Below are positions 1 through 64,000 of a stretch of 64,000 nt of DNA, one piece after another. The stretch is taken from NCBI GenBank assembly GCA_019670725.1, contig AP024629.1, forward strand, positions 4,340,001-4,404,000, read 5' to 3'. The stretch comes from Alphaproteobacteria bacterium SO-S41 (GTDB lineage Bacteria; Pseudomonadota; Alphaproteobacteria; Micropepsales; Micropepsaceae). The stretch's first letter is position 1. Each line of letters begins with the position of its first letter. The notes under the pieces are model-generated. The model ran no database searches. It worked only from the letters and a program-made list of their open reading frames with translations, and was not told the DNA's origin. Both the position numbers and the translations under genes were made by a program.

Positions 1-57
1 GCTCGCGCGTCTGGTCACGACTTAACGGAGCCTGAAGCGGCGGCGAAATTGCTTGCC

Positions 58-86
58 TTGACGCTGGATAGGGCGGTTCCTACCTT
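58..86 (+). promoter_or_regulatory. Probable housekeeping promoter of trxA
   Basis: TTGACGC at 58-64 is followed after 14 nt by CCTACCTT at 79-86. This fits the alphaproteobacterial housekeeping pattern (TTGACGS, 10-14 nt, GCTANAWC) reasonably well. Transcription would start near 93, about 45 nt before the trxA start codon. The rest of 1-138 holds no other recognisable feature. Confidence 0.5.
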
Positions 87-138
87 TACGCAGTCAACGT
101 TTTATCCGGGCGTTCGCGCCCCAACGGAGGACCCTCAA

Positions 139-468
139 ATGGGCCTTAGCAAGATCACCGACCAGAGCTTTTCGGCCGACGTCCTGAAGTCGGACGAGCC
201 CGTTCTCGTGGATTTCTGGGCGGAATGGTGCGGCCCCTGCCGCCAGATCGCGCCGGCGCTTGAGGAAATCGCCGCGGAAATGGGCGGCAAGGTGAAGATC
301 GCCAAGCTGAACATCGACGAGAACCCCTCGATCCCCGTCCAGTACGGCGTGAAGGGCATCCCGACCCTGATGATCTTCCACAAGGGCCAGGTCGCGGCGA
401 CCCGCGTCGGCGCGCTGCCCAAGAGCAAGATCAAGGAATGGATCGAATCGACCGTCGCGTCGGCCTGA
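139..468 (+). CDS. trxA: Thioredoxin
   Basis: This is a cytoplasmic dithiol-disulfide oxidoreductase of 109 residues, the usual length for thioredoxin. The redox motif WCGPC lies at residues 30-34 and the cis-proline (GIPT) at residue 75. The frame is open back to an ATG at 49, but that start would lie on the predicted promoter. The ATG at 139 follows a GGAGG ribosome binding site and gives the standard N-terminus. The gene converges on folC and ends in a strong terminator, so it appears monocistronic. In many alphaproteobacteria trxA sits between addA and folC; only a few possible codons of an upstream gene are in the window. Confidence 0.97.
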
Positions 469-490
469 TCGCCGCATCAGCGTGATCGAC

Positions 491-518
491 AAAGGCTCCG
501 GGCAACCGGAGCCTTTTT
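491..518 (+). terminator. Rho-independent terminator after trxA
   Basis: An 11-bp perfect stem (AAAGGCTCCGG / CCGGAGCCTTT) with a GCAA tetraloop is followed by T residues to 518. It lies 22 bp after the trxA stop codon. Confidence 0.93.
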
Positions 519-537
519 GTTTGCTCTATGCCTTCAC

Positions 538-620
538 CCGTCATGGCCGCCCTTGAGGCGGCCATCCAGCAGGGCCGTGCGCGGAGCTGTGGATGGCCGG
601 GTCAAGCCCGGCCATGACGA
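538..620. repeat. REP-like intergenic palindromic element, family A
   Basis: Two facing palindromic units sit between convergent trxA and folC. One begins CGTCATGGCCGCC and reads into GGCGGCCATCC (about 539-568). The other runs GGATGGCCGGG to CCCGGCCATGACG (about 591-619). The outer ends (CGTCATGGCC and GGCCATGACG) are inverted copies. Shape and position match the dispersed REP/BIME elements common in alphaproteobacterial genomes. Only one copy of this family is seen in the window. Confidence 0.65.
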
Positions 621-647
621 AGAGGGGTAGTGGGCAAAGAGAGCGCG

Positions 648-1964
648 CTACCCGTTCTGCGCGAGGATGCGTCCCGCGAGATAGAGCGAGCCGCAGATGA
701 GGATGCGCGGCGGGGCCTCGCCCTCATCCAGCATGGCGCGGGCGGTGATCTGGTCCATGGCATCGCCGAGATCCTCGGCCGGATCGGCCTTGAGGCCCGC
801 GGCGCGGGCGGCATCGTAAAGCGCGCCGGCCTTCAGCGCGTTCGGTTCGTTCGGGATGTCGATGGTCGAGACATGTCGTGCGAGGCCGCGGAAATGGGCG
901 AAGAACCCTTCGGGGTCCTTGGTGTTCAGCATGCCCGTTACGAGATAGAGCGGCCGGGGCCGCTTCTCTTCCAGATCCGCCAGTGCGCCCGCAATCGCCG
1001 CCGCGGCGTGCGGGTTGTGCCCGCCATCCAGCCAGATCTCCGCGCCCTCCGGCACATCCTCCAGCAACGGGCCATAGGTCAGGCGCTGCATCCGCGCCGG
1101 CCATGAGACGCTGGCGAGGCCCTTCTCGATCGCGGCATCGTCGATCTCGAACAGGTCCTGCGCGCGCAGGGCCGCGATGGCGGTTGCGGCGTTGGCGATC
1201 TGGTGCGCGCCGATCAGCTTGGGCGGCGTCAGGTCGATCACCCCGCCGGCGTCCTGGAACACCATGCGGCCATGTTCCTCATGCGCCGAGTAATCCTGGC
1301 CCCAGACGATCATGGGCGCGCCCGCGCGCTGGGCGGCCGCCTCGATCACGGCGAACGCCCCATCCTCTTGCGGTCCCACCACGACGGGCCGGCCACGCTT
1401 GATGATGCCCGCCTTCTCGGCCGCGATCAGTTCGATCGTGTCGCCGAGGAAATGCTGGTGATCGAGCCCGATGGGCGTCACGACCGACACCAGCGGCGCC
1501 TCGATCACATTGGTCGCATCGAGAATGCCGCCGAGCCCGACCTCGAGCACCAGCGCATCGGCCGGCACGCGCGCGAAGGCGAGGAAGGCCGCGGCTGTCG
1601 TGATCTCGAAGAAGGTGATCGCCATCCCGTCGGCGGCGCGCTCGCATTCGTCGAGCAAGATCTGCAGCGCATCCTCGCTGATCAGCGCGCCGGCGAGGCG
1701 GATACGTTCGTGAAAGCGGACGAGATGCGGCGAGGTGTAGACATGGACGCGCTTGCCCGCGGCTTCCAAAATCGCGCGCAGCGTCGCGCAGGTCGAGCCT
1801 TTGCCGTTGGTGCCCGCGACATGGAAGACGGGCGGCACGCGCTTTTCGGGGTTGCCGAGCCGCGCGAGCAGCGTGCGCATCCGGTCGAGCGAGAGGTCGA
1901 TCGCCTTCGGATGAAGGCGCATCAGCCGGCTGAGAATGGCGTCGCTGGGCGCCGCGTCGCTCAT
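648..1964 (-). CDS. folC: Bifunctional dihydrofolate synthase / folylpolyglutamate synthase
   Basis: This ATP-dependent Mur-ligase-family enzyme joins glutamate to dihydropteroate and to folates. Its 438 residues are normal for FolC. The P-loop GTNGKGST is at residues 51-58, and a C-terminal LDGGHNPHA motif is typical of the family. The start codon overlaps the accD stop codon by 4 bp (ATGA), so folC is probably translationally coupled to accD at the end of the trpF-trpB-trpA-accD-folC run. Confidence 0.95.
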
Positions 1965-2932
1965 TGCGCCGCTTGCGGTTCGCTCTCGGGCGGCGGGGGC
2001 ACGGCGTCCGCCTCGACGCCGTCAGGCACCAGCGCGCCGCCTTCGGGCTCCGCCACCGCTTTGGCGATCGCAGCCGAGACCGGCGTCTTCATCAACATGG
2101 AGATGAGACGCGCGATCGTTTCCTTCAGCTTGTGACGGTGGACGACCATGTCGACCATGCCGTGCTCCAGCAGGTATTCGGCCTTCTGGAAGCTGTCGGG
2201 CAGTTTCTCGCGAATCGTGTTCTCGATGACGCGGCGGCCCGAGAAGCCGATGACCGCGCCGGGCTCGGCGATCTGGATATCGCCCAGCATCGCATAGGAG
2301 GCGACAACGCCGCCCGTGGTCGGATCGGTCAGCACGACGACATAGGGCAGGCGCGCGTCGCGCAGCATCTGCACCGCGACCGTCGCGCGCGGCATCTGCA
2401 TCAGCGACAGGATGCCTTCCTGCATGCGCGCGCCGCCGGAGGCGACGACCAGCACCAGCGGGACATGATCGTTCACCGCGCGTTCGGCGCCGGCGATGAA
2501 GGCCTCGCCGGCGGCCATGCCGAGCGAGCCGCCCATGAAGGCAAAATTCTGAGCGACGACCATGGCGGGCACGCCAGCGATCGTGCCCTTGGCGGCGATG
2601 ACCGCGTCCTGCTGGCCGGTTTTGGTGCGAGCTTCCTTGATACGATCTGGGTAGCGCTTCTCGTCGCGGAACTTCAGCGGATCGGCGGCGACGGGAATGA
2701 AGGGCAGTTCCTCGAACTGGGCATCGTCAAACAGCCACTGGAAGCGCTGGCGCGCATTCGCCTTCATGTGGAAGTCGCAATGCGAACAGACATATTGCGC
2801 GGCCTCGAGGTCGCGCTGGAACAGCATCTCGCCACAGCTCGGGCACTTCGTCCACAGATTGTCGGGCGTCGTCTCCTTGACGCCCAGCATCGACTTGATC
2901 CGGGGACGGACGAAATTGGTGATCCAGTTCAT
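1961..2932 (-). CDS. accD: Acetyl-CoA carboxylase carboxyltransferase subunit beta
   Basis: This is the beta half of the carboxyltransferase that makes malonyl-CoA for fatty acid synthesis. The protein has 323 residues. An N-terminal zinc ribbon is formed by Cys30, Cys33, Cys49 and Cys52, followed by the crotonase-like carboxyltransferase fold (the glycine-rich [10 protein letters not shown] region). The proline/glutamate-rich tail is variable in the family. It lies 24 bp after trpA and overlaps folC by 4 bp, the common alphaproteobacterial order. Confidence 0.96.
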
Positions 2933-2956
2933 CTGACGCTCCTCAGGCCAAGCGCC

Positions 2957-3778
2957 TCAAGCACGCGCGGCGCGAACGCCGGCGCTGAGGCCCTTGACGA
3001 AGTCTAGCACATCCTTGGCGCAACCGGGCTTGACCGTCTCGCCGTCCGCATAGGGGGCGATCCGGGCGACGATAGCTGAGCCGACGACGGCGGCATCGGC
3101 GAAACGCGCAATGGCGGCCGCCTGTTCCGCCGTCTTGATGCCGAAGCCGACGCCGACCGGCAACTGGGTCTGGCGCTTGATCCGCTTCACCTCGCGCTCG
3201 ACCTCGGCGGGGTCGAAATCCTTGGTGCCCGTGATGCCGGTGATCGAGACGTAATAGAGAAACCCGCCCGCGCCATGCAGCACGGCGGGCAAACGGGCAT
3301 CTGTCGTGGTGGGAGTCGAGAGGCGGATGACGTCGATCCCGGCCTTGTTCAGCGCCGGGCCGAACTCGCCGGCCTCTTCGGGCGGGATATCGACGATGAT
3401 CATGCCGTCGACCCCGGCCGCCGCAGCGTCCTTCGCGAAGGCCTCGACGCCATAGGCGAAGATCGGATTGGCATAGCCCATCAGGACGATCGGGGTGACG
3501 TTGTCGCCGACGCGGAAGTCACGCACGAGCTGCAGCGTCGTCTTCATGGTGGCGCCGGCCTTCAGCGCACGCAGACCCGCCGCCTGCACCGCGGGGCCGT
3601 CGGCCATCGGATCGGTGAAGGGCATGCCGAGTTCGATGAGATCGGCGCCCGCCTTGGGCAGGCCGAGCAGGATTTCGCGCGCGACATCGAGCGAGGGATC
3701 GCCCGCTGTCACGAAGGGGATGAAGGCCGCGCGACCTTCGGCCTTCAGGCTCGCGAAGCGGGCGGCGATGCGGCTCAC
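2957..3778 (-). CDS. trpA: Tryptophan synthase alpha subunit
   Basis: TrpA cleaves indole-3-glycerol phosphate to indole and passes it to TrpB. The TIM-barrel protein has 273 residues, with the [14 protein letters not shown] loop that carries the catalytic Glu/Asp region and a [10 protein letters not shown] phosphate-side motif. The frame continues upstream, but a GTG start at 3778 gives the expected N-terminus (SRIAARF). That GTG overlaps the trpB stop codon as GTGA, which implies translational coupling. Confidence 0.95.
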
Positions 3779-4992
3779 AGCGTCACCTTCAGCGCATCCG
3801 CGACGGTGAAGATGTCCTTGTCGCCCCGGCCGCACATGTTCATGACGATGAGCTTGTCGGCGTCCATGGTCGGCGCGATCTTGATGACATGGGCCAGCGC
3901 ATGCGCCGGTTCCAGCGCAGGCAGGATGCCCTCAAGCTGGGCGCAGAGCTGGAAGGCATCGAGCGCTTCCCGGTCGGTCGCGCTGACATAGGTCACGCGC
4001 TTCAGATCGTGCAGCCACGCGTGTTCCGGGCCGACACCGGGATAGTCGAGGCCCGCGGAGATCGAGTGTGCCTCGATAATCTGCCCATCGCCGTCCTGCA
4101 GCAGATAGGTCTTGTTGCCGTGGAGAATGCCGGGCGTGCCCTTGGTCAGCGACGCCGCATGCTGCTCGGTCTCGACGCCGTGACCGGCGGCTTCGACGCC
4201 GTGCATGGCGACGCTGGAGTCGTCGAGGAACGGGAAGAAGAGGCCCATCGCATTCGAGCCGCCGCCGATCGCGGCGACCAGCAGGTCGGGCAGGCGTCCT
4301 TCCGCCTTCGCAAGCTGTTCCTTCGCCTCGATGCCGATGACGCTCTGGAAGTCGCGCACCATGGCGGGATAGGGGTGCGGGCCGGCGACCGTGCCGATGC
4401 AGTAGAAGGTGTCGCGGACATTGGCGACCCAGTCGCGCATCGCCTCGTTCATCGCGTCCTTCAGCGTGTGCGCGCCCGACGTCACGGGAATGACCTCGGC
4501 GCCCAGCAGCTTCATGCGGAAGACGTTCGGCTTCTGCCGCTCCATGTCGACCGCGCCCATATAGACGACACAGGGCAGGCCGAAGCGGGCGCAGATCGTG
4601 GCGGTGGCGACACCGTGCTGGCCGGCGCCCGTCTCGGCGATGATGCGCGTCTTGCCCATGCGCTTGGCGAGCAGGACCTGACCGAGGCAGTTGTTGATCT
4701 TGTGCGCGCCGGTATGGTTCAGCTCGTCGCGCTTGAAGTAGATCTTCGCGCCGCCGAGATGCTCGGTCAGCCGTTCCGCGTAATAGAGCGGGCTGGGACG
4801 GCCCACGTAATATTCCAGGAAATAGGCCATCTCGTCGAGAAAGCCCTGGTCCTGCTTGGCTGCGCCATAGGCCGCTTCCAGATCGAGGATCAACGGCATC
4901 AAGGTCTCGGCGACATAGCGCCCGCCATAGGGACCGAAATGGCCCTTGGCGTCCGGCCCCTGGCGATAGGAATTGGGCGGCACGGCGTTCAT
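3775..4992 (-). CDS. trpB: Tryptophan synthase beta subunit
   Basis: TrpB is the PLP enzyme that condenses indole with serine. The 405-residue protein carries the PLP lysine in HTGAHKINN (Lys98) and the phosphate-binding GGGSNAMG loop. The ATG at 4992 gives the normal length; a longer in-frame extension to 5169 runs back into trpF and is rejected. The start overlaps the trpF stop codon (ATGA) and the end overlaps trpA (GTGA). Confidence 0.97.
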
Positions 4993-5648
4993 GTCGGCTC
5001 CGATGATCCGTAAGCGGACGATGCCGCGCTGATGAACGCGCCGATCATCGCCATGTCCTTGTGGCCCGGCGCATGCTCGACGCCCGACGACACGTCGACG
5101 CCGGGCGCGCCGGTCTTTTTGATGGCCGCCGCGACGTTCTCGGCGTTGAGACCGCCGGAGAGAATCCACGGCTTGCCGAGATCGACACCGCTGAGGAGAT
5201 TCCAGTCGAAGGTCGCGCCGTTGCCGCCGGGGCGGTCGGCATCGGCTGGGGGCTTCGCGTCGAAGAGGATGAGATCGGCGGCGGCATAGGCCGCGGCGGC
5301 GGCGACATCGGCGCGGCTCGCGACCGGCAGCGCCTTGATGACCTGAAGCCCGGTCAGCGCCTTCACCGCGGCGACGCGCTCCGGCGTTTCGCTGCCGTGC
5401 AGCTGGACCGCCTCAGCCTCCGCCGCCTTCACGACGGCGCGGATTTCATCGTCGGTGGGATCGACGAGCAGCGCGACCGTCACCAGCGACATCGGCACGG
5501 TCGGCGCCAGATGCTGGACCTTGTCGAGCGAGACGAAGCGCGGGCTCTTGGGGAAGAAGTTGAAACCTACATGCGTCGCGCCTGCTTCGGCCGCCGCGGC
5601 GAGCGCGTCGGTACCGGTCAGGCCGCAAATCTTGATGATCGGCGCCAT
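4989..5648 (-). CDS. trpF: Phosphoribosylanthranilate isomerase
   Basis: TrpF isomerises N-phosphoribosylanthranilate to the carboxyphenylamino-deoxyribulose phosphate. The TIM-barrel protein has 219 residues. The N-terminal KICGLT motif carries the catalytic cysteine (Cys8), and the LILFDAK motif carries the catalytic aspartate. It heads the coupled trpFBA set and follows pyrF by 3 bp. No leader peptide or attenuator is seen upstream. Confidence 0.95.
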
Positions 5649-5651
5649 CGC

Positions 5652-6344
5652 CTAGAGCCCGAGCGACGCCGCGACAGCGCGCGCCGCAGCGGCGGGATCG
5701 GCGGCGGCGGTGACGGGACGCCCGAGGATCAGGATGTCCGCGCCGGCCTTGCGCGCCGCGTCGGGCGTCATGAAGCGCTTCTGGTCGTTGACGTCGGCGC
5801 CGAGCGGACGGCTGCCCGGCACGACGGTCAGGAAGTCCGGCCCGCAGGCGGCGCGGACGCCGGTCAGGTCCGTCGCGCCGCAGACGACGCCGTCGAGGCC
5901 CGAGGCACGCGCAAGATGGGCGAGGCGCAGCGCCTGCATGGTCGCGCCCTCGGCATAGCCGATCAGGTCCATGTCGCTGTCGTCGAGCGAGGTCAGGACC
6001 GTGACGCCGATGATCTTCGCCTTGTCGCCGGCCGCGTCCTTGGCGGCGCGCATCATGGCCTGGCCGCCGGCGGTGTGGACATTGATGATGGAGACGCCGA
6101 GCCCTACCAGCGCCTTGACCGCACCCGCCACCGTGGTGGGGATGTCGTGCAGCTTGACGTCAAGGAAGACGGGCTTGCCCAGCGCGACGATCGCCTTGAT
6201 CCCCTCGGGCCCGTTGGCCATGGTGAATTCCAGCCCGACCTTCAGGCCGCCCACATGGGGCGCCACGGCCTTGGCGATGGCGAGGGCAGTCTTTACGTCC
6301 GGCGTGTCGAGCGCCACATAGACGGGGTTCGCGGTCGTCGTCAT
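5652..6344 (-). CDS. pyrF: Orotidine 5'-phosphate decarboxylase
   Basis: PyrF carries out the last step of UMP synthesis. Using the ATG at 6344 the protein has 230 residues, normal for the short bacterial type. The catalytic motif DVKLHDIP places Asp62, Lys64 and Asp67 as the charged triad. A longer reading to 6389 would overlap the divergent small gene at 6388 and is not needed. It lies directly upstream of trpF. Confidence 0.95.
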   Translation of the reverse strand: MTTTANPVYVALDTPDVKTALAIAKAVAPHVGGLKVGLEFTMANGPEGIKAIVALGKPVFLDVKLHDIPTTVAGAVKALVGLGVSIINVHTAGGQAMMRAAKDAAGDKAKIIGVTVLTSLDDSDMDLIGYAEGATMQALRLAHLARASGLDGVVCGATDLTGVRAACGPDFLTVVPGSRPLGADVNDQKRFMTPDAARKAGADILILGRPVTAAADPAAAARAVAASLGL

Positions 6345-6387
6345 GGGCGCGGACTTACAGCAGATAGGCCCGCGAAGGAACCGCGTC

Positions 6388-6594
6388 ATGACCGAGTATC
6401 GCGTCGATGTGCGCTTCGACCGGGCGAGCCAGAAGCATCACGCCACCAGCGCCGAGATTCCGGGCCTCGCAGAGGCCGACATGAACGTCGAGCGCCTCTT
6501 CGCCAAGGTGATGAAGGTCGCGCCGGATCTCTTGCGCGCCGCCGGCAAGCCGTCGGCCAAGTTCAACCTGAAGTTCGAGAAAGCTGACGGCTGA
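6388..6594 (+). CDS. DUF1902-type small protein
   Basis: This 68-residue protein opens MTEYRVDVRFDRAS and contains EIPGLAEAD and an ERLFAKV helix. That resembles DUF1902, a HicB-like partial RNase-H fold. No toxin partner (HicA-like) is adjacent, so an antitoxin role is not supported. The gene starts 43 bp from pyrF on the opposite strand, and its 3' end overlaps the 3' end of the convergent lapA-like gene by 32 bp. Confidence 0.65.
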   Translation: MTEYRVDVRFDRASQKHHATSAEIPGLAEADMNVERLFAKVMKVAPDLLRAAGKPSAKFNLKFEKADG

Positions 6595-6898
6595 CCGGCG
6601 CGGTCTTGCCCAGGGTCTCGTCGCCCAGCAGGCGCTGCAGCCGCTCGGCCCGTTCGCGTTCGGCCCTGAGCTCCCGGTGCAACGCGCGCTGGCGGGCCAG
6701 CATATAGGCCGCGCCGATCACGAGGCCGGCGAGGGTCCCGATCAGCAGCACGGCAAAGAGCGGAAGTGCGATCGAAGAGGCCGGTGAGCCCGGTCGCAGG
6801 GCGTCGAGGCTGAATTCCACCATTTGGCGGTTGGCGATGGCGAGCCAGGCCGCCGCCGCGGCGAGAATCACGAAGACCAGGGCGCCCAGGGGACGCAT
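6563..6898 (-). CDS. LapA-domain (DUF1049) inner-membrane protein
   Basis: This 111-residue protein has two predicted membrane helices (about residues 5-22 and 43-66) and a basic/acidic coiled tail (about 68-95). The architecture is that of LapA/YciS, a lipopolysaccharide assembly-associated protein. It follows ihfB with overlapping stop and start codons (TGATG), the usual ihfB-lapA order. Its 3' end overlaps the convergent DUF1902 gene. Confidence 0.8.
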   Translation of the reverse strand: MRPLGALVFVILAAAAAWLAIANRQMVEFSLDALRPGSPASSIALPLFAVLLIGTLAGLVIGAAYMLARQRALHRELRAERERAERLQRLLGDETLGKTAPVSRQLSRTSG

Positions 6899-7194
6899 CA
6901 GTCCTCGCCCGCGTCGCCGCCGTTCAGCTTCTCGCGCAGTTCCTTGCCCGTCTTGAAATAGGGCACGCGCTTTTCATCCACCGCCACCGACTCGCCGGTG
7001 CGCGGGTTGCGGCCGGTGCGGGCGGGCCGCGCCTTCACGGAAAACGCCCCGAATCCGCGCAATTCCACCCGGTCGCCATTGGCGAGCGCGCGCGCGATTT
7101 CGTCGAACACCGTGGAGACGATCCGTTCGGCGTCCTTGTGCATCAGATGCGGATAGGCCTCGGCGATGCGGGCCACGAGTTCGGACTTGATCAT
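6898..7194 (-). CDS. ihfB: Integration host factor subunit beta
   Basis: IhfB is the nucleoid DNA-bending protein that pairs with IhfA. The 98-residue protein has the HU/IHF signature [19 protein letters not shown] followed by the [12 protein letters not shown]-terminus typical of IhfB. The ATG at 7194 gives the canonical MIKSELV N-terminus; the longer open frame upstream is compositional. It is followed directly by the lapA-like gene. Confidence 0.96.
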
Positions 7195-7386
7195 GACCCG
7201 GACCACCCCCTCTTCGGCCCCGGTTTGCCCGGCCGCGACGCGACCGGATCGAGCGGCAAGCTGCCAAGTGCGCCGCCCGCCGTCAAGCACCGTTCCCATG
7301 TAAGTCGTTCGCCGGTCACGGATTTTCGCCTCTTGCGTGCGCTGCGTCGCGGTGCGAAAGACGCGGGCCTTTCGCCCGGGTCGCCC

Positions 7387-8463
7387 ATGCGCCTTTACAA
7401 CCTTGCCTTTGCCGCCGCCGCACTGGCGCTGCCTGCGTGTACGAACACGGTCTATGTGAACCCCTGCTATGGCGCGGGTCTGCTGATCCCCGACCAGGAG
7501 GCGACCGGGGCGGAAATCGTCGCAGCCGCCGACAAGTGCATCGCCGACGGGGGCGAGCGCAAACAGGGCCTCGTCATCCGCTCCGGCGGCCATATGCGCG
7601 AAACCAACTATGAGGCGGCGATCGCCGACGCCGATGCCGCGATCGCGCTCGACCCCAACTATGCCGACGCCTGGTACTACCGGGGCTATGCCAATGAGGA
7701 GCTCGGCCGGATCGACGCGGCGCGGAGCGACTTCGACAAAGCGATCGAGCTCGGCCTCGCCCCCGGCTATGCCTTCCGGGCCCGCGGGCGGGTCAAGTTC
7801 CTGGAGAACGACTTCGCCGGCGCCTATGACGATTTCGACGCCATCATCGCCGCCGACCCGAACGACCAGGAGGCCTATCGCCTGCGCGGCGCGGCGGCCC
7901 ATGTGCTGGAGCGCTGGTCTCAGGCCGAGGCCGATTTCACCAAGGCGATCGAACTCGATCCGAACGACCTCAAGGCCTATAGCGGCCGGGCCTATGTGAA
8001 ATATTTCACCGGCCGCTACGCCGCCGCCGTGCCCGACTTCAAGAAGGCCCTCAGCAAGAAGCCCGAGGGGCTGAAGGCCGCCTTCCTCTATCTCGCCATG
8101 CGCCGGGCAAACGATCCCGACACCGACGCCGAACTCGCACGCCAGGCCGAAACGCTGGACGCGACGCACAATCCCGGCGTCTTCCCCGCGCTGTTCCTCG
8201 GCCGCGTGACGATCGACGAGATGGTGCGCGTCGCGACCGAAACCGGCATCCACAAGCCGCGCGAGAACGAGTCGGAAGGCTTCTTCTATGCTGGCATGGC
8301 GGAGCTCTTCGCCGGGCACCAGGACCGCGCCGAGCAATGGTTCCGCCGTGTGCTCGCGACCGGCGTCATCCGCTTCGACGAGATCCGCGGCGCCCGCAAG
8401 GAGCTGCGCGCCATGGGCATCAAGGTGCCCTCGCCCGATCCCCGCGCGACGCCGGGCAGCTAA
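7387..8463 (+). CDS. TPR-repeat lipoprotein
   Basis: This predicted lipoprotein has 358 residues. Its signal peptide ends in the lipobox LPAC (Cys18). Tandem tetratricopeptide repeats follow over roughly residues 70-240, with recurring [16 protein letters not shown]-like and [12 protein letters not shown]-like units. It probably acts as an envelope scaffold; no enzymatic motif is seen. The ATG at 7387 is chosen because the upstream open frame overlaps ihfB and lacks a signal sequence. The gene lies on the opposite strand between rpsA and ihfB, which are neighbours in many related genomes. Confidence 0.8.
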
Positions 8464-8476
8464 GCCAGCAAAGCAA

Positions 8477-8502
8477 ACGGCGCGGGGGTGAACCCGCGCC
8501 GT
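8477..8502. terminator. Hairpin between convergent TPR gene and rpsA
   Basis: A perfect 10-bp stem (ACGGCGCGGG / CCCGCGCCGT) encloses a 6-nt loop. It lies 13 bp after the TPR gene stop codon and 39 bp beyond the rpsA stop. A weak T-rich stretch follows on the minus strand only, so it may serve rpsA better than the TPR gene. Confidence 0.65.
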
Positions 8503-8541
8503 GCAAAGTCTTGAGAAGAAAGCGGCCTGAGCCGCCCGCTC

Positions 8542-10326
8542 CTATTCCTCGTCGTCGGTGTCCGCGGCGCGCTTCTGCGCCTTCGACAGCGCCGCGCCCA
8601 GGATGTCGCCCAGCGAGGCGCCCGAGTCCGACGAGCCGTACTGCGCCACGGCGTCCTTCTCGTCCGCCATTTCGCGCGCCTTGATCGAGAGGCCGATCTG
8701 ACGCTTCGCCTTGTCGAACGCGGTGACGCGGGCATCGACCTTGTCGCCGACCGCGAAGCGCTCGGGGCGCTGCTCGGACCGGTCGCGGCTGAGATCGGCG
8801 CGACGGATGAACGAGGTCATCTCGCCGACGCTGACTTCGATGCCGCCGTCGTTGACCGCAGTCACTTCCACCGTGACGGTGTCGTTCTTGCGGATGCCGC
8901 GCTCGCCCGACGAGTTCGTGACCGAGGCCAGCGGATCGCCGCCGAGCTGCTTCACGCCGAGGCTGATGCGCTCCTTCTCGACGTCGACGTCCAGCACCTG
9001 GGCGCGCACGTGGTCGCCCTTCTTGAAGTTCTGGATCGCCTGCTCGCCCGGGATCTTCCAGTCGAGGTCGGAGAGGTGGACCATGCCGTCGATGTCGCCA
9101 TCGAGGCCGATGAACAGGCCGAACTCGGTGATGTTCTTCACATCGCCTTCGACTTCCGACCCGATGGGGTGGTTGTCGATGAACTGCGACCAGGGGTTTT
9201 CCTGGGTCTGCTTGAGGCCCAGCGAAATGCGGCGCTTGGAGGTGTCGACTTCCAGCACCTTCACTTCGACTTCCTGCGAGGTCGAAACGATCTTGCCGGG
9301 GTGGACGTTCTTCTTCACCCACGACATTTCGCTGACGTGGACGAGGCCTTCGACGCCCGGCTCCAGCTCAACAAACGCGCCGTAATCGGTGATGTTGGTG
9401 ACGCGGCCCTTGTAGTTCGCACCGATCGGGTACTTCGCGACCGCGCCGTCCCAGGGATCGGCTTCCAGCTGCTTCATGCCGAGGCTGATGCGCTGGGTGT
9501 CCTGGTTGATCTTGACGATCTGGACCTTCACGGTCTCGCCGATCTTCAGGATCTCGCTCGGGTGGTTCACGCGGCGCCACGCCATGTCGGTGACATGGAG
9601 CAGGCCGTCCACGCCGCCGAGATCGACGAACGCGCCGTAGTCGGTGATGTTCTTGACGACGCCGTCGATGACCATGCCTTCCTTGAGGTTGGACACGATC
9701 TCGCTGCGCTGTTCGGCGCGGGCTTCTTCAAGCACGGCGCGGCGCGAGACGACGATATTGCCGCGCTTGCGATCCATCTTGAGGATCTGGAAGGGCTGCG
9801 GCTGGTTCATCAGCGGGCCGACATCGCGGATCGGGCGAACGTCGACCTGCGAACCGGGCAGGAAGGCGGTGGCGCCGTCGAGGTCGACGGTGAAGCCGCC
9901 CTTGACGCGGCCGAAGATGACGCCCGTGACGCGCTGGTTGGCGTTCGCGGCGACTTCGAGCTTCACCCAGCTCTCTTCGCGGCGGGCCTTCTCGCGGCTG
10001 AGCACGGCTTCGCCGTGAGCATTTTCGATGCGGTCGAGGAAGACCTCGACGGTGTCACCGACCTTGAGGTCCGTGGTGACGCCGGGCATCGCGAATTCCT
10101 TCAGGGGAATGCGGCCTTCGGTCTTCAGACCGACGTCGACGATGACGAAGTCGTTTTCAACGGCAACGACGGTGCCCTTGACGACATTGCCTTCAATGGC
10201 GCCGTTCGACGAGAAGCTCTCGTCGAGCATCGCGGCGAAATCGTCGCGGGTGGGCGTGAAGGACAGGGATTCGGTGGGAGCGGAAACGGCGGCCTGTTTG
10301 CGGCCAGCCTTGGCGACACGTGCCAT
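8542..10326 (-). CDS. rpsA: 30S ribosomal protein S1
   Basis: S1 is the mRNA-binding ribosomal protein needed to initiate on structured messages. The 594-residue protein has six S1/OB repeats, each marked by a GxVxxITDYGAFVxL- or GLVHVSEMSW-like stretch, and an acidic tail ending DTDDEE. It follows cmk after 134 bp, in the conserved aroA-cmk-rpsA order. The gap holds an inverted repeat that might allow separate control. Confidence 0.97.
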   Translation of the reverse strand: MARVAKAGRKQAAVSAPTESLSFTPTRDDFAAMLDESFSSNGAIEGNVVKGTVVAVENDFVIVDVGLKTEGRIPLKEFAMPGVTTDLKVGDTVEVFLDRIENAHGEAVLSREKARREESWVKLEVAANANQRVTGVIFGRVKGGFTVDLDGATAFLPGSQVDVRPIRDVGPLMNQPQPFQILKMDRKRGNIVVSRRAVLEEARAEQRSEIVSNLKEGMVIDGVVKNITDYGAFVDLGGVDGLLHVTDMAWRRVNHPSEILKIGETVKVQIVKINQDTQRISLGMKQLEADPWDGAVAKYPIGANYKGRVTNITDYGAFVELEPGVEGLVHVSEMSWVKKNVHPGKIVSTSQEVEVKVLEVDTSKRRISLGLKQTQENPWSQFIDNHPIGSEVEGDVKNITEFGLFIGLDGDIDGMVHLSDLDWKIPGEQAIQNFKKGDHVRAQVLDVDVEKERISLGVKQLGGDPLASVTNSSGERGIRKNDTVTVEVTAVNDGGIEVSVGEMTSFIRRADLSRDRSEQRPERFAVGDKVDARVTAFDKAKRQIGLSIKAREMADEKDAVAQYGSSDSGASLGDILGAALSKAQKRAADTDDEE

Positions 10327-10404
10327 GCGGTAGATATTCTCCAGTTCTTTAGCGTTGCGGGCCGACCGGTTGTATCCGGCGGTCTCGCTTCACTCGTTCG
10401 ACGG

Positions 10405-10441
10405 CGAAACGCACCCCGGCCCAGAGGGCAAGAGCGTTTCG
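10405..10441 (-). promoter_or_regulatory. Inverted repeat in the rpsA leader
   Basis: CGAAACGC (10405-10412) and GCGTTTCG (10434-10441) are perfect inverted copies around 21 nt that include a small GCCC/GGGC hairpin. The element starts 20 bp after the cmk stop codon and ends about 80 bp before rpsA. It could be a cmk terminator-like structure or a leader for autogenous control by S1. No T-run follows it. Confidence 0.4.
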
Positions 10442-10460
10442 AAATCCAAAGAGCAAAGCT

Positions 10461-11105
10461 TCAGGCTTCGAGTTTGCCGCGCGCGAGCTTCAAAGCCGCC
10501 GCGACGGCGGCGTCTATACTCAAATCGGTGGTGTCCAGCAAGGCGGCATCCGCCGCCGCCTTCATGGGGGCGGCGGCGCGCTCCGAATCGCGGGCGTCGC
10601 GGATGCGCAACTCGCCGAGGATCGCCTCATAGGTCTTGGCGGGGTCGGCGGCATGGACCTCGCGCCAGCGGCGGCGCGCGCGCTCCTCGACGCCGGCGGT
10701 CACGAAGATCTTCACCGGCGCATGCGGGGCGATCACCGTGCCGATATCGCGGCCATCCAACACCGCGCCCTTGCCGCCCGGCGGGACCAGCGCGAAATGA
10801 ACCTGCATCTCGCGCAGCGCCGAGCGCACTTCGGGCAGCACGGCAACCTGGCTGGCGGCCTCGCCGACCGCGGCGCTGCGCAGTTCCGTATCCGGAACGA
10901 TGCCCGGCCTGAACAGCTTGCAGGCATCGAGTGCGTCATGGCGGGACGAGGGATCGCCGCCGTCGCGCAGCACCAGAGCCGCAACGGCGCGGTAGAGCGC
11001 ACCGGTGTCGAGATGGTCGAAATGGAAATGCCGGGCCAGCGCCTTGGCGATCGTGCCCTTGCCCGACGCAGCGGTCCCGTCGATGGCGATGACGGGCAGC
11101 GTCAC
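10461..11105 (-). CDS. cmk: Cytidylate kinase
   Basis: Cmk phosphorylates CMP and dCMP with ATP. The 214-residue protein has a Walker A loop GTAASGKGT (residues 10-18), the GRDIGT nucleotide motif and an RRRWRE lid-like arginine cluster. The start is a GTG that overlaps the aroA stop codon as GTGA, so translation is probably coupled. Confidence 0.95.
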
Positions 11106-12460
11106 CGATTGACCCGGACGAGGCCGCCCCCGAGGCCGGTCATCAGCTCGGTAAAGCCCGGAAAACTGGTCGCGATGAAGGCGCTGTCGTCCACTGTGAC
11201 GGGGGTCTTGGCGGCGAGGCCGGCGACCAGGAAGGACATGGCGATGCGGTGGTCCATCTCGGTCGCGATGGTCGCCCCGCCCGGCATGCCGCCGGGGCCG
11301 TTGCCCTCGACGATGAGGCCGTCGTCCAGTTCGGTGACCTTGACGCCGCAGGCGGCGAGCCCGCGGGCCATGGCGGCGATCCGGTCGCTTTCCTTGACGC
11401 GCAGCTCCTTCAGCCCGCGCATGACCGTTCGGCCCTCGGCAAAGGAGGCGAGCACGGCGAGGATCGGGTATTCGTCGATCATCGAGGGCGCCCGTTCCGG
11501 CGGCACTTCGATGCCTTTCAGGGCGGAAAACCGGGCCCGGAGCGCAGCGATGGGCTCGCCGCCCTCGTCGCGCCGGTCGATGATATCAAGGCTGGCGCCC
11601 ATCTCGCGCAGGGTCTCGAAGAGGCCGGCGCGGGTCGGGTTCATCAGCACGCCCTCGACCGTGACGTCGCTGTCCGGGACCAGCAGTGCAGCGGCGAGAG
11701 GGAAGGCCGCCGAGGAGGGATCGCCGGGAACCGCGATCGAAATCGCCCGCAAATCCGCCCCGCCTTCGACCGAGACGGCATGGCCCTCGTCATGGGTCTC
11801 GACGGAAACGCTCGCCCCGAAGGCGCGCAGCATGCGCTCGGTATGGTCACGGGTCGCCTCGCGCTCAACTACCGTGGTGCGGCCCGGCGCGTTGAGGCCG
11901 GCCAGCAGGATCGCGGATTTGACCTGCGCCGAGGCGACCGGGCTCACATAGGTGACCGGCATGGGATTGGCCGAACCACGCAGGGTCAGAGGCAGGCGCC
12001 CGCCTGCCCGGCCCATCGATTCGGCGCCGAAACGCCCCAGCGGATCCAGCACGCGACTCATGGGACGACGGCAGAGCGAGGCATCGCCCGTAAAGGTACA
12101 GGCGATCGGCGTCGTGGAGACCGCGCCCATGGCAAGGCGGACACCGGTGCCGGAATTACCGAAATCGAGCACGCCGCCCGGCTCGGCAAAGCCGCCGACC
12201 CCGACCCCGTGAATGCGCCAGACGCCGTCATCCCCGCGCGTGACCTCGGCGCCCAGCGCCGCCATGGCAGCGCCCGTGCGCAGCACGTCTTCGCCCTCCA
12301 GCAGGCCGGTGACCACGGTCTCGCCGACCGCCATCGCGCCCAGAATCAGCGCCCGGTGCGAGATCGACTTGTCGCCGGGGATGCGAATCCGGCCCGCAAG
12401 CCCGGTGGAGGCGCGCGCGCGCAAAGGGGCAGCGGCGTGGGCTGTCGTCATGACGGGCAA
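11102..12460 (-). CDS. aroA: 3-phosphoshikimate 1-carboxyvinyltransferase (EPSP synthase)
   Basis: AroA transfers enolpyruvyl from PEP to shikimate 3-phosphate. The 452-residue protein carries GDKSISHRA near the N-terminus, GNSGTGVRL, and the [15 protein letters not shown] region with the catalytic aspartate. Its length and the Ala in the [15 protein letters not shown] region fit the class II type common in alphaproteobacteria, though I cannot confirm the class by alignment. It is the first gene of aroA-cmk-rpsA. Confidence 0.95.
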
Positions 12461-12591
12461 TATCCGGGGCCAGGGCGGTTTTTCTCTCTTTGACAGCGGC
12501 GAGCGCGCGTGGCAATGGTCCCGGCCCTTCGCGGGGCCTTGAGGACGCGGTGCCCTTTGCGCCGCCCAAAATTTTGCAGGACTGAGGATAA

Positions 12592-13146
12592 GTGGCTGAT
12601 CCCAAGCTCGGCACGAAGCGTCAATGCCCGTCGTGTGGCGCGCGCTTCTATGATCTCAACAAGAAGCCCAATGTCTGCCCGAAGTGCGAACACGTCTTCG
12701 AGCCCGAGGCCATCCTGAAGCCGCGCAAGCCGCGCGCGACGGAGAAGGCCAAGGAGGTCGCCCGCGCGCCGGTGGCCGCCGAAGCGGACGAGGATGAAGA
12801 CGAGGCCGAGGACGGCGACGACGAGGAAGAAGACGAGGTCGAAGAGGTCGAGGACGTCGCCGACGAAGCCGAGGAGATCGAGGCCGGCGAGGAAGTCGCC
12901 ACCGAGCTGACCGGCGACACCGAGGATGACGAGCTGGAAGACGGCGAGGAAGTCGCGACCGGTCCCAAGAAGAAGGGCCGCCGCGGCACGACCGAAGAGG
13001 TCGATCCTGACCTGGTCGAGTTCGATGAGGAAGACATCGAAGGCGACGACGATGAGGAAGACGACGACACCCTCATCGAGGCCGACGACGGCGACGACGA
13101 CCTCAGCGACATCGTCGACGATCCGAGCGTCGGGAAAGACGATTAA
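12592..13146 (+). CDS. FYDLN-acid / TIGR02300 family protein
   Basis: This 184-residue protein starts with GTG. The N-terminal third holds a zinc-ribbon-like region with two CxxC pairs (CPSC and CPKC) around the FYDLNK sequence that names the family. The rest is an extremely acidic, low-complexity Asp/Glu tail interrupted by one basic patch (KKKGRRG). The family is found mainly in alphaproteobacteria next to aroA and its function is unknown. It is divergent from aroA. Confidence 0.85.
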
Positions 13147-13231
13147 TCGCAATCTTCGTATTGCAGTTTTCGGGGACGGAGATTAAAGCTCCGCCCCTTC
13201 GCGCCGGGCCCCAACCTGGCAGCGGAAAAGT

Positions 13232-13307
<76 letters not shown>

Positions 13308-13421
13308 TTTCCTTCCTTTACATTTGCCCTGACGCCGGCCGCTTGGCCGGGTGCGCCGCGGCGTGCTTAAGCTTGGCTGCGGCCTGACGAACGCGCCGCG
13401 CGCGGATCGCGGGGGATTCCG

Positions 13422-14417
13422 ATGAGCCATGACGCGACTTGTCCGTGCGGGCGCGGCCGCATCGACGTCCACGCCCATTTCCTGCCCGAATGCTACACGG
13501 CCGCCCTCGCCAAAGCGGGCCTGACGCTGGTCGACGGCTTTCCGGTGCCGGCCTGGAGCCGCGACGAGGCGATCGGGCTGATGGACCGGCAAGGCATCGC
13601 GACGGCGATAATCTCGCTCTCCTCGCCGGCGGTGCATTTCCTGCCCGAGGCCGAGCGCCCCGGCCTCTGCCGCGCCGTGAACGAGGCGGGCGCGGACCTG
13701 ATGCGCAGCGACCCCGAACGCTTCGGCTTCTTCGCGACCCTGCCGATGCCGGATGTCGCGGCGGCGCTCGCCGAAATCGACTTCGCCTTCGAGACGCTCG
13801 GCGTCGACGGCATCATCCTCGAAACCAATATCGACGGCGTCTATCTGGGCGCACCCCAGTTCGCGCCGGTCTTCGCGGAACTGAACCGGCGCCAGGCGAC
13901 GGTCTTCCTGCACCCGACCAGCCCCGCCTGCGCCCCGCAACTGACGCTCGGCCGCCCTGCGCCGCTGCTAGAGTTCCCCCTCGACACGACGCGGACGCTG
14001 GTCGACCTGCTCTATGCCCGCACGCTGCAGACCAATCCCGACATCAAGATCATCGTGCCGCATGGCGGCGCGGCGCTGCCGGCGCTGGTCGCGCGCATTG
14101 CGGCCTTCGCGAACCTGCCCTTCATCAATCCGCGCCCGGCGAGCGAACAGGAGGTCTTCGAGACTCTGGAGAAGCTCTATTACGACGTGGCGCTGTCGGC
14201 GCATCCCATCGCCTTTGCCGGTCTCCGCCGCATCGCGCCGATCACCCAGATCCTCTTCGGTAGCGACTGGCCGTTCACGCCGGAGATCGGGGTGTGGCGC
14301 AACCTTCATCAGCTCGACAACGAACTCGGCTTGAGTGAGGCCGACGCCCACGCCATCGCCCGCGCCAATGCCGAGCAGGTTTTCCCCCGCCTGGCGGCGC
14401 ACGCCAGGCAGACTTAG
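13422..14417 (+). CDS. Amidohydrolase-2 (ACMSD-like) family protein
   Basis: This metal-dependent TIM-barrel hydrolase or decarboxylase has 331 residues. The metal motif DVHAHF is at residues 15-20, followed by FLHPTSP, a VPHGG metal histidine and the terminal GSDWPF aspartate. The set is typical of the ACMSD / gamma-resorcylate decarboxylase branch. The substrate cannot be told. The phosphatase gene starts 9 bp downstream, so the two are probably cotranscribed. Confidence 0.85.
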   Translation: MSHDATCPCGRGRIDVHAHFLPECYTAALAKAGLTLVDGFPVPAWSRDEAIGLMDRQGIATAIISLSSPAVHFLPEAERPGLCRAVNEAGADLMRSDPERFGFFATLPMPDVAAALAEIDFAFETLGVDGIILETNIDGVYLGAPQFAPVFAELNRRQATVFLHPTSPACAPQLTLGRPAPLLEFPLDTTRTLVDLLYARTLQTNPDIKIIVPHGGAALPALVARIAAFANLPFINPRPASEQEVFETLEKLYYDVALSAHPIAFAGLRRIAPITQILFGSDWPFTPEIGVWRNLHQLDNELGLSEADAHAIARANAEQVFPRLAAHARQT

Positions 14418-14426
14418 GACACGCTC

Positions 14427-15281
14427 ATGATCCGCAAGCTGATTTCGACCTTTGCGCTCGCCGCCGCGCTTGGCCTCACCGCCCTCGCCGCGCCTGGCGA
14501 CAGTCTCGGCATTCCCTCAATTCCCAATCTCCGCGACACCGGCGGCTACAGCACCGCCGACGGCGCACGCCTGCGCGAGGGGCTGCTCTACCGCTCCAAC
14601 CAGTTGAGCGGGCTGAGCGATGAGGACAAGCAGCGCCTCGCCGCGCTCGGCCTCCGCACCGATTTCGATCTGCGCACCGAGAAGGAGCGCACCGCGCGGC
14701 CCGATGAAGTGCCGGCCGATGTCGAGATCATCTGGCTCGATGTTTCATCCGGCACTGACCGGACCGAGCTGCTGAAGCTGGTCGACGCACTGAAGGACCC
14801 AAAGGCCGCCAGCCTTGCCTATGCCGACGGCAAGGCGGAGGCGGTGCTCGCCGCGATCTATCCGCATCTCGTCTCGGATGAAGGCGCGCGCGCCGCCTAT
14901 CGCGGGCTCTACCTGAAACTCGCCGAGCCCGGCCGGCTGCCGGCACTCGTCCATTGTACTGCCGGCAAGGACCGCACGGGCTGGGCCGCGGCCGCGCTGC
15001 TGACCCTGCTCGGCGTGCCTCGCGAGACCGTGGTCGCCGACTATCTGCGCAGCAACGAGTACACCCTGCCCGCCTATACCGACAAAATCGACGCCTTCGT
15101 CGCCGCCGGCGGCGACCGTGCCATCGTCGAGGCGCTCTACGGCGTGAAGCCGTCCTATCTCGACGCCGCCTTCGCGGAAGTTGAAGCGAAATACGGCTCC
15201 ATCGAGGGCTATTTCACCGAAGGGCTCGGCATCGACCTCGCGCAACAGCAGAAGCTGCGCGAGGTCTTCCTGACGCGCTGA
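14427..15281 (+). CDS. Secreted tyrosine/serine phosphatase-like protein
   Basis: The 284-residue protein has an N-terminal signal peptide (about residues 1-22), then NLRDTGGY and YRSNQL motifs. The phosphatase P-loop HCTAGKDRTG carries Cys177 and Arg183. These are the marks of the Tyr_phosphatase_3 (PtpB-like) family, which acts on phosphotyrosine or phosphoinositides. The signal peptide suggests a periplasmic enzyme. It ends 1 bp from the convergent zinc alcohol dehydrogenase gene. Confidence 0.85.
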   Translation: MIRKLISTFALAAALGLTALAAPGDSLGIPSIPNLRDTGGYSTADGARLREGLLYRSNQLSGLSDEDKQRLAALGLRTDFDLRTEKERTARPDEVPADVEIIWLDVSSGTDRTELLKLVDALKDPKAASLAYADGKAEAVLAAIYPHLVSDEGARAAYRGLYLKLAEPGRLPALVHCTAGKDRTGWAAAALLTLLGVPRETVVADYLRSNEYTLPAYTDKIDAFVAAGGDRAIVEALYGVKPSYLDAAFAEVEAKYGSIEGYFTEGLGIDLAQQQKLREVFLTR

Positions 15282-15282
15282 C

Positions 15283-16458
15283 CTAAGCGAATGGGTTAAT
15301 GACGACCTTGATGCAGCCGTCCTTCTTCTCCTGGAACATCTTGTAGGCATCGGGCCCGTCTTCGAGCCCGATCTTGTGCGTGATCAGGAAGGACGGGTCG
15401 ATCTCGCCGTCGACGATCTTCTGCATCAGCGGCTTGAGGTATTTCTGCACATGAGTCTGGCCGCTCTTCAGCGTCAGGCCCTTGCCGACAAATGCGCCCA
15501 TGGGGGTGGTGACGTTCGCGATGAAGACACCCGGCAGCGAGATCGTGCCGCCCGGGCGGCAGGCAAGCACCGCCTGCTGGAAGGCGTAGGGCCGCTCGGT
15601 GCTGGTGAGCTTGGTCTGCAGCGTTTCGACCATGCCTGCGATGCCGCCGCCTTCACCATGGCTCTCCAGACCGACCGCTTCGATCACTGAATCGGGGCCA
15701 AGGCCGCCAGTCATCGAGCGAATGCGGTCCTGCAGCTCGCCGGCGGTGTAGTCCAGCGTCTCGGCGCCCGACTGCGCGGCGAGCGCCAGCCGCTCGGGAA
15801 CCCGGTCGACCGCAATGACGCGTTCGGCGCCCAGCATAAAGGCCGAGCGGATCGCGAACTGCCCGACCGGACCGCACCCGAAGACGAGCACCGTGTCGCC
15901 GCGCTGGATATTGGCATTCTCCGCCGCCATGTAGCCGGTCGGGAAAATGTCGGAGAGAAAGAGGACCTGATCGTCGGTCAGCCCGTCCGGCACCTTGATC
16001 GGCCCGACATCGGCATAGGGCACGCGCAGATATTCCGCCTGGCCGCCGGCAAAGCCGCCATAGGTGTGCGAGTAGCCGAAGAGACCGGCCGTCTGGTAGC
16101 CGATCTGGGGAATCTGCAGCGCTCCGTTGGGGTTGCTCCGCTCGCAGAGCGAATAGTTTTCCCATTTGCATTGGCGGCATTCGCCGCAGCTCATGACGAA
16201 CGGCACGACGACGCGGTCGCCGACCTTCAGCTTGTGCGCTGCGCCGGGACCGACGGCGACGACTTCGCCCATCGTCTCGTGGCCCATCACGTCGCCGGAC
16301 TTCATGCCGGGGACGAAGCCGCCATAGAGATGAAGGTCAGAGCCGCAGATCGCGCAGCTCGTCACCTTGATGATCACGTCGCGCGCATCTTCGATCGTGG
16401 GATCGGGAACCGTCTCGCAGCGAATGTCCCCCGTGCCGTGCCAGCAAAGCGCTTTCAT
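15283..16458 (-). CDS. Zinc-dependent alcohol dehydrogenase (FDH-like MDR family)
   Basis: The medium-chain dehydrogenase has 391 residues. Catalytic zinc ligands include Cys38 and His60-Glu61 (MGHETMGEV). Structural zinc is bound by Cys91, Cys94, Cys97 and Cys105. A GCGPVGQ Rossmann loop follows. The overall pattern (MKALCWHGTGDIRCETV start) matches the glutathione-independent formaldehyde dehydrogenase-like branch, whose natural substrate is often unknown. A GGAAC-N16-GCTT promoter lies 29 bp upstream, suggesting stress-sigma control. Confidence 0.88.
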   Translation of the reverse strand: MKALCWHGTGDIRCETVPDPTIEDARDVIIKVTSCAICGSDLHLYGGFVPGMKSGDVMGHETMGEVVAVGPGAAHKLKVGDRVVVPFVMSCGECRQCKWENYSLCERSNPNGALQIPQIGYQTAGLFGYSHTYGGFAGGQAEYLRVPYADVGPIKVPDGLTDDQVLFLSDIFPTGYMAAENANIQRGDTVLVFGCGPVGQFAIRSAFMLGAERVIAVDRVPERLALAAQSGAETLDYTAGELQDRIRSMTGGLGPDSVIEAVGLESHGEGGGIAGMVETLQTKLTSTERPYAFQQAVLACRPGGTISLPGVFIANVTTPMGAFVGKGLTLKSGQTHVQKYLKPLMQKIVDGEIDPSFLITHKIGLEDGPDAYKMFQEKKDGCIKVVINPFA

Positions 16459-16486
16459 CGTCTTCTCCTTGTGCGTGTGGCGACCA

Positions 16487-16511
16487 AAGCCGCGCCACCC
16501 CCTTCCGTTCC
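16487..16511 (-). promoter_or_regulatory. ECF-type promoter (GGAAC-N16-GCTT) of the zinc ADH gene
   Basis: Reading on the minus strand, GGAAC (16511-16507) is followed after exactly 16 nt by GCTT (16490-16487). The predicted start of transcription is near 16480, about 22 nt before the start codon. The same layout occurs at two other minus-strand promoters nearby. The known alphaproteobacterial EcfG consensus is GGAAC-N16/17-CGTT. Confidence 0.6.
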
Positions 16512-16537
16512 GCTGTGCTGCGGAATCGCCAAAAGAA

Positions 16538-16565
16538 AAGGGCGGCGCTTCACAGCGCCGCCCTT
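16538..16565 (-). terminator. Rho-independent terminator of the hemerythrin-peptide-membrane protein unit
   Basis: A 12-bp perfect stem (AAGGGCGGCGCT / AGCGCCGCCCTT) has a 4-nt loop. On the minus strand it is followed by TTCTTTT. It lies 19 bp beyond the membrane-protein stop codon and upstream of the zinc ADH promoter, so the two are separate units. Confidence 0.9.
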
Positions 16566-16584
16566 CTTGGTCTGGAAGCAGACG

Positions 16585-17508
16585 TTAGGCGGTGACGATC
16601 GTGCGACGGGCGATCGGGAAGCCATCCTTCTCGAAGCGCGCATAGACCGCCGACATCATCGCGACGATTGCCCCGAAGAGCAGCGACAGCGCGATCCAGA
16701 GGCTGGCATAGCTCGCCGCCTTGCGCGCGGCATCGGCGGCCTGTTTTGCTTTGGCCTGCGTTTCCGCCTGCAGCGTATCGATGCGCGTGACGGCTGCGCC
16801 TTCGGTGATGCCGGCATGGCGGGCGGTCAGCTCGATCAGACGCGGGCGGTCGTCCTGCGGGATGGCGATGCCATTCATGAAGCCCGCGCCGAGAATGCGG
16901 CCCGCCTCTTCACGATCGGCTTCGGCTCCGGCAACCGACATAGGCGCGCCGGCCGGCACCGGGCCAAGGCCGGTCCCATCAGGCGCAGGCGTAGCGGCGG
17001 GCGCAGCGGCAGTCGGGCGGAACAGCTTGTCGACGAAATACGCATTCATGCCGTCCCTGTCGGCCTCGTCCTTCGACGCCGCACCGTAAAGCGCCGCAGT
17101 GGTCGCCGCGGTATTGCCGGCGCTGAGGCTGGTCAAGGCGACCATGGTCAGGGTCGCCAGTACCGCGACGGCCCAGGCGACCAGCCCGTGCGCACCGGCG
17201 CGGACATTCTCCTCACGGTCGCTTTCAATGACCGGCCCCATCAGGCGGCCGACCAGGTGACCGCCGACGGCGAACCCGAAGGCCTGGGCGGTCAGGAAGT
17301 AGATCGCCCCGAGGGTCAGAAAGACCGGAAGCGACGGGCCTTCATTGGTCACGGGATTGACGAGAAGCAGCCCGAATCCCGCGCCCAGCGTCAGCAGGAA
17401 GAAGGTGACCGCGGTGGCGGCGACGCCGCCGGCGATCGCCAAGCCCCAGGAGAATCGCGCGCCCGCCGGTTCGGACAGTGCTTCGTCGATAACGATGGTA
17501 TCGCTCAT
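16585..17508 (-). CDS. Polytopic membrane protein of unknown function
   Basis: The 307-residue protein has about four hydrophobic segments: residues 20-48, 62-86 and 105-130, and one near 270-292. An Ala/Pro-rich loop and a helical, charged stretch lie between the third and fourth. I do not recognise a named family. An AGGAGGGG ribosome binding site precedes the ATG. It is the last gene before a strong terminator and follows a 26-residue membrane peptide gene by 38 bp. The company of hemerythrin and ECF-type promoters suggests an envelope stress role, which is inference. Confidence 0.75.
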   Translation of the reverse strand: MSDTIVIDEALSEPAGARFSWGLAIAGGVAATAVTFFLLTLGAGFGLLLVNPVTNEGPSLPVFLTLGAIYFLTAQAFGFAVGGHLVGRLMGPVIESDREENVRAGAHGLVAWAVAVLATLTMVALTSLSAGNTAATTAALYGAASKDEADRDGMNAYFVDKLFRPTAAAPAATPAPDGTGLGPVPAGAPMSVAGAEADREEAGRILGAGFMNGIAIPQDDRPRLIELTARHAGITEGAAVTRIDTLQAETQAKAKQAADAARKAASYASLWIALSLLFGAIVAMMSAVYARFEKDGFPIARRTIVTA

Positions 17509-17546
17509 TATTATTACCCCTCCTGCGGCGCGAGGCCGCTAAGTCG

Positions 17547-17627
17547 TTACATGTGGCCGGTGAAGACCCAGAGCAGAAGGATGATCGGAATCGGAACGCC
17601 GACGAGCCAGAGCAGTGCTGAACGCAT
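17547..17627 (-). CDS. 26-residue hydrophobic membrane peptide
   Basis: The reading frame encodes a 26-residue peptide starting MRSALLWLVGVPIPIILLL and ending VFTGHM. It is almost entirely one membrane helix with a GVPIPI break. Short peptides of this type appear in alphaproteobacterial stress regions in my recollection, but I cannot cite a family. A strong Shine-Dalgarno GAGGAGG lies 7 nt before the ATG. A GGAAC-N16-GCTT promoter lies 29 bp upstream. It is shorter than normal gene-calling limits. Confidence 0.7.
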   Translation of the reverse strand: MRSALLWLVGVPIPIILLLWVFTGHM

Positions 17628-17656
17628 GATGTGTCCTCCTCAAAATGTGTTTCGGT

Positions 17657-17681
17657 AAGCGCGGAACCTTCGAAAGGTTCC
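17657..17681 (-). promoter_or_regulatory. ECF-type promoter (GGAAC-N16-GCTT) of the membrane peptide gene
   Basis: On the minus strand GGAAC (17681-17677) is followed after 16 nt by GCTT (17660-17657). Predicted start of transcription is near 17650, about 23 nt before the peptide ATG. The -35 lies in a perfect 8-bp inverted repeat (GGAACCTT / AAGGTTCC, 17663-17681), just after the hemerythrin stop codon. That repeat may also act as a 3' hairpin for the hemerythrin mRNA. Confidence 0.6.
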
Positions 17682-17682
17682 G

Positions 17683-18225
17683 TTAGGCGGCAGGAGCTTC
17701 GACGGGTGAGCCCTGCGTCATCTTGTGGCCCGTGAACGAGCGGGTCTCGGGCGAGGGCAAGCCGCTCGCCTTGATGGACGCGAGCAGCTCTTTCTTGCGC
17801 ATGGCCATCTGCGCACCGAGCGCTTCGGTGTCGACGCCGGCTTTTTTGGCCTGCGCGAACATGCCTTCGGCGCGCTGTTCTTCTTCCTTCACGTGATGCT
17901 TGATCATCTCGGACAGGACCTTGACCTTGGCGTCGTAGAACTGGTCTTCGGGATTGCCGGCTTCGATCTCGGCCATGATGACCTTGGCGCCGTCATGTTC
18001 GACATAGGCCTCGTTCAGCAGGTCCTCTTCGATCTCGCCGTTGCAGCCAGGATAGAAAATCTCTTCCTCGATCGAGGTGTGCACGGTCAGCTCGGTGCAG
18101 ATTTCGGTCGCCAGCTTCTTCTTGCGGTCGGCCCCCTTGGCGGATTCGAACTTGGCGAAGAGGTCTTCCACCTTGCGGTGATCGGCCTTCAGCATCGCAA
18201 CGGCGTCCATCGGTTCTTTGGCCAT
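17683..18225 (-). CDS. Hemerythrin domain protein
   Basis: The 180-residue helical protein has the spaced hemerythrin ligands: HRKVEDLF near residue 16, HTSIEEEIFYPG, an HD pair (EHDGAKVIMAE) and HHVKEEE. These would bind a di-iron centre for oxygen, NO or redox sensing. The ATG at 18225 follows a GAGGGG ribosome binding site; an upstream extension is not needed. A GGAAC-N16-GCTT promoter lies 42 bp upstream. The gene is divergent from the DUF883 gene, which has its own ECF-type promoter. Confidence 0.88.
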   Translation of the reverse strand: MAKEPMDAVAMLKADHRKVEDLFAKFESAKGADRKKKLATEICTELTVHTSIEEEIFYPGCNGEIEEDLLNEAYVEHDGAKVIMAEIEAGNPEDQFYDAKVKVLSEMIKHHVKEEEQRAEGMFAQAKKAGVDTEALGAQMAMRKKELLASIKASGLPSPETRSFTGHKMTQGSPVEAPAA

Positions 18226-18267
18226 GTGCCCCTCAACGTGTTCGCGCCCAACGCGCGGCGCTGTATC

Positions 18268-18292
18268 AAGCGGCACGCGCATCAATGGTTCC
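18268..18292 (-). promoter_or_regulatory. ECF-type promoter (GGAAC-N16-GCTT) of the hemerythrin gene
   Basis: On the minus strand GGAAC (18292-18288) is followed after exactly 16 nt by GCTT (18271-18268). Predicted start of transcription is near 18262, about 37 nt before the ATG. It stands back to back with the plus-strand promoter beginning at 18301. Confidence 0.6.
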
Positions 18293-18300
18293 GGACACGC

Positions 18301-18325
18301 GGAACGATTTGCGGAGACGTACGTT
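18301..18325 (+). promoter_or_regulatory. EcfG-type general stress promoter of the DUF883 gene
   Basis: GGAAC at 18301-18305, 16 nt, then CGTT at 18322-18325. This is an exact match to the general stress sigma factor (EcfG/SigT) consensus of alphaproteobacteria. Transcription would start near 18331, about 46 nt before the ATG. Confidence 0.75.
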
Positions 18326-18376
18326 TGGGTCTGTGAACGGCCGCGCATCCGGCGTCGGCCTGCTGGAGACCTCGCC

Positions 18377-18670
18377 ATGCCCGCTACGCCCAATCTCGCC
18401 CGCGTCAATGGCGTCACCGAAGACGTCGCGGATGACGCCAAGTCGCTGGTCGGCCGCGCTGCCGACGCTGCATCGGACGGTTTCGACAGCGCCGCCGATT
18501 TTGTCACCAACGGCGTGAAGAATCTGACGGATGGCGCGTCGGATGTCACCGAATGGACCGGCGACCGCTTGTCGGCCCTGCGGGACCGCGTGCAGGAAAA
18601 GCCTGTCCAAACCCTGGCTATCGCCGCCGGTATCGGCGCGTTGGTCGGCTACCTGTTCCTGCGTCGCTAG
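18377..18670 (+). CDS. DUF883 (ElaB/YqjD-like) membrane-anchored protein
   Basis: The 97-residue protein has an amphipathic, alanine-rich helical body and a C-terminal membrane helix with glycines (AIAAGIGALVGYLFLRR), the hallmark of the DUF883 family. Family members are stress- and stationary-phase-induced and can bind ribosomes at the membrane. A GGAG ribosome binding site precedes the ATG. The exact EcfG-type promoter upstream supports stress induction. The long 3' untranslated region contains a structured element and a terminator. Confidence 0.82.
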   Translation: MPATPNLARVNGVTEDVADDAKSLVGRAADAASDGFDSAADFVTNGVKNLTDGASDVTEWTGDRLSALRDRVQEKPVQTLAIAAGIGALVGYLFLRR

Positions 18671-18690
18671 CGCGCCGCGCGATACCTGAG

Positions 18691-18788
18691 GTGCGACTCC
18701 TGCGTATCTAGGGGGAGCCTCGAAGGATGCAGCTCGGCTCAGCGGCCTGCGTGGTTCGAGGCTCGGCGGTTAGAACGCCGCCTCGCAC
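18691..18788 (+). ncRNA. Candidate structured RNA (three-way junction) or degenerate REP-like element
   Basis: Outer arms GTGCGA (18691-18696) and TCGCAC (18783-18788) pair. Inside, hairpin A pairs GAGCCTCGAA (18715-18724) with TTCGAGGCTC (18755-18764) and also ATGCAG (18727-18732) with CTGCGT (18747-18752). Hairpin B (GGCGG/CCGCC, 18765-18782) abuts both hairpin A and the closing helix. The flanking CCTGAGG...CCTCGAAGGAT also resembles a common alphaproteobacterial intergenic palindrome, so a DNA repeat is the main alternative. Confidence 0.4.
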
Positions 18789-18813
18789 GTCACCTTTTTC
18801 CTCCCCAACTTTC

Positions 18814-18846
18814 GACGCGGCTCTCAAAAGAGGCCGCGTCATTTTT
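18814..18846 (+). terminator. Rho-independent terminator
   Basis: GACGCGGC (18814-18821) pairs with GCCGCGTC (18833-18840), with an extra CTC/GAG inner stem, and is followed by ATTTTT. It would end the DUF883 transcript and any RNA made from the structured element just upstream. Confidence 0.85.
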
Positions 18847-18924
18847 ATGCCTGCCGCCCGCCTGGATGTTGTGACACGCTGAGGCGCCGGTAAGGGGACC
18901 GGTGCGCGTGCGGGGGCAGCGGTC

Positions 18925-19404
18925 ATGATTCTGGGTCTTCCTATCTTGGTGTTCGTCCATGTGGTGATCAGCCTGATCGCCATCGTCGCGGGACTGCCGG
19001 TCGTGCGGGCCTTCCTAGGCAACCGCATCTCGTCCTGGACGCCGGCCTTCCTGCTCTTCACCGTGCTGACGACGCTGACCGGCTTCGTGCTGTTCGACGG
19101 TCTCACGCCCGCCTTCTTCACCGGCCTCATCTCGACCGCCGTGCTCGCGGCGGCGCTCTATGCCTTTTACGGCAAGGGGCTCGTGGGGCCGTGGCGCTGG
19201 ATCTATGTCGTCAGCGCGATGGCGGCCTTCTATCTCAACTGCTTCGTGCTGGTCGTGCAGTCCTTCCTGAAGATCGCGCCGCTGCACGCGCTCGCCCCGA
19301 CCGGCGGCGAGCCGCCCTTCGCGGCAGCGCAGGGCGTCGTGCTGGTCGCCTTCATCGTTTTCGGCTGGCTGTCGGTGAAGCGCTTCCGCGGCCCGGCGCT
19401 CTAG
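18925..19404 (+). CDS. Four-helix membrane protein of unknown function
   Basis: The 159-residue protein is made of about four membrane helices (residues 1-25, 38-58, 66-84 and 94-116) plus a final one near 135-152, with short loops. I do not recognise a named family. It lies after the terminator of the DUF883 gene and 65 bp before an enoyl-CoA hydratase gene that has its own strong ribosome binding site. Confidence 0.7.
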   Translation: MILGLPILVFVHVVISLIAIVAGLPVVRAFLGNRISSWTPAFLLFTVLTTLTGFVLFDGLTPAFFTGLISTAVLAAALYAFYGKGLVGPWRWIYVVSAMAAFYLNCFVLVVQSFLKIAPLHALAPTGGEPPFAAAQGVVLVAFIVFGWLSVKRFRGPAL

Positions 19405-19469
19405 CAAGACGGCGCCCGTCGCGCTCTACTCCCATGAGGGCCGGCAAGAGCCCCAAGGGAGGACTGACG

Positions 19470-20228
19470 ATGGGCGCCTATCGCACGATCGAGCTGGAGC
19501 GGCGCGGCGGCATCGCGACGCTCGCCTTCAACCGGCCGGATCGTCTCAACGGCATCACCAACGCGATGATGCGCGAACTGCATCACGCATTGCGGACGCT
19601 CGACGGCGATCCGGATTTGCGCGTCCTCATCCTGACCGGCCGCGGCAAGGGCTTCTGCCCCGGCGCCGACGTGACGCACTATGCCGATGGCGGCGCGGAC
19701 GAGGCGCTGCGCAGCGAATATTTCGACATCACCCGCCTGCTGCACGAAATCTCCGCCGTCACCATCGCAGCGATCAACGGCGCCTGTGCGGGTGCGGGCC
19801 TTGGCTGGGCGGCCGCCTGCGATCTTCGCTATGCCGCCGAAACTGCGAAGTTCAACTCGGCCTTTCTCGGCGTCGGCATCTCCGGCGACATGGCCCTGCC
19901 CTGGCTGCTGCCGCGCATCGTCGGGGCGACGCGGGCGCGCGAGCTCTGTTTCTTCCCGCGCAAGTTCACCACGGTGGAGGCGCTGGACTGGGGCTTCCTG
20001 CTCGGCGCCTATCCTGCCGAGAACCTGATGCGCGAAGTCGAAGCCCGCGCCGCGACACTCGCCGCCATGGCGGCGCCGGCGCTGATGGGGATGAAGCAGA
20101 ACTTCATCTCCGGCGAGACCATGAGCCTCAAGGACTACATCGCCATTGAAACCGCGCGACACAGCGCGAGCGGCGCCTCGCCGGAATCGCGCGCCGCGTT
20201 CAAAGCCTTCGGAAAGGCCGCGTCATGA
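19470..20228 (+). CDS. Enoyl-CoA hydratase/isomerase family protein
   Basis: This 252-residue crotonase-fold protein has the acyl-CoA oxyanion segments GFCPGADVTHY and NGACAGAGLGWAAACD. The usual first catalytic Glu (GGGxExA) is replaced in AGLGWAAA, so it may not be a simple hydratase. The start ATG at 19470 has an AGGGAGGA ribosome binding site; the longer open frame upstream overlaps the membrane-protein gene. The stop overlaps the next start codon (ATGA). Confidence 0.85.
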   Translation: MGAYRTIELERRGGIATLAFNRPDRLNGITNAMMRELHHALRTLDGDPDLRVLILTGRGKGFCPGADVTHYADGGADEALRSEYFDITRLLHEISAVTIAAINGACAGAGLGWAAACDLRYAAETAKFNSAFLGVGISGDMALPWLLPRIVGATRARELCFFPRKFTTVEALDWGFLLGAYPAENLMREVEARAATLAAMAAPALMGMKQNFISGETMSLKDYIAIETARHSASGASPESRAAFKAFGKAAS

Positions 20229-21001
20229 CGGGTTGGTTGCGCCTGCGCCAGATCGCGCTGATCGAACCCGAACTCGAAGCCCCCATCGCCGCGCTGAAGG
20301 AGGTCTTCGGCCTCGCCGAAGGCTTTCGCGACGATCATCTGGAGGCGATGTTCGGCCTCACCAACTGCCTCCTCCCCATCGGCGAGCAGCTCCTCGAAGT
20401 CTGCGCCACCGTAAAGCCCGACACGCAAGGCACGCGCTTCATCCAGCGCCGCGGCGCGGGCGGCTACATGGTGATCCTGCAGGCTGAGCCGCACGCCGCC
20501 TTTCGCGACCGGATCGGCGCGCTCGGCGTCCGCGTCATCGCCGAGGCGGAGAACCCGGCCTATCACCTCGTCCAGCTCCACCCCCGCGACACCGGCGGGC
20601 CGATGCTGGAGGTCGATCGCCACGAGGGCGGCGACACGCCTGAAAATCCCTGGACCCACGCCGCCGGCACGAACTGGCGCCACGCCATTCGCACGGGCCG
20701 CGTCAGCGCCATCGCCGCGGCGGAAATCCAGAGCGACGACCCCGCCGTCACCGCCGCCCGCTGGTCGATCCTGCTCGACCGCCCCGTGCACACCCCGCAT
20801 GACGGCACGCACCGCATCGCACTCGACGGCAGCGATTTGCGCTTCGTCAGGACGAGCGACGGCCGCGGCGAGGGCCTCGGTGGCATCGACCTCCGCGCCA
20901 CCGACAAGGCCGCCGTCCTCGCCGCCGCCAAGGCGCGCGATCTGCCCATCGACGGCGACACAGTTACCCTTGCGGGCCTGCGGTTCCGGCTGGTGCCCTA
21001 A
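20225..21001 (+). CDS. VOC-fold (glyoxalase-like) family protein
   Basis: This 258-residue protein resembles two fused VOC (glyoxalase/bleomycin resistance) halves. The N-terminal half opens LRLRQIALI and contains YHLVQLHPRD. The C-terminal half ends with TVTLAGLRFRLVP. Metal ligands cannot be assigned with confidence. The 4-bp overlap with the enoyl-CoA hydratase gene suggests the two act together on a CoA-linked substrate, which is inference. Confidence 0.75.
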   Translation: MTGWLRLRQIALIEPELEAPIAALKEVFGLAEGFRDDHLEAMFGLTNCLLPIGEQLLEVCATVKPDTQGTRFIQRRGAGGYMVILQAEPHAAFRDRIGALGVRVIAEAENPAYHLVQLHPRDTGGPMLEVDRHEGGDTPENPWTHAAGTNWRHAIRTGRVSAIAAAEIQSDDPAVTAARWSILLDRPVHTPHDGTHRIALDGSDLRFVRTSDGRGEGLGGIDLRATDKAAVLAAAKARDLPIDGDTVTLAGLRFRLVP

Positions 21002-21009
21002 CCTGGCTC

Positions 21010-21038
21010 TTGACAGATCCTGATAATATTCCTATACC
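21010..21038 (+). promoter_or_regulatory. Probable sigma-70 promoter upstream of the class III ADH gene
   Basis: TTGACA (21010-21015), a 17-nt spacer, then TATACC (21033-21038). The surrounding CCTATACC fits alphaproteobacterial -10 regions. It gives a 5' leader of about 220 nt before the gene. The leader holds a G-tract/C-tract palindrome but no evident small gene. Confidence 0.55.
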
Positions 21039-21137
21039 TACTCCGTGGGTCATGGGATGCGGGGGAGGTGCGCAGGACTGCCGATGAGCAGAGCTCGCCC
21101 GACCATGTACCGCTGCGCCTCATCGCCCGCATGGGGA

Positions 21138-21151
21138 GGGGGTACACCCCC
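21138..21151. promoter_or_regulatory. GGGGGT-AC-ACCCCC palindrome, possible operator
   Basis: GGGGGT (21138-21143) and ACCCCC (21146-21151) form a perfect inverted repeat with a 2-bp centre, 114 bp before the class III ADH start. G-tract/C-tract palindromes are typical operators of the CsoR/RcnR/FrmR family, and FrmR represses formaldehyde-detoxification genes. No frmR gene is in the window, so the assignment is inference. Confidence 0.4.
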
Positions 21152-21265
21152 ACAAAATTTCCAAGATCAATTCCACCCCACGCCTGGGACGGGGGCAGCA
21201 AGGGTCGCCTTCCCGCTCGGACGCGGGTAAATCCACGTCATGTCGTTCCCAGCTGAGGAGTTCCC

Positions 21266-22375
<1,110 letters not shown>

Positions 22376-22382
22376 TCCCGTC

Positions 22383-23216
22383 TCACAACCGCGCCGCGTG
22401 GAACGCGACGTGGTCCGGCGTAAAGCTGGCGATGAAGAAGTAGGAGTGGTCGTAGCCGGCATGGCGGCGCACGGTGACCTTCCGGCCCGCCTTCGCTGCG
22501 GCGGATTCGATCAGCTCCGGCTTCAGCTGGTTTTCCAGGAACTGGTCGCTGAGGCCCTGGTCGATCAGAATGTCGTCGAACGCGGTACCCGCGCCGTCCT
22601 CGATGAGCGCGCAGGCATCATGGGCGCGCCACGCCGCGCGATCCGGCCCCAGATAGGCCGTCAGTGCCTTCTCGCCCCAGGGGCAGTTCAGCGGCGAGAC
22701 GATCGGGGCGAAGGCGCTGACCGAACGGAACATCTCGGGGGTCTTCAGCGCGATGGTCAGCGCGCCGTGCCCGCCCATGGAATGACCGGTGATGCCGCGC
22801 CGCGCGGGATCGGCGGGGAAGTTCGCCCGCACGGCGTCCTGCAGATCCCGAGTGATGTATGAATACATCCGGAAATGCGGCGCCCAGGGCGCCTCGGTCG
22901 CATCGACATAGAAGCCCGCGCCCTGGCCCAGATCATAGGCGGGATCGTCGGCGACACCCTCGCCCCGCGGGCTGGTATCGGGCGCGACGATCATCAGCCC
23001 CGCCTTCGCGGCAGCGCCGTAGATGCCGGACTTCACCGTGAAATTCTCTTCCGTGCAGGTCAGTCCCGCGAGGCAGAAAAGCACCGGAAACGGTCCTTTG
23101 CCCGCCGGCACGAAGACCGAGAACCGCATCGGCATGCCGGTCGCGGCGCTGGCATGGCGGATGACCGACAGGCGGCCGCCGAACAGCGCATGGCTGGCGA
23201 GGGTTTCGAGGCTCAT
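22383..23216 (-). CDS. fghA: S-formylglutathione hydrolase
   Basis: This esterase hydrolyses S-formylglutathione to formate and glutathione, completing formaldehyde oxidation after FrmA. The 277-residue alpha/beta hydrolase has the nucleophile elbow GHSMGGHGA, a CLAGLTCTEENF oxyanion region and the HAGYDHSYFF catalytic histidine motif. The ATG at 23216 gives the usual N-terminus; the upstream extension is not needed. It converges on frmA. Confidence 0.95.
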   Translation of the reverse strand: MSLETLASHALFGGRLSVIRHASAATGMPMRFSVFVPAGKGPFPVLFCLAGLTCTEENFTVKSGIYGAAAKAGLMIVAPDTSPRGEGVADDPAYDLGQGAGFYVDATEAPWAPHFRMYSYITRDLQDAVRANFPADPARRGITGHSMGGHGALTIALKTPEMFRSVSAFAPIVSPLNCPWGEKALTAYLGPDRAAWRAHDACALIEDGAGTAFDDILIDQGLSDQFLENQLKPELIESAAAKAGRKVTVRRHAGYDHSYFFIASFTPDHVAFHAARL

Positions 23217-23362
23217 GACGAACTCCGCAAATGACGACCGCCCAGTCCTAAGCGGATCGTGCGCCGTAGGAAATGGCGCGCGCATGACAATGAAGCGGCG
23301 CTTGACCCTCGCTTCAGCGCCATGCCTTGCTCCGCCTTTGCCCCTCGGCTAGAGCCCGCCCC

Positions 23363-24394
23363 ATGACCATTGCCCGCGATATCGCCGCCGCCGTCGGCAA
23401 CACCCCTTTGATCGAACTCCGCCGCGCCAGCGCCGCCACCGGCTGCACCATTCTGGGCAAGGCGGAGTTCATGAATCCCGGCCAGTCCGTGAAGGACCGC
23501 GCCGCACTCTTCATCATCCAGGACGCGGTGGCGAAGGGACTCTTGAAGCCCGGCGGCGTGATCGTCGAGGGCACGGCGGGCAATACCGGCATCGGCCTGG
23601 CGCTGGTCGGCAGCGCCCTCGGGTTCCGCAGCGTGATCGTGATCCCCGACACGCAGAGCCAGGAGAAGAAGGACATGCTGCGGCTGGCGGGCGCTGAGCT
23701 CGTCGAGGTCCCGGCCGTTCCCTACGCTAACCCCAACAACTACGTGAAGGTCTCCGGCCGCATCGCCGAGGCGCTGGCGAAGTCGGAACCGAACGGCGCG
23801 ATCTGGGCGAACCAGTTCGACAATGTCGCGAACCGCCAGGCCCATGTCGAAACCACCGGCCCCGAAATCTGGAACCAGATCGGCGGCAAGGTCGACGGCT
23901 TCGTCTCGGCGGTCGGCACCGGCGGCACGCTGGCCGGCACCGCGATCGCGCTCCGCGCCCGCAACCCGAAGGTTCAGATCGCCCTCGCCGACCCTTTTGG
24001 CGCCGCGCTGCACAGCTTCTACACGACCGGCGAGCTGAAATCGGAAGGCTCCTCGATCACCGAAGGCATCGGCCAGGGCCGCATCACCGCGAACCTCGAA
24101 GGCTTCACGCCCGACCACTCCTTCCAGATCCCCGATGCCGAGGCGGTGCAGGTGGTGTTCGACCTGCTCCAATATGAAGGCCTCTGCCTCGGCGGCTCGT
24201 CCGGCATCAATGTCGCGGGCGCGGTACGCCTCGCCAAGGTGCTCGGCCCCGGCCACACGATCGTGACCATCCTCTGCGACTACGGCACGCGCTATCAGTC
24301 CAAGCTCTTCAACCCCGCCTTCCTGCGCGAGAAGAACCTGCCGATCCCCGAATGGCTTGAACGGCCGTCCACGACGGACAAGCAGCTGGTCTGA
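23363..24394 (+). CDS. Cysteine synthase A-type PLP enzyme
   Basis: This enzyme would make cysteine from O-acetylserine and sulfide. The 343-residue fold-type II PLP protein has the PLP lysine in NPGQSVKDRAA (Lys44) and a substrate loop EGTAGNTGIGLA. The C-terminal GGSSGINVAGA phosphate loop is also present. The length is slightly above that of CysK, with extra residues at the C-terminus. A role as a cystathionine beta-synthase-like or CysM-type enzyme is possible. The ATG at 23363 gives the standard start. Confidence 0.87.
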   Translation: MTIARDIAAAVGNTPLIELRRASAATGCTILGKAEFMNPGQSVKDRAALFIIQDAVAKGLLKPGGVIVEGTAGNTGIGLALVGSALGFRSVIVIPDTQSQEKKDMLRLAGAELVEVPAVPYANPNNYVKVSGRIAEALAKSEPNGAIWANQFDNVANRQAHVETTGPEIWNQIGGKVDGFVSAVGTGGTLAGTAIALRARNPKVQIALADPFGAALHSFYTTGELKSEGSSITEGIGQGRITANLEGFTPDHSFQIPDAEAVQVVFDLLQYEGLCLGGSSGINVAGAVRLAKVLGPGHTIVTILCDYGTRYQSKLFNPAFLREKNLPIPEWLERPSTTDKQLV

Positions 24395-24397
24395 CGG

Positions 24398-25141
24398 TCA
24401 ATCCGCCATGCGGAACTTGATCGTCACCTGATAGCGGCGCGGGCCGGTGGCGGCGGGCGGGTTGAAGCGCCATTGCGACAGCGCGACGATGGCCGCCTGC
24501 TCGAACCAGCCCGGTGGCGTCGCGCCGGCGATGCAGGCCGGGCTGACCGCGCCGCTGGCGAAGACGTCGAGCTGCACCTCGACGCTGCCCTCGATACCCT
24601 CTTCTTCGGCGCGCGGGGGATAGACCGGCTTCTCGCGATAGAGGGGCTTCGGCACATTCGGGCCGAAGGCGACGGTTTCGGCGTCGAAGGCCTTCGGGCA
24701 GGGCGGCAGCAGCGGCTGACGCGGCGGCGGCTCGACCCAGGAGAGGCCGAAGAGCGTCGCGACGCGCACCAGATAGCGGCCGCCGGGGATCGACGTGTTG
24801 GGCACGCGCGGCGTCGCGAATTTCAGCCCCGCGACTGCCAGGATCGCCGCGCCTTCCAGCCCCACGCTGCGATCATCGACATAGACGCAGCGGATGAGCG
24901 CCGTGTTGTCCTCGTTGAGGCCGATCACCAGCCCGGCGCTGATCGAGGACAGGCCGACGATGAAGGGCAGTTCGGTCAGCGATGCGGAGTCGTTGGTGAG
25001 CGGCGCAGGCGAGGCCGTCGCCACATCCTCAGCGCCGCAGGCCGGCACCGGCCAGATCACTGGTCCGGCGAGAGCCGGCCGCAGGCTCGCAGCCAGCAGC
25101 AGCAAGGCGGCCGCGCCGCAGACCCGTTTCAACAAACGCAA
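24398..25141 (-). CDS. Secreted TonB C-terminal domain protein
   Basis: The 247-residue protein has an N-terminal signal peptide (about residues 1-25). The C-terminal 90 residues match the TonB_C fold: PLYREKPVYPPRAEEEGIEG-type start, VEVQLDVFASGAV, and FEQAAIVALSQWRFNPP. It lacks the N-terminal membrane anchor and long proline spacer of true TonB, so it is probably a periplasmic TonB-like protein rather than the energiser. The middle region is not recognised. It converges on the cysteine synthase gene with a 3-bp gap. Confidence 0.75.
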   Translation of the reverse strand: MRLLKRVCGAAALLLLAASLRPALAGPVIWPVPACGAEDVATASPAPLTNDSASLTELPFIVGLSSISAGLVIGLNEDNTALIRCVYVDDRSVGLEGAAILAVAGLKFATPRVPNTSIPGGRYLVRVATLFGLSWVEPPPRQPLLPPCPKAFDAETVAFGPNVPKPLYREKPVYPPRAEEEGIEGSVEVQLDVFASGAVSPACIAGATPPGWFEQAAIVALSQWRFNPPAATGPRRYQVTIKFRMAD

Positions 25142-25311
25142 CTCCCGCTCTCCATTCCCTGTAACTCTACGGCAAGCCTCGATGTCACTCGCGCGACGAA
25201 TTCATTTCGCACCTGCGACATAAGGCGCGGCGCTCTTCGTGAATGCGGCGCTATCCTTCTCTCGGGGTTGCAGCGGATCGGCTGGCGGTCCGCTGAAAAG
25301 CGGGGTTCATC

Positions 25312-26868
25312 ATGAGCGAGGCGCACGGCTACAGCGACAGTGATCGAAAAGAAGACCTCAAGGTCCTTCATTCCATGGGCTACGCCCAGGAACTCGACCG
25401 GCGGATGGGGACGTTCTCCAACTTCGCCATTTCCTTCTCCATCATCTGCATCCTGTCGGGCGGCATCAATTCGCTGGCCCAGGCGACCGCGGGCGCCGGC
25501 GGCGCGGCGATCGGCATCGGCTGGCCGCTTGGGTGTCTCGTCTCCGGGGTCTTCGCCGTCGCCATGGCGCAGATCTCCTCCGCCTATCCGACCGCCGGCG
25601 GGCTCTATCACTGGGGCTCGATCCTGGGGAACCGCTTCACCGGCTGGGTGACGGCCTGGTTCAACCTGCTCGGCCTCATCACCGTGCTGGGCGCCATCAA
25701 TGTCGGGACGTATTACTTCTTCTTCGGCGCCTTCGGCGCGATGCTGGGGATGGAAGATACCGTCGCCGTCCGCATCGGCTTCCTCGCCGTGCTGACCGGC
25801 GTGCAGGCGCTGATCAACCATATGGGGATCGGCCTCACCGCCAAGCTGACGGATTTTTCGGGCTATCTGATCCTCGTCACCTCGGTCGTGCTGACGGCCG
25901 TCTGCCTCCTCGCCGCCGACAGCTACGATATCGGCCGGCTCTTCACCTTCGCCAATTATTCGGGCGATGCGGGCGCCGGCGTCTGGCCCGCGACCTCGGG
26001 GCTCTGGGTCTTCCTGCTCGGCCTGCTGCTGCCGATCTACACGATCACCGGCTATGACGCCTCGGCCCATACGTCGGAAGAAACCGTCAATGCGGCGAAG
26101 TCGGTGCCGCGCGGCATGGTCGCCTCGGTCCTGTGGTCGGCGGTCTTCGGCTATCTCATGCTCTGCAGCTTCGTGCTGATGATCCCCGACATGGACGCCG
26201 CCGCCGCGCAGGGCTGGAACGTCTTCTTCTGGGCCATGGACACGCAGGTGAATCCGAACCTGAAGCTCGCGCTCTATGTCGCGATCTTCATCTCGCAGTT
26301 CCTCTGCGGTCTCGCCACCGTCACCTCGGTGTCGCGCATGATCTTCGCCTTCTCGCGCGACAAGGGCCTGCCGGGCTCCAGCCTGCTCGCCAAGGTCAGC
26401 CCGCGCTTCCGCACCCCGGTCGCCGCGATCTGGGTCGGCGCGACGCTGGCAGTATTGTTCGTGTGGGGCTCCTCGCTCGTCACGATCGGCGAGACGCCGG
26501 TCTATACGATCGTCGTCTCGTGCACGGTCATCTTCCTCTTCTTCTCCTTCGTCATCCCCATCACGCTCGGCCTCTTCGCCTGGGGCACCGCGAAATGGGA
26601 CCGGATGGGGCCGTGGAATCTCGGCGAGGCGGTGTTCAAGCTGTTCGCCGTGCTCTCGATCGCCGCGATGGTCCTCATCTTCGTGCTCGGCATCCAGCCG
26701 CCGAACCAGTGGGCGCTCTACATCACCGTCGGCTTCCTGGTGCTGACGGGCGTCGTGTGGTTCGGGCTGGAGAACTGGCGCTTCAAGGGTCCCCCGATCG
26801 GCGATCAGGTCGCGGCGCGGCAAGCCGAGATCGCCGCTGCCGAGCGGGCCGTCGGCGAAACCGGCTGA
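25312..26868 (+). CDS. APC-superfamily amino acid/amine permease
   Basis: The 518-residue inner-membrane protein has about 12 membrane helices. The first helix carries NFAISFSIICILSGGI, and a conserved ITGYDASAHTSEET loop is typical of the amino-acid-choline-GABA transporter branch. The ligase gene starts 4 bp downstream. The cargo is probably the amine used by the enzymes that follow. A 7-bp hairpin (25271-25295) lies upstream of the ATG. Confidence 0.88.
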   Translation: MSEAHGYSDSDRKEDLKVLHSMGYAQELDRRMGTFSNFAISFSIICILSGGINSLAQATAGAGGAAIGIGWPLGCLVSGVFAVAMAQISSAYPTAGGLYHWGSILGNRFTGWVTAWFNLLGLITVLGAINVGTYYFFFGAFGAMLGMEDTVAVRIGFLAVLTGVQALINHMGIGLTAKLTDFSGYLILVTSVVLTAVCLLAADSYDIGRLFTFANYSGDAGAGVWPATSGLWVFLLGLLLPIYTITGYDASAHTSEETVNAAKSVPRGMVASVLWSAVFGYLMLCSFVLMIPDMDAAAAQGWNVFFWAMDTQVNPNLKLALYVAIFISQFLCGLATVTSVSRMIFAFSRDKGLPGSSLLAKVSPRFRTPVAAIWVGATLAVLFVWGSSLVTIGETPVYTIVVSCTVIFLFFSFVIPITLGLFAWGTAKWDRMGPWNLGEAVFKLFAVLSIAAMVLIFVLGIQPPNQWALYITVGFLVLTGVVWFGLENWRFKGPPIGDQVAARQAEIAAAERAVGETG

Positions 26869-26872
26869 CATC

Positions 26873-28240
26873 ATGGACGCGCGCGACGTCAAGACAGTAG
26901 CCGACGCTCGGGCCATCGTCGAAGGCCGCGGCCTCACCCATGTGAAGGTCGGGGTCTTCGACGCCGACGGCGTCATGCGCGGCAAGTATATGGCGCGCGA
27001 GAAGTTCTTCGCCGCGCTCGACAAGGGCTTTGGCTTTTGCGACGTCGTGCTCGGCTGGGACTCGAACGACCAGCTCTACGACAACGTGAAATACACGGGC
27101 TGGCACACCGCCTATCCCGACGCCAATGTCCGCATCATCCCCTCGTCCTGCCGCGACGTGCCGTTCGAGGGCGAGATGGTGCTCTTCCTCGCCGAGTTCG
27201 AAGGCGCCGCGGAGGCGATCTGTCCCCGCGGCGTGCTGCGCAAGGTGCTGAAGCGCGCCGCCGATGCCGGGATCACGGTCAACGCCTCCGCCGAATTCGA
27301 GTTCTTCGTGTTCGACGAAACGCCCGACAGCGTCAGGGCCAAGAACTATCAGGGCCTGAAGAACATCACGCCGGGCTTCTTCGGCTATTCGATGCTGCGC
27401 TCTTCCGTGCACGCCGATTTCTACAACGAGCTGCTCGCACTCTGCGAAAAGATGCGCATGCCGCTGGAGGGCCTCCACACCGAAACCGGCCCCGGCGTGC
27501 TGGAGGCGGCGCTCATCTATGACGAGGCGCTGGAATCGGCCGACCGCGCGGCCCTCTTCAAGACCTTCACCAAGGTGCTCGCCCAGAAGCGCGGCTGGAT
27601 GGCGACCTTCATGGCGAAATGGTCGAAGGATTGGCCGGGCCAGTCCGGCCACCTCCACGTCTCGCTGAAGGATGAGGCGGGGAAGAGCCTCTTCTACGAC
27701 GAGGGCAAACCCTACGGCATGTCCGACCTCCAGCGCTGGTTCGTCGGCGGCCAGCAGGCGCTGATGCCGGAGCTGCTGGCGATGATCGCCTGCACGGTGA
27801 ACTCCTATACCCGCCTCATCCCCGGTTTCTGGGCGCCGACCGATGCGACCTGGGGCATCGAGAACCGCACCTGCGCGCTCCGCGTCATTCCCGGCGGGCC
27901 GAAATCGCAGCGGGTCGAGTACCGCATCGCCGCCGCCGACATTAATCCCTATATCGCCCTCGCCTGCGCGATCGGCTCGGGCCTGTGGGGGATCGAGAAC
28001 AAGATCGATCCGGGCGAGCCCATCAAAGGCAATGCCTACGAGATCAAGACTTCGTCACATCGTCCTTTGCCGCGGACGTTGTATGAAGCGGCGGAGCGGC
28101 TGGAAGCCAGCGGCGCGGCGCGCGAATTGTTCGGCGACGCGTTCGTTGAGCACTACGCCGCCACGCGGAAATGGGAAGAGCGCGAGTTCCGCAAAGCCAT
28201 CACCGACTGGGAGATGGCGCGCTATTTCGAGATCATCTGA
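26873..28240 (+). CDS. Glutamine synthetase-like gamma-glutamyl-amine ligase
   Basis: This 455-residue protein belongs to the glutamine synthetase fold: ASAEFEFFVFDE (metal glutamates), LHTETGPGVLE, QSGHLHVSL, and the RVEYRIAAADINPYIAL arginine/glutamate segment. The length, lack of an adenylylation loop and neighbours place it with the PuuA / IpuC / GlnA4 gamma-glutamyl-polyamine, -isopropylamine or -ethanolamine ligases rather than true GlnA. The cluster contains an alcohol dehydrogenase and an aldehyde dehydrogenase, which suggests an amino-alcohol substrate. Confidence 0.85.
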   Translation: MDARDVKTVADARAIVEGRGLTHVKVGVFDADGVMRGKYMAREKFFAALDKGFGFCDVVLGWDSNDQLYDNVKYTGWHTAYPDANVRIIPSSCRDVPFEGEMVLFLAEFEGAAEAICPRGVLRKVLKRAADAGITVNASAEFEFFVFDETPDSVRAKNYQGLKNITPGFFGYSMLRSSVHADFYNELLALCEKMRMPLEGLHTETGPGVLEAALIYDEALESADRAALFKTFTKVLAQKRGWMATFMAKWSKDWPGQSGHLHVSLKDEAGKSLFYDEGKPYGMSDLQRWFVGGQQALMPELLAMIACTVNSYTRLIPGFWAPTDATWGIENRTCALRVIPGGPKSQRVEYRIAAADINPYIALACAIGSGLWGIENKIDPGEPIKGNAYEIKTSSHRPLPRTLYEAAERLEASGAARELFGDAFVEHYAATRKWEEREFRKAITDWEMARYFEII

Positions 28241-28271
28241 GCCCGCAACGACGGGTTCGAGGGAGTATCCA

Positions 28272-29660
28272 ATGGACGACATCGTCTGCATCTCGCCGAT
28301 CGACGGGCGGGAAGTCGCACGCCGCAAGCCCGCCAGCGACGCGGCCATCGAGAAGGCGCTCGACGCCGCGCATTGCGCCCAGATCGAATGGGCGAAAACC
28401 CCGGTCGCTGCCCGCGTCGCCGCCGTGATGAAGTTCATGGACGCGATGCTGGCGCTGAATCAGGAGATCGTGCCGGAGCTCGCAGCTCAGATGGGCCGCC
28501 CTGTCCGCTACGGTGGCGAGTTTCGCGGCTTCGAGGAACGCGTCCGCTATATGGCTGCGATCGCAGAAGACAGCCTCAAGCCCGTCCTGCCGTCCGATCC
28601 CAAGGAAGGTTTTCGCCGCTTCGTCAGCCGCGAACCGCTGGGCATCGTCTTCGTCATCGCGCCCTGGAACTATCCCTATCTCACCGCGGTCAACACGATC
28701 GCCCCTGCGCTGATGGCGGGCAATGCCGTCATCCTGAAGCATGCCGCGCAGACCATCCTGGTCGGCGAGCGCTTCCAGCAGGCGATGGACGCGGCGGGCA
28801 TTCCCGCCGGGCTCTTCCAGAACATCAACCTCACGCATGAGCAGACCGCGAAGCTGCTCGCCTCCGGCGCGGTCGATCACGTCAACTTCACCGGCAGCGT
28901 CGGCGGCGGCAAGGCGATCGAGCGCGCGGCGGCGGGCACCTTCACCTCGCTCGGCCTCGAACTCGGCGGCAAGGATCCCGCCTATGTCCGCGCCGACGCC
29001 AAGCTCGACTTCGCGGTCGAGAATCTTGTCGACGGGGCCTTCTTCAATTCCGGCCAGTGCTGCTGCGGCATCGAGCGCATCTACGTCCATGAAAGCCTCT
29101 TCAAGCCGTTCGTCGAGGCCTTCGCGGATCTCACGCGCAAATACGTGCTCGGCAATCCGCTCGACGAGGCGACGACGCTCGGCCCGATGGCGCAACCGCG
29201 CTTCGCCGCGCTGATCCGCAATCAGATCGAGGAAGCCCGCTCCAAGGGTGCGACGGCGCTGATCGATCCGCGCCTCTTTGACGCCAATCGCGAGGGCACG
29301 CCCTATCTCGCGCCGCAGGTGCTGGTCGACGTCGACCACAAAATGAGCGTGATGGTGGAGGAGAGCTTCGGCCCCGTCGTCGGCATCATGCCCGTCCGTA
29401 ATGACGAGGACGCGGTGACGCTGATGAACGACAGCCCCTATGGCCTCACCGCCTCCATCTGGACCGCCGATGTCGAAGCCGCCGAAACCATCGGCCGCCA
29501 GGTCGAGACCGGTACGGTCTACATGAACCGCTGCGACTATCTCGATCCCGCGCTCGCCTGGACCGGCGTGAAAGACACCGGCCGCGGCGCCGCGCTGTCG
29601 CCCATCGGCTTCGAGATGCTGACCCGCCCCAAATCCTTCCACCTCCGCCAGACGATCTGA
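28272..29660 (+). CDS. NAD(P)-dependent aldehyde dehydrogenase
   Basis: The 462-residue ALDH-superfamily protein has PWNYPYLTAVNT, the FTGSVGGGK coenzyme loop, general-base Glu230 (LELGGKDP) and the catalytic cysteine in FNSGQCCCG (Cys264). It starts 31 bp after the ligase gene; the longer open frame upstream lies inside that gene and is rejected. It would oxidise an aldehyde made by the downstream iron alcohol dehydrogenase, possibly still gamma-glutamylated. Confidence 0.92.
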   Translation: MDDIVCISPIDGREVARRKPASDAAIEKALDAAHCAQIEWAKTPVAARVAAVMKFMDAMLALNQEIVPELAAQMGRPVRYGGEFRGFEERVRYMAAIAEDSLKPVLPSDPKEGFRRFVSREPLGIVFVIAPWNYPYLTAVNTIAPALMAGNAVILKHAAQTILVGERFQQAMDAAGIPAGLFQNINLTHEQTAKLLASGAVDHVNFTGSVGGGKAIERAAAGTFTSLGLELGGKDPAYVRADAKLDFAVENLVDGAFFNSGQCCCGIERIYVHESLFKPFVEAFADLTRKYVLGNPLDEATTLGPMAQPRFAALIRNQIEEARSKGATALIDPRLFDANREGTPYLAPQVLVDVDHKMSVMVEESFGPVVGIMPVRNDEDAVTLMNDSPYGLTASIWTADVEAAETIGRQVETGTVYMNRCDYLDPALAWTGVKDTGRGAALSPIGFEMLTRPKSFHLRQTI

Positions 29661-29662
29661 CC

Positions 29663-30826
29663 ATGACGCTGAAGGGCAATTGGAACTATCCGACCAAGGT
29701 GTGGTCCGGTCCCGGCCGGATCGCCGAGCTTTCCGCCGCCTGCGCCGCTATCGGCATCACGCGGCCGTTGCTCGTCACCGATGCGGGCCTCGCCGGCCTG
29801 CCGATGGTCGCTGAAACGCTGGCGCTGCTGAAGACAAACGCCGTCTATGCCGGCGTGCGCGGCAATCCCACCGCCGCGCATGTCGAGGACGGGCTCAAGG
29901 TCTATCGCGACGGCGGCCATGACGGCGTCGTCGCCTTCGGCGGCGGTTCGGCGCTGGATGTCGGCAAGGCCATCGCCTTCATGGCGGGCCAGACGCGGCC
30001 GATGTGGGATTTCGAGGATATAGGCGACTGGTGGACGCGCGCTGACCCCAAGGGCATCGCCCCCGTCATCGCCGTGCCCACGACCGCCGGCACAGGATCA
30101 GAGGTCGGCCGCGCCAGCGTCATCACCAATGAGGAGACGCACGAGAAGAAGATCATCTTCCATCCGAAGATGCTGCCAGAGATCGTCATCGCCGATCCCG
30201 AACTCTCGGTCGGCCTGCCCGCGCATATTACCGCCGCGACGGGCATGGACGCCTTCGTCCATTGCTTCGAGGCCTATTGCGCACCCGGCTTCCACCCGCT
30301 CGCCGACGGCATCGCGCTGAACGGCATGGTGCTTATCAAGGACGCCCTGCCCCGCGCTGTCGCCGATGGGACCGATATCGACGCGCGCGCGAAGATGCTG
30401 GCGGCGGCCTCGATGGGCGCGACGGCGTTCCAGAAGGGGCTCGGCGCCGTGCACTCGATCGCCCATCCGCTGAGCGCGCATTACGACACCCATCACGGCC
30501 TCGCGAATGCAGTGCTGCTGCCCTATCTCGTGGCGTTCAACGCACCCGACATCGCCGACAAGATGAAGCCGCTCGCCCGCCTGCTCGATCTCCCCGGTGG
30601 CGATGTAGACGCGGTGCTCGCGTGGATCCTCGACTTCCGCAAGACGCTCGCCATTCCCCATACGCTGGGCGAAATCGGCATCCCCGACGACAAGGCCGAC
30701 ATTGTCGGCCGCGACGCCTTCCGCGATCCCTCGACCGGCGGCAATCCGCGCACCATCACCGAAGCCGACATGGTGCGCATCTTCCGCGCGGCCCGCACCG
30801 GCGATCTGGCGGGGGCGGCGGGTTAG
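29663..30826 (+). CDS. Iron-containing alcohol dehydrogenase
   Basis: The 387-residue group III alcohol dehydrogenase has the NAD-binding FGGGSALDVGKA motif, TTAGTGSEVG, and iron ligands in HCFEAYCAPGFHP and the HSIAHPLSAHYDTHHGLANA region. It follows the aldehyde dehydrogenase gene by 2 bp, so it is part of the same transcript. It would oxidise a primary alcohol to the aldehyde taken by that enzyme. Confidence 0.92.
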   Translation: MTLKGNWNYPTKVWSGPGRIAELSAACAAIGITRPLLVTDAGLAGLPMVAETLALLKTNAVYAGVRGNPTAAHVEDGLKVYRDGGHDGVVAFGGGSALDVGKAIAFMAGQTRPMWDFEDIGDWWTRADPKGIAPVIAVPTTAGTGSEVGRASVITNEETHEKKIIFHPKMLPEIVIADPELSVGLPAHITAATGMDAFVHCFEAYCAPGFHPLADGIALNGMVLIKDALPRAVADGTDIDARAKMLAAASMGATAFQKGLGAVHSIAHPLSAHYDTHHGLANAVLLPYLVAFNAPDIADKMKPLARLLDLPGGDVDAVLAWILDFRKTLAIPHTLGEIGIPDDKADIVGRDAFRDPSTGGNPRTITEADMVRIFRAARTGDLAGAAG

Positions 30827-30855
30827 AAGCTTCGCCCTAGCCGCGCTTACCCAAT

Positions 30856-30969
30856 CGTCATCCCGGCCGTAGCGAAGCGAAGAGCCGGGACCCAGGTGAC
30901 TGGGCGCCGGCGATCGTGGCCCCTGGGTCCCGGGTCTCGGACGCCTGCGGCGGCCTCGCCCGGGATGAC
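30856..30969. repeat. REP-like intergenic palindromic element, family B
   Basis: CGTCATCCCGGC (30856-30867) and CCCGGGATGACA (30959-30970) are facing ends of a longer palindromic element. Inside it AGCCGGGACCCAGGTGACTG faces GGCCCCTGGGTCCCGGG. It sits between the convergent iron ADH and SdpI-like genes. The CGTCATCCCGG...GGGATGAC layout is a widespread alphaproteobacterial repeat type and could also end transcription from both sides. Confidence 0.65.
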
Positions 30970-30981
30970 ATCAGGGCTTGC

Positions 30982-31356
30982 TCACACTGCCTGCGGGCGG
31001 GTCCAGACGCAGTAGTTGAGCACCACGACGAAGGCGAGGCCGATAATCCCCATCGAGGCGAAGGCGGCAATCTTGAGCGGCAGCACGGCCCAGACGAACG
31101 CCGAACCGAGCCCCGACAGGAAGAAGGCCCAGCCATTGACGCGCTGAACCGCTTGCCGCCGCGCTGAACCGGGTCTCCCGAGCTTCGGGGCCAGATTGCC
31201 GTTGAAGGCGACAAACAGGCCCGTCAGCGCCATTGCCACGCGGGTCGGGAGTTCGCTGTCCACCCAGCCGCGGGTCTTCGCCCAGAAGAGGCCTGCCGTG
31301 AGCGCGAGAAAGAGCGCCGTCACGATGAGGTTGAACCTGACTGTCTTGCCGATCAT
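30982..31356 (-). CDS. SdpI-like membrane protein
   Basis: This 124-residue protein has about four membrane helices (residues 8-25, 37-52, 72-90 and 95-115). The central loop VAFNGNLAPKL..RQAVQRVNGWAFF resembles the conserved segment of the SdpI family (immunity/signalling partner of the Bacillus SdpC toxin). The gene overlaps the upstream ArsR-type gene by 4 bp (ATGA). No SdpC-like toxin is seen nearby. Confidence 0.6.
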   Translation of the reverse strand: MIGKTVRFNLIVTALFLALTAGLFWAKTRGWVDSELPTRVAMALTGLFVAFNGNLAPKLGRPGSARRQAVQRVNGWAFFLSGLGSAFVWAVLPLKIAAFASMGIIGLAFVVVLNYCVWTRPQAV

Positions 31357-31661
31357 GACGTTCCCTTCTCCTTGAGCTTGAGCGCGGGTGCGTCATTGGA
31401 CGTGCCCAGGCCGAATGTGTGGGCGAAGCCCAGCAGCGCGTCTTCCAGCACTGAAAGCTTCAGGTGATAGACGACCGACTTGCCGGACTTCTCGGCATGG
31501 ACGAGGTCGGCCTCGCGCAGCACCGCGAAATGCGCGGACATGGTCGGCTTCGACACCGCGAACTGGTCCGACAATTCGCCCGCGCTCAGCGGCCCCTTGC
31601 GCAAGAGCTGCAGAACACGCCTGCGGGTCGGATCGGACAAGGCTTTGAAGACACCGCTCAT
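31353..31661 (-). CDS. ArsR-family regulator of the SdpR (autorepressor) type
   Basis: The 102-residue winged-helix protein opens with FKALSDPTRRRVLQLLRKGPL and continues with LSDQFAVSKPTMSAHFAVLREADLV. These features closely match the SdpR autorepressor group. It lacks the metal-binding cysteines of ArsR/SmtB sensors. It is coupled to a membrane protein gene, as sdpR is to sdpI. No Shine-Dalgarno precedes the ATG, and a promoter lies so close that the mRNA may be leaderless. Confidence 0.8.
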   Translation of the reverse strand: MSGVFKALSDPTRRRVLQLLRKGPLSAGELSDQFAVSKPTMSAHFAVLREADLVHAEKSGKSVVYHLKLSVLEDALLGFAHTFGLGTSNDAPALKLKEKGTS

Positions 31662-31669
31662 GGATTCGA

Positions 31670-31698
31670 CATTTAGCTAACCATCTAATTGATGTCAA
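31670..31698 (-). promoter_or_regulatory. Promoter and likely autoregulatory operator of the SdpR-like gene
   Basis: On the minus strand TTGACA (31698-31693) is followed by CTAAAT after 16 nt or TAAATG after 17 nt. The spacer and -10 contain TTAG (31689-31686) and the perfect palindrome TTAGCTAA (31680-31673), typical of ArsR-family operators. Transcription would start at about 31662-31664, right at the ATG. Confidence 0.55.
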
Positions 31699-31810
31699 GC
31701 GATGTGGCGCGAGCCGCGGAACCGCCGCGCATTCAGCCTCCCGTTGAGGGATAAAGTGCTCTATCCCCTGATCGCGAAACCGAGTGCCGGATTATGGAGC
31801 CGCGGACGCC

Positions 31811-32680
31811 ATGACCCTTCGCCTCCTCGTCATCGAGGGCAATGTGAAAGCCAATCGCGAACGCGCGGTGGCGAGCGGCGGTACCGTCTCCAGCGATTCC
31901 TATGGCGAGTTGCTGCGCCGCCTCGGCCCGGCCGGTACGATCGTCGATATCTGCTATCCCGCCGATCCCGGCGCGAACCTGCCCGATACCGGTGGGCTCG
32001 AGAGCTATGACGGCGTCGCGATCACCGGCTCGGCGCTCAACGTCTATGACGGCGGACCCGCCGTCTACCCCCAGATCGACCTCGTCCGCACGCTCTTCCG
32101 CACCGCGACGCCCTGCTTCGGCTCGTGCTGGGGCCTGCAGATCGCGACCGTCGCGGCCGGCGGCACGGTGCGCAAGAACCCCGACGGGCGCGAGATCGGC
32201 ATCGGCCGTCGCATTGCGGTCACCGAGGCGGGGCACGGCCATGGCCTGTTTATGGGCAAGCCGCGCTTGTTCGATGCGATCACCGTGCATCTCGACGAGG
32301 TCGAGACGCTGGCCCCCGGCACGACCGTGCTCGCGACCAATGACTGGAGCCCCGTCCAGGCCGCCGAGATCGAAACGCCCGGCGGCGGCGGCTTCTGGGG
32401 CACGCAGTACCACCCCGAATACGACTTCCGTGAGATCGCCGCGATCTTCCGCCGCTACGGCGATCTGCTGATCCGCCAGGGCCTGTTCGCCGATGCGGCG
32501 GAACAGGCGACCTATACCGCCGAGCTCGATGCGCTGCACGCGGACCCGGCGCCGAAGCCGCTGGTCTGGAAATACGGGCTCGACGAAACCGTACTGGACC
32601 CTGCCCTGCGCTCGCGGGAATTGAAGAACTGGATCGAGCAGGCTGTCCTGCCGGCCAAGAGTACACGAGGACGGGCATGA
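31811..32680 (+). CDS. Class I glutamine amidotransferase-like hydrolase
   Basis: The 289-residue protein has the class I amidotransferase triad: nucleophile Cys106 in FGSCWGLQ and a QYHPEYD His-Glu pair near residue 200. No synthetase domain follows, so it stands alone like the gamma-glutamyl hydrolases or GMP-synthase-type GATases of unknown partner. Its position after a gamma-glutamyl ligase/ADH/ALDH cluster makes it a candidate for releasing glutamate from the product. It overlaps the next gene by 4 bp. The ATG at 31811 is preferred to a GTG at 31784. Confidence 0.82.
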   Translation: MTLRLLVIEGNVKANRERAVASGGTVSSDSYGELLRRLGPAGTIVDICYPADPGANLPDTGGLESYDGVAITGSALNVYDGGPAVYPQIDLVRTLFRTATPCFGSCWGLQIATVAAGGTVRKNPDGREIGIGRRIAVTEAGHGHGLFMGKPRLFDAITVHLDEVETLAPGTTVLATNDWSPVQAAEIETPGGGGFWGTQYHPEYDFREIAAIFRRYGDLLIRQGLFADAAEQATYTAELDALHADPAPKPLVWKYGLDETVLDPALRSRELKNWIEQAVLPAKSTRGRA

Positions 32681-33534
32681 AACTGGCAACCTTCGGCGGC
32701 GATTTTTCCACCGAACTCGGCGTTGTCGACGGCGACGCTCTTATTCCGCTGCACAAGGTCGATCCCGGCCTGCCGCGCGACATGACGGCGCTGATTGCGC
32801 GCTGGGACGGCGTGAAGACGCGCGTCGCCGACATCGCGGCGACCTCGCGCGAGCGCATCGCGCTCGACAAGCTGCGCCTGCGCCAGCCGATCCTGAGGCC
32901 CGGAAAGCTGATGGCGCTCGGGCGCAACTATGCCGAACACGCCAAGGAAAGCGGCTCGGCCCCGCCGGACAAGCAGATCTGGTTCTGCAAGCAGGGGACC
33001 TCGGCGAACGGTCCGCATGATCCGATCGACCTGCCCCGGGTCTCCGACCAGCTCGACTACGAGGCCGAGCTCGTCGTCGTCATCGGCCGCCGCGCCAAGC
33101 ATGTGCCGCCCGACAAGGCGCTGGATCACGTCTTCGGCTATGCCTGCGGCAACGATGTCAGCGTGCGCGACTGGCAGAAGATGACGCAGCAATGGGTGAT
33201 CGGCAAAGGCTTCGACACCCATGCGCCGTTCGGACCGTGGATCACCACCGCCGACGAAATCGCCGATCCGCAGACGCTCGGCATACGCTGCCGCGTCAAC
33301 GGCGAGAGCCGCCAATCCTCCAACACCCGCGAGATGATCTTCCCCGTCGCCGATCAGATCGCGCTGCTGTCGCAGGCGATGACGCTGGAGCCCGGCGACA
33401 TCCTCTTCACCGGCACGCCGGAGGGCGTGGCGATGGGGATGACGCCGCCGAAATGGCTGAAGGTCGGCGACCGCGTGCAGGTCGAGATCGACGGGCTGGG
33501 ATCGCTCGACAACGCCGTGCGCGCGGAGCCTTGA
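32677..33534 (+). CDS. Fumarylacetoacetate hydrolase family protein
   Basis: The 285-residue FAH-fold protein has the metal-site motif DYEAELVVVIGR, followed by GYACGNDVSVRDWQ, KGFDTHAPFGPW and the C-terminal TGTPEGVAMGM. The family cleaves or decarboxylates 2-oxo-acid-type compounds and the substrate is not predictable. The ATGA overlap with the amidotransferase gene implies coexpression. Confidence 0.88.
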   Translation: MKLATFGGDFSTELGVVDGDALIPLHKVDPGLPRDMTALIARWDGVKTRVADIAATSRERIALDKLRLRQPILRPGKLMALGRNYAEHAKESGSAPPDKQIWFCKQGTSANGPHDPIDLPRVSDQLDYEAELVVVIGRRAKHVPPDKALDHVFGYACGNDVSVRDWQKMTQQWVIGKGFDTHAPFGPWITTADEIADPQTLGIRCRVNGESRQSSNTREMIFPVADQIALLSQAMTLEPGDILFTGTPEGVAMGMTPPKWLKVGDRVQVEIDGLGSLDNAVRAEP

Positions 33535-33582
33535 TGCCGCCGTATTGCTCCGTACACATACGTTTTCCCTGAGGAAAAAGTC

Positions 33583-34589
33583 ATGCGCATTCTCTCCGCC
33601 CTCACCGCCGCCCTACTCCTGCTGCCCAGCGCCTTCGCGCTTTCGGCCGAGGAAGCGGACAAGGCAGTCGCCGCGTTCATCGCGGCTGACGGCTACACCG
33701 CCGTGCCGGACGATGCCCATGTCACGGGCGACACCGGCTACACCAAGCGCTTCGTGCGCAAGGAAGGGACGCGCTGAACCCGGATGCCGAAGTCGGCCCG
33801 GTCGAGAAGGCGCTGCTGATCGTCGAGACCATGGAGAACGATACGGCGGGCCGCGTGCGCTATGCCGTCAGTTACGGCCAGGTTACCGAAGACGCCGACG
33901 GCAAGTCGGACATCATCAGCCTCGTGGAGGTGCGCCGCTATAATCTGGGGCCGCTGATCCACAAGGCGACCGAGGACGATTACGGCAAGGAGAATACGGC
34001 TGAGATCGCCGAGTTCGGGGTCGGCCCCGATGTCGCCTGGCGTTTCGCCTTCTCCTCCGTCATGGGCAATCTCGCTTTGCCGCTCTCGATCAGCCGCAAG
34101 GTGATCGGCGACGGCGTGGACCAGATGACGGTCGATCCGAACGATCTCTGCCCCACCGGTCCCTGCCGCGGGCCGCAGAGCACCTATGATTTCGACGTCA
34201 AGACGGTGAACCCCAAGGCGGAGGCGGCGACGCCGTCCGTCGTGCCCGACATCGGCACACCCCGCTACAGCGCCACGGTCGACGGCAGCGCCGACGGCGT
34301 CGCCTCGGCCGCTTTGGTCGTGCGCACGCTCAGCGCCATGCTTAAGCTGACCGAGCCCAAGGACATGGCGGGCGTCTGGCACACGCCCGTTGTGACCGGC
34401 GTCGAACCGGGCACGCCTTTTGTCACCTTCCAGATCGATCAGGAGCTCGGCAATGGCGGCGGCACCGCGGCGCTCGGCGCGGTCACACATACCGGCGATC
34501 CCAAGATCGCAGAGCTGTGGGCCTTCGCAACGTTCAATACCGGCATCCCGCCCTATGAGCCGCACACGCAGATCGTTCATGCGAACTAG
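33583..34589 (+). pseudogene. Secreted protein gene interrupted by a -1 frameshift
   Basis: The first frame starts at 33583 with a signal peptide and stops at 33777 after KRFVRKEGTR. The next frame is open from about 33765 to 34589 without a good start codon. Adding one G to the GGG run at 33766-33768 joins them smoothly (RKEG-DALNPDAEVGPVE) into about 335 residues. The protein is then a predicted periplasmic protein of unknown function. It may be a real pseudogene or a sequencing error at the short homopolymer. It overlaps convergent pabBC by 4 bp. Confidence 0.7.
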
Positions 34590-36349
34590 ACAAGCACCGC
34601 CAGGAATAGTCCGCGTACGGAATTTCCAGCATAGAGCGCCTCTGCGCTTCTCAGATCGTTGAGCGTCAACGGCGTCTCGACGATCGACCGCCCCGCCAGA
34701 ACGCGCTTCAGGATCCCGTCCAGCGCGCCCTCCGACACCGGCGGCGTCAGCAGCGCCCCGTCCTTCAGCACGAACAGCGTCGTGAACGAGCCATCCGCAA
34801 CGCGGCCATGCTCGTTGAGCAGGATCGCCTCATCCGCGCCGAGCGCCTTGGCCTCCGCCAGCGCCGCATCATAGACCGCCCGCCGTGTCGTCTTGTGCCG
34901 CGCAAAGGGATCATCGCTCGCCACCCGCGTCGCCGCGACCGCCAGCCGAAGCGGCCCTTTCATCTCCCCCAGCGCCGCCGACTCCACCAGCGCTTCGCCA
35001 GTGGCCGCCAGACGCAACCGCACACGCCGTGGCTCCGCGTGCGTCGCATGGTCTTCCAGTGCTGCAAGGACCACGCGCTCATCATACGGAAACAGGAAAT
35101 ACGCGGCAGCACGCGCGAGGCGTCCGATGTGCTCCTCAAGGAAGACGTAGCCGGCGTCCGGCTCCCAACGCAGTGTCTCCAGCAACTCAAACGGTTCCGA
35201 CGCCGCGAAGCGCGCCTTCAACAGGCATTCCGCATATTCTGATCGCGCTTTGGAATCGTAGACCAGCCCGCCGCCGACGCCCATGCGCAGCCGCGCGGCG
35301 CCATGTTCGTGCACCAGCGTGCGGATGGCGACGTTGAGGTCGATCTCGCCGCCCGGCCCGAACGCGCCGATCGCGCCGCAATAGAAGCCGCGCGGGCTCG
35401 CCTCGGTTTCCGCGATGATCTCCATCGCCCGCACCTTGGGCGCGCCGGTCACCGAGCCGCAGGGGAAGAGCGCGCGCAGGATCTCCGACGGCGCGAGGCC
35501 GGGCCGCAACCGGCCTTCGATGCCGGAGGTCATGGTGTGAAGGGTCGGATAAGTCTCGACCGTGAAGAGGTCTGTCACTTTAACACTGCCCGCTTCGCAC
35601 ACGCGCGAGAGATCGTTGCGCAGCAGATCGACGATCATCAGATTTTCCGCGCGCTGCTTGGGATCTGTCTGCAGTGCCGCCTTCGCGTCCGCCTCGCCGT
35701 TCGCATCAGGCGCGCGGCGCGCCGTGCCTTTCATCGGCCGCGCGCGGATGACGCCGTCACCCTCCGCCGCAAGAAAAAGTTCGGGCGAGAAGGAGAAGAC
35801 ATCGCGGTCGTCGAGCCTAAGGATCGCCGCATGTCCGGCGCGCGCATAGGCGCGCCATGCCACAAGCCTGGCGAGCGGATCACCGGCAACGGGCAACGAC
35901 AACGGGAAGGTCAGGTTGATCTGATAGACATCGCCCGCCGCGATATAGTCGCGCACGCGCGTGAAGCGCTTTTCGTATCCCGCGAAGTCGAGCGACGGCT
36001 CGGCGGAGCCAAGCGCGGCCGCGGGTCGATCGGAAAACTTCGCAGCCAGTGCAGCGCCACCCACTGGAACACGCTTTTCATAGGTGCCTATCGCGATCAG
36101 CGGATCGCCGGGCTGGCGATAGAGGGGGCGGAGTTTCGGCTCCAGGAGATAGCCAAGCTCGAAGGCGAAGCTCCCCGCCACCCACAACCCGCCTGCCACC
36201 GCCGCATCGATCCGGGCAAGCGCGGCCAGCGCCTCGTCGGGTGTCGTCGCGACGATCCAGTCGATGGGATCGCGGAACAGGACCGACGCGCCGCCGGGGC
36301 GTGCGTCGTCCAGCAGCAACGCGCGACGCGGCAAATCCGGAAGACTCAT
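34586..36349 (-). CDS. pabB: Aminodeoxychorismate synthase component I fused to aminodeoxychorismate lyase
   Basis: The 587-residue protein joins two p-aminobenzoate enzymes. The N-terminal PabB part (about residues 1-375) has YQINLTFPL, RPMKGTARR, DLLRNDLSRV and CGSVTGAPK, all chorismate-binding motifs. The C-terminal part (about 380-587) is a PabC-like fold-IV PLP lyase, with RRAVYDAALAEAKALGADEAILLNEHG. It makes p-aminobenzoate for folate, as does FolC upstream in the window. The ATG overlaps the cyclase stop codon (ATGA). Confidence 0.93.
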   Translation of the reverse strand: MSLPDLPRRALLLDDARPGGASVLFRDPIDWIVATTPDEALAALARIDAAVAGGLWVAGSFAFELGYLLEPKLRPLYRQPGDPLIAIGTYEKRVPVGGAALAAKFSDRPAAALGSAEPSLDFAGYEKRFTRVRDYIAAGDVYQINLTFPLSLPVAGDPLARLVAWRAYARAGHAAILRLDDRDVFSFSPELFLAAEGDGVIRARPMKGTARRAPDANGEADAKAALQTDPKQRAENLMIVDLLRNDLSRVCEAGSVKVTDLFTVETYPTLHTMTSGIEGRLRPGLAPSEILRALFPCGSVTGAPKVRAMEIIAETEASPRGFYCGAIGAFGPGGEIDLNVAIRTLVHEHGAARLRMGVGGGLVYDSKARSEYAECLLKARFAASEPFELLETLRWEPDAGYVFLEEHIGRLARAAAYFLFPYDERVVLAALEDHATHAEPRRVRLRLAATGEALVESAALGEMKGPLRLAVAATRVASDDPFARHKTTRRAVYDAALAEAKALGADEAILLNEHGRVADGSFTTLFVLKDGALLTPPVSEGALDGILKRVLAGRSIVETPLTLNDLRSAEALYAGNSVRGLFLAVLV

Positions 36350-37785
36350 GCCAGCGAGTATACCGAGATCGCCGTCTCGCGTCCGCGCAGCATCATATCG
36401 CCGTGGCTCTGGAGATCGCCGGCCAGGATGCCCGCGCCTTCGCCGAGTTCGCGGGTCGCGGCGGCGATGGCATCGGCCGAGATGGTGAGGCGGACGCCCA
36501 GTTCCTTCGACAGGCCCTGCAGGCGGCTCGCCGTATTGACGGTGTCGCCGATCACCTCGAAGGCGAGACGCTGCTCGCTGCCGACATTGCCGGCGACGAC
36601 CGCGCCGTAATGGATGCCGATGCCGATGCGGATGGGATCGAGTCCGATCGCCGAACGCTCGGCATTCCATTCCTCCATCGCCTTCAGCATGCCGCGGGCA
36701 CAGCGCAGCGCCCGCGCCGCGTCGGCGGAACTGGACACCGGCACGCCGAAGGTTGCCATCAGCCCGTCGCCCATGACCTTGTCGAGCGTGCCCTGCGCCT
36801 CGAACACCTGGTGCTGCAGCAGGCCGTGAAAGGCGCGCAGGAGTTCGATGACATCGTCCGGGTCGGCATTTTCGGCGAAACGCGTGAAGTCTCTGATGTC
36901 GGCGAACAGCACCGCCGCATTCTGCCGCCGCACCCGGTCGAAGGGCTGGTCGCTGAGCGACAGGGTCTCGACCATGTTGGGCGAGAAGTGGCGCGCGAGG
37001 TTGGAGCGGGCGCGCTCCGAATGCGTCGCCTGCGCCACCAGCCGGCGCGAGCGGGCGACCGCGATGGCGAGACCGAAGGTCAGCAGCGCGACCGCAAAGA
37101 CCTCGATCAGCCATTTGGACAGCGGGAAATAGAACGGGTTGGCGTAGCGCGCGGTGTAGGCGCGAATGCCGGACTGGTCGGGCAGGCCGAGATCGAAGAA
37201 GACGCCGGGCTTCGACATCACCCAGAACAGCACGACCGTCCAGCCCGCGACGATGCAGAGCCCGCACCACACGACGAGGCGCGGCGAGAAGGTGAACGTC
37301 GCCTGCACGAGGAAGACGAGATAGAGCAGGATCAGACTCTCGCGCAGCAGCGTCGAGGGCGGCGGCCCGCCATCGACGAAGGGATTGCGCGCCATCAGCA
37401 GCAGGGTCAGCACGGCGCAGTCGAGCGTCGCCCAGAAATATTTGAGCCAGGGCGGGTTGATGCGGCGGCGGGCGAGATCGAACTGCAGCGCGCCGATCCC
37501 GGCGAGAATCAGCGCCTCGCCCAGCACGAAGGCATAGGCGCCGCCGCGATAATTGGAGGTCATGGCGATCCAGAGCGCGGCCGCCAGGACGATGGCGGTG
37601 CGCACCAGCGCGGCCAGCATGAAACCGGCCCGCTCTTCCGTGCGGAAGGCGAGCGCCAGACGGGGATTTTCGGGCGCGCTCGTCCAGGTCCGGCGGGCCA
37701 GCCAGCGAACCGTGTCGAATACGCCACGCTCGCCGCCGACCATCGCCCGGCTGCGTTCAGCCCGTGTGGGAAAGACCCGCGCCAA
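36346..37785 (-). CDS. Membrane class III adenylate/guanylate cyclase
   Basis: The 479-residue protein has an N-terminal membrane domain with about six helices (residues 53-250) and a C-terminal class III cyclase domain. Metal aspartates are in LFADIRDFTRFAE and DKVMGDGLMATFG, and the transition-state asparagine/arginine are in GDTVNTASRL. It probably makes cAMP from ATP at the inner membrane. Overlap with pabBC suggests translational coupling, a surprising pairing. Confidence 0.9.
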   Translation of the reverse strand: MARVFPTRAERSRAMVGGERGVFDTVRWLARRTWTSAPENPRLALAFRTEERAGFMLAALVRTAIVLAAALWIAMTSNYRGGAYAFVLGEALILAGIGALQFDLARRRINPPWLKYFWATLDCAVLTLLLMARNPFVDGGPPPSTLLRESLILLYLVFLVQATFTFSPRLVVWCGLCIVAGWTVVLFWVMSKPGVFFDLGLPDQSGIRAYTARYANPFYFPLSKWLIEVFAVALLTFGLAIAVARSRRLVAQATHSERARSNLARHFSPNMVETLSLSDQPFDRVRRQNAAVLFADIRDFTRFAENADPDDVIELLRAFHGLLQHQVFEAQGTLDKVMGDGLMATFGVPVSSSADAARALRCARGMLKAMEEWNAERSAIGLDPIRIGIGIHYGAVVAGNVGSEQRLAFEVIGDTVNTASRLQGLSKELGVRLTISADAIAAATRELGEGAGILAGDLQSHGDMMLRGRETAISVYSLA

Positions 37786-37824
37786 CCCTATCGCCCCAGC
37801 ATACCCAACCCCCGCATCTTGCGG

Positions 37825-37853
37825 GTTGAACCGCAGGCGAAGCTACCCACATT
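37825..37853 (+). promoter_or_regulatory. RpoH-like heat-shock promoter of the Hsp20 gene
   Basis: GTTGAA (37825-37830), a 17-nt spacer and CACATT (37848-37853) resemble the alphaproteobacterial RpoH consensus (CTTGAA-N17-CCATNT). A 6-bp hairpin (CCCGCA/TGCGGG, 37811-37825) overlaps its left edge. Transcription would start near 37860. Confidence 0.45.
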
Positions 37854-37865
37854 TATAGCACGTCT

Positions 37866-37916
37866 GGAGACGCCGCTTGTGATGGGTCTCGCAGAATAGC
37901 CGCTCTTAAGGAGGGC
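37866..37916 (+). promoter_or_regulatory. Possible ROSE-like RNA thermometer in the Hsp20 leader
   Basis: The leader folds into two hairpins. The first pairs GAGAC (37867-37871) with GTCTC (37886-37890). The second is GCC-g-CTCT-taa-GGAG-GGC (37899-37916), which buries the AAGGAGGG Shine-Dalgarno in a short stem with one bulged G. A CCGCT segment facing GGAG with a bulged G is the layout of ROSE thermometers found before alphaproteobacterial small heat-shock genes. The match is by eye. Confidence 0.45.
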
Positions 37917-37918
37917 AC

Positions 37919-38344
37919 ATGACACGGGTACTGGCTTTTGGAAGCCCCTATCTCCTGGGCTTCGACCATTTCGAACGACTGGCCGAGCGCCTCGCCAAAG
38001 GCGGAGCGGAGGGCTATCCGCCCTATAATATCGAGCAAACCGGCGACGATTCCTTTCGCATCACGCTGGCCGTGGCCGGCTTCGCGCCCGCCGATCTCGC
38101 CGTGACGATCGAGGACAACCAGCTCGTCATCCGTGGAAAACAGGCCGACGACACCGCCAAGGCCTTTCTCCATCGCGGCATCGCCGCCCGTCAGTTCCAG
38201 CGCGCCTTCGTGCTGGCGGACGGCATGGAGGCCAAGGATGCCGAACTCGGGAACGGTTTGCTCGCCATCACACTTACTAGAAAGCGACCGGAAACCCGGA
38301 CCAAGACAATCGCGATCAGGACCGCTGGGGGCCAGGAGGCCTAA
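37919..38344 (+). CDS. Small heat-shock protein, Hsp20/IbpA family
   Basis: The 141-residue chaperone has an alpha-crystallin domain (about residues 36-125) with YNIEQTGDDSFRITLAVAGF near the start. It ends with the family GxLxIxL motif as GNGLLAITLTRKRPE. It would hold unfolding proteins in an ATP-independent way. It starts 9 nt after AAGGAGGG, which is base-paired in a possible RNA thermometer. The DUF1150 gene follows by 1 bp. Confidence 0.95.
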   Translation: MTRVLAFGSPYLLGFDHFERLAERLAKGGAEGYPPYNIEQTGDDSFRITLAVAGFAPADLAVTIEDNQLVIRGKQADDTAKAFLHRGIAARQFQRAFVLADGMEAKDAELGNGLLAITLTRKRPETRTKTIAIRTAGGQEA

Positions 38345-38345
38345 C

Positions 38346-38585
38346 ATGACCAACATCGACAAGACTGAAGAGATGGACGTCCACCCCGTGGTCTATGTCC
38401 GCGAGGTGAGCCCGGAAACGCTGATCGCCGAGGGCGCGATGCCGGAAGGCGCAATCCTGCCCCATGGGGTGAAGCTCTATGCGGTGCATCTGGAAAACGG
38501 CCAGCGGATCGCGGTCATGGACGACCGCGCCCGGGCCTTTGCGGCGGCGCTGCAGAACGACCTGACGCCCTTCAGCGTCCACTAA
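38346..38585 (+). CDS. DUF1150 family protein
   Basis: The 79-residue protein contains VVYVREV and a LYAVHLENGQRIAVMDDRARAF-like core, the marks of DUF1150. The family commonly follows Hsp20 genes in alphaproteobacteria, so a heat-shock link is likely, but its function is unknown. The ATG is 1 bp after the Hsp20 stop codon; cotranslation is probable. Confidence 0.85.
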   Translation: MTNIDKTEEMDVHPVVYVREVSPETLIAEGAMPEGAILPHGVKLYAVHLENGQRIAVMDDRARAFAAALQNDLTPFSVH

Positions 38586-38591
38586 GACGGA

Positions 38592-39062
38592 TCAAGCCGC
38601 CTGGCTGGAGGCCAGCGGCTCGGTCAGAATGGCGAACAGCGCGGCGCGGTCTTCCGCGCCGCGCAGCTTTTCACAGATCTGCGCATTGCGCAGCAGGCGC
38701 GACACGCGGGCCAGCGCCTTCAGGTGATCGGCGCCCGCCCCTTCCGGGGCGAGCAGCAGGAACACCAGATCGACGGGCTGATCGTCGATCGCGTCGAAAT
38801 CGATCTTCGCTTCCAGGCGCGCAAACAGGCCGACGATCTTGGGCAGGCCGGCGAGCTTGCCGTGCGGGATGGCGATGCCATGGCCGACGCCGGTCGTGCC
38901 CAGGCGCTCACGCTCCAGCAAAGTCTCGAAAATCGTGCGTTCCGGCAGGCCGGTGATCTGGGCCGCGCGGACGCTCAATTCCTGGAGAAGCTGCTTCTTG
39001 CTCTGCGCCTTCAACGAGGCGACGACGCCAGTCTGCGTGACGAGATCGGAAAGATCGGCCAT
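38592..39062 (-). CDS. ptsN: PTS IIA-like nitrogen regulatory protein
   Basis: EIIA-Ntr receives phosphate from the PTS-Ntr chain and regulates nitrogen, potassium and carbon functions. The 156-residue protein has the phosphohistidine in GIAIPHGKL (His67). The ATG at 39062 gives the usual N-terminus MADLSDL. It follows hpf by 62 bp in the conserved rpoN-hpf-ptsN neighbourhood. Confidence 0.94.
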   Translation of the reverse strand: MADLSDLVTQTGVVASLKAQSKKQLLQELSVRAAQITGLPERTIFETLLERERLGTTGVGHGIAIPHGKLAGLPKIVGLFARLEAKIDFDAIDDQPVDLVFLLLAPEGAGADHLKALARVSRLLRNAQICEKLRGAEDRAALFAILTEPLASSQAA

Positions 39063-39124
39063 GGGGTGCGAGCGGCTTTGCGGAAGGGGTGAGATGGAGG
39101 TCATGCGCGCGTGCGGCGAAGGGG

Positions 39125-39706
39125 TCAAGCGGGCTTGGGATCGAAGGCGGGATCGATCCAGCCGATATGTCCGTCGGGGCGGCGATAGACGACGTTGAGG
39201 CCGCCATGGCCGGCATTGCGGAACATCAGCACCGGCGCGCCGGACAGATCGAGTCGCATAACGGCATCACCGACGCGCAGGGTCGCCACCGTGGCGGGCG
39301 CTTCAGCGATAACCGCGGACTGGCCGGGCGGTTCCGCGTGGTCGTCGGGCAGGTCGGCTTCGGCATCGATGACGGTGTATTGCGCTGCCGTGTCTTCGGC
39401 GGGGGCGCGGCCCTTGTGGGCCTTGATCCGGCTCTTGTGGCGGCGGAGGCGCTTTTCCATGCGCTCGGCCGTCTGGTCGAAACTGGCGTAGATATCGACA
39501 GCCCGGGCTTCCGCGAACAATGTCAGCCCCGAGAAGACATGCACCTTGGCGGTGCAGGCATAGCCTTCGCCGTCGCGCGAGAAGGCAACGGTGGCATCGA
39601 GGGACTGGTCGAAATACTTGCCGACGCCGGTATTGAGCTTGTCGGCGACATGGGCGCGCAGAGCATCGCCGATGTCGATCTGTTGGCCACTGATTTGGAT
39701 ATGCAT
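39125..39706 (-). CDS. hpf: Ribosome hibernation promoting factor, long form
   Basis: The 193-residue protein has the N-terminal S30AE domain (QISGQQIDIGDALRAHV) and the C-terminal dimerisation domain (YTVIDAE, RNAGHGGLNVVYRRPDGHIGWIDP). It stops translation by pairing ribosomes into 100S dimers. The ATG at 39706 gives the family start. An in-frame ATG at 39784 has a better ribosome binding site (GAGGGG) and would add 26 residues, so the start is uncertain. Its own promoter lies at 39814-39842. Confidence 0.92.
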   Translation of the reverse strand: MHIQISGQQIDIGDALRAHVADKLNTGVGKYFDQSLDATVAFSRDGEGYACTAKVHVFSGLTLFAEARAVDIYASFDQTAERMEKRLRRHKSRIKAHKGRAPAEDTAAQYTVIDAEADLPDDHAEPPGQSAVIAEAPATVATLRVGDAVMRLDLSGAPVLMFRNAGHGGLNVVYRRPDGHIGWIDPAFDPKPA

Positions 39707-39790
39707 GTCCGCTTCAAAATAAGGGCTGCGCTGCAGCCGGCCGGACAAGATAGTCGCGCCGGAATGGTCCGCCGTCGAGGCCATTTTTAT

Positions 39791-39842
39791 GCCCCTCAAA
39801 CGATGAGGGGCGCCTCATAGGCGTGTCCTAACGTGAAGTCAA
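39791..39842 (-). promoter_or_regulatory. Promoter and hairpin upstream of hpf
   Basis: On the minus strand TTGACT (39842-39837), a 17-nt spacer and TATGAG (39819-39814) form a sigma-70-type promoter with a start near 39807. A perfect 8-bp inverted repeat GCCCCTCA/TGAGGGGC (39791-39811) overlaps that start. Its right arm is the GAGGGG ribosome binding site of the alternative ATG at 39784. It may be an operator or, if the start is slightly upstream, a masking hairpin. Confidence 0.45.
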
Positions 39843-39851
39843 CTTGGGGTG

Positions 39852-40244
39852 TCAGAGGACCATCTGGGTCTGGGTGACGGCGGCGATCAATCGCCCGTCT
39901 TCCCTGAGGATCCGGGTCGTCCAGACCTGGGTGCGGCCACCCCGGTGCAGCGGCGTGCAGACCGCGGTGACCTTGGTTCCCGCCGGACCGGCGGCGAGAA
40001 AGTTGGTTTTGCTCTCGATCGTCGTGGTGCCCTTGCCCGGCGGCAGGTTGAGGACGGTCGCGACCGCCCCCACCGAATCGGCCAGCGCCATGACGGCGCC
40101 GCCGTGGAGGATGTTGCCGAGTGTGCAGAGATTCGGGCGGACCAGCATTTCGGCGCGGACCTCGTCCGGCGTCGCCTGCGTGAAGACGACACCCATCAGC
40201 GCGGCGAAGGGCATCGGATTGGCGTTGAGCTCGTCGAGGGTCAT
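39852..40244 (-). CDS. PaaI-family hotdog thioesterase
   Basis: The 130-residue single-hotdog protein has the PaaI signature ILHGGAVMALADSVG, with the catalytic histidine-glycine pair and aspartate, and ends with TKVTAVCTPLHRGGRTQVW-like strands. It hydrolyses aryl- or acyl-CoA thioesters. Its ATG overlaps the upstream regulator's stop codon (ATGA). The pair lies between rpoN and hpf, which are normally adjacent. Confidence 0.88.
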   Translation of the reverse strand: MTLDELNANPMPFAALMGVVFTQATPDEVRAEMLVRPNLCTLGNILHGGAVMALADSVGAVATVLNLPPGKGTTTIESKTNFLAAGPAGTKVTAVCTPLHRGGRTQVWTTRILREDGRLIAAVTQTQMVL

Positions 40245-41011
40245 GGCGCGCTCCTGAACCAGGCGGCGGTGGCGTCGTCGGCAGGGAGGAAGAATTCGAG
40301 GCCGAGCCGCTCGACCCCGATATCGAGCGGCGTGCCCAGCGTCGCGAGCAGGGTGTAGAGCGCTAGCCGCGTGCCGTCTTTCTGGAAACGCAGGGTCAGC
40401 GCCGCGCCTTCGGGGGCATTGGGCTCGCGCCGGGGAATGGACGCCGGCACGGAGAGCATCGATTCGCCAGGCACCAGGTTGAGGATGCGCTGGGCACGTT
40501 GCTGGCGATCGGACCAGGCGACGACCTCTTCGGCATTCTCCAGATAGCGGCCGACGCCGCCTGTACCGAAGAAGAGCCGGCCGAGATCGTCGCTGGTGCG
40601 TGGGCCGCCAGCCAAGAAGGCGAAGAGGCGTTCGGCGCCTTGGTTTGCGGCGGCGATGCGGTGTCCGGATTCCAGCAGCATGGCGGGCAGCGGGTCCTGC
40701 TGGGCAAGGACCGCGAGCAGCGCGCCGTCGATCGCCTGACGCGGCGCGGCGGACTTGCTGCGTTCCTGGAAAGCGGGGGCGAAGCCGGCGGCGAGGAGCA
40801 TCAGGTTCTGATCCTTGAGGGGCACGCGCAGGACCGAGCCGAGGGTCAGCGCCATGCCGCGGCTGGGCCGCGCACGGCCGGATTCCAGAAAGCTCAAATG
40901 CCGTTGCGAGGCGCCGCAGGAGAGCGCGAGGTCGAGCTGGCTGAGGCGGCGGGTCTGGCGCCACGAGCGCAGGAGCGAGCCGAAACCGTTGGTGTCGTGC
41001 TGGGCGGTCAT
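40241..41011 (-). CDS. XRE-family regulator with MmyB-like ligand domain
   Basis: The 256-residue protein has an N-terminal helix-turn-helix (about residues 10-65: RSWRQTRRLSQLDLALSCG, SQRHLSFLESGRARPS) followed by a C-terminal MmyB-like PAS-type domain (about 90-256) thought to bind fatty acids or similar ligands. The ATG at 41011 is preferred to an upstream one at 41038. It is coupled to a thioesterase gene by a 4-bp overlap, which fits a CoA-thioester or fatty-acid signal. Confidence 0.85.
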   Translation of the reverse strand: MTAQHDTNGFGSLLRSWRQTRRLSQLDLALSCGASQRHLSFLESGRARPSRGMALTLGSVLRVPLKDQNLMLLAAGFAPAFQERSKSAAPRQAIDGALLAVLAQQDPLPAMLLESGHRIAAANQGAERLFAFLAGGPRTSDDLGRLFFGTGGVGRYLENAEEVVAWSDRQQRAQRILNLVPGESMLSVPASIPRREPNAPEGAALTLRFQKDGTRLALYTLLATLGTPLDIGVERLGLEFFLPADDATAAWFRSAP

Positions 41012-41061
41012 GGGGCGATCCAACGCCCTCGCCCGCATTCAGGCAATGACCTCGGAGGTAA

Positions 41062-42576
41062 TCAGGCCGCCGCGAGTTTGTGGCGGCGGCGTTCGACCGA
41101 GGAGGGGATGCGCATCGCTTCGCGGTACTTGGCGACGGTGCGGCGGGCGATGTCGACGCCGTCGGCTTTCAGGATGTCGACGATGCGGTCGTCGGACAGA
41201 ACGTCGTTGGGGCGCTCGGCTTCGATCATGTCGCGGATGCGGTGGCGCACGGCTTCCGAGGAGTGGCCATCGCCGCCTTCGGAGGAATTGATCGAAGACG
41301 TGAAGAAGTATTTGAGCTCGAAGAGGCCGCGCGGGCTCGCGATGTATTTGTTCGAGGTGACGCGGCTGACGGTCGATTCGTGCATTTGAATCGCTTCGGC
41401 AACGTTCTTGAGAATCAGCGGCTTCAGGTGGCGGACGCCGTGCGCGAAGAAGGCGTCCTGCTGGCGGACGATCTCGGTTGCGACCTTCAGGATGGTGCGG
41501 GCGCGCTGGTCGAGGCTCTTCACCAGCCAGTTGGCGCTGAGCATGCAGTCGGTGATGTAGGCCTTGGCTTCCTTGGCCTTGGGGCCGGCGGCGAGGCGCG
41601 CGCTGTAGCGGTTGTTGACGAGGACGCGGGGCAGCGTGTCGGCGTTCAGTTCGACCGCCCAGCCGCCATTGTTGGTCACCTTGAGGAAGACGTCGGGCAC
41701 GATGGCGGGCGAATCCTCGCCGCTCGCGAAGACGAGACCGGGCTTGGGGTTGAGAGCGCGTATTTCCGAAATCATGCCCGCGAGGTCTTCGGCATCGACG
41801 CCGGTGACCCGCATCAGGCCGACGAGATCGCGGCGCGCGAGGAGTTCGAGATGGCCGACCATCGCCTCCATGGCGGGGTCGAAGCGGTCCTTCTCGCGGA
41901 GCTGGATGGCGAGGCATTCGGCGAGCGAGCGGGCGCAGACGCCGGCGGGGTCGAAACCCTGCATGCGGGTCAGCACGGCATCGATCTCGGCCTGCGGCAC
42001 GCCGAGCTTTTCGGCGGCGCCGTTGAGGTCAGCCTGGATGTAGCCGGTGTCGTCGACGAGATCGACGAGCCAGCCCGCGATCAGCTTTTCGACGGGATCG
42101 GCGAACGCGGTCTGGACCTGCTCGGCGAGATGGTCGCGGAGGGTCTTTTCCTTGCTGAGCAGCGCTTCGAGATCGCCGGCCTCGCCGTCGAAGCCGCCGC
42201 CCGTCCCGGCTTTCGACCAATCGACGGGACCTGAGCCCGCATCGGCATCGCCGCGTTCGGCGGCATCGGCGCGGGATTCGTCGGCGTAGACATTCTCAAA
42301 GCCGTTATCGAGCGCGGTCTCGGTGGAGACCCCACGCTCCAGCGCCTGGTCGAGGCGTTCAACCTGGGTTTCGGCCGCGACCGGAGCGGCGTCGCGGGCA
42401 TCCTCGGCGCCGCCGGGGGCTTCGCGTTCGAGCAGCGGGTTCCGCTCCAGTTCGTCCTCGACATAGGACTGGAGTTCGAGATTGGAGAGCTGCAGCAGCT
42501 TGATCGCCTGCTGCAGCTGCGGCGTCATGACCAGCGCCTGGCCCTGCCGGATCTCCAGCCGTTGCCCTAACGCCAT
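41062..42576 (-). CDS. rpoN: RNA polymerase sigma-54 factor
   Basis: The 504-residue protein has the N-terminal activator-interaction region QAIKLLQLSNLEL. Regions then follow for core binding, and the C-terminus has the RpoN box ARRTVAKYRE preceding the end. It directs transcription from GG-N10-GC promoters with enhancer proteins. It lies 27 bp after lptB. A consensus sigma-54 site occurs 860 bp upstream on the opposite strand. Confidence 0.97.
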   Translation of the reverse strand: MALGQRLEIRQGQALVMTPQLQQAIKLLQLSNLELQSYVEDELERNPLLEREAPGGAEDARDAAPVAAETQVERLDQALERGVSTETALDNGFENVYADESRADAAERGDADAGSGPVDWSKAGTGGGFDGEAGDLEALLSKEKTLRDHLAEQVQTAFADPVEKLIAGWLVDLVDDTGYIQADLNGAAEKLGVPQAEIDAVLTRMQGFDPAGVCARSLAECLAIQLREKDRFDPAMEAMVGHLELLARRDLVGLMRVTGVDAEDLAGMISEIRALNPKPGLVFASGEDSPAIVPDVFLKVTNNGGWAVELNADTLPRVLVNNRYSARLAAGPKAKEAKAYITDCMLSANWLVKSLDQRARTILKVATEIVRQQDAFFAHGVRHLKPLILKNVAEAIQMHESTVSRVTSNKYIASPRGLFELKYFFTSSINSSEGGDGHSSEAVRHRIRDMIEAERPNDVLSDDRIVDILKADGVDIARRTVAKYREAMRIPSSVERRRHKLAAA

Positions 42577-42603
42577 GCCCCGAAAACGCCCCCGTCCCGT
42601 CCG

Positions 42604-43389
42604 TTACAGAGTGAAGCGATCGCCGAGATAGACGCGGCGGACGTCACGGTCCCCCACGATCTCGGCCGGCGTGCCCTCCATCAGCACGCGCCCGTCATGG
42701 ATGATCGAGGCGCGGTCGATGATGTCGAGCGTTTCGCGCACATTGTGGTCCGTGATGAGGACGCCGATGCCGCGGTTCTTGAGATGCGTGACGAGCGCGC
42801 GAATGTCGCCGACCGCGATCGGGTCGATGCCGGCAAAGGGCTCGTCGAGCAGGATGTAGCTGGGGGCGCTGGCGAGCGCCCGGGCGATCTCGACCCGGCG
42901 CCGCTCGCCGCCCGAAAGGGCGATGGCGGGGGTGCGGGCGAGATGTTCGACGCCGAATTCGGCGAGGAGTTCCTGGGTCAGCTGGCGGGCGCGCGCCGGG
43001 TTCTTCTCGGTCAACTCGGCGACCGCCATGACATTGTCTTCAACGGTCAGGCCGCGGAAAATCGAGGCTTCCTGCGGCAGATAGCCAAGGCCGAGCCGCG
43101 CGCGGCGATACATTGGCAGCTTGGTCACATCGACGCCGTCGAGCTCGATCGTGCCGTAATCGGCCGGGATCAGCCCCATGATCATGTAGAAGCAGGTCGT
43201 CTTACCGGCGCCGTTGGGGCCGAGCAGGCCGACCGACTCGCCGCGGCGGACGTTCACGGAGATGCCGCGCACCACGGGGCGCTTGCGGAAGCTCTTGCCG
43301 ATGCGCGTGACCACGAGCCCGCCCGTCCCCTGGACCACGGTCGGTCCGGCAGATTTGGTGGCGGCATCAAGGGCGTTCGAGGTCATCAC
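42604..43389 (-). CDS. lptB: LPS export ABC transporter ATP-binding protein
   Basis: LptB powers transport of lipopolysaccharide from the inner membrane by LptB2FGC. The 261-residue ATPase has Walker A GPNGAGKTT, the signature LSGGERRRVEIARAL, Walker B YILLDEPFAGIDP and switch histidine (ITDHNVRETL). The N-terminus has about 20 extra residues before the fold. It is normally next to lptA; here 533 bp separate them. Confidence 0.96.
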   Translation of the reverse strand: MMTSNALDAATKSAGPTVVQGTGGLVVTRIGKSFRKRPVVRGISVNVRRGESVGLLGPNGAGKTTCFYMIMGLIPADYGTIELDGVDVTKLPMYRRARLGLGYLPQEASIFRGLTVEDNVMAVAELTEKNPARARQLTQELLAEFGVEHLARTPAIALSGGERRRVEIARALASAPSYILLDEPFAGIDPIAVGDIRALVTHLKNRGIGVLITDHNVRETLDIIDRASIIHDGRVLMEGTPAEIVGDRDVRRVYLGDRFTL

Positions 43390-43439
43390 GGCTCCATCAG
43401 ACGCATACGCGCTTAAGATTGGGTGAAGGACCGGCTGAG

Positions 43440-43456
43440 TTGGCGCGGTTCTTGCC
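43440..43456 (+). promoter_or_regulatory. Consensus sigma-54 promoter facing away from lptB
   Basis: TTGGCGCGGTTCTTGCC matches YTGGCRCGN4TTGCW at every fixed position except the last base. GG (43442-43443) and GC (43454-43455) are separated by exactly 10 bp. Transcription would start near 43467 and run into the intergenic region, antisense to the ORF at 43456-43803. No enhancer-binding protein gene is in the window. Confidence 0.6.
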
Positions 43457-43803
43457 TAAGGTAAACGCCGCCATGTTGGGCATTCCGTCGGTGGGCGCAA
43501 GCGACGAATGCTGCACCTGCGTTGCGGCAGGTGTAAGCGGGGTTGAACCGCGATTTTTCGGGTAATCGGCGGGTCCGCGCGAACCATTATTGCGCGACCG
43601 CGACATAAAGCATGTTCGTTTGTCATAGGCGTCCCGCGCAGGGATGTCGCATTCGAATGTCGACGGGCCGGATTTCCGCGACGGGCGGGTATTCGAACGT
43701 CGCTTAAGGGGTGGGTCTTTGTTGGGCGGTATTCGAATGCCGGTTTCTGACAATTGTTCACGAGCAGGCCGGGGAGGCCTGTCTCCTTCCCCCTACCAGG
43801 CAT
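43456..43803 (-). CDS. Possible 115-residue protein of unknown function
   Basis: This reading frame has complete expression signals: TTGACA-16-TATATT at 43868-43841, a perfect palindrome at the expected start, and GAGGAGG 7 nt before the ATG. The product is rich in Arg and Pro, with few hydrophobic stretches, and matches no family I know. Third codon positions are far less GC-rich than in neighbouring genes, and another frame is equally open. It may therefore be a decayed or foreign gene, or a leader RNA for lptB, which begins 66 bp after its stop. Confidence 0.4.
   Translation of the reverse strand: MPGRGKETGLPGLLVNNCQKPAFEYRPTKTHPLSDVRIPARRGNPARRHSNATSLRGTPMTNEHALCRGRAIMVRADPPITRKIAVQPRLHLPQRRCSIRRLRPPTECPTWRRLP
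43467..43558 (+). ncRNA. Candidate sigma-54-dependent small RNA
   Basis: From the start predicted by the sigma-54 site, the plus strand has a perfect 7-bp hairpin CACCTGC/GCAGGTG (43514-43533). It then has GCGG (43537-43540) and CCGC (43548-43551) followed by ATTTTT (43553-43558), a weak terminator. This would give an RNA of about 92 nt. No plus-strand ORF with expression signals follows. All boundaries are predictions. Confidence 0.35.
43651..43740. repeat. Three ATTCGAAY elements spaced exactly 40 bp
   Basis: ATTCGAATG at 43651, ATTCGAACG at 43691 and ATTCGAATG at 43731 recur every 40 bp. Each is preceded by a GGCGG(G)T or GTCGC stretch, and the last two share GGCG(G)GT upstream. The core ATTCGAAT is palindromic. 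The rest of each 40-bp unit is not conserved. This looks like a phased set of binding sites or a decayed tandem repeat. Confidence 0.6.
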
Positions 43804-43821
43804 GACTCCGCCTCCTCATGA

Positions 43822-43868
43822 AAGGATAATTATCCTTGGGAATATAAGTCTATTTCCGGGAGTGTCAA
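43822..43868 (-). promoter_or_regulatory. Strong sigma-70-like promoter with a perfect 16-bp palindromic operator
   Basis: On the minus strand TTGACA (43868-43863), 16 nt, TATATT (43846-43841). The perfect palindrome AAGGATAATTATCCTT (43822-43837) covers the expected start of transcription (about 43834), an ideal repressor position. The core GATAATTATC resembles two overlapping Fur-like hexamers, but the regulator is unknown. Transcription would read the 43456-43803 ORF and then lptB and rpoN. Confidence 0.65.
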
Positions 43869-43922
43869 GCAAAGCCGTTCTCGTCACGGAGACTTCCCCG
43901 TTGCCTCGCTTGCGGCGTACCG

Positions 43923-44432
43923 CTACTGCCCCTTGGTGTCGCCGGGCTGGAGGATGCCTTCGACGCGGCCGGTGGCGGAGCCCTTGGCGGTCAGGGTGGC
44001 GGTGCCGGCCTTCAGATCGACGAGAAGCTCGGTCCCCTTCAGCGTATTGCCGCCCTGGGTCAGGATCACGTCGCCGGTGAGGCGGATCGTGCGGGCCGCG
44101 ATGTCGTAGACGCCGAGCGGCGCGCGCGCGGTCGCATCCTTCGAGGTGACGATCACGTCGCCCGACGCCGTTACCTTGGTCAGCTTCGATTGCGGCGCCT
44201 CGGCGACGACCTTGGCGGCGCGCAGGACGAGCTCCCCCTGCTCGATGCGCACATTGCCTTCATAGGTGATCGTCTCGGCCTCGAAGTCGGCCTGCTGGGT
44301 TTCGGCGCTGACATGGATCGGCTTGTCGGAATCATCGCCGAGGCCCGAGAACGGCGTCTTGTCCTGGGCCAGCACCGGACCGGCGGCGGCGGCGAGCGCG
44401 AAGAGCCCGGCGATGAGAGCGCGGCGGATCAT
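43923..44432 (-). CDS. lptA: LPS transport periplasmic protein LptA
   Basis: LptA forms the periplasmic bridge that carries lipopolysaccharide to the outer membrane. The 169-residue protein has a signal peptide (about residues 1-22, ending VLAQ) and the OstA/LptA beta-jellyroll pattern (IHVSAETQQADFEAETITYE). It overlaps lptC by 4 bp. It ends 533 bp before lptB, unlike the usual tight lptA-lptB linkage. Confidence 0.93.
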   Translation of the reverse strand: MIRRALIAGLFALAAAAGPVLAQDKTPFSGLGDDSDKPIHVSAETQQADFEAETITYEGNVRIEQGELVLRAAKVVAEAPQSKLTKVTASGDVIVTSKDATARAPLGVYDIAARTIRLTGDVILTQGGNTLKGTELLVDLKAGTATLTAKGSATGRVEGILQPGDTKGQ

Positions 44433-45148
44433 GGCGTGGTCTCCGGAGGCGTGGCGGGTGGGGTTTCGGGCCTGGCGGGATCGGCGGCGGAGGGGTTGAG
44501 CACCGAGGTGACGCCGCCGGTGAAGGTGACCTTCTTCACGGATTTCTCGATCCTGAAGCCCGCCGCCTCGATCGTGCCCATGGGGCCGTCGACCTTCACG
44601 GGCGCATCGCCGGTGAAGATGCCGGTCTTCATATTGCCTTGGGCGCGCTCGGTTTCGAAATGATAGATGCCGCCAAGCTCGATCTTCACGCCGCCATTGG
44701 CGGAGGTTTCGCCGGATTCAGGATGCAGCGCGCCGGACTTGGCGGTCAGCACCAGCGTGCCGTCCTCCAGCTCCACATTGGCGGCGAGGTCGGCGAGTTC
44801 GATCTTGCCCTCGCGGGTCTGCACCGCCTCGGTCGCCGTCACCTGATAGGGCTTGCCGTTCTCGCCGATGCCTTTCAGCACCGGCGCGTGCATCTCGATG
44901 CCCGGCACATCGGTGCCGGCGACATGGGAGTCCTCACGGCGATTGACGACGAGGCTGACGAAGATGGCGGCGACGCAGGCCGCGGCGAGCAGCGGCAGCG
45001 CGATCTTCAGCCGCGAGACCCGGCGGCGATGGCGTTCGGCATCGGCAAAGCGGGTGGCGGAGGAAGCACTCGGCGCGAGACGCTCAAGGCGCGTCGCCGG
45101 CTTCAGCTCGCCCGCCTTCGGGTCATCCGTTTTGAGCGCGCCGGTCAT
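44429..45148 (-). CDS. lptC: LPS export protein LptC
   Basis: LptC is the single-pass inner-membrane protein linking LptBFG to LptA. The 239-residue protein has one membrane helix (about residues 47-67: IALPLLAAACVAAIFVSLVV) and a periplasmic LptC domain (GENGKPYQVTATEAVQ). A proline-rich tail follows. The ATG overlaps the kdsD stop codon and the end overlaps lptA (both ATGA), so kdsD-lptC-lptA are coupled. Confidence 0.92.
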   Translation of the reverse strand: MTGALKTDDPKAGELKPATRLERLAPSASSATRFADAERHRRRVSRLKIALPLLAAACVAAIFVSLVVNRREDSHVAGTDVPGIEMHAPVLKGIGENGKPYQVTATEAVQTREGKIELADLAANVELEDGTLVLTAKSGALHPESGETSANGGVKIELGGIYHFETERAQGNMKTGIFTGDAPVKVDGPMGTIEAAGFRIEKSVKKVTFTGGVTSVLNPSAADPARPETPPATPPETTP

Positions 45149-46131
45149 GAAAGGCCGGCCTTCAGGCAATCGTGGACGTGGATGAGGCCGAGCGGCGGGC
45201 GCGCGGGATCGTCCACCACGAAGAGCGCGGTGATCTGTGCCCGATTGAGGACGGCCAGCGCCTCGGAAGCGAGGGCTTTCGGCGCGATCGTCTTGGGCCC
45301 TGATGTCATCACCGTGCCGACCGGGCGGCCGGAGAGGTTCTCGCCGAAGCGGCGGCGCATGTCGCCGTCGGTGAGGATGCCGGCGAGCGCACCCGACGCG
45401 TCCGTGATGCCGACACAGCCGAAGCGCTTGGCGGACATGGCGGCGACCGCCTCTTCCATCGTAGCGCTTTCCGCGACCAGCGGCATTTCATCGCCGGTAT
45501 GCATGAGATCTCTGACGGTCAGCAGCGCCTGGCCGAGCGAGCCGCCGGGATGGAAGACCTTGTATTGCTCGCGCCCGAAGCCGCGGCGCTCCATCAGCGC
45601 GACCGCGAGTGCATCGCCCAGCGCCAGCATCATGGTGGTCGAGGTCGTGGGCGCGAGGCCCATCGGGCAGGCTTCCTCGGCCGGCGGCAGGACGAGCGCG
45701 ATGTCGGCGGCGCGCAGCAGGGTGGAGCCGGGGCGCGAGGCCATGCCGATCAGGGGGATGCCCTGGCGGCGGGTGTGCAGGATGAGGTCGGCGAGTTCGC
45801 GGGTTTCGCCGGAATTGGAAAGCACCAGCACGGCGTCGCGCGGCGTGATCATGCCGAGATCGCCATGGCTCGCCTCGGCGGGGTGGACGAACTGGGCGGG
45901 CGTGCCGGTGGAGGAAAGCGTCGCCGCGATCTTGGTCGAGACGTGGTGGCTCTTGCCCATGCCGGACACGATGACCCGGCCGGTGACGCCGATCAGGACA
46001 TCGACCGCCCGGGCGAAGCTGGCATCGATCGCGGCGGCGAGACTGGTGAGCGCCGCCGCCTCGATGCCCAGCACGCGGCGCGCGACGGCGAGGTCGTCGG
46101 ACGCCGGGAGATGCGGGGCGGGCGCGGACAT
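45145..46131 (-). CDS. kdsD: Arabinose-5-phosphate isomerase
   Basis: KdsD converts ribulose-5-phosphate to arabinose-5-phosphate for Kdo synthesis. The protein has 328 residues, with an SIS domain (VIVSGMGKS, STGTPAQFVHPAEASHGDLGMI) followed by two CBS domains (about residues 205-325). The usual GKSGHV reads GKSHHV here, a Gly-to-His change next to the phosphate loop. The start at 46131 is preferred to an ATG at 46188 that would overlap the neighbouring gene. Confidence 0.92.
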   Translation of the reverse strand: MSAPAPHLPASDDLAVARRVLGIEAAALTSLAAAIDASFARAVDVLIGVTGRVIVSGMGKSHHVSTKIAATLSSTGTPAQFVHPAEASHGDLGMITPRDAVLVLSNSGETRELADLILHTRRQGIPLIGMASRPGSTLLRAADIALVLPPAEEACPMGLAPTTSTTMMLALGDALAVALMERRGFGREQYKVFHPGGSLGQALLTVRDLMHTGDEMPLVAESATMEEAVAAMSAKRFGCVGITDASGALAGILTDGDMRRRFGENLSGRPVGTVMTSGPKTIAPKALASEALAVLNRAQITALFVVDDPARPPLGLIHVHDCLKAGLS

Positions 46132-46174
46132 GGCCTTCAGATAGTCCTCACCGCTCCCGCCGTCCACCTGACGC

Positions 46175-47257
46175 TCAGTTATGCGCATCCAGCGTGACGC
46201 GGCTGTTCCAGTCGATCGCGGGGCCGGTGGGGGCGGCGCCGGTAGCGACGGCGGTCAGGGACTGGAATTCGCCGAGCGTGAAGGCGGGCGATGCCTTGAC
46301 CGCGACGGCGATCACGTCGGGCTTCATCACGAAATTGTAGGCGGCGCGCACCAGCGGCAGCAGCTTTTCCGGCGCGAGCTTGCCGCCCATCGCCTGGGCC
46401 CGGATGAGGAGATCGGCCTCGGTCAGTTCGGTCTTCGGCGTGCCGTCGGCATTGGTGCCCAGGAACTGGGCGCGCAGCGGCGCCAGCTGCGGCTCCAGCT
46501 TCGCCATCAGGCCCTGATCGTCGAAGGCGATGTCGAACGCGGCATAGCCGACCTTGGCGACGGGGCTGTTCGGATCAGCCAGCGCGGCCTTGGTCGCCTC
46601 GGCGGTCGCGGCGGGGTCGATCAGCATTTTCGTGCCGTTGGCGCGGGCCCAGTCGACATAGGCGGGGGTGACATTGTCCTGCGTCGTCTTGAAGTCGACA
46701 CGGAAGGCGGTCGCGATATCGAGCGCGCCGGACTGGACCCAGATGCCCGTGCCGAAATCGAGCGCGGAATCGATGTCGAGCGCGATATCGACCGTCTGGT
46801 AGCCGAGGCCCTGGACATAGCCCGCCATCATCACGACGCCCATGCCGAGCGAAGCGCCCGCCTGCGACTGGCCGAGCTGCTGGCCCGCCGTCATCAGTTC
46901 GGCGAGGTCGGCCTTGATGTTGGTGAAGCGGCCCTTGAGATGGGTGACATAGCCGTCCTCGACCGCGACTTCCGTCAGCTCCAGATCGCCGAGCGGAATG
47001 GTGGTGACGCCGAGATTGCGGCCGGCGAGATCGACATAGATGCCGTGGGCGATGAAGCCGTAGCCGGTCTCTTCCACGCTCGCCCATTTCAGCAGCCCGT
47101 CGGGAACGCCGTAGAGCCGCAGCGCATCGGCAAAGCGGGCCTCGGCCGATTCCTGGGCCCAGGCGGCGGGGGCGAGGCCGGGGGCGACCAAGGCCGCGCC
47201 GCCGGCGAGCGCGAGGCCGATGGCCAGAGCGGAGGCGGTGCGTTTGAAGAAGCTCAT
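46175..47257 (-). CDS. Secreted protein of unknown function
   Basis: The 360-residue protein has a signal peptide (about residues 1-35, ending AAWAQ). The remainder is soluble, with alternating strands and helices and no cysteine-rich or repeat pattern I can name. It lies between kdsD and a PqiA-type gene and has its own start after a GAGGAC stretch. A periplasmic or outer-envelope role is likely, but no function can be stated. Confidence 0.75.
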   Translation of the reverse strand: MSFFKRTASALAIGLALAGGAALVAPGLAPAAWAQESAEARFADALRLYGVPDGLLKWASVEETGYGFIAHGIYVDLAGRNLGVTTIPLGDLELTEVAVEDGYVTHLKGRFTNIKADLAELMTAGQQLGQSQAGASLGMGVVMMAGYVQGLGYQTVDIALDIDSALDFGTGIWVQSGALDIATAFRVDFKTTQDNVTPAYVDWARANGTKMLIDPAATAEATKAALADPNSPVAKVGYAAFDIAFDDQGLMAKLEPQLAPLRAQFLGTNADGTPKTELTEADLLIRAQAMGGKLAPEKLLPLVRAAYNFVMKPDVIAVAVKASPAFTLGEFQSLTAVATGAAPTGPAIDWNSRVTLDAHN

Positions 47258-47340
47258 CTCGTGTCCTCGTTCAGATATCCCGCAGGCCGGGAGTGACGGG
47301 AAGAATACGCCGATATCAAGGCTGCGGATGACGGCCGCCG

Positions 47341-47922
47341 TCACACGCCGGTGCGGCGCGCACGCAGCGCCAGCAGCACATCGATGACAAAACTCAGCAG
47401 CACATAGACGATGAAAAGATAAAAGCCCGATCGCAGCCGCGTGACGGTCTCGACCGTCGCGGGACCGGGATTGTCGCCCTGGCCGATCGTGGAGGCCGCC
47501 ATCACGGAGACGATGATCGCGACCGCGAAGATATCGACCATCGCGAAGCGGCCGATGAACTGAAGCACCGAGGCGAGAGCCCGGCCGCGCCCGCCCGGCG
47601 GCAGCGCGATGACGAGGCCGACGCCGATATTCTTCACGATCGGCAGCGCGACGCCGAAAATGAAAAGCATGGCGGCGATGACGATGTAGTTGGTCTCGAT
47701 CAGCCGCTCGATCATCGTCACGACGCTGCGCGTCTCGTCGAGGATCGTCATGCTCTGGAAGGGTTCGGGAATGAAGGCGGGGAGCCGCGCCGTCACCTGC
47801 ACGGTGAGGAGCGGCTGGGTCCACGCGGCGATGAGGAGCGCGAAGGCGAGCGCCAGCAGCAGGCCGAGCAGGACCCGCGCGGGTCCCGTCTGCAGCCAGT
47901 GGGCTTTCGCGTCAGTGGGCAA
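47341..47922 (-). CDS. Paraquat-inducible protein A family membrane protein
   Basis: The 193-residue protein has about four membrane helices, with the PqiA pattern LPIVKNIG and DIFAVAIIVS. The family works with PqiB/MCE proteins in lipid transport between membranes; no pqiB is in the window. It has one PqiA domain rather than the usual two and lacks the zinc-finger cysteines. Its start overlaps the end of the RNase D gene by 11 bp. Confidence 0.82.
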   Translation of the reverse strand: MPTDAKAHWLQTGPARVLLGLLLALAFALLIAAWTQPLLTVQVTARLPAFIPEPFQSMTILDETRSVVTMIERLIETNYIVIAAMLFIFGVALPIVKNIGVGLVIALPPGGRGRALASVLQFIGRFAMVDIFAVAIIVSVMAASTIGQGDNPGPATVETVTRLRSGFYLFIVYVLLSFVIDVLLALRARRTGV

Positions 47923-48541
47923 AGATGTCGCGCTCGCCTTCGCCGTCGCCCGCCCAGCCGCCGAGATCGAGCGCGGCGCGGGTGGGGAGGAAGCGGAAGC
48001 AGGCCTCGGCGAGCGCCGTGCGGCCCTCGCGCGCCAGCATCATGTCGAGCGTCGCCTTGACCTTGTGGAGATGCAGCACGTCGGAGGCGGCGTAGTCGAC
48101 CTGGTCCTTCGACAGCGTCGCGGCCGCCCAGTCGGAGCTTTGCGAGGCCTTGGAGAGATCGACGCCGGTCAGCTCCTTCACCAGGTCCTTCAGCCCGTGC
48201 TTGTCGGTATAGGTGCGGGCGAGCTTGGAGGCGATCTTGGTGCAGTAGATCGGCGCGGTGTCTATGCCGAGGTGATGCTTCATCGTCGCGACGTCGAAGC
48301 GGGCATAGTGGAAGATTTTGGTGACCGACGTGTCCGCCATCAGCGCCTTCAGGCGCGGCGCGTCATAGACGCCGGGCGCGCCGAACTTGACGAGATGCGC
48401 ATCGCCATCGCCCGCTGACAGCTGGACGAGGCAGAGCCGGTCGCGGCGGGGCTTCAGCCCCAGTGTTTCGGTGTCGACGGCGACGAGCTTGCCGAGATCG
48501 AGCCCCTCGGGGAGGTCGCCATGGTGGAGATGATTGGCCAT
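47912..48541 (-). CDS. rnd: Ribonuclease D-type 3'-5' exonuclease (short form)
   Basis: The 209-residue protein has the DEDDy nuclease residues: Asp23 and Glu25 (AVDTETLGL), an aspartate in HYARFDV and the Tyr/Asp pair in YAASDVLHLHKV. It lacks the C-terminal HRDC domains of full RNase D, so it is a short alphaproteobacterial form acting in tRNA/rRNA 3' trimming. It is followed by an overlapping PqiA-type gene. Confidence 0.88.
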   Translation of the reverse strand: MANHLHHGDLPEGLDLGKLVAVDTETLGLKPRRDRLCLVQLSAGDGDAHLVKFGAPGVYDAPRLKALMADTSVTKIFHYARFDVATMKHHLGIDTAPIYCTKIASKLARTYTDKHGLKDLVKELTGVDLSKASQSSDWAAATLSKDQVDYAASDVLHLHKVKATLDMMLAREGRTALAEACFRFLPTRAALDLGGWAGDGEGERDIFAH

Positions 48542-48589
48542 GTCCGCTGCGTGCCGCGCCGGGGCGGGGAAGTCAATCAGGCGCCGCGC

Positions 48590-50161
48590 TCAGTGGCATT
48601 CGAGATCGAGGCGAGCGTCGGAGAAATCGAGCCTTTCCAGCGCGTCCGGCGCGGCAAAGACGTAATAGGCCCCGGCATCACCCCAACACCACTGCATGGC
48701 GTCGTCGGTGGCGATCTGGAACACCAGCAGCTCGCGGGCCGGGCCGATTTCGGCATCGGACTGCAGCCCGTCGTGATAGCCGCCGATGCGGTGCGGACGA
48801 TTGCTGTAGAGGCTGCGCCAATGCGGCTCGAACGCCGCCACAACAGCCGGCGGGATCAGGGCGCGACGGGCCGGATCGACATAGTAGTCGGCGACCAGCT
48901 CGCCGATGCCGGTGCGCTGGCCGCTGAGCAGGCGCGTCTCGATCTCTTCGAAACTCACATGGAGGCGTTCCCCGCCACGCTCCACCCATCGGAAGACCCA
49001 GGAAGAGACCGTGTCCTGTTGCAGGCGGGTTTCGAGCGCCGCCCAGCCTTCGGCCGACAGGGGCGTGTCGAGGTCGTGGGCGAGAACAGATGCGCGTTCG
49101 GCGGCGACGCGTGCGGCCGCCTCGGTGCGCCAGCGTCGCCGCGCGTCGTCCTCATGCCGCAAGGCCGCGATGACGGAATCGGGCGTGACGTTTGCGGTGA
49201 GGAAGGCGGCCAGCGCCGCCCGTTCGCGCCCGCGCTTTGCGGCACCCGCGCGCAAGTGGGCGCGGCGGGCGCGCTCCGCTTCATCCGCGGGTTCGGGACC
49301 CTCCAGCCGGGCGCGATGCGTCTCCGCCCAGGCGGCTTCCCTGGCGTCGAGATCGGACAGGATGGTCGTGAGATAGCCCGGCTCGTTCATCCACTCGACG
49401 AGGCGGGCGGGGATTTGCAGCTCCGGCCAGGGCTTGGCCAGCGACCGCGCGAGGCCGTCGAGGACATAGAGCGCGCCGCGCCAAGAAAACGGCGCGGGAT
49501 CGGGCGGCCTCTGCCGGTCGGGCGCTACAGGCGCGCCCTCGTAAAGGATTGCCGCGAAGTTCTCCGGCGCGACCAGCGTGCGGCCGTTCTCGATACGCGC
49601 GGCGTTCGGAACGGTGACGAGATCGACCGGCCAGCGGCGCCAGAGCGATGGCACATCCGCGGGAGAACGGCAGTGGTCATAGCTGGGGCCGGTATAGACT
49701 CCGTCATGGACCGGACCGAGATCGGCCGGCGGCGGGCGCTCCGCGCCGAGCGTTGCGGTGTGGAGGATGCGGAAAGCATCCGGTCCATCCGGCACGCCCT
49801 GATTGGGATCGACGAAGAACAAGAGCCAGCCGCGGCGCGGCCCCAGCCCGCCCCACAGCGCGGCCGGAAGATCGGCGCAGGCGATCTGGGCAAGGAAATG
49901 CAGCGGCCGGGCGCCGCGGTCCGGATATTCCGCCGAGACCGAACGCGGCCACTCGATCGTGGCGGGCATCATGGGCAGACCGCCCAGCCAGGACCGCGGC
50001 GCTTCGGCGCGGAGCGGGATCTGGCGGCGCAAAATGACGGAGACGGTCTCGGCGGTCCGGCGCGGCGGCGGTGGCGCGGCGACAGGCCGGGCGGGCGATG
50101 ATCCCCGCCCAAAGAGACGCCCCATGAGGCCGCGGACCCCGGATGCCTTCGGTTCTGCCAA
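48590..50161 (-). CDS. DUF1963 (YwqG-like) domain protein
   Basis: The 523-residue protein has the DUF1963 pattern in two parts: FLAQIACADLP and WLLFFVDPNQGVPDG near the N-terminus, and YSNRPHRIGGYHDGLQSDAEIG near the C-terminus. An Arg/Ala-rich helical insert (about residues 280-380) separates them. The family's function is unknown. No promoter or partner gene is evident; the next upstream gene begins the catabolic cluster. Confidence 0.75.
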   Translation of the reverse strand: MAEPKASGVRGLMGRLFGRGSSPARPVAAPPPPRRTAETVSVILRRQIPLRAEAPRSWLGGLPMMPATIEWPRSVSAEYPDRGARPLHFLAQIACADLPAALWGGLGPRRGWLLFFVDPNQGVPDGPDAFRILHTATLGAERPPPADLGPVHDGVYTGPSYDHCRSPADVPSLWRRWPVDLVTVPNAARIENGRTLVAPENFAAILYEGAPVAPDRQRPPDPAPFSWRGALYVLDGLARSLAKPWPELQIPARLVEWMNEPGYLTTILSDLDAREAAWAETHRARLEGPEPADEAERARRAHLRAGAAKRGRERAALAAFLTANVTPDSVIAALRHEDDARRRWRTEAAARVAAERASVLAHDLDTPLSAEGWAALETRLQQDTVSSWVFRWVERGGERLHVSFEEIETRLLSGQRTGIGELVADYYVDPARRALIPPAVVAAFEPHWRSLYSNRPHRIGGYHDGLQSDAEIGPARELLVFQIATDDAMQWCWGDAGAYYVFAAPDALERLDFSDARLDLECH

Positions 50162-50308
50162 GACGCTGCCCCCTGCCGGGCAGCATTCTAGGCGGCTGCG
50201 ATGTCGGATTCGTTTAAGAGCCGGCCAAAGGTCTAAGAGACCGGCCGGAAAATGGCGCTGCGCCGACCAGGATCGCTACCGGCTTATCTGCGAGCCAGAC
50301 TGACGAGG

Positions 50309-51085
50309 TCAGACCGCAGGCGACAGGCCGCCATCGACATTGATCGCGGTTCCCGTGATGTAGGAGGACGCTTCGGACGCCAGGAACAGCGCAGCGGAGG
50401 CAAATTCCTCGGCCCGCCCGACACGTCCCAGGGGCGCACGCTTGCCCAGATCCTGGAGCACCTCGTCGATCGGTTTTGCGGACCGCTCGGCCATCCGCAC
50501 CCATTGGTCGCTCTCGATCAATCCGACGAGCAGTGCGTTGACGAGGACATTGTGCGGCGCGCCTTCGCCGGCCAGCACTTTGGTGAGCGCCATCCCGGCC
50601 GCACGCGACACCGAGGTCGGCGCCGACCGCGCAGACGGCGTCTTGGCGGCGGTGGCGAGGACGTTGATCACCCTGCCCCAGCGGCGTTCCTGCATTTGCG
50701 GCCAGACCAGCCGGGCAAAGCGGATCGCCGCGAACAGCTTGAGATCCAGATCCTGCTGCCACATCGCATCGGTGACCGTCTCGAACGGTCCCGACATCGA
50801 CACGCCGGCATTGTTCACGAGGATGTCGATGCGGCCAAGCGCCGTCATGACCTCATTGTAGCCGCTGGTGACGCCCGCATCCGTCGCCACGTCGCACGCC
50901 GCCGTCACGACGCGGCCTTGGCCGACCGCCGAGATGTCTTCAGCGGCCGCCTTCAACCCGGCGGCATCGCGCGCGACGATCGCGACATCGGCGCCCGCCG
51001 CCGCAAATGCCTTGGCCGTCGCCAGGCCGAGGCCCTTGCTGCCGCCGGTGATGAGCGCGACGCGCCCTGAAAGGCTGATGTCCAT
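50309..51085 (-). CDS. SDR-family protein lacking the usual catalytic residues
   Basis: The 258-residue Rossmann protein has the cofactor loop TGGSKGLG and the NNAG motif. At the active site, the normal Ser, Tyr and Lys (S..YxxxK) are Ala, Thr and Arg: the segment reads LATAAKTPSARSAPTSVSRAAG. It may therefore act by another mechanism or be a non-classical reductase or regulator. It lies last in the catabolic cluster, 135 bp after the MaoC-type gene. Confidence 0.85.
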   Translation of the reverse strand: MDISLSGRVALITGGSKGLGLATAKAFAAAGADVAIVARDAAGLKAAAEDISAVGQGRVVTAACDVATDAGVTSGYNEVMTALGRIDILVNNAGVSMSGPFETVTDAMWQQDLDLKLFAAIRFARLVWPQMQERRWGRVINVLATAAKTPSARSAPTSVSRAAGMALTKVLAGEGAPHNVLVNALLVGLIESDQWVRMAERSAKPIDEVLQDLGKRAPLGRVGRAEEFASAALFLASEASSYITGTAINVDGGLSPAV

Positions 51086-51220
51086 TGCGAGTCCTCGAAG
51101 GCTTTGCAGGCGGCGGCTATGACGGCTGCGCGATCATAGGTGAATGTATCCGCCGTCTCCAGACGCGCTATCCGACCGACCAGGCGTATCGGTTTCGCCC
51201 TTGCCCTTGTCTCTCGACGG

Positions 51221-52387
51221 CTACCGTGAGAGCAATTCGACGACGGCCGTGCCGCGCGTCGTGCGTTCGCCGCGCTGGTTGTCGATCCAGAGTTCGAGAT
51301 CGACGAGATGGCGGCCGTTCTCAACGCGCTTGCCCGTCACCTTGCCCGTGCACCAGCTGAGATCGCCGACAAGGTTGGGGGCGCGGAGCTGGACCGAGAT
51401 TTCGCGCAAGATCGCGTCGTCGCCCATCCAGTCGGTGACGAGGTGCACCATGTCGTCATAGCGCATCGGGCCTTCGTCATAGGCGCGGGGGATGCCGCTC
51501 TGGCGCGCGAAATAGTCGTCCCAATGCGCGGCGACCCAGTTGTCCTCGACATTGCTCTCGGCATTGACGAGGCGAGCAGAGGGATTGGCGAGCAGTTCGA
51601 GGTGCTTTACGCGGTTGGTGTAGTAGATATCGGCCTTGCCCATGAAGAACGCCGCGATATCCGTGACCGTCAGCGGCCCCTTGGCGATCTTGATCAGCGC
51701 TTCTCCGACTTCGGTATCCTGCCAGTAGCGCGCCGTCGCGCCGCGGCGCTGTTCGGCCTCCTTACGATAGTGGGCGGAGAGCGCCTCCATCTCCTCCGAC
51801 GTGTAGCGCGCGGGCGGGATGTCGAGGTATTTGCGGTTCTCGCGCGCCCCGCCGCGTTCCATGCGGATGATCGACTGGTAGACGGTCGCCACCACCTCGT
51901 CGCGCTGGTTGAAATAAACCAACTTGTTGACGAGCTCGATCGACCGTCCCGCCATTGAGCTTTTCCGTTCGATCACGTCGTGAGGGCCTGCCTGCGATCG
52001 CAACTGGTCGCCGATGCGCACGGGCTGTTCAAAGACGATACGGGTGCCGGAGATCATCGCAAAAACGCCCTTCAGGACGTCCTCGCCCATGAAGGTGACT
52101 TTGCCGGCGTCGATGGGTTCGATGACAGAGCGCGGGGTTTCCGACCAGCCCTCCAGCAGCATGCGCGGCGGCGCGATAACGCCCTTCCAGCGGGTCTTCG
52201 ACGCGTAGTCTTCGTCCCAGAAGAGCGGGTTGTCGTCGCCGACCGAGGCGATGAAGCGGATGATCGATGTCCGCGTATAGGGATCGGATGGCGGGCTCAT
52301 CTCCGAGCGATTGCCGATGCGCGAGCGGAGAACCGCGAGCGCTTCGTCGGTGATCTTGCCGTACATCCAGTCATTGCCGGTGGTCAT
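51221..52387 (-). CDS. MaoC-like dehydratase with N-terminal FAS1-like domain (copy 1)
   Basis: The 388-residue protein has two hotdog-type halves. The N-terminal half contains RFIASVGDDNPLFWDEDYA and GVIAPPRMLL, as in the FAS1-like dehydratase domain. The C-terminal half contains GPLTVTDIAAF, AHWDDYFA and HLVTDWMGDD. It is a paralogue of the gene at 54295 with the same layout. Such proteins hydrate or bind enoyl-CoA intermediates in CoA-linked ring or side-chain degradation. Confidence 0.82.
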   Translation of the reverse strand: MTTGNDWMYGKITDEALAVLRSRIGNRSEMSPPSDPYTRTSIIRFIASVGDDNPLFWDEDYASKTRWKGVIAPPRMLLEGWSETPRSVIEPIDAGKVTFMGEDVLKGVFAMISGTRIVFEQPVRIGDQLRSQAGPHDVIERKSSMAGRSIELVNKLVYFNQRDEVVATVYQSIIRMERGGARENRKYLDIPPARYTSEEMEALSAHYRKEAEQRRGATARYWQDTEVGEALIKIAKGPLTVTDIAAFFMGKADIYYTNRVKHLELLANPSARLVNAESNVEDNWVAAHWDDYFARQSGIPRAYDEGPMRYDDMVHLVTDWMGDDAILREISVQLRAPNLVGDLSWCTGKVTGKRVENGRHLVDLELWIDNQRGERTTRGTAVVELLSR

Positions 52388-52396
52388 CGGCGGTCC

Positions 52397-53284
52397 TCAT
52401 TTGCATTTCTGTGGGGCGTGTCGCGGCGCGGCGTCCGCCTGGTTTCGCGTCGGCAGACCGTCACGCACGGGGTGGAAGGGCTGCCGCAGGGCGGTCGAGC
52501 GCGGCAGGCGAGCGCCGCCATCGAGCACGGCGACATGGCCAGTCATATAGGCGGCGTAGGACGAGCAGAGATAAGTGGCGAGCCAGGCGGCCTCGTGGAT
52601 CTGCCCTACCCGGCCGAGCGGGATCGTATCGCCGATGGTTTCCGTGAAGTGGACCCGGCCGTCTTTTGCCTCCGGCGAGTCGTCGTCATGGGGAAAAATG
52701 CCGGGGCAGAGCGCGTTCACGCGAATGCCGTCGCGCGCCCATTCGACGGCGAGGGACTTCGTGAGATTGATGAGGCCGGCCTTGGCGGCGGCGCTGGCCG
52801 CGACGCCGGGACCGCCGTCGAGGCCAGGCCCGGAGACGATGTTGAGGATCGCGCCCGGCCGGCGCGCAGCCAGCGCCTGGCGCGCGAAGACCTGAGCGCA
52901 GGCGAACGAGCCCTTCAGAACGCGGTCGACAATCGTGCTCCAGCCATTAGCACTGAGCGTTTCCGCGGGGGCGTAGAAGTTCGCGGCGGCGTTGTTGACG
53001 AGGATGTCGAAGGGGCCGTGCGCGGCGAACGCCGACTCGATGGTCTCCGGCTGGAGCGTGTCGAGAAAGACCTCCGCGCCGGTCAGGCCTTTAACCGTGA
53101 AGGCCGCAAGACCCTTGGCCCGGTTGTCCGCGTTCCGGCTGGCGAGAACGACATGCGCGCCAAGCCGCGCGAAAGCGAGCGCCATCCCGAGACCGAGCCC
53201 CGTGCCGCCGCCCGTGACGAGCACCCGCGTGCCGGCCATGCAATCCGGCGGCAGCATCGGGGCGACGGCTTGGAGCGCGGCCAT
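52397..53284 (-). CDS. SDR-family 2,4-dienoyl-CoA reductase-like enzyme
   Basis: The 295-residue protein has TGGGTGLGLG and NNAA cofactor motifs. The YxxxK tyrosine is replaced by serine (AASAAAKAGLINLTKSLAVEW), with the lysine kept. This serine-lysine variant and the DGIRVNALCPG segment resemble eukaryotic and bacterial 2,4-dienoyl-CoA reductases. It would act on an unsaturated CoA intermediate. It starts 4 bp after the cyclase stop and precedes a MaoC-type gene. Confidence 0.82.
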   Translation of the reverse strand: MAALQAVAPMLPPDCMAGTRVLVTGGGTGLGLGMALAFARLGAHVVLASRNADNRAKGLAAFTVKGLTGAEVFLDTLQPETIESAFAAHGPFDILVNNAAANFYAPAETLSANGWSTIVDRVLKGSFACAQVFARQALAARRPGAILNIVSGPGLDGGPGVAASAAAKAGLINLTKSLAVEWARDGIRVNALCPGIFPHDDDSPEAKDGRVHFTETIGDTIPLGRVGQIHEAAWLATYLCSSYAAYMTGHVAVLDGGARLPRSTALRQPFHPVRDGLPTRNQADAAPRHAPQKCK

Positions 53285-53288
53285 CGTG

Positions 53289-54293
53289 CTAGATCGTCGC
53301 GACGGGCGAAACGGGCGAGCCGACTGCACCCGGCAGGCGCAAGGGCGGCGCGGTTAGCAGGAAGGTATGGCGGTTTCGCGCGCGGAGCGCCTCGGCGAGC
53401 GGGGTCAGCCACCAGTATTCGGCGAGCGGCAGGCCAAGCTTGAAAAGGCAGTGCTCGTGCAGCGGCATCAGCGTCGTCGTCTCGCCGTCCTTGGGCCGGC
53501 GGAAGGTTTCAACCGCGACCGTGTCGGCGGCGATCGCAGCGATGCCCGAACGGGAAATCCAGTTCAGCAATTCGCCGTCACGGCCATCGAGTTCGGCGCC
53601 GAGACCGCGCAGCACCTTGCCGTCTGGGTGGCCCGCCATGTCGTAGATCGTCTGGGCGTAGCCGGTGTGGAGGCAGATGATGTCGCCCGATTTGATCTCG
53701 AGCTTGTCGGCATCCAGCACATGCATAAGGTCGGCGTAACTGACGGAGCGGCGACCAGGGCCGAAATGACGGTTGAAGTCGATGAGCACGCCACGGGTCT
53801 GGATACAGGCGGCGGCGTAAGTCTCGATGCCGAGCTTCTGTGCCCCGCCATCGCCGTGCTGATGAACGTCAACGCCGGCGCGCCAGCCGTTGTAGTAGAC
53901 GATCTCCGCCTCGCCATCGTCGTCGGCATCAAAGCGGTAGCCCATGTGGCACAGGCCATCCCATTGGGTGGAATATTGCAGCGACATGGTGACGGCGTCG
54001 TCGCACAGGATATCGACGGCGCCTGGATAGTCGTGTGCCATCTCGTGGTTCATGTGCGGGTGATCGTGGGGACCGGTCGCGAAGAGCTTCGGCCCGGAAC
54101 GGTTCGGGTTGGTGCCGCCGCCCGGAAGGTTGAGCGGCAGGCTGAGGCAAAAGGCGAGACCGTCCTGCACTTCCGCGACACCGCGCCTCACGGCCTGCGG
54201 CGTGATGAGGTTGAGGCGGCCGATCTCGTCATCGTCGCCAAACTCCCCCCAGTTGGAGCCTTCCGGCCGGTTCTTCCAGCGCTTCGTCCCCAT
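53289..54293 (-). CDS. Cyclase (kynurenine formamidase-like) family hydrolase
   Basis: The 334-residue metal-dependent hydrolase belongs to the cyclase family. The metal site reads STQWDGLCHMGY and GVDVHQHGDGG, with the final LMPLHEHCLFKLGLPLAEYWW. The family hydrolyses cyclic amides, lactones or ring ketones. In this cluster it probably opens a ring or hydrolyses a CoA-linked intermediate; the substrate is unknown. It starts 1 bp after the MaoC-type gene stop. Confidence 0.85.
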   Translation of the reverse strand: MGTKRWKNRPEGSNWGEFGDDDEIGRLNLITPQAVRRGVAEVQDGLAFCLSLPLNLPGGGTNPNRSGPKLFATGPHDHPHMNHEMAHDYPGAVDILCDDAVTMSLQYSTQWDGLCHMGYRFDADDDGEAEIVYYNGWRAGVDVHQHGDGGAQKLGIETYAAACIQTRGVLIDFNRHFGPGRRSVSYADLMHVLDADKLEIKSGDIICLHTGYAQTIYDMAGHPDGKVLRGLGAELDGRDGELLNWISRSGIAAIAADTVAVETFRRPKDGETTTLMPLHEHCLFKLGLPLAEYWWLTPLAEALRARNRHTFLLTAPPLRLPGAVGSPVSPVATI

Positions 54294-54294
54294 G

Positions 54295-55467
54295 TCAGCG
54301 ACCCTTCTTCGGCAGCTTGACGGTTCCTCGGCCGCGTGCGGTCACCTGGTCGAGCTGATTGGTCGCCGTGATGTCGACGACAACGGTTCCGGCCTCTTCG
54401 TCGACCTTGGCGATTTCGCCGGTCAGCCAGGTGACGTCGTTGATGATGTTCGGCTTCAGCAGGCGGAATTCGAGCTCGGTCAGCGCGCCGTGATCGCCCA
54501 TCCAGTCGGTGAGCAGATGCGCAAACCAGGAGAACCGCTGCGAGCCGAAGTCGTAGCCGCCGGGCAGGCCGCTGAGGCGCGCATAGGCGGCGTCCCAGTG
54601 CGGCGACTCGTAATTGTCGGTCACGCCGGAGTCGGGATGCACCATGCGGATGCCGGGGTGCAGGTTGAGGAGCGAATAGGCCATGCGGTTGGTCGCATTC
54701 AGACCGCTACCCCAGCCCAGCAGGAAACCGATGATGTTGTTGACGGTTAGAGGGCCCTTGAGCATCGGACCGAGCTTGTCCCCCTGGCGCACGTCCTCGA
54801 CATAACGGGGCTCGGCACCGCGGCGGAGCGCCTTGGCCTCGTTGATATAGTGCTGTTCGAAGCGCTCGCGGTCCGCGTCGGTGTATTTGGCAAGCGGGCG
54901 ATCGAGATAGGTGCTCTTGGAGCGGGTCGCGGCGCGCTCGAAGCGTTTGATCGTGTGCCAGATTTCCGCGACCGTCTCGCCGGTATCGGTAATGAGCGGC
55001 ATGCGCTCGACCTGCGTAACCGAACGCCCACCGAACTGGCCGCCTTCGTTCACGGTCACTTCGACGAGTTCGGTGGTGGCGTGAATTTTCTCGCCAAGCT
55101 GAACCTGGCGGTGCCATTTCCAGCGCTCGCCCGCCCAGAGGCCAAGCACGCCGGGCAGCAGGAATTCCGTCGAGGCGCGGCCGTGTTCGGGCTGCAGGCG
55201 CGGGCCGTTGGTGTGGCTGTAAAGATAGGTCGGCGGCGGCGTGATCGCACCTTGCGGCGAGGCCTTGGCATAATCCTCGTCCCACCACAGCGGATTGTCG
55301 TCACCGACGCCGAGCGCAAAGTGCCAGACATTGTCCTTAGTCACTTCCGAATTCCAATGCGGGACGGGACGCGGCTTGTTCAACCAGGAACGCATCTCCA
55401 CCAGCGCCTGATCGGTGATCCGGCCGTTTTCCCACTCGATGTCGTCACGGTCTTCGATCGCGGACAT
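54295..55467 (-). CDS. MaoC-like dehydratase with N-terminal FAS1-like domain (copy 2)
   Basis: The 390-residue protein is a paralogue of the one at 51221. The N-terminal half has HFALGVGDDNPLWWDEDYA and GAITPPPTYL; the C-terminal half has GPLTVNNIIGFLLGWG, PHWDAAYARLSGLP and HLLTDWMGDHG. Two copies in one cluster may form a heterodimer or act at different steps. It lies between the cyclase and the CoA ligase genes. Confidence 0.82.
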   Translation of the reverse strand: MSAIEDRDDIEWENGRITDQALVEMRSWLNKPRPVPHWNSEVTKDNVWHFALGVGDDNPLWWDEDYAKASPQGAITPPPTYLYSHTNGPRLQPEHGRASTEFLLPGVLGLWAGERWKWHRQVQLGEKIHATTELVEVTVNEGGQFGGRSVTQVERMPLITDTGETVAEIWHTIKRFERAATRSKSTYLDRPLAKYTDADRERFEQHYINEAKALRRGAEPRYVEDVRQGDKLGPMLKGPLTVNNIIGFLLGWGSGLNATNRMAYSLLNLHPGIRMVHPDSGVTDNYESPHWDAAYARLSGLPGGYDFGSQRFSWFAHLLTDWMGDHGALTELEFRLLKPNIINDVTWLTGEIAKVDEEAGTVVVDITATNQLDQVTARGRGTVKLPKKGR

Positions 55468-55508
55468 GCCGACTGCCTTTCAAAAATATGCGGGTATCGA
55501 TCGCGGCG

Positions 55509-57134
55509 TCAGGCCACGAATTTTTTCGCGATCGCCTTGAGATCCTGCTTGCGGATCTTGCCGATCGGCGTGCGCGGCATTTCGCCGATGATCTCGACCC
55601 GCTCCGGCGTCTTCTGCTTGGCCATGCCGATCTGCTGAAAATAGGTCAGCGCATCGGCGACGGTGAACGATTTGGCGCCGTCGTTCAGCACGATGAAGGC
55701 CAGGACCTTCTCGCCCATCACCTTGTCGGGCAGCGGCACGACGGCGACTTCGCTGACCGCGGGATGCTGGAAGAGCGCTTCTTCCACCTCGCGTGACGAG
55801 ATGTTCTCGCCGCCACGGATGATGATGTCCTTCTTGCGGTCGGTGATCGAGAGATAGCCGTCCTTGTCGAGCCGGCCGACATCGCCCGTCTTGAACCAGA
55901 TATTGTCGACGAAAGAGTCGGCGTTCTTGACCGGATCAGTATAGCCGACGATCAGCTCGGGCCCGTTCGACCAGATCTCGCCCTCCTCGCCCGGCGCGAC
56001 ATCCTTGCCGTCGTCGTCGACGAGCCGGACGGTGATGCCGCGCAGCAGGCGGCCATCGGTGAAGGCGCGCTGGCGGTCGGGATCGGCGGTCTTGGCGGCG
56101 CTGATGGTCGGATGCTCGGTCGAGCCGTAGCAGCGGCAGCTCTTGGCGCCGCGCTCGAGGCCGGCCTCCACCAAAGCAGGCGTCACGTTGGTCGCGCCGA
56201 TGATGTAGGTCTGCAGCGACGCGAGGCTGAGATGCTTGGCGTCGGCGGACTCGATCATGCCCGCCAGGTGGAAGGGCGTGCCGCCGGAGCGCGTGACCTT
56301 GTAGGTCGCGATCGCTTCTACCGCGACGTCGCGGTCCCACTCGTCCATCACATAGGCTTCCTCCCCCGTGAAGAAGGGCCGAACCATCGCCAGCAGACCG
56401 GCGGTATGACCAGCCGGCATCATATTCAGTCCGACCGGGTGATCCTCGCCCGTATAGCAATCGGATTCCCACTCCGCGCCCAGCGTATTGTGGGTGTGGC
56501 GGGCGCCCTTGGGGTCCGCCGTCGTGCCTGACGTATAGAGAATGAAGCAGACATCGTCCGGGCGGTTAGGGCCGTGCTCGGCCGGCGCCTTGCCGCGGGC
56601 GGCGAAATCCGTCCAGCTTTCGAAGCGCGGATCAATGACGTCGTCGTCGACCATCACGACCTTGTCGGCGAGGCCGGCGTCGAGCATTTCGTGCGCGATC
56701 GGGCGGAAGTCTTTGCCCTTCCACACGCCCGGGCAGACCAGGACGCGGGCGTTGCAGTTCTTCATGATGAAGCTGACTTCGCGCACGCCGAAGATCGTCA
56801 CCATCGGCACGATGATGAAACCGGCATGAAGACCGGCGAGATAACACATCAGACATTCGTGCCAGCTCGGCAGCATGACGGCGATGCGTTCGCCGCGTTT
56901 GACGCCGAGATCGAGAAAGGCGGACGCGATGCGCTGGCTCTCGGCGACCGCGGCGCCGAGCGTGGTGCGGTAGCCACGGGTCTTGGAGAGATAAAGCAGC
57001 GTCGTGTCCGGCCAGGCCGCGACGTTGCGCTCGATGCGACGGCCGAGGGTATCGGCACTGTAGAGACCGAGCTCGTACCAGCTGCGGCCGTCCGGTGCCG
57101 TGTGATAGATCAGCGGGGCTTCGACAATGCTCAT
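55509..57134 (-). CDS. Acyl-CoA ligase (AMP-forming)
   Basis: The 541-residue ANL-superfamily enzyme activates a carboxylic acid to its CoA thioester. It has the P-loop YTSGTTADPKGARHTH, the YGSTEHP A5 motif, TGDVGRLDKDGYLSITDRKKDIIIRGGENIS-type A8 and the catalytic lysine in TPIGKIRK. Its likely branch is cyclohexanecarboxylate/medium-chain-type ligases. The start at 57134 overlaps the MFS gene stop (ATGA). It would start the pathway after uptake of the substrate. Confidence 0.93.
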   Translation of the reverse strand: MSIVEAPLIYHTAPDGRSWYELGLYSADTLGRRIERNVAAWPDTTLLYLSKTRGYRTTLGAAVAESQRIASAFLDLGVKRGERIAVMLPSWHECLMCYLAGLHAGFIIVPMVTIFGVREVSFIMKNCNARVLVCPGVWKGKDFRPIAHEMLDAGLADKVVMVDDDVIDPRFESWTDFAARGKAPAEHGPNRPDDVCFILYTSGTTADPKGARHTHNTLGAEWESDCYTGEDHPVGLNMMPAGHTAGLLAMVRPFFTGEEAYVMDEWDRDVAVEAIATYKVTRSGGTPFHLAGMIESADAKHLSLASLQTYIIGATNVTPALVEAGLERGAKSCRCYGSTEHPTISAAKTADPDRQRAFTDGRLLRGITVRLVDDDGKDVAPGEEGEIWSNGPELIVGYTDPVKNADSFVDNIWFKTGDVGRLDKDGYLSITDRKKDIIIRGGENISSREVEEALFQHPAVSEVAVVPLPDKVMGEKVLAFIVLNDGAKSFTVADALTYFQQIGMAKQKTPERVEIIGEMPRTPIGKIRKQDLKAIAKKFVA

Positions 57135-58453
57135 GCCGGTTGCTCTTTTTGGATGACGTTGGGTGCGTATGGCGCGTCGCCGATAGCGGAAGCGGATTCC
57201 TCGCCGATCGTCCGGGCCGCCATCCAATAGTGGAAGGCCGCCCAGACCATCGCGGCCGTGGGCAGGAGGAGCGCGTAGCGCAGGGCTTCCACGCCGAAGG
57301 ACTTGGTCGCGGCGTCGCTGACCATGCCGGTGAGCAGGGGGCCGAGGCCAAGGCCGAGGATCATCTGGACGAAGAGCAGCGCCGAGGACGCGATCGACCG
57401 CATGCCGGGCGGGACAATCGTGCCGACCGAGGCGAAGAGCGGGCCCATGTAGAAGCAAACGCCGAAATGGGAGAGCGCCAGCGCCGCGAGACAGACATAG
57501 AGATCGTAGCTCATGATCGCGAGCACCGTCGCAGGCCCGGCGATCGAGAAGCCGATGACCGGCGTCCAGCCCCACCAGGCCAGGTTTCGTGCGCCCATGC
57601 GCCGGGCAAGCTCGCCGCCCGAGAAGGTTCCCATGAGGCCGGTGAAGAGCGTGATCAGTCCGAGCCAGGTGCCGATCTCGCCCGACTTCAATGCGAATGA
57701 TCGCGACAGGAAGGACGGCAGCCAGATGGCGAGGCTGTAGACCACGAACGCCGAAAGCGTTCCGCCGATCACTAGATGCTTGAAGGCCCGGCTGGACGAC
57801 AGGCGAGCAGCGGCATTGCGGACCGTGACCTGTACCTGCACGCCGGTGTTACCGTCGGAATGGCCGCGCTGAGGGTCGCGGACGGTCAACAGGATGAACG
57901 GCAGCAGCGCGAGGCCAAAGGCGCCAGCGGCGAAGAAGGCGACGCGCCAGCCCCAGAACTGATCGATCCACCCGCCCACGAACAGCGCGAGAAAACCTCC
58001 AATGGCGCCGGCAGAGGTGAAGACGGCCATCGCGAAGGTACGATTGGTGCGCGCGAAGGAATCCGCGATCATGCCGTAGGACGGCGGTGAACCGCCCGCC
58101 TCGCCCACCGCGACGCCGACGCGCAGCGCCATCAGCGCCAAGAAACTGGTGGCGAAGCCTGAGGCGGCCGTCATCGCGCTCCAGGTGACGAGCGCGACCG
58201 AGATCAGTCGCGTCCGGTTTACCCGCTCCGCCAGCCAGCCGAGCGGCAGGCCGAGTGAGGCGTAGAACAGCGCGAAGGCGGCTCCCGTGAGGAAGCCGAT
58301 CTGCGAGTCCGAGATATGCAGCTCATTCTTGATGTTTGGCAGCAGGACCGAGATGAGCGTGCGGTCCATGGCGTTGCAGACATTGATCGCCGTCAGGACG
58401 ATCAACATCCACGTCGCCGAGCTGATCGAACTGCTTCGTCCGCTCGGCTGCAT
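57131..58453 (-). CDS. MFS transporter
   Basis: The 440-residue inner-membrane protein has about 12 helices. The first loop has the MFS pattern GWLAERVNRTRLI, and helix 1 includes NAMDRTL, typical of the anion/organic-acid and hexuronate-like branches. It probably imports the cluster's substrate after TonB-dependent outer-membrane uptake. The ATG at 58453 has an AGAGGGG ribosome binding site; a GTG at 58486 is an alternative start. Confidence 0.88.
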   Translation of the reverse strand: MQPSGRSSSISSATWMLIVLTAINVCNAMDRTLISVLLPNIKNELHISDSQIGFLTGAAFALFYASLGLPLGWLAERVNRTRLISVALVTWSAMTAASGFATSFLALMALRVGVAVGEAGGSPPSYGMIADSFARTNRTFAMAVFTSAGAIGGFLALFVGGWIDQFWGWRVAFFAAGAFGLALLPFILLTVRDPQRGHSDGNTGVQVQVTVRNAAARLSSSRAFKHLVIGGTLSAFVVYSLAIWLPSFLSRSFALKSGEIGTWLGLITLFTGLMGTFSGGELARRMGARNLAWWGWTPVIGFSIAGPATVLAIMSYDLYVCLAALALSHFGVCFYMGPLFASVGTIVPPGMRSIASSALLFVQMILGLGLGPLLTGMVSDAATKSFGVEALRYALLLPTAAMVWAAFHYWMAARTIGEESASAIGDAPYAPNVIQKEQPA

Positions 58454-58487
58454 CTCAAGTGACCCCTCTGATTTCGCTTCCGCCACC

Positions 58488-60635
58488 TTAGTTCCGATAG
58501 CGGAAGGTCAGCATGAACTCGGCGGGCGCGGCGATCCAGCGTACCGGAGTCTGCGAGGCGACCTTGAAGTAATCGACATCGCCCACATTAGTCCCGGCGA
58601 TAATGATTTCGGAATGGCCGTCGGGGAAGAGATAGGAGGCACTGATATCCGTCAGGCCGTAGGGCTCGGAGACACAGGAGGGATGATGGTTGAGGCACTC
58701 ATACGTCTTGGAGATGTAGTTATAGCTGGCGCTCAACCTGAGCGATGAGCCTTCCTGGATGACGTTGTCGAACGTGTAGTCGGTATTGATCGAGTAGGTC
58801 AGCTTCGGCACGTGCTTGGGCGTCTTGTCGGCGAGCGTCGCCAAGGTGACGTTCAGGGGATCGATGTTGACATACTTCCCCTCCATCGAGGCGAGGTTGC
58901 CGGAGATGCTCCAGTTCTCTGTCGGCCGCAGGCGGAATTCCACCTCGACGCCCTCGACATCGGCATCCGCTGCGATGAGCAGCGTCGCGAGCTTGGCATC
59001 AAGGATGGCTGACGTCTGGTCCTTGTAGCTGGCCCAGAAGTAATCAACGTTTAGGGTAATCCTGTTGTCCCACCACTGACTTTTAAAGCCGATTTCGGTG
59101 TTATCGACATGCTCCGGCGGCACGAAGATGCCAGCCGCACCGACGACTGAGGGCGTGAGCGAATTGAGAGCACCGCTTTTATAGCCCGTCGACATGCTGC
59201 CATAGATCATGAAGTTGTCGGTGAACTTGTACTCCGCGCCGACTCGCCAAGTCGTCGAATCCCAACCGGCCTCAGCACTCTTGGTAAAGTCGAGCGCAGT
59301 CGAGACGGTCCGCTGGGTTGCCTCCTTTTGGTCGTCGTCATAGCGCACGCCCGCAGACAGCGAGAGGCCTGCAAAGATGTGGGCCGTCACGTCGAGATAG
59401 GCCGCGAGCGTTCTCGCATCCTGATGGGTGGTGTAAGTGGGTCTTGTCGCCAGACCGGGCTGATTAACGACGGCGTCGCTGCTGCTGTCCAGGTAGAACA
59501 GGCCGCCGACAAACGTGACGCGATCGTCGAACAACGAACCTGTCGCCTGGAACTCCTGCGTGAAGGTTCGGTCGTTCACGTCGCTGACCGTGCCACTATA
59601 GGCGACGTCCGCACGAGCGACGACATCGTTCGAGTACAACAGGCTGAAGCCGCGATAGGCGGTGACCGACTTCAACGTCACATTGTCCCAGTCATATTTG
59701 AGCTGGAACGTGCCGCCGCCGGCATCGAGCTGATTCAGAAGCGGGTCTGTTGCGTTCGTCTCGGCGATATAGTCGCTGCCGAAGCGCGGCGTGATGGTCG
59801 TGCCAGTCAACACCTGCGCCGTCGCGATATTGGGCTCGTCGCGATCGTGCCGGCCGTCAAGGGCGGCATAGAGGTTCAGGTTCTCGTTGATCTGATAGTT
59901 GATCGAGAGCCGGGCGCCATAACCGTTTGTCCCATTGACGGTGACGTTGCGACGACGGTCCTCAATATAACCGTCATACAGGCGGTAGCCCGCATCGAGA
60001 CGGACCGCGGCCTTGCCCTCGATGATCGGTTCGCTAACACCCGCCGTTACCTCCGCCCGCCCATAGCTGCCGACGGTGACGGCACCTTCAATGGCTTCTT
60101 TGTCGAGATCGGGACGTGTGGTGATGTACTTGACCGCGCCAACGGTCGCGCTACGGCCATAGAGCGTGCCTTGCGGGCCGCGCAGGACTTCGATTCGCGA
60201 TATGCCGCCAACGTCCAAGACCGGCCCGACTTGATAGGGATAGAGTACGTCATCGACATAGAACGCGACGGGCGCCTCGACGTTGAAGTTGCCGTTGTCG
60301 CGGCCAAGACCGCGGATGTAGACCGCGTAAGAGCCGGTCTGGTTCACGGTCTTGAAGATCTTTACCGTTGGCGCGGCGTTGCTAAGCGATTCAACGCTCG
60401 GCTGACCGCCCTTACCGATCTGGTCCGGCGTCAGCGTCGAAACCGACAGCGGAACGTCCTGCGCGCGTTCGGTCACCCGGCGCGCGGTCACGACGACCTC
60501 TTCGCTGCCGTCGCTTTGCTCCGTAGCAGGTTCGGCCGGTGTGGTCGTTCCCGACTGGGCGTAGGCCGGCGCAACCAGAACCGCTGCAAAAGCGACGCTC
60601 TGGAGCAAATGCCATTTCAGATCCAAGGACTTCAT
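58488..60635 (-). CDS. TonB-dependent outer-membrane receptor
   Basis: The 715-residue protein has a signal peptide (about residues 1-26), then an EEVVVTARRV TonB box and a plug domain. The plug includes PLSVSTLTPDQI, YIRGLGRDNG and RIEVLRGPQGTLYGRSAT. A 22-strand barrel follows, ending with an aromatic-rich RYRN terminus (ending in a charged pair). It has a GGGAGG ribosome binding site. In this cluster it probably imports a hydrophobic or large substrate rather than a siderophore. Confidence 0.93.
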   Translation of the reverse strand: MKSLDLKWHLLQSVAFAAVLVAPAYAQSGTTTPAEPATEQSDGSEEVVVTARRVTERAQDVPLSVSTLTPDQIGKGGQPSVESLSNAAPTVKIFKTVNQTGSYAVYIRGLGRDNGNFNVEAPVAFYVDDVLYPYQVGPVLDVGGISRIEVLRGPQGTLYGRSATVGAVKYITTRPDLDKEAIEGAVTVGSYGRAEVTAGVSEPIIEGKAAVRLDAGYRLYDGYIEDRRRNVTVNGTNGYGARLSINYQINENLNLYAALDGRHDRDEPNIATAQVLTGTTITPRFGSDYIAETNATDPLLNQLDAGGGTFQLKYDWDNVTLKSVTAYRGFSLLYSNDVVARADVAYSGTVSDVNDRTFTQEFQATGSLFDDRVTFVGGLFYLDSSSDAVVNQPGLATRPTYTTHQDARTLAAYLDVTAHIFAGLSLSAGVRYDDDQKEATQRTVSTALDFTKSAEAGWDSTTWRVGAEYKFTDNFMIYGSMSTGYKSGALNSLTPSVVGAAGIFVPPEHVDNTEIGFKSQWWDNRITLNVDYFWASYKDQTSAILDAKLATLLIAADADVEGVEVEFRLRPTENWSISGNLASMEGKYVNIDPLNVTLATLADKTPKHVPKLTYSINTDYTFDNVIQEGSSLRLSASYNYISKTYECLNHHPSCVSEPYGLTDISASYLFPDGHSEIIIAGTNVGDVDYFKVASQTPVRWIAAPAEFMLTFRYRN

Positions 60636-60685
60636 ATTTCCCTCCCCGCGCATTTTTGGCGGTTATCTTGTTGTCAGTGGTAGTT

Positions 60686-61621
60686 TCAGGCGGCGCTGCC
60701 CCAGAGCAGATCAGCGGTTTCGAGCGCTGCCGCGTTGGCCCCACCCACTTCGGGCTGCAGCGCACGGAAGCGGTAGGTCCAGAAATGCAACAGGTTCTCG
60801 TTGGTGACCCCCATCCCGCCATTGAACTGGTGGAGATCGAAAACGAGTTGCTGGATGTGTTGCTGGGCGAATGACGCAGCCTGGTTCGCGTCGAAGGCGT
60901 CGCCGCTCCAGGCCGCCTTCATCACCAGGAAGTGCAGGCCACGGGCGATGCGGTGGGCGTGCGCAAGGCGATGTTGTACCGCCTGGAACGAGGCGATCGT
61001 CGTGTTGAAGAGCTTGCGCTGCTTGGTGTAGTCGACAACGAAATCGACCGCGCTCTTCATCGCGCCGGCGCATTCGGCGGCCAGCGCAACACGCCACCAC
61101 TGGTGAAGTTTGGCGACGGCATCCGGGCCGCCAATCACGCGGGCCGAAGCGAGATTGGGCAGGGTTTTGAAACGACCCATCGGATAGGCATAGATGCTGT
61201 CGATCGTTTCCACATTGGCCTGGTCGACGGCAAAGACGAGAACCTTGTCGCCCGCATTGTAGATCACCGTCTTGGCGACAGGCAGAAAGCGCTGCGCCTT
61301 GGAGAGGTCCCCGCTCGCCAGCACGATGGGGCGCGGCAGCGCCTCGTCCAGCAGGTGCGGCGCGACGAGAGCGGACGCGCTGACTTCGACGACGGATGGC
61401 GAGCGCGAGACCTCCTCGATCACCATCGCGGCCTCGACCGCGCCCATGCCGGGCGTGCGGATCGCGTCGAGAAAACCGTTGCTCACCAGCTTCGCGTCGA
61501 GAGACTGAGAGTAGTGATAGCGGCCGCGCCGATCTTCGGTGGGCGGTGCCAGGTGGTCTTCGACGATCGCCTCGAGACTGGCGAGCAGCGCTTTCTGGTC
61601 TTCGGTGAAGTCGAGATGCAT
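60686..61621 (-). CDS. Acyl-CoA dehydrogenase, small subunit-like
   Basis: The 311-residue protein is shorter than a normal acyl-CoA dehydrogenase (about 380). It retains the FAD-binding C-terminal RKLFNTTIASFQAVQHRLAHA helix and a QFNGGMGVTNE segment, but lacks the typical central substrate-binding TEP/GSD segment seen in its neighbour. Adjacent short and long ACAD genes suggest an alpha2beta2 enzyme like the FadE28/FadE29 steroid type. It begins 1 bp after the larger gene's stop. Confidence 0.85.
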   Translation of the reverse strand: MHLDFTEDQKALLASLEAIVEDHLAPPTEDRRGRYHYSQSLDAKLVSNGFLDAIRTPGMGAVEAAMVIEEVSRSPSVVEVSASALVAPHLLDEALPRPIVLASGDLSKAQRFLPVAKTVIYNAGDKVLVFAVDQANVETIDSIYAYPMGRFKTLPNLASARVIGGPDAVAKLHQWWRVALAAECAGAMKSAVDFVVDYTKQRKLFNTTIASFQAVQHRLAHAHRIARGLHFLVMKAAWSGDAFDANQAASFAQQHIQQLVFDLHQFNGGMGVTNENLLHFWTYRFRALQPEVGGANAAALETADLLWGSAA

Positions 61622-61622
61622 G

Positions 61623-62759
61623 TCAGTGCCCCCGTGGCAGGCCGAGCCCGCGCTGTGCAATGAGATCGAGCTGAAGTTCGTAGGTGCCCGCGGCGATCGT
61701 CGCGGCGATCTGGCTACGGTAGAAATTTTCGAGCATGGGGTCGCCGCCCGCGAGGCAATCGGGCGTGTACTCCATCAGGAAGCTCATGAGATCGAGGCAG
61801 GCTTCTGCGGCCGTCAGACGCTGCACATTGGGATCGACCGTGTCCTCGCCAGTGATCCGCTGGTGGACGACGAGATAGGTGAGCAGCCGGGCCGCTTCGC
61901 ATTTGGCGACAATGCGGCCCGCGGCAGCACGGACGATCGGATCGCTGAAGCGGCCTTCCTTCTTCAACTGCGCGACCGCGGTATCCAGGGTCCGGCGCGC
62001 CCAGTGATAGCGCGGAAGGCCGACGCGTTCGTAGTTGAGCGCATGCCGGATGACATCCCAGCCCTTGCTCTCCTCACCGACCAATGCGGATTCCGGCACT
62101 TCGACATCGTCGAAATAGACCTCGTTCAGGTGGCCTTCTTCGACAAGGCCGGGAAACGGCACGACCTTGATGCCGGGCGAGGTCATCGGCACTAAGAAGC
62201 AGGAGATCGATTTGCGCTCGGGGCCTGTCCGGGCGAGCAGGAAAATCCAATCGGCCCGTCGCGCGTAGGACGTCCAGATCTTCATGCCGTTAATCTTGAA
62301 GCCGCTATTCGTGCGCTCGGCACGGGTCTTGAGCGCGGCCAGATCCGTACCGGCCTGCGGCTCCGAAAACCCTTGGGACCAGGTGACGTTGCCCGAGGCG
62401 ATCCGCGTCAGGTGCTCGTCCTTCTGCGCCTGCGTCCCGTAACGCATGAGCGCGGGGCCGATCCAGTTGACCCCCATGTACTGGCCGCCGCGCGGTTCGT
62501 TCCAGCTCCACATCTCCTCGGCCAGGATGAACTGCTGCCAAGGGTTGCCATCGGCGCCCCCATATTCCTTCGGCCATTGGGGGACGAGCAGACCTTCTTC
62601 AGCGAGCGCAGGGCAGAAGATCTTCGAATAGAACAACTGCGCATCTGTGCCGATGCCGTGAGCGTAATTCGTCCACCAGTCCTTGGGCAGGGTCCGCTCG
62701 ATGAACGAACTTACCCGCCGCCTATAGGCGTCCTGCTCATTGCTCCAGGCGAATTCCAT
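61623..62759 (-). CDS. Acyl-CoA dehydrogenase, large subunit-like
   Basis: The 378-residue FAD enzyme has GFSEPQAGTDLAALKT, GMKIWTSYARRADWIF and the C-terminal TIAAGTYELQLDLIAQRGLGLPR. The usual catalytic Glu (YEG) reads AAG, while a helix-G Glu (NYERVG) is present as in the isovaleryl-type enzymes. The ATG at 62759 gives the normal length; the long open frame before it is not coding. It is the first gene of the catabolic cluster, divergent from the LysR gene. Confidence 0.88.
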   Translation of the reverse strand: MEFAWSNEQDAYRRRVSSFIERTLPKDWWTNYAHGIGTDAQLFYSKIFCPALAEEGLLVPQWPKEYGGADGNPWQQFILAEEMWSWNEPRGGQYMGVNWIGPALMRYGTQAQKDEHLTRIASGNVTWSQGFSEPQAGTDLAALKTRAERTNSGFKINGMKIWTSYARRADWIFLLARTGPERKSISCFLVPMTSPGIKVVPFPGLVEEGHLNEVYFDDVEVPESALVGEESKGWDVIRHALNYERVGLPRYHWARRTLDTAVAQLKKEGRFSDPIVRAAAGRIVAKCEAARLLTYLVVHQRITGEDTVDPNVQRLTAAEACLDLMSFLMEYTPDCLAGGDPMLENFYRSQIAATIAAGTYELQLDLIAQRGLGLPRGH

Positions 62760-63009
62760 AGACGTCCCTGCCGGCGTTGCCTGAGATCGGAAGTGACGCG
62801 ACGTCTCGCGGCTCCGTTTTTGTGGACAGGGTTCCGGTACCGGGCTGATCGCTCGGCATTCGAACCCACGCACACATTTGCGAGCCCGCAGTCAGTTGGC
62901 GACTTTCGATCCCATATGTTTCCTCGACGGCGCTTGGGCTTATCTGCCCAATGCTTCTCGTCGCGGTGATTGACTATCGCGATGCCGCCTAGGCGTCGTG
63001 ATCCATAAC

Positions 63010-63045
63010 GCAAATTTGCATATCCGTTTGGATATGGTAATTTGC
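63010..63045. promoter_or_regulatory. Large inverted repeat in the LysR/ACAD divergent promoter region
   Basis: GCAAATTTGCATATCC (63010-63025) and GGATATGGTAATTTGC (63030-63045) match as inverted copies at 14 of 16 positions around a 4-bp centre. The repeat ends 5 bp before the LysR ATG, where it would block translation or transcription start. The rest of the 291-bp gap (62760-63009) has no other clear motif. This is probably the LysR operator. Confidence 0.7.
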
Positions 63046-63050
63046 TTGCC

Positions 63051-63977
63051 ATGCCGATCGACCCAAAGCTTCTTGCCCCGCTACTCGAAGCTGGCCGCAC
63101 GCAGTCATTCACCAAGGCCGCTCACCAACTAGGCATCTCGCAGCCGCGCCTTTCGCTGCTTATCAAGAAGCTTGAAGACCAGCTTGGCTTCGCGCTGTTC
63201 ACCCGCGCGCATCGGTCCGTCGCCCTAACGCCTGAGGGGAAAGTCGTCTTCGACAAGGCGGCGGCGGTCTCGACGGCGTTACGAGAATTCGACGAGGCGG
63301 TCTGGCGGGTGCGCGGCGAGAAGCGATCGCGGCTGCGGCTCGGCTCGCCGCGCTATCAGGTCGATATTCCCGAGCGAAACACGCTCATTCGGGAGCTGTC
63401 GGAACGGCGCCCCAATCTTCAGATCGAGATCAACGGGGCGAGAACGCCCAGCATCCTCAACCACCTGAGGGCCGGCACGCTCGACCTGGCACTCGTGACC
63501 GCGCCGTTTGAAACATCGGACCTTGTCGCCAAACCCTTCGCGCGTGCCCGCGCGGTCCTCGTCTTTCCGCAGAACGATCCCTTCGCCAAGCTCGACTCCA
63601 TTCCAGTTGGAAAGGTGAAGGGCAAGTCGATCGCGATCTATCCGCGCACCATCGGCATGCAGTTCTTCGACGCCTGGTATGCCTCGATCCGCGACGCCGG
63701 TGCCGTGCTGGTCGAAGCCCAGGAAGACCACGTCAGCGCGCTCATCCACTTTGCGGCGCATCGCCGGATCGCGACCGTGGTCCATCTGTGGTCGAACCAG
63801 GACTCGCTGCCGGTCAAGGCCGATATCGGCATGGCATTTCGCCCGATCGTAGGCGGCGATCTCGACCTCAAGGTCTACATGGTCAAATTGAGGTCGAACC
63901 ATTCGCCGATCGTCGACTGGGTCTGGAATCTCGCGGACCAGTTTTCGGACACAAGCGGGTTCGACGCGCCCCCTTAG
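63051..63977 (+). CDS. LysR-family transcriptional regulator
   Basis: The 308-residue protein has the N-terminal LysR helix-turn-helix (SFTKAAHQLGISQPRLSLLIKKLEDQLGFALFTR) and a C-terminal periplasmic-binding-like ligand domain. It is divergent from the catabolic cluster and next to a large inverted repeat, so it probably controls the cluster in response to a pathway intermediate. No Shine-Dalgarno precedes the ATG; a TTG at 63042 in the same frame is a less likely start. The gene ends 23 bp before the window edge. Confidence 0.93.
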   Translation: MPIDPKLLAPLLEAGRTQSFTKAAHQLGISQPRLSLLIKKLEDQLGFALFTRAHRSVALTPEGKVVFDKAAAVSTALREFDEAVWRVRGEKRSRLRLGSPRYQVDIPERNTLIRELSERRPNLQIEINGARTPSILNHLRAGTLDLALVTAPFETSDLVAKPFARARAVLVFPQNDPFAKLDSIPVGKVKGKSIAIYPRTIGMQFFDAWYASIRDAGAVLVEAQEDHVSALIHFAAHRRIATVVHLWSNQDSLPVKADIGMAFRPIVGGDLDLKVYMVKLRSNHSPIVDWVWNLADQFSDTSGFDAPP

Positions 63978-64000
63978 CTGCGGTTCATCCGGCTCCTGAT

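Follow-up and report, generated by a model that had tools for sequence, protein, structure and literature searches.

The sigma-54 holoenzyme makes closed complexes whose opening needs an activator, and autoregulation of its gene, rpoN, similar to that of Rhizobium leguminosarum has been reported for other rhizobia. In R. leguminosarum VF39SM itself, rpoN is negatively autoregulated, as stated in PMC3538637, which cites Clark et al. (2001) for it. More broadly, rpoN autoregulation has been deduced from sigma-54 promoters located upstream of rpoN in the alpha, beta and gamma classes (PMC12316311). As for the mode of action, the E. coli sigma-54 holoenzyme represses some sigma-70 promoters that it overlaps, with in vitro support for four of them (argT, chaC, mdfA and patA), and all such repressing sites carry a C at -12 (PMC4551910). 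No roadblock repression was seen at intragenic sigma-54 sites of E. coli (PMC4591121), and both positive and negative effects were confirmed for intergenic sigma-54 sites in Yersinia (PMC7657599). On the rpoN-lptB promoter or on rpoN autorepression, our search retrieved little literature.

Here, we analysed a sigma-54-like site upstream of lptB-rpoN in a 64,000-nt stretch of the genome of Alphaproteobacteria bacterium SO-S41 (hereafter, the window). As in R. leguminosarum, the gene concerned is the sigma-54 gene of an alphaproteobacterium, and we found reverse elements upstream of rpoN in the rhizobial relatives; however, in the genome studied here the element lies upstream of lptB rather than between lptB and rpoN, and autoregulation is predicted. 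Like the E. coli repressor sites of PMC4551910, it is a -24/-12 element that has C at position -12 and lies at or close to a housekeeping promoter, but its target would be sigma-54's own operon, and its overlap with the promoter is putative. With PMC12316311 it shares the target gene and the recurrence at the class level; however, that study deduces transcription of rpoN from sigma-54 promoters, whereas the elements described here mostly point away from rpoN.

The sigma-54-like site and the lptB-rpoN promoter region

In the window, lptB, which encodes the ABC ATPase of LPS export (42604..43389, minus strand; Pfam ABC_tran), is separated by 27 nt from the downstream rpoN (41062..42576, minus strand), whose product carries the three sigma-54 Pfam domains (AID, CBD and DBD), and the two genes are likely co-transcribed. 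The rpoN gene is intact, and because five strong sigma-54 activator domains are also encoded in the genome, the sigma-54 system is considered to be in use.

The sigma-54-like -24/-12 element TTGGCGCGGTTCTTGCC (43440..43456, plus strand) lies 50 nt from the lptB start, is oriented in reverse relative to lptB-rpoN and faces the lptB-lptA gap. The 17-mer, its GG-N10-GC spacing and its direction are just as an earlier, sequence-only reading of this DNA had described them, and the TTGGCNNG...TTGC context is present as well. The same reading had all fixed positions matching except the last base, but against the full consensus YTGGCACG-N4-TTGCW the site agrees at 11/13 positions and deviates at two, carrying GGCGCG for GGCACG in addition to the different last base. 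With 4.5 matches of this quality expected per window, the site as a lone match is at chance level, and a plain consensus count over the window is uninformative for telling it from chance. Searching the window for the 16-mer with two mismatches gave 4 matches versus 9.7 expected, and TTGGCNCGN4TTGC occurs 7 times genome-wide versus 3 for a reversed-pattern control. Under a PSSM trained on E. coli sites mapped by ChIP and listed in PMC4591121 (the 42 intergenic-sense ones), TTGGCGCGGTTCTTGCC is the top-scoring position of the whole window, with a score of 13.0 (the 5th percentile of the training set is 13.3, the matrix coming from another host).

The site is raised above chance by its conservation, because GG-N10-GC is invariant in 5/5 members of the genus (the window and four other species). 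Four of them, including the window, are identical over all 17 nt, and the fifth has TTGGCCTGTTTCTTGCC. Retention of the GG and GC in related genomes, on which the sequence-only reading had made its proposal depend, thus holds within the genus. The spacer TTC is conserved to the same degree as the -24 part, and the site may therefore be overlapped by some other constraint.

The genus alignment places the site within a conserved block of ~100 nt before lptB, composed of CTTGCrC, 17-18 nt, an AACAT-like motif, CGTTAAC, the sigma-54-like element and TTCACCCAATCTTAAG. Upstream of it nothing aligns well, and the gene preceding lptB is lptA in three members, whereas L091 has an HxlR-like gene there and L092 a divergent one. 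Since conservation stops upstream of the block, where the neighbouring gene differs, the block is most simply the lptB-rpoN promoter and leader. Its putative -35/-10 pair, CTTGCGC - 17 - AACAT (43473..43501, minus strand), was assigned from the genus alignment (CTTGCrC/AACAT) and a weak sigma-70 match, and was not among the calls of a simple promoter scan. With the promoter so placed, the sequence has a sigma-54 element on the promoter of the rpoN operon. In L092, the divergent gene, which is membrane-protein-like, lies between lptA and lptB, and the site points at it from ~100 nt away.

The last part of the block, TTCACCCAATCTTAAG (43412..43427, minus strand), sits between the sigma-54-like site and the lptB start. 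Its equivalent is itself a reverse sigma-54-like element in genus g5 (TTGGCCTTAAAATTGCG) and in Tepidicaulis/Parvibaculum (TTGGCATTAAAATTGTA). This TTCAC...TTAAG block was also considered as the main sigma-54 site and rejected, because both GG and GC are lost in the genus studied here. Further upstream, at 43822-43868 (minus strand), TTGACA-16-TATATT forms a near-consensus promoter, after which come the palindrome AAGGATAATTATCCTT and a AGGAGGCGGAGTCATG-like start; a second copy of this unit, with AAGGACAATAGTCCTT, is found at genome position 3752094-3752153 (L007). The unit resembles a promoter under operator control; in the window it is directed toward lptB, to which it may contribute a transcript with a long leader.

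The plus-strand stretch beyond the site

The sequence-only reading had the site drive a 92-nt plus-strand RNA (43467-43558) with a strong 7-bp hairpin and a weak terminator at 43558, antisense to an ORF at 43456-43803. The spacing of the site does predict a start near 43467, and the stem CACCTGC/GCAGGTG exists (CACCTGC-GTTGCG-GCAGGTG, 43513..43532, plus strand), but neither the stem nor the 92-nt region is conserved in the genus alignment, and the stretch as a whole folds no better than its shuffles (z = -0.72; 45/200 shuffles fold as well). The terminator scan made no call at the 3' end, which falls in GAACCGCGATTTTTCGGG, a repeat dispersed over the genome in about nine close copies, and an Rfam search gave no match for the proposed RNA.

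The opposing ORF (43456..43803, minus strand; 115 aa) is probably not a gene, as judged from its lack of coding character: it has no Pfam family, its homologues are the genome's own repeats, apart from a 19-aa match in L090 that lies on the conserved lptB promoter, and its GC content is flat over the codon positions (0.61/0.59/0.58 versus 0.69/0.46/0.87 in lptB). Considering the unremarkable fold, the unconserved stem, the missing terminator, the 3' end within a repeat and the non-coding ORF, we rejected the 92-nt RNA. The same region contains an interspersed intergenic repeat at 43540-43640, made up of GAACCGCGATTTTTCGGGTAATCGGC and ACATAAAGCATGTTCGTTTGTC parts and present in about nine or more genome copies, and, at 43651-43742, three ATTCGAAyGyCG repeats spaced exactly 40 nt apart, which are also found, similarly flanked, at other places in the genome.

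Recurrence in the family and across Alphaproteobacteria

We identified rpoN in 86/96 family genomes and in all 60 of the 60 good-quality ones, nearly always on the same contig as lptB and right after it. A site with a PSSM score of at least 11 is present within 150 nt upstream of lptB in 40/47 family genomes, compared with 3/46 in a control interval lying another 300 nt upstream and 0/48 within lptB. Markov-shuffle tests per genus returned a median p of 0.01-0.03 for g1, g2, g5 and g6, while g3, g4 and g7 (four genomes) did not stand out. The element is in reverse orientation in g1, g2, g5, Tepidicaulis (L009), Parvibaculum (L014) and L171, and its sequence differs by lineage (TTGGCCCGAATTTTGCT in g2, for example, alongside the g5 and Tepidicaulis/Parvibaculum elements given above). 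In the sister genus g6, it is forward and has an A where T is usual, so one scheme does not fit every member.

Dozens of g6 species (e.g. L110, L134 and L144) share a ~45-nt block, TTCAyGGTTCCTTAAACACGAACAGGCATGrTTyTTGCC, at a fixed spacing right before lptB; the forward sigma-54-like element forms the end of this block, at the start codon. In a Rhodospirillales MAG (L021), TTGGCATACTAATTGCT lies in forward orientation ~116 nt before the aligned lptB start and is a very strong sigma-54-like element (score 20.4), which suggests that sigma-54 control is positive in this lineage.

Beyond the family, reverse elements occur between lptB and rpoN in Bradyrhizobium (TTGGTCCGATTTTTGCT), Mesorhizobium (CTGGCCCGGCTTTTGCT), Phenylobacterium and others. 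Across the lptB-rpoN gaps of 72 named loci, in counts that ignore shared ancestry and include many Bradyrhizobium loci, the 12.7 kb of sequence contained 32 sites with a score of at least 12 (30 reverse, 2 forward). The coding DNA of lptB and rpoN contains 27 such sites in 246 kb (16 forward, 11 reverse) and has no such bias; the density in the gaps is ~20-fold higher, coding sequence being an imperfect control for intergenic DNA. Sites in the gap go with gaps of at least 70 nt (32/40), those upstream of lptB with tight operons (44/82), and no locus carries both. A second, independent set of genomes, sampled evenly across the class, gave a weaker but agreeing signal: 12/75 genomes have a site (9 reverse, 3 forward; none with both positions), versus 4 sites in 48.6 kb of lptB coding DNA, and most genomes and families have no detectable one. 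Searching the whole class with a pattern for the reverse element was uninformative, the pattern being too loose.

The sigma-54 site that the sequence-only reading had placed beside rpoN is, therefore, conserved in its genus and has reverse counterparts at rpoN or lptB-rpoN promoters in many Alphaproteobacteria. Seen against this recurrent alphaproteobacterial arrangement, TTGGCGCGGTTCTTGCC is a real, conserved and probably functional sigma-54 element.

Autoregulation and its alternatives

We propose, with a probability of roughly 0.6, that TTGGCGCGGTTCTTGCC is a reverse binding element for sigma-54 RNA polymerase within the lptB-rpoN promoter and leader, through which sigma-54 restrains its own operon. 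Sigma-54 polymerase would bind the element as a stable closed complex and, unless acted upon by an activator ATPase, would not start transcription. The bound complex would lie across the housekeeping start site of lptB-rpoN or immediately past it, so that plentiful sigma-54 would lower lptB-rpoN transcription, closing a negative feedback loop, and the reverse orientation would prevent activator-driven self-stimulation. Actual occupancy by sigma-54, the repression and the precise start site of lptB are what we infer here. The rpoN feedback circuit suggested in the sequence-only reading appears right in kind, considering the conserved and recurrent element, but not in its route via a small RNA: sigma-54 RNA polymerase sitting at the lptB-rpoN promoter gives the simpler explanation of feedback.

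Several other explanations deserve weighing. The likeness to sigma-54 sites might be accidental, the conserved sequence being an operator for another DNA-binding protein or a part of the lptB housekeeping promoter or leader. The partly palindromic GGCAAGAA-N4-GCC, the conserved spacer TTC, the adjoining TTCAC...TTAAG block conserved for its own sake and the chance-level score of the lone match would all fit, but the genera use unrelated sequences that have only the GG-N10-GC grammar and the location in common, GG and GC stay free of variation in each orientation, and elements recur at rpoN promoters elsewhere, which makes this explanation rather doubtful. A match that arose by chance and has no function, as the number of equally good consensus matches expected in the window might suggest, is highly improbable in view of the 5/5 conservation in the genus and the sites at the same place across genera. 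Similarly low is the probability that we assign to the sigma-54-dependent 92-nt RNA discussed above, despite the predicted start and the stem.

Alternatively, the site could work as a sigma-54 promoter that activators switch on, and either the RNA made from it on the plus strand or its transcription as such would interfere with lptB-rpoN by antisense action or collision, without a defined 92-nt RNA. The 30:2 reverse bias in other taxa favours this, as simple occlusion does not strictly need such a bias, and so do the five activator domains and the aim of the L092 site at the divergent gene. No conserved RNA, structure or gene lies in the plus direction, however, no terminator was called, and the g6 element is forward; we regard such interference as unlikely. 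Likewise, we see only a slim chance that the reverse orientation persists owing to additional firing of the element, which activator ATPases would convert to an antisense or divergent promoter with a tuning effect on lptB-rpoN; if so, nitrogen or flagellar signals would feed back on sigma-54 supply and, via lptB, on LPS export across Alphaproteobacteria.

For the preferred reading, restraint of lptB-rpoN by sigma-54 polymerase bound at the reverse element, the comparisons point to a rule across several alphaproteobacterial lineages, in which whatever promoter feeds rpoN carries a reverse sigma-54 element, located in the lptB-rpoN gap or, where both genes form a tight operon, before lptB. If confirmed, the level of sigma-54 would be self-limited by its own DNA binding, and lptB, a gene of the LPS exporter, would be drawn into the loop.
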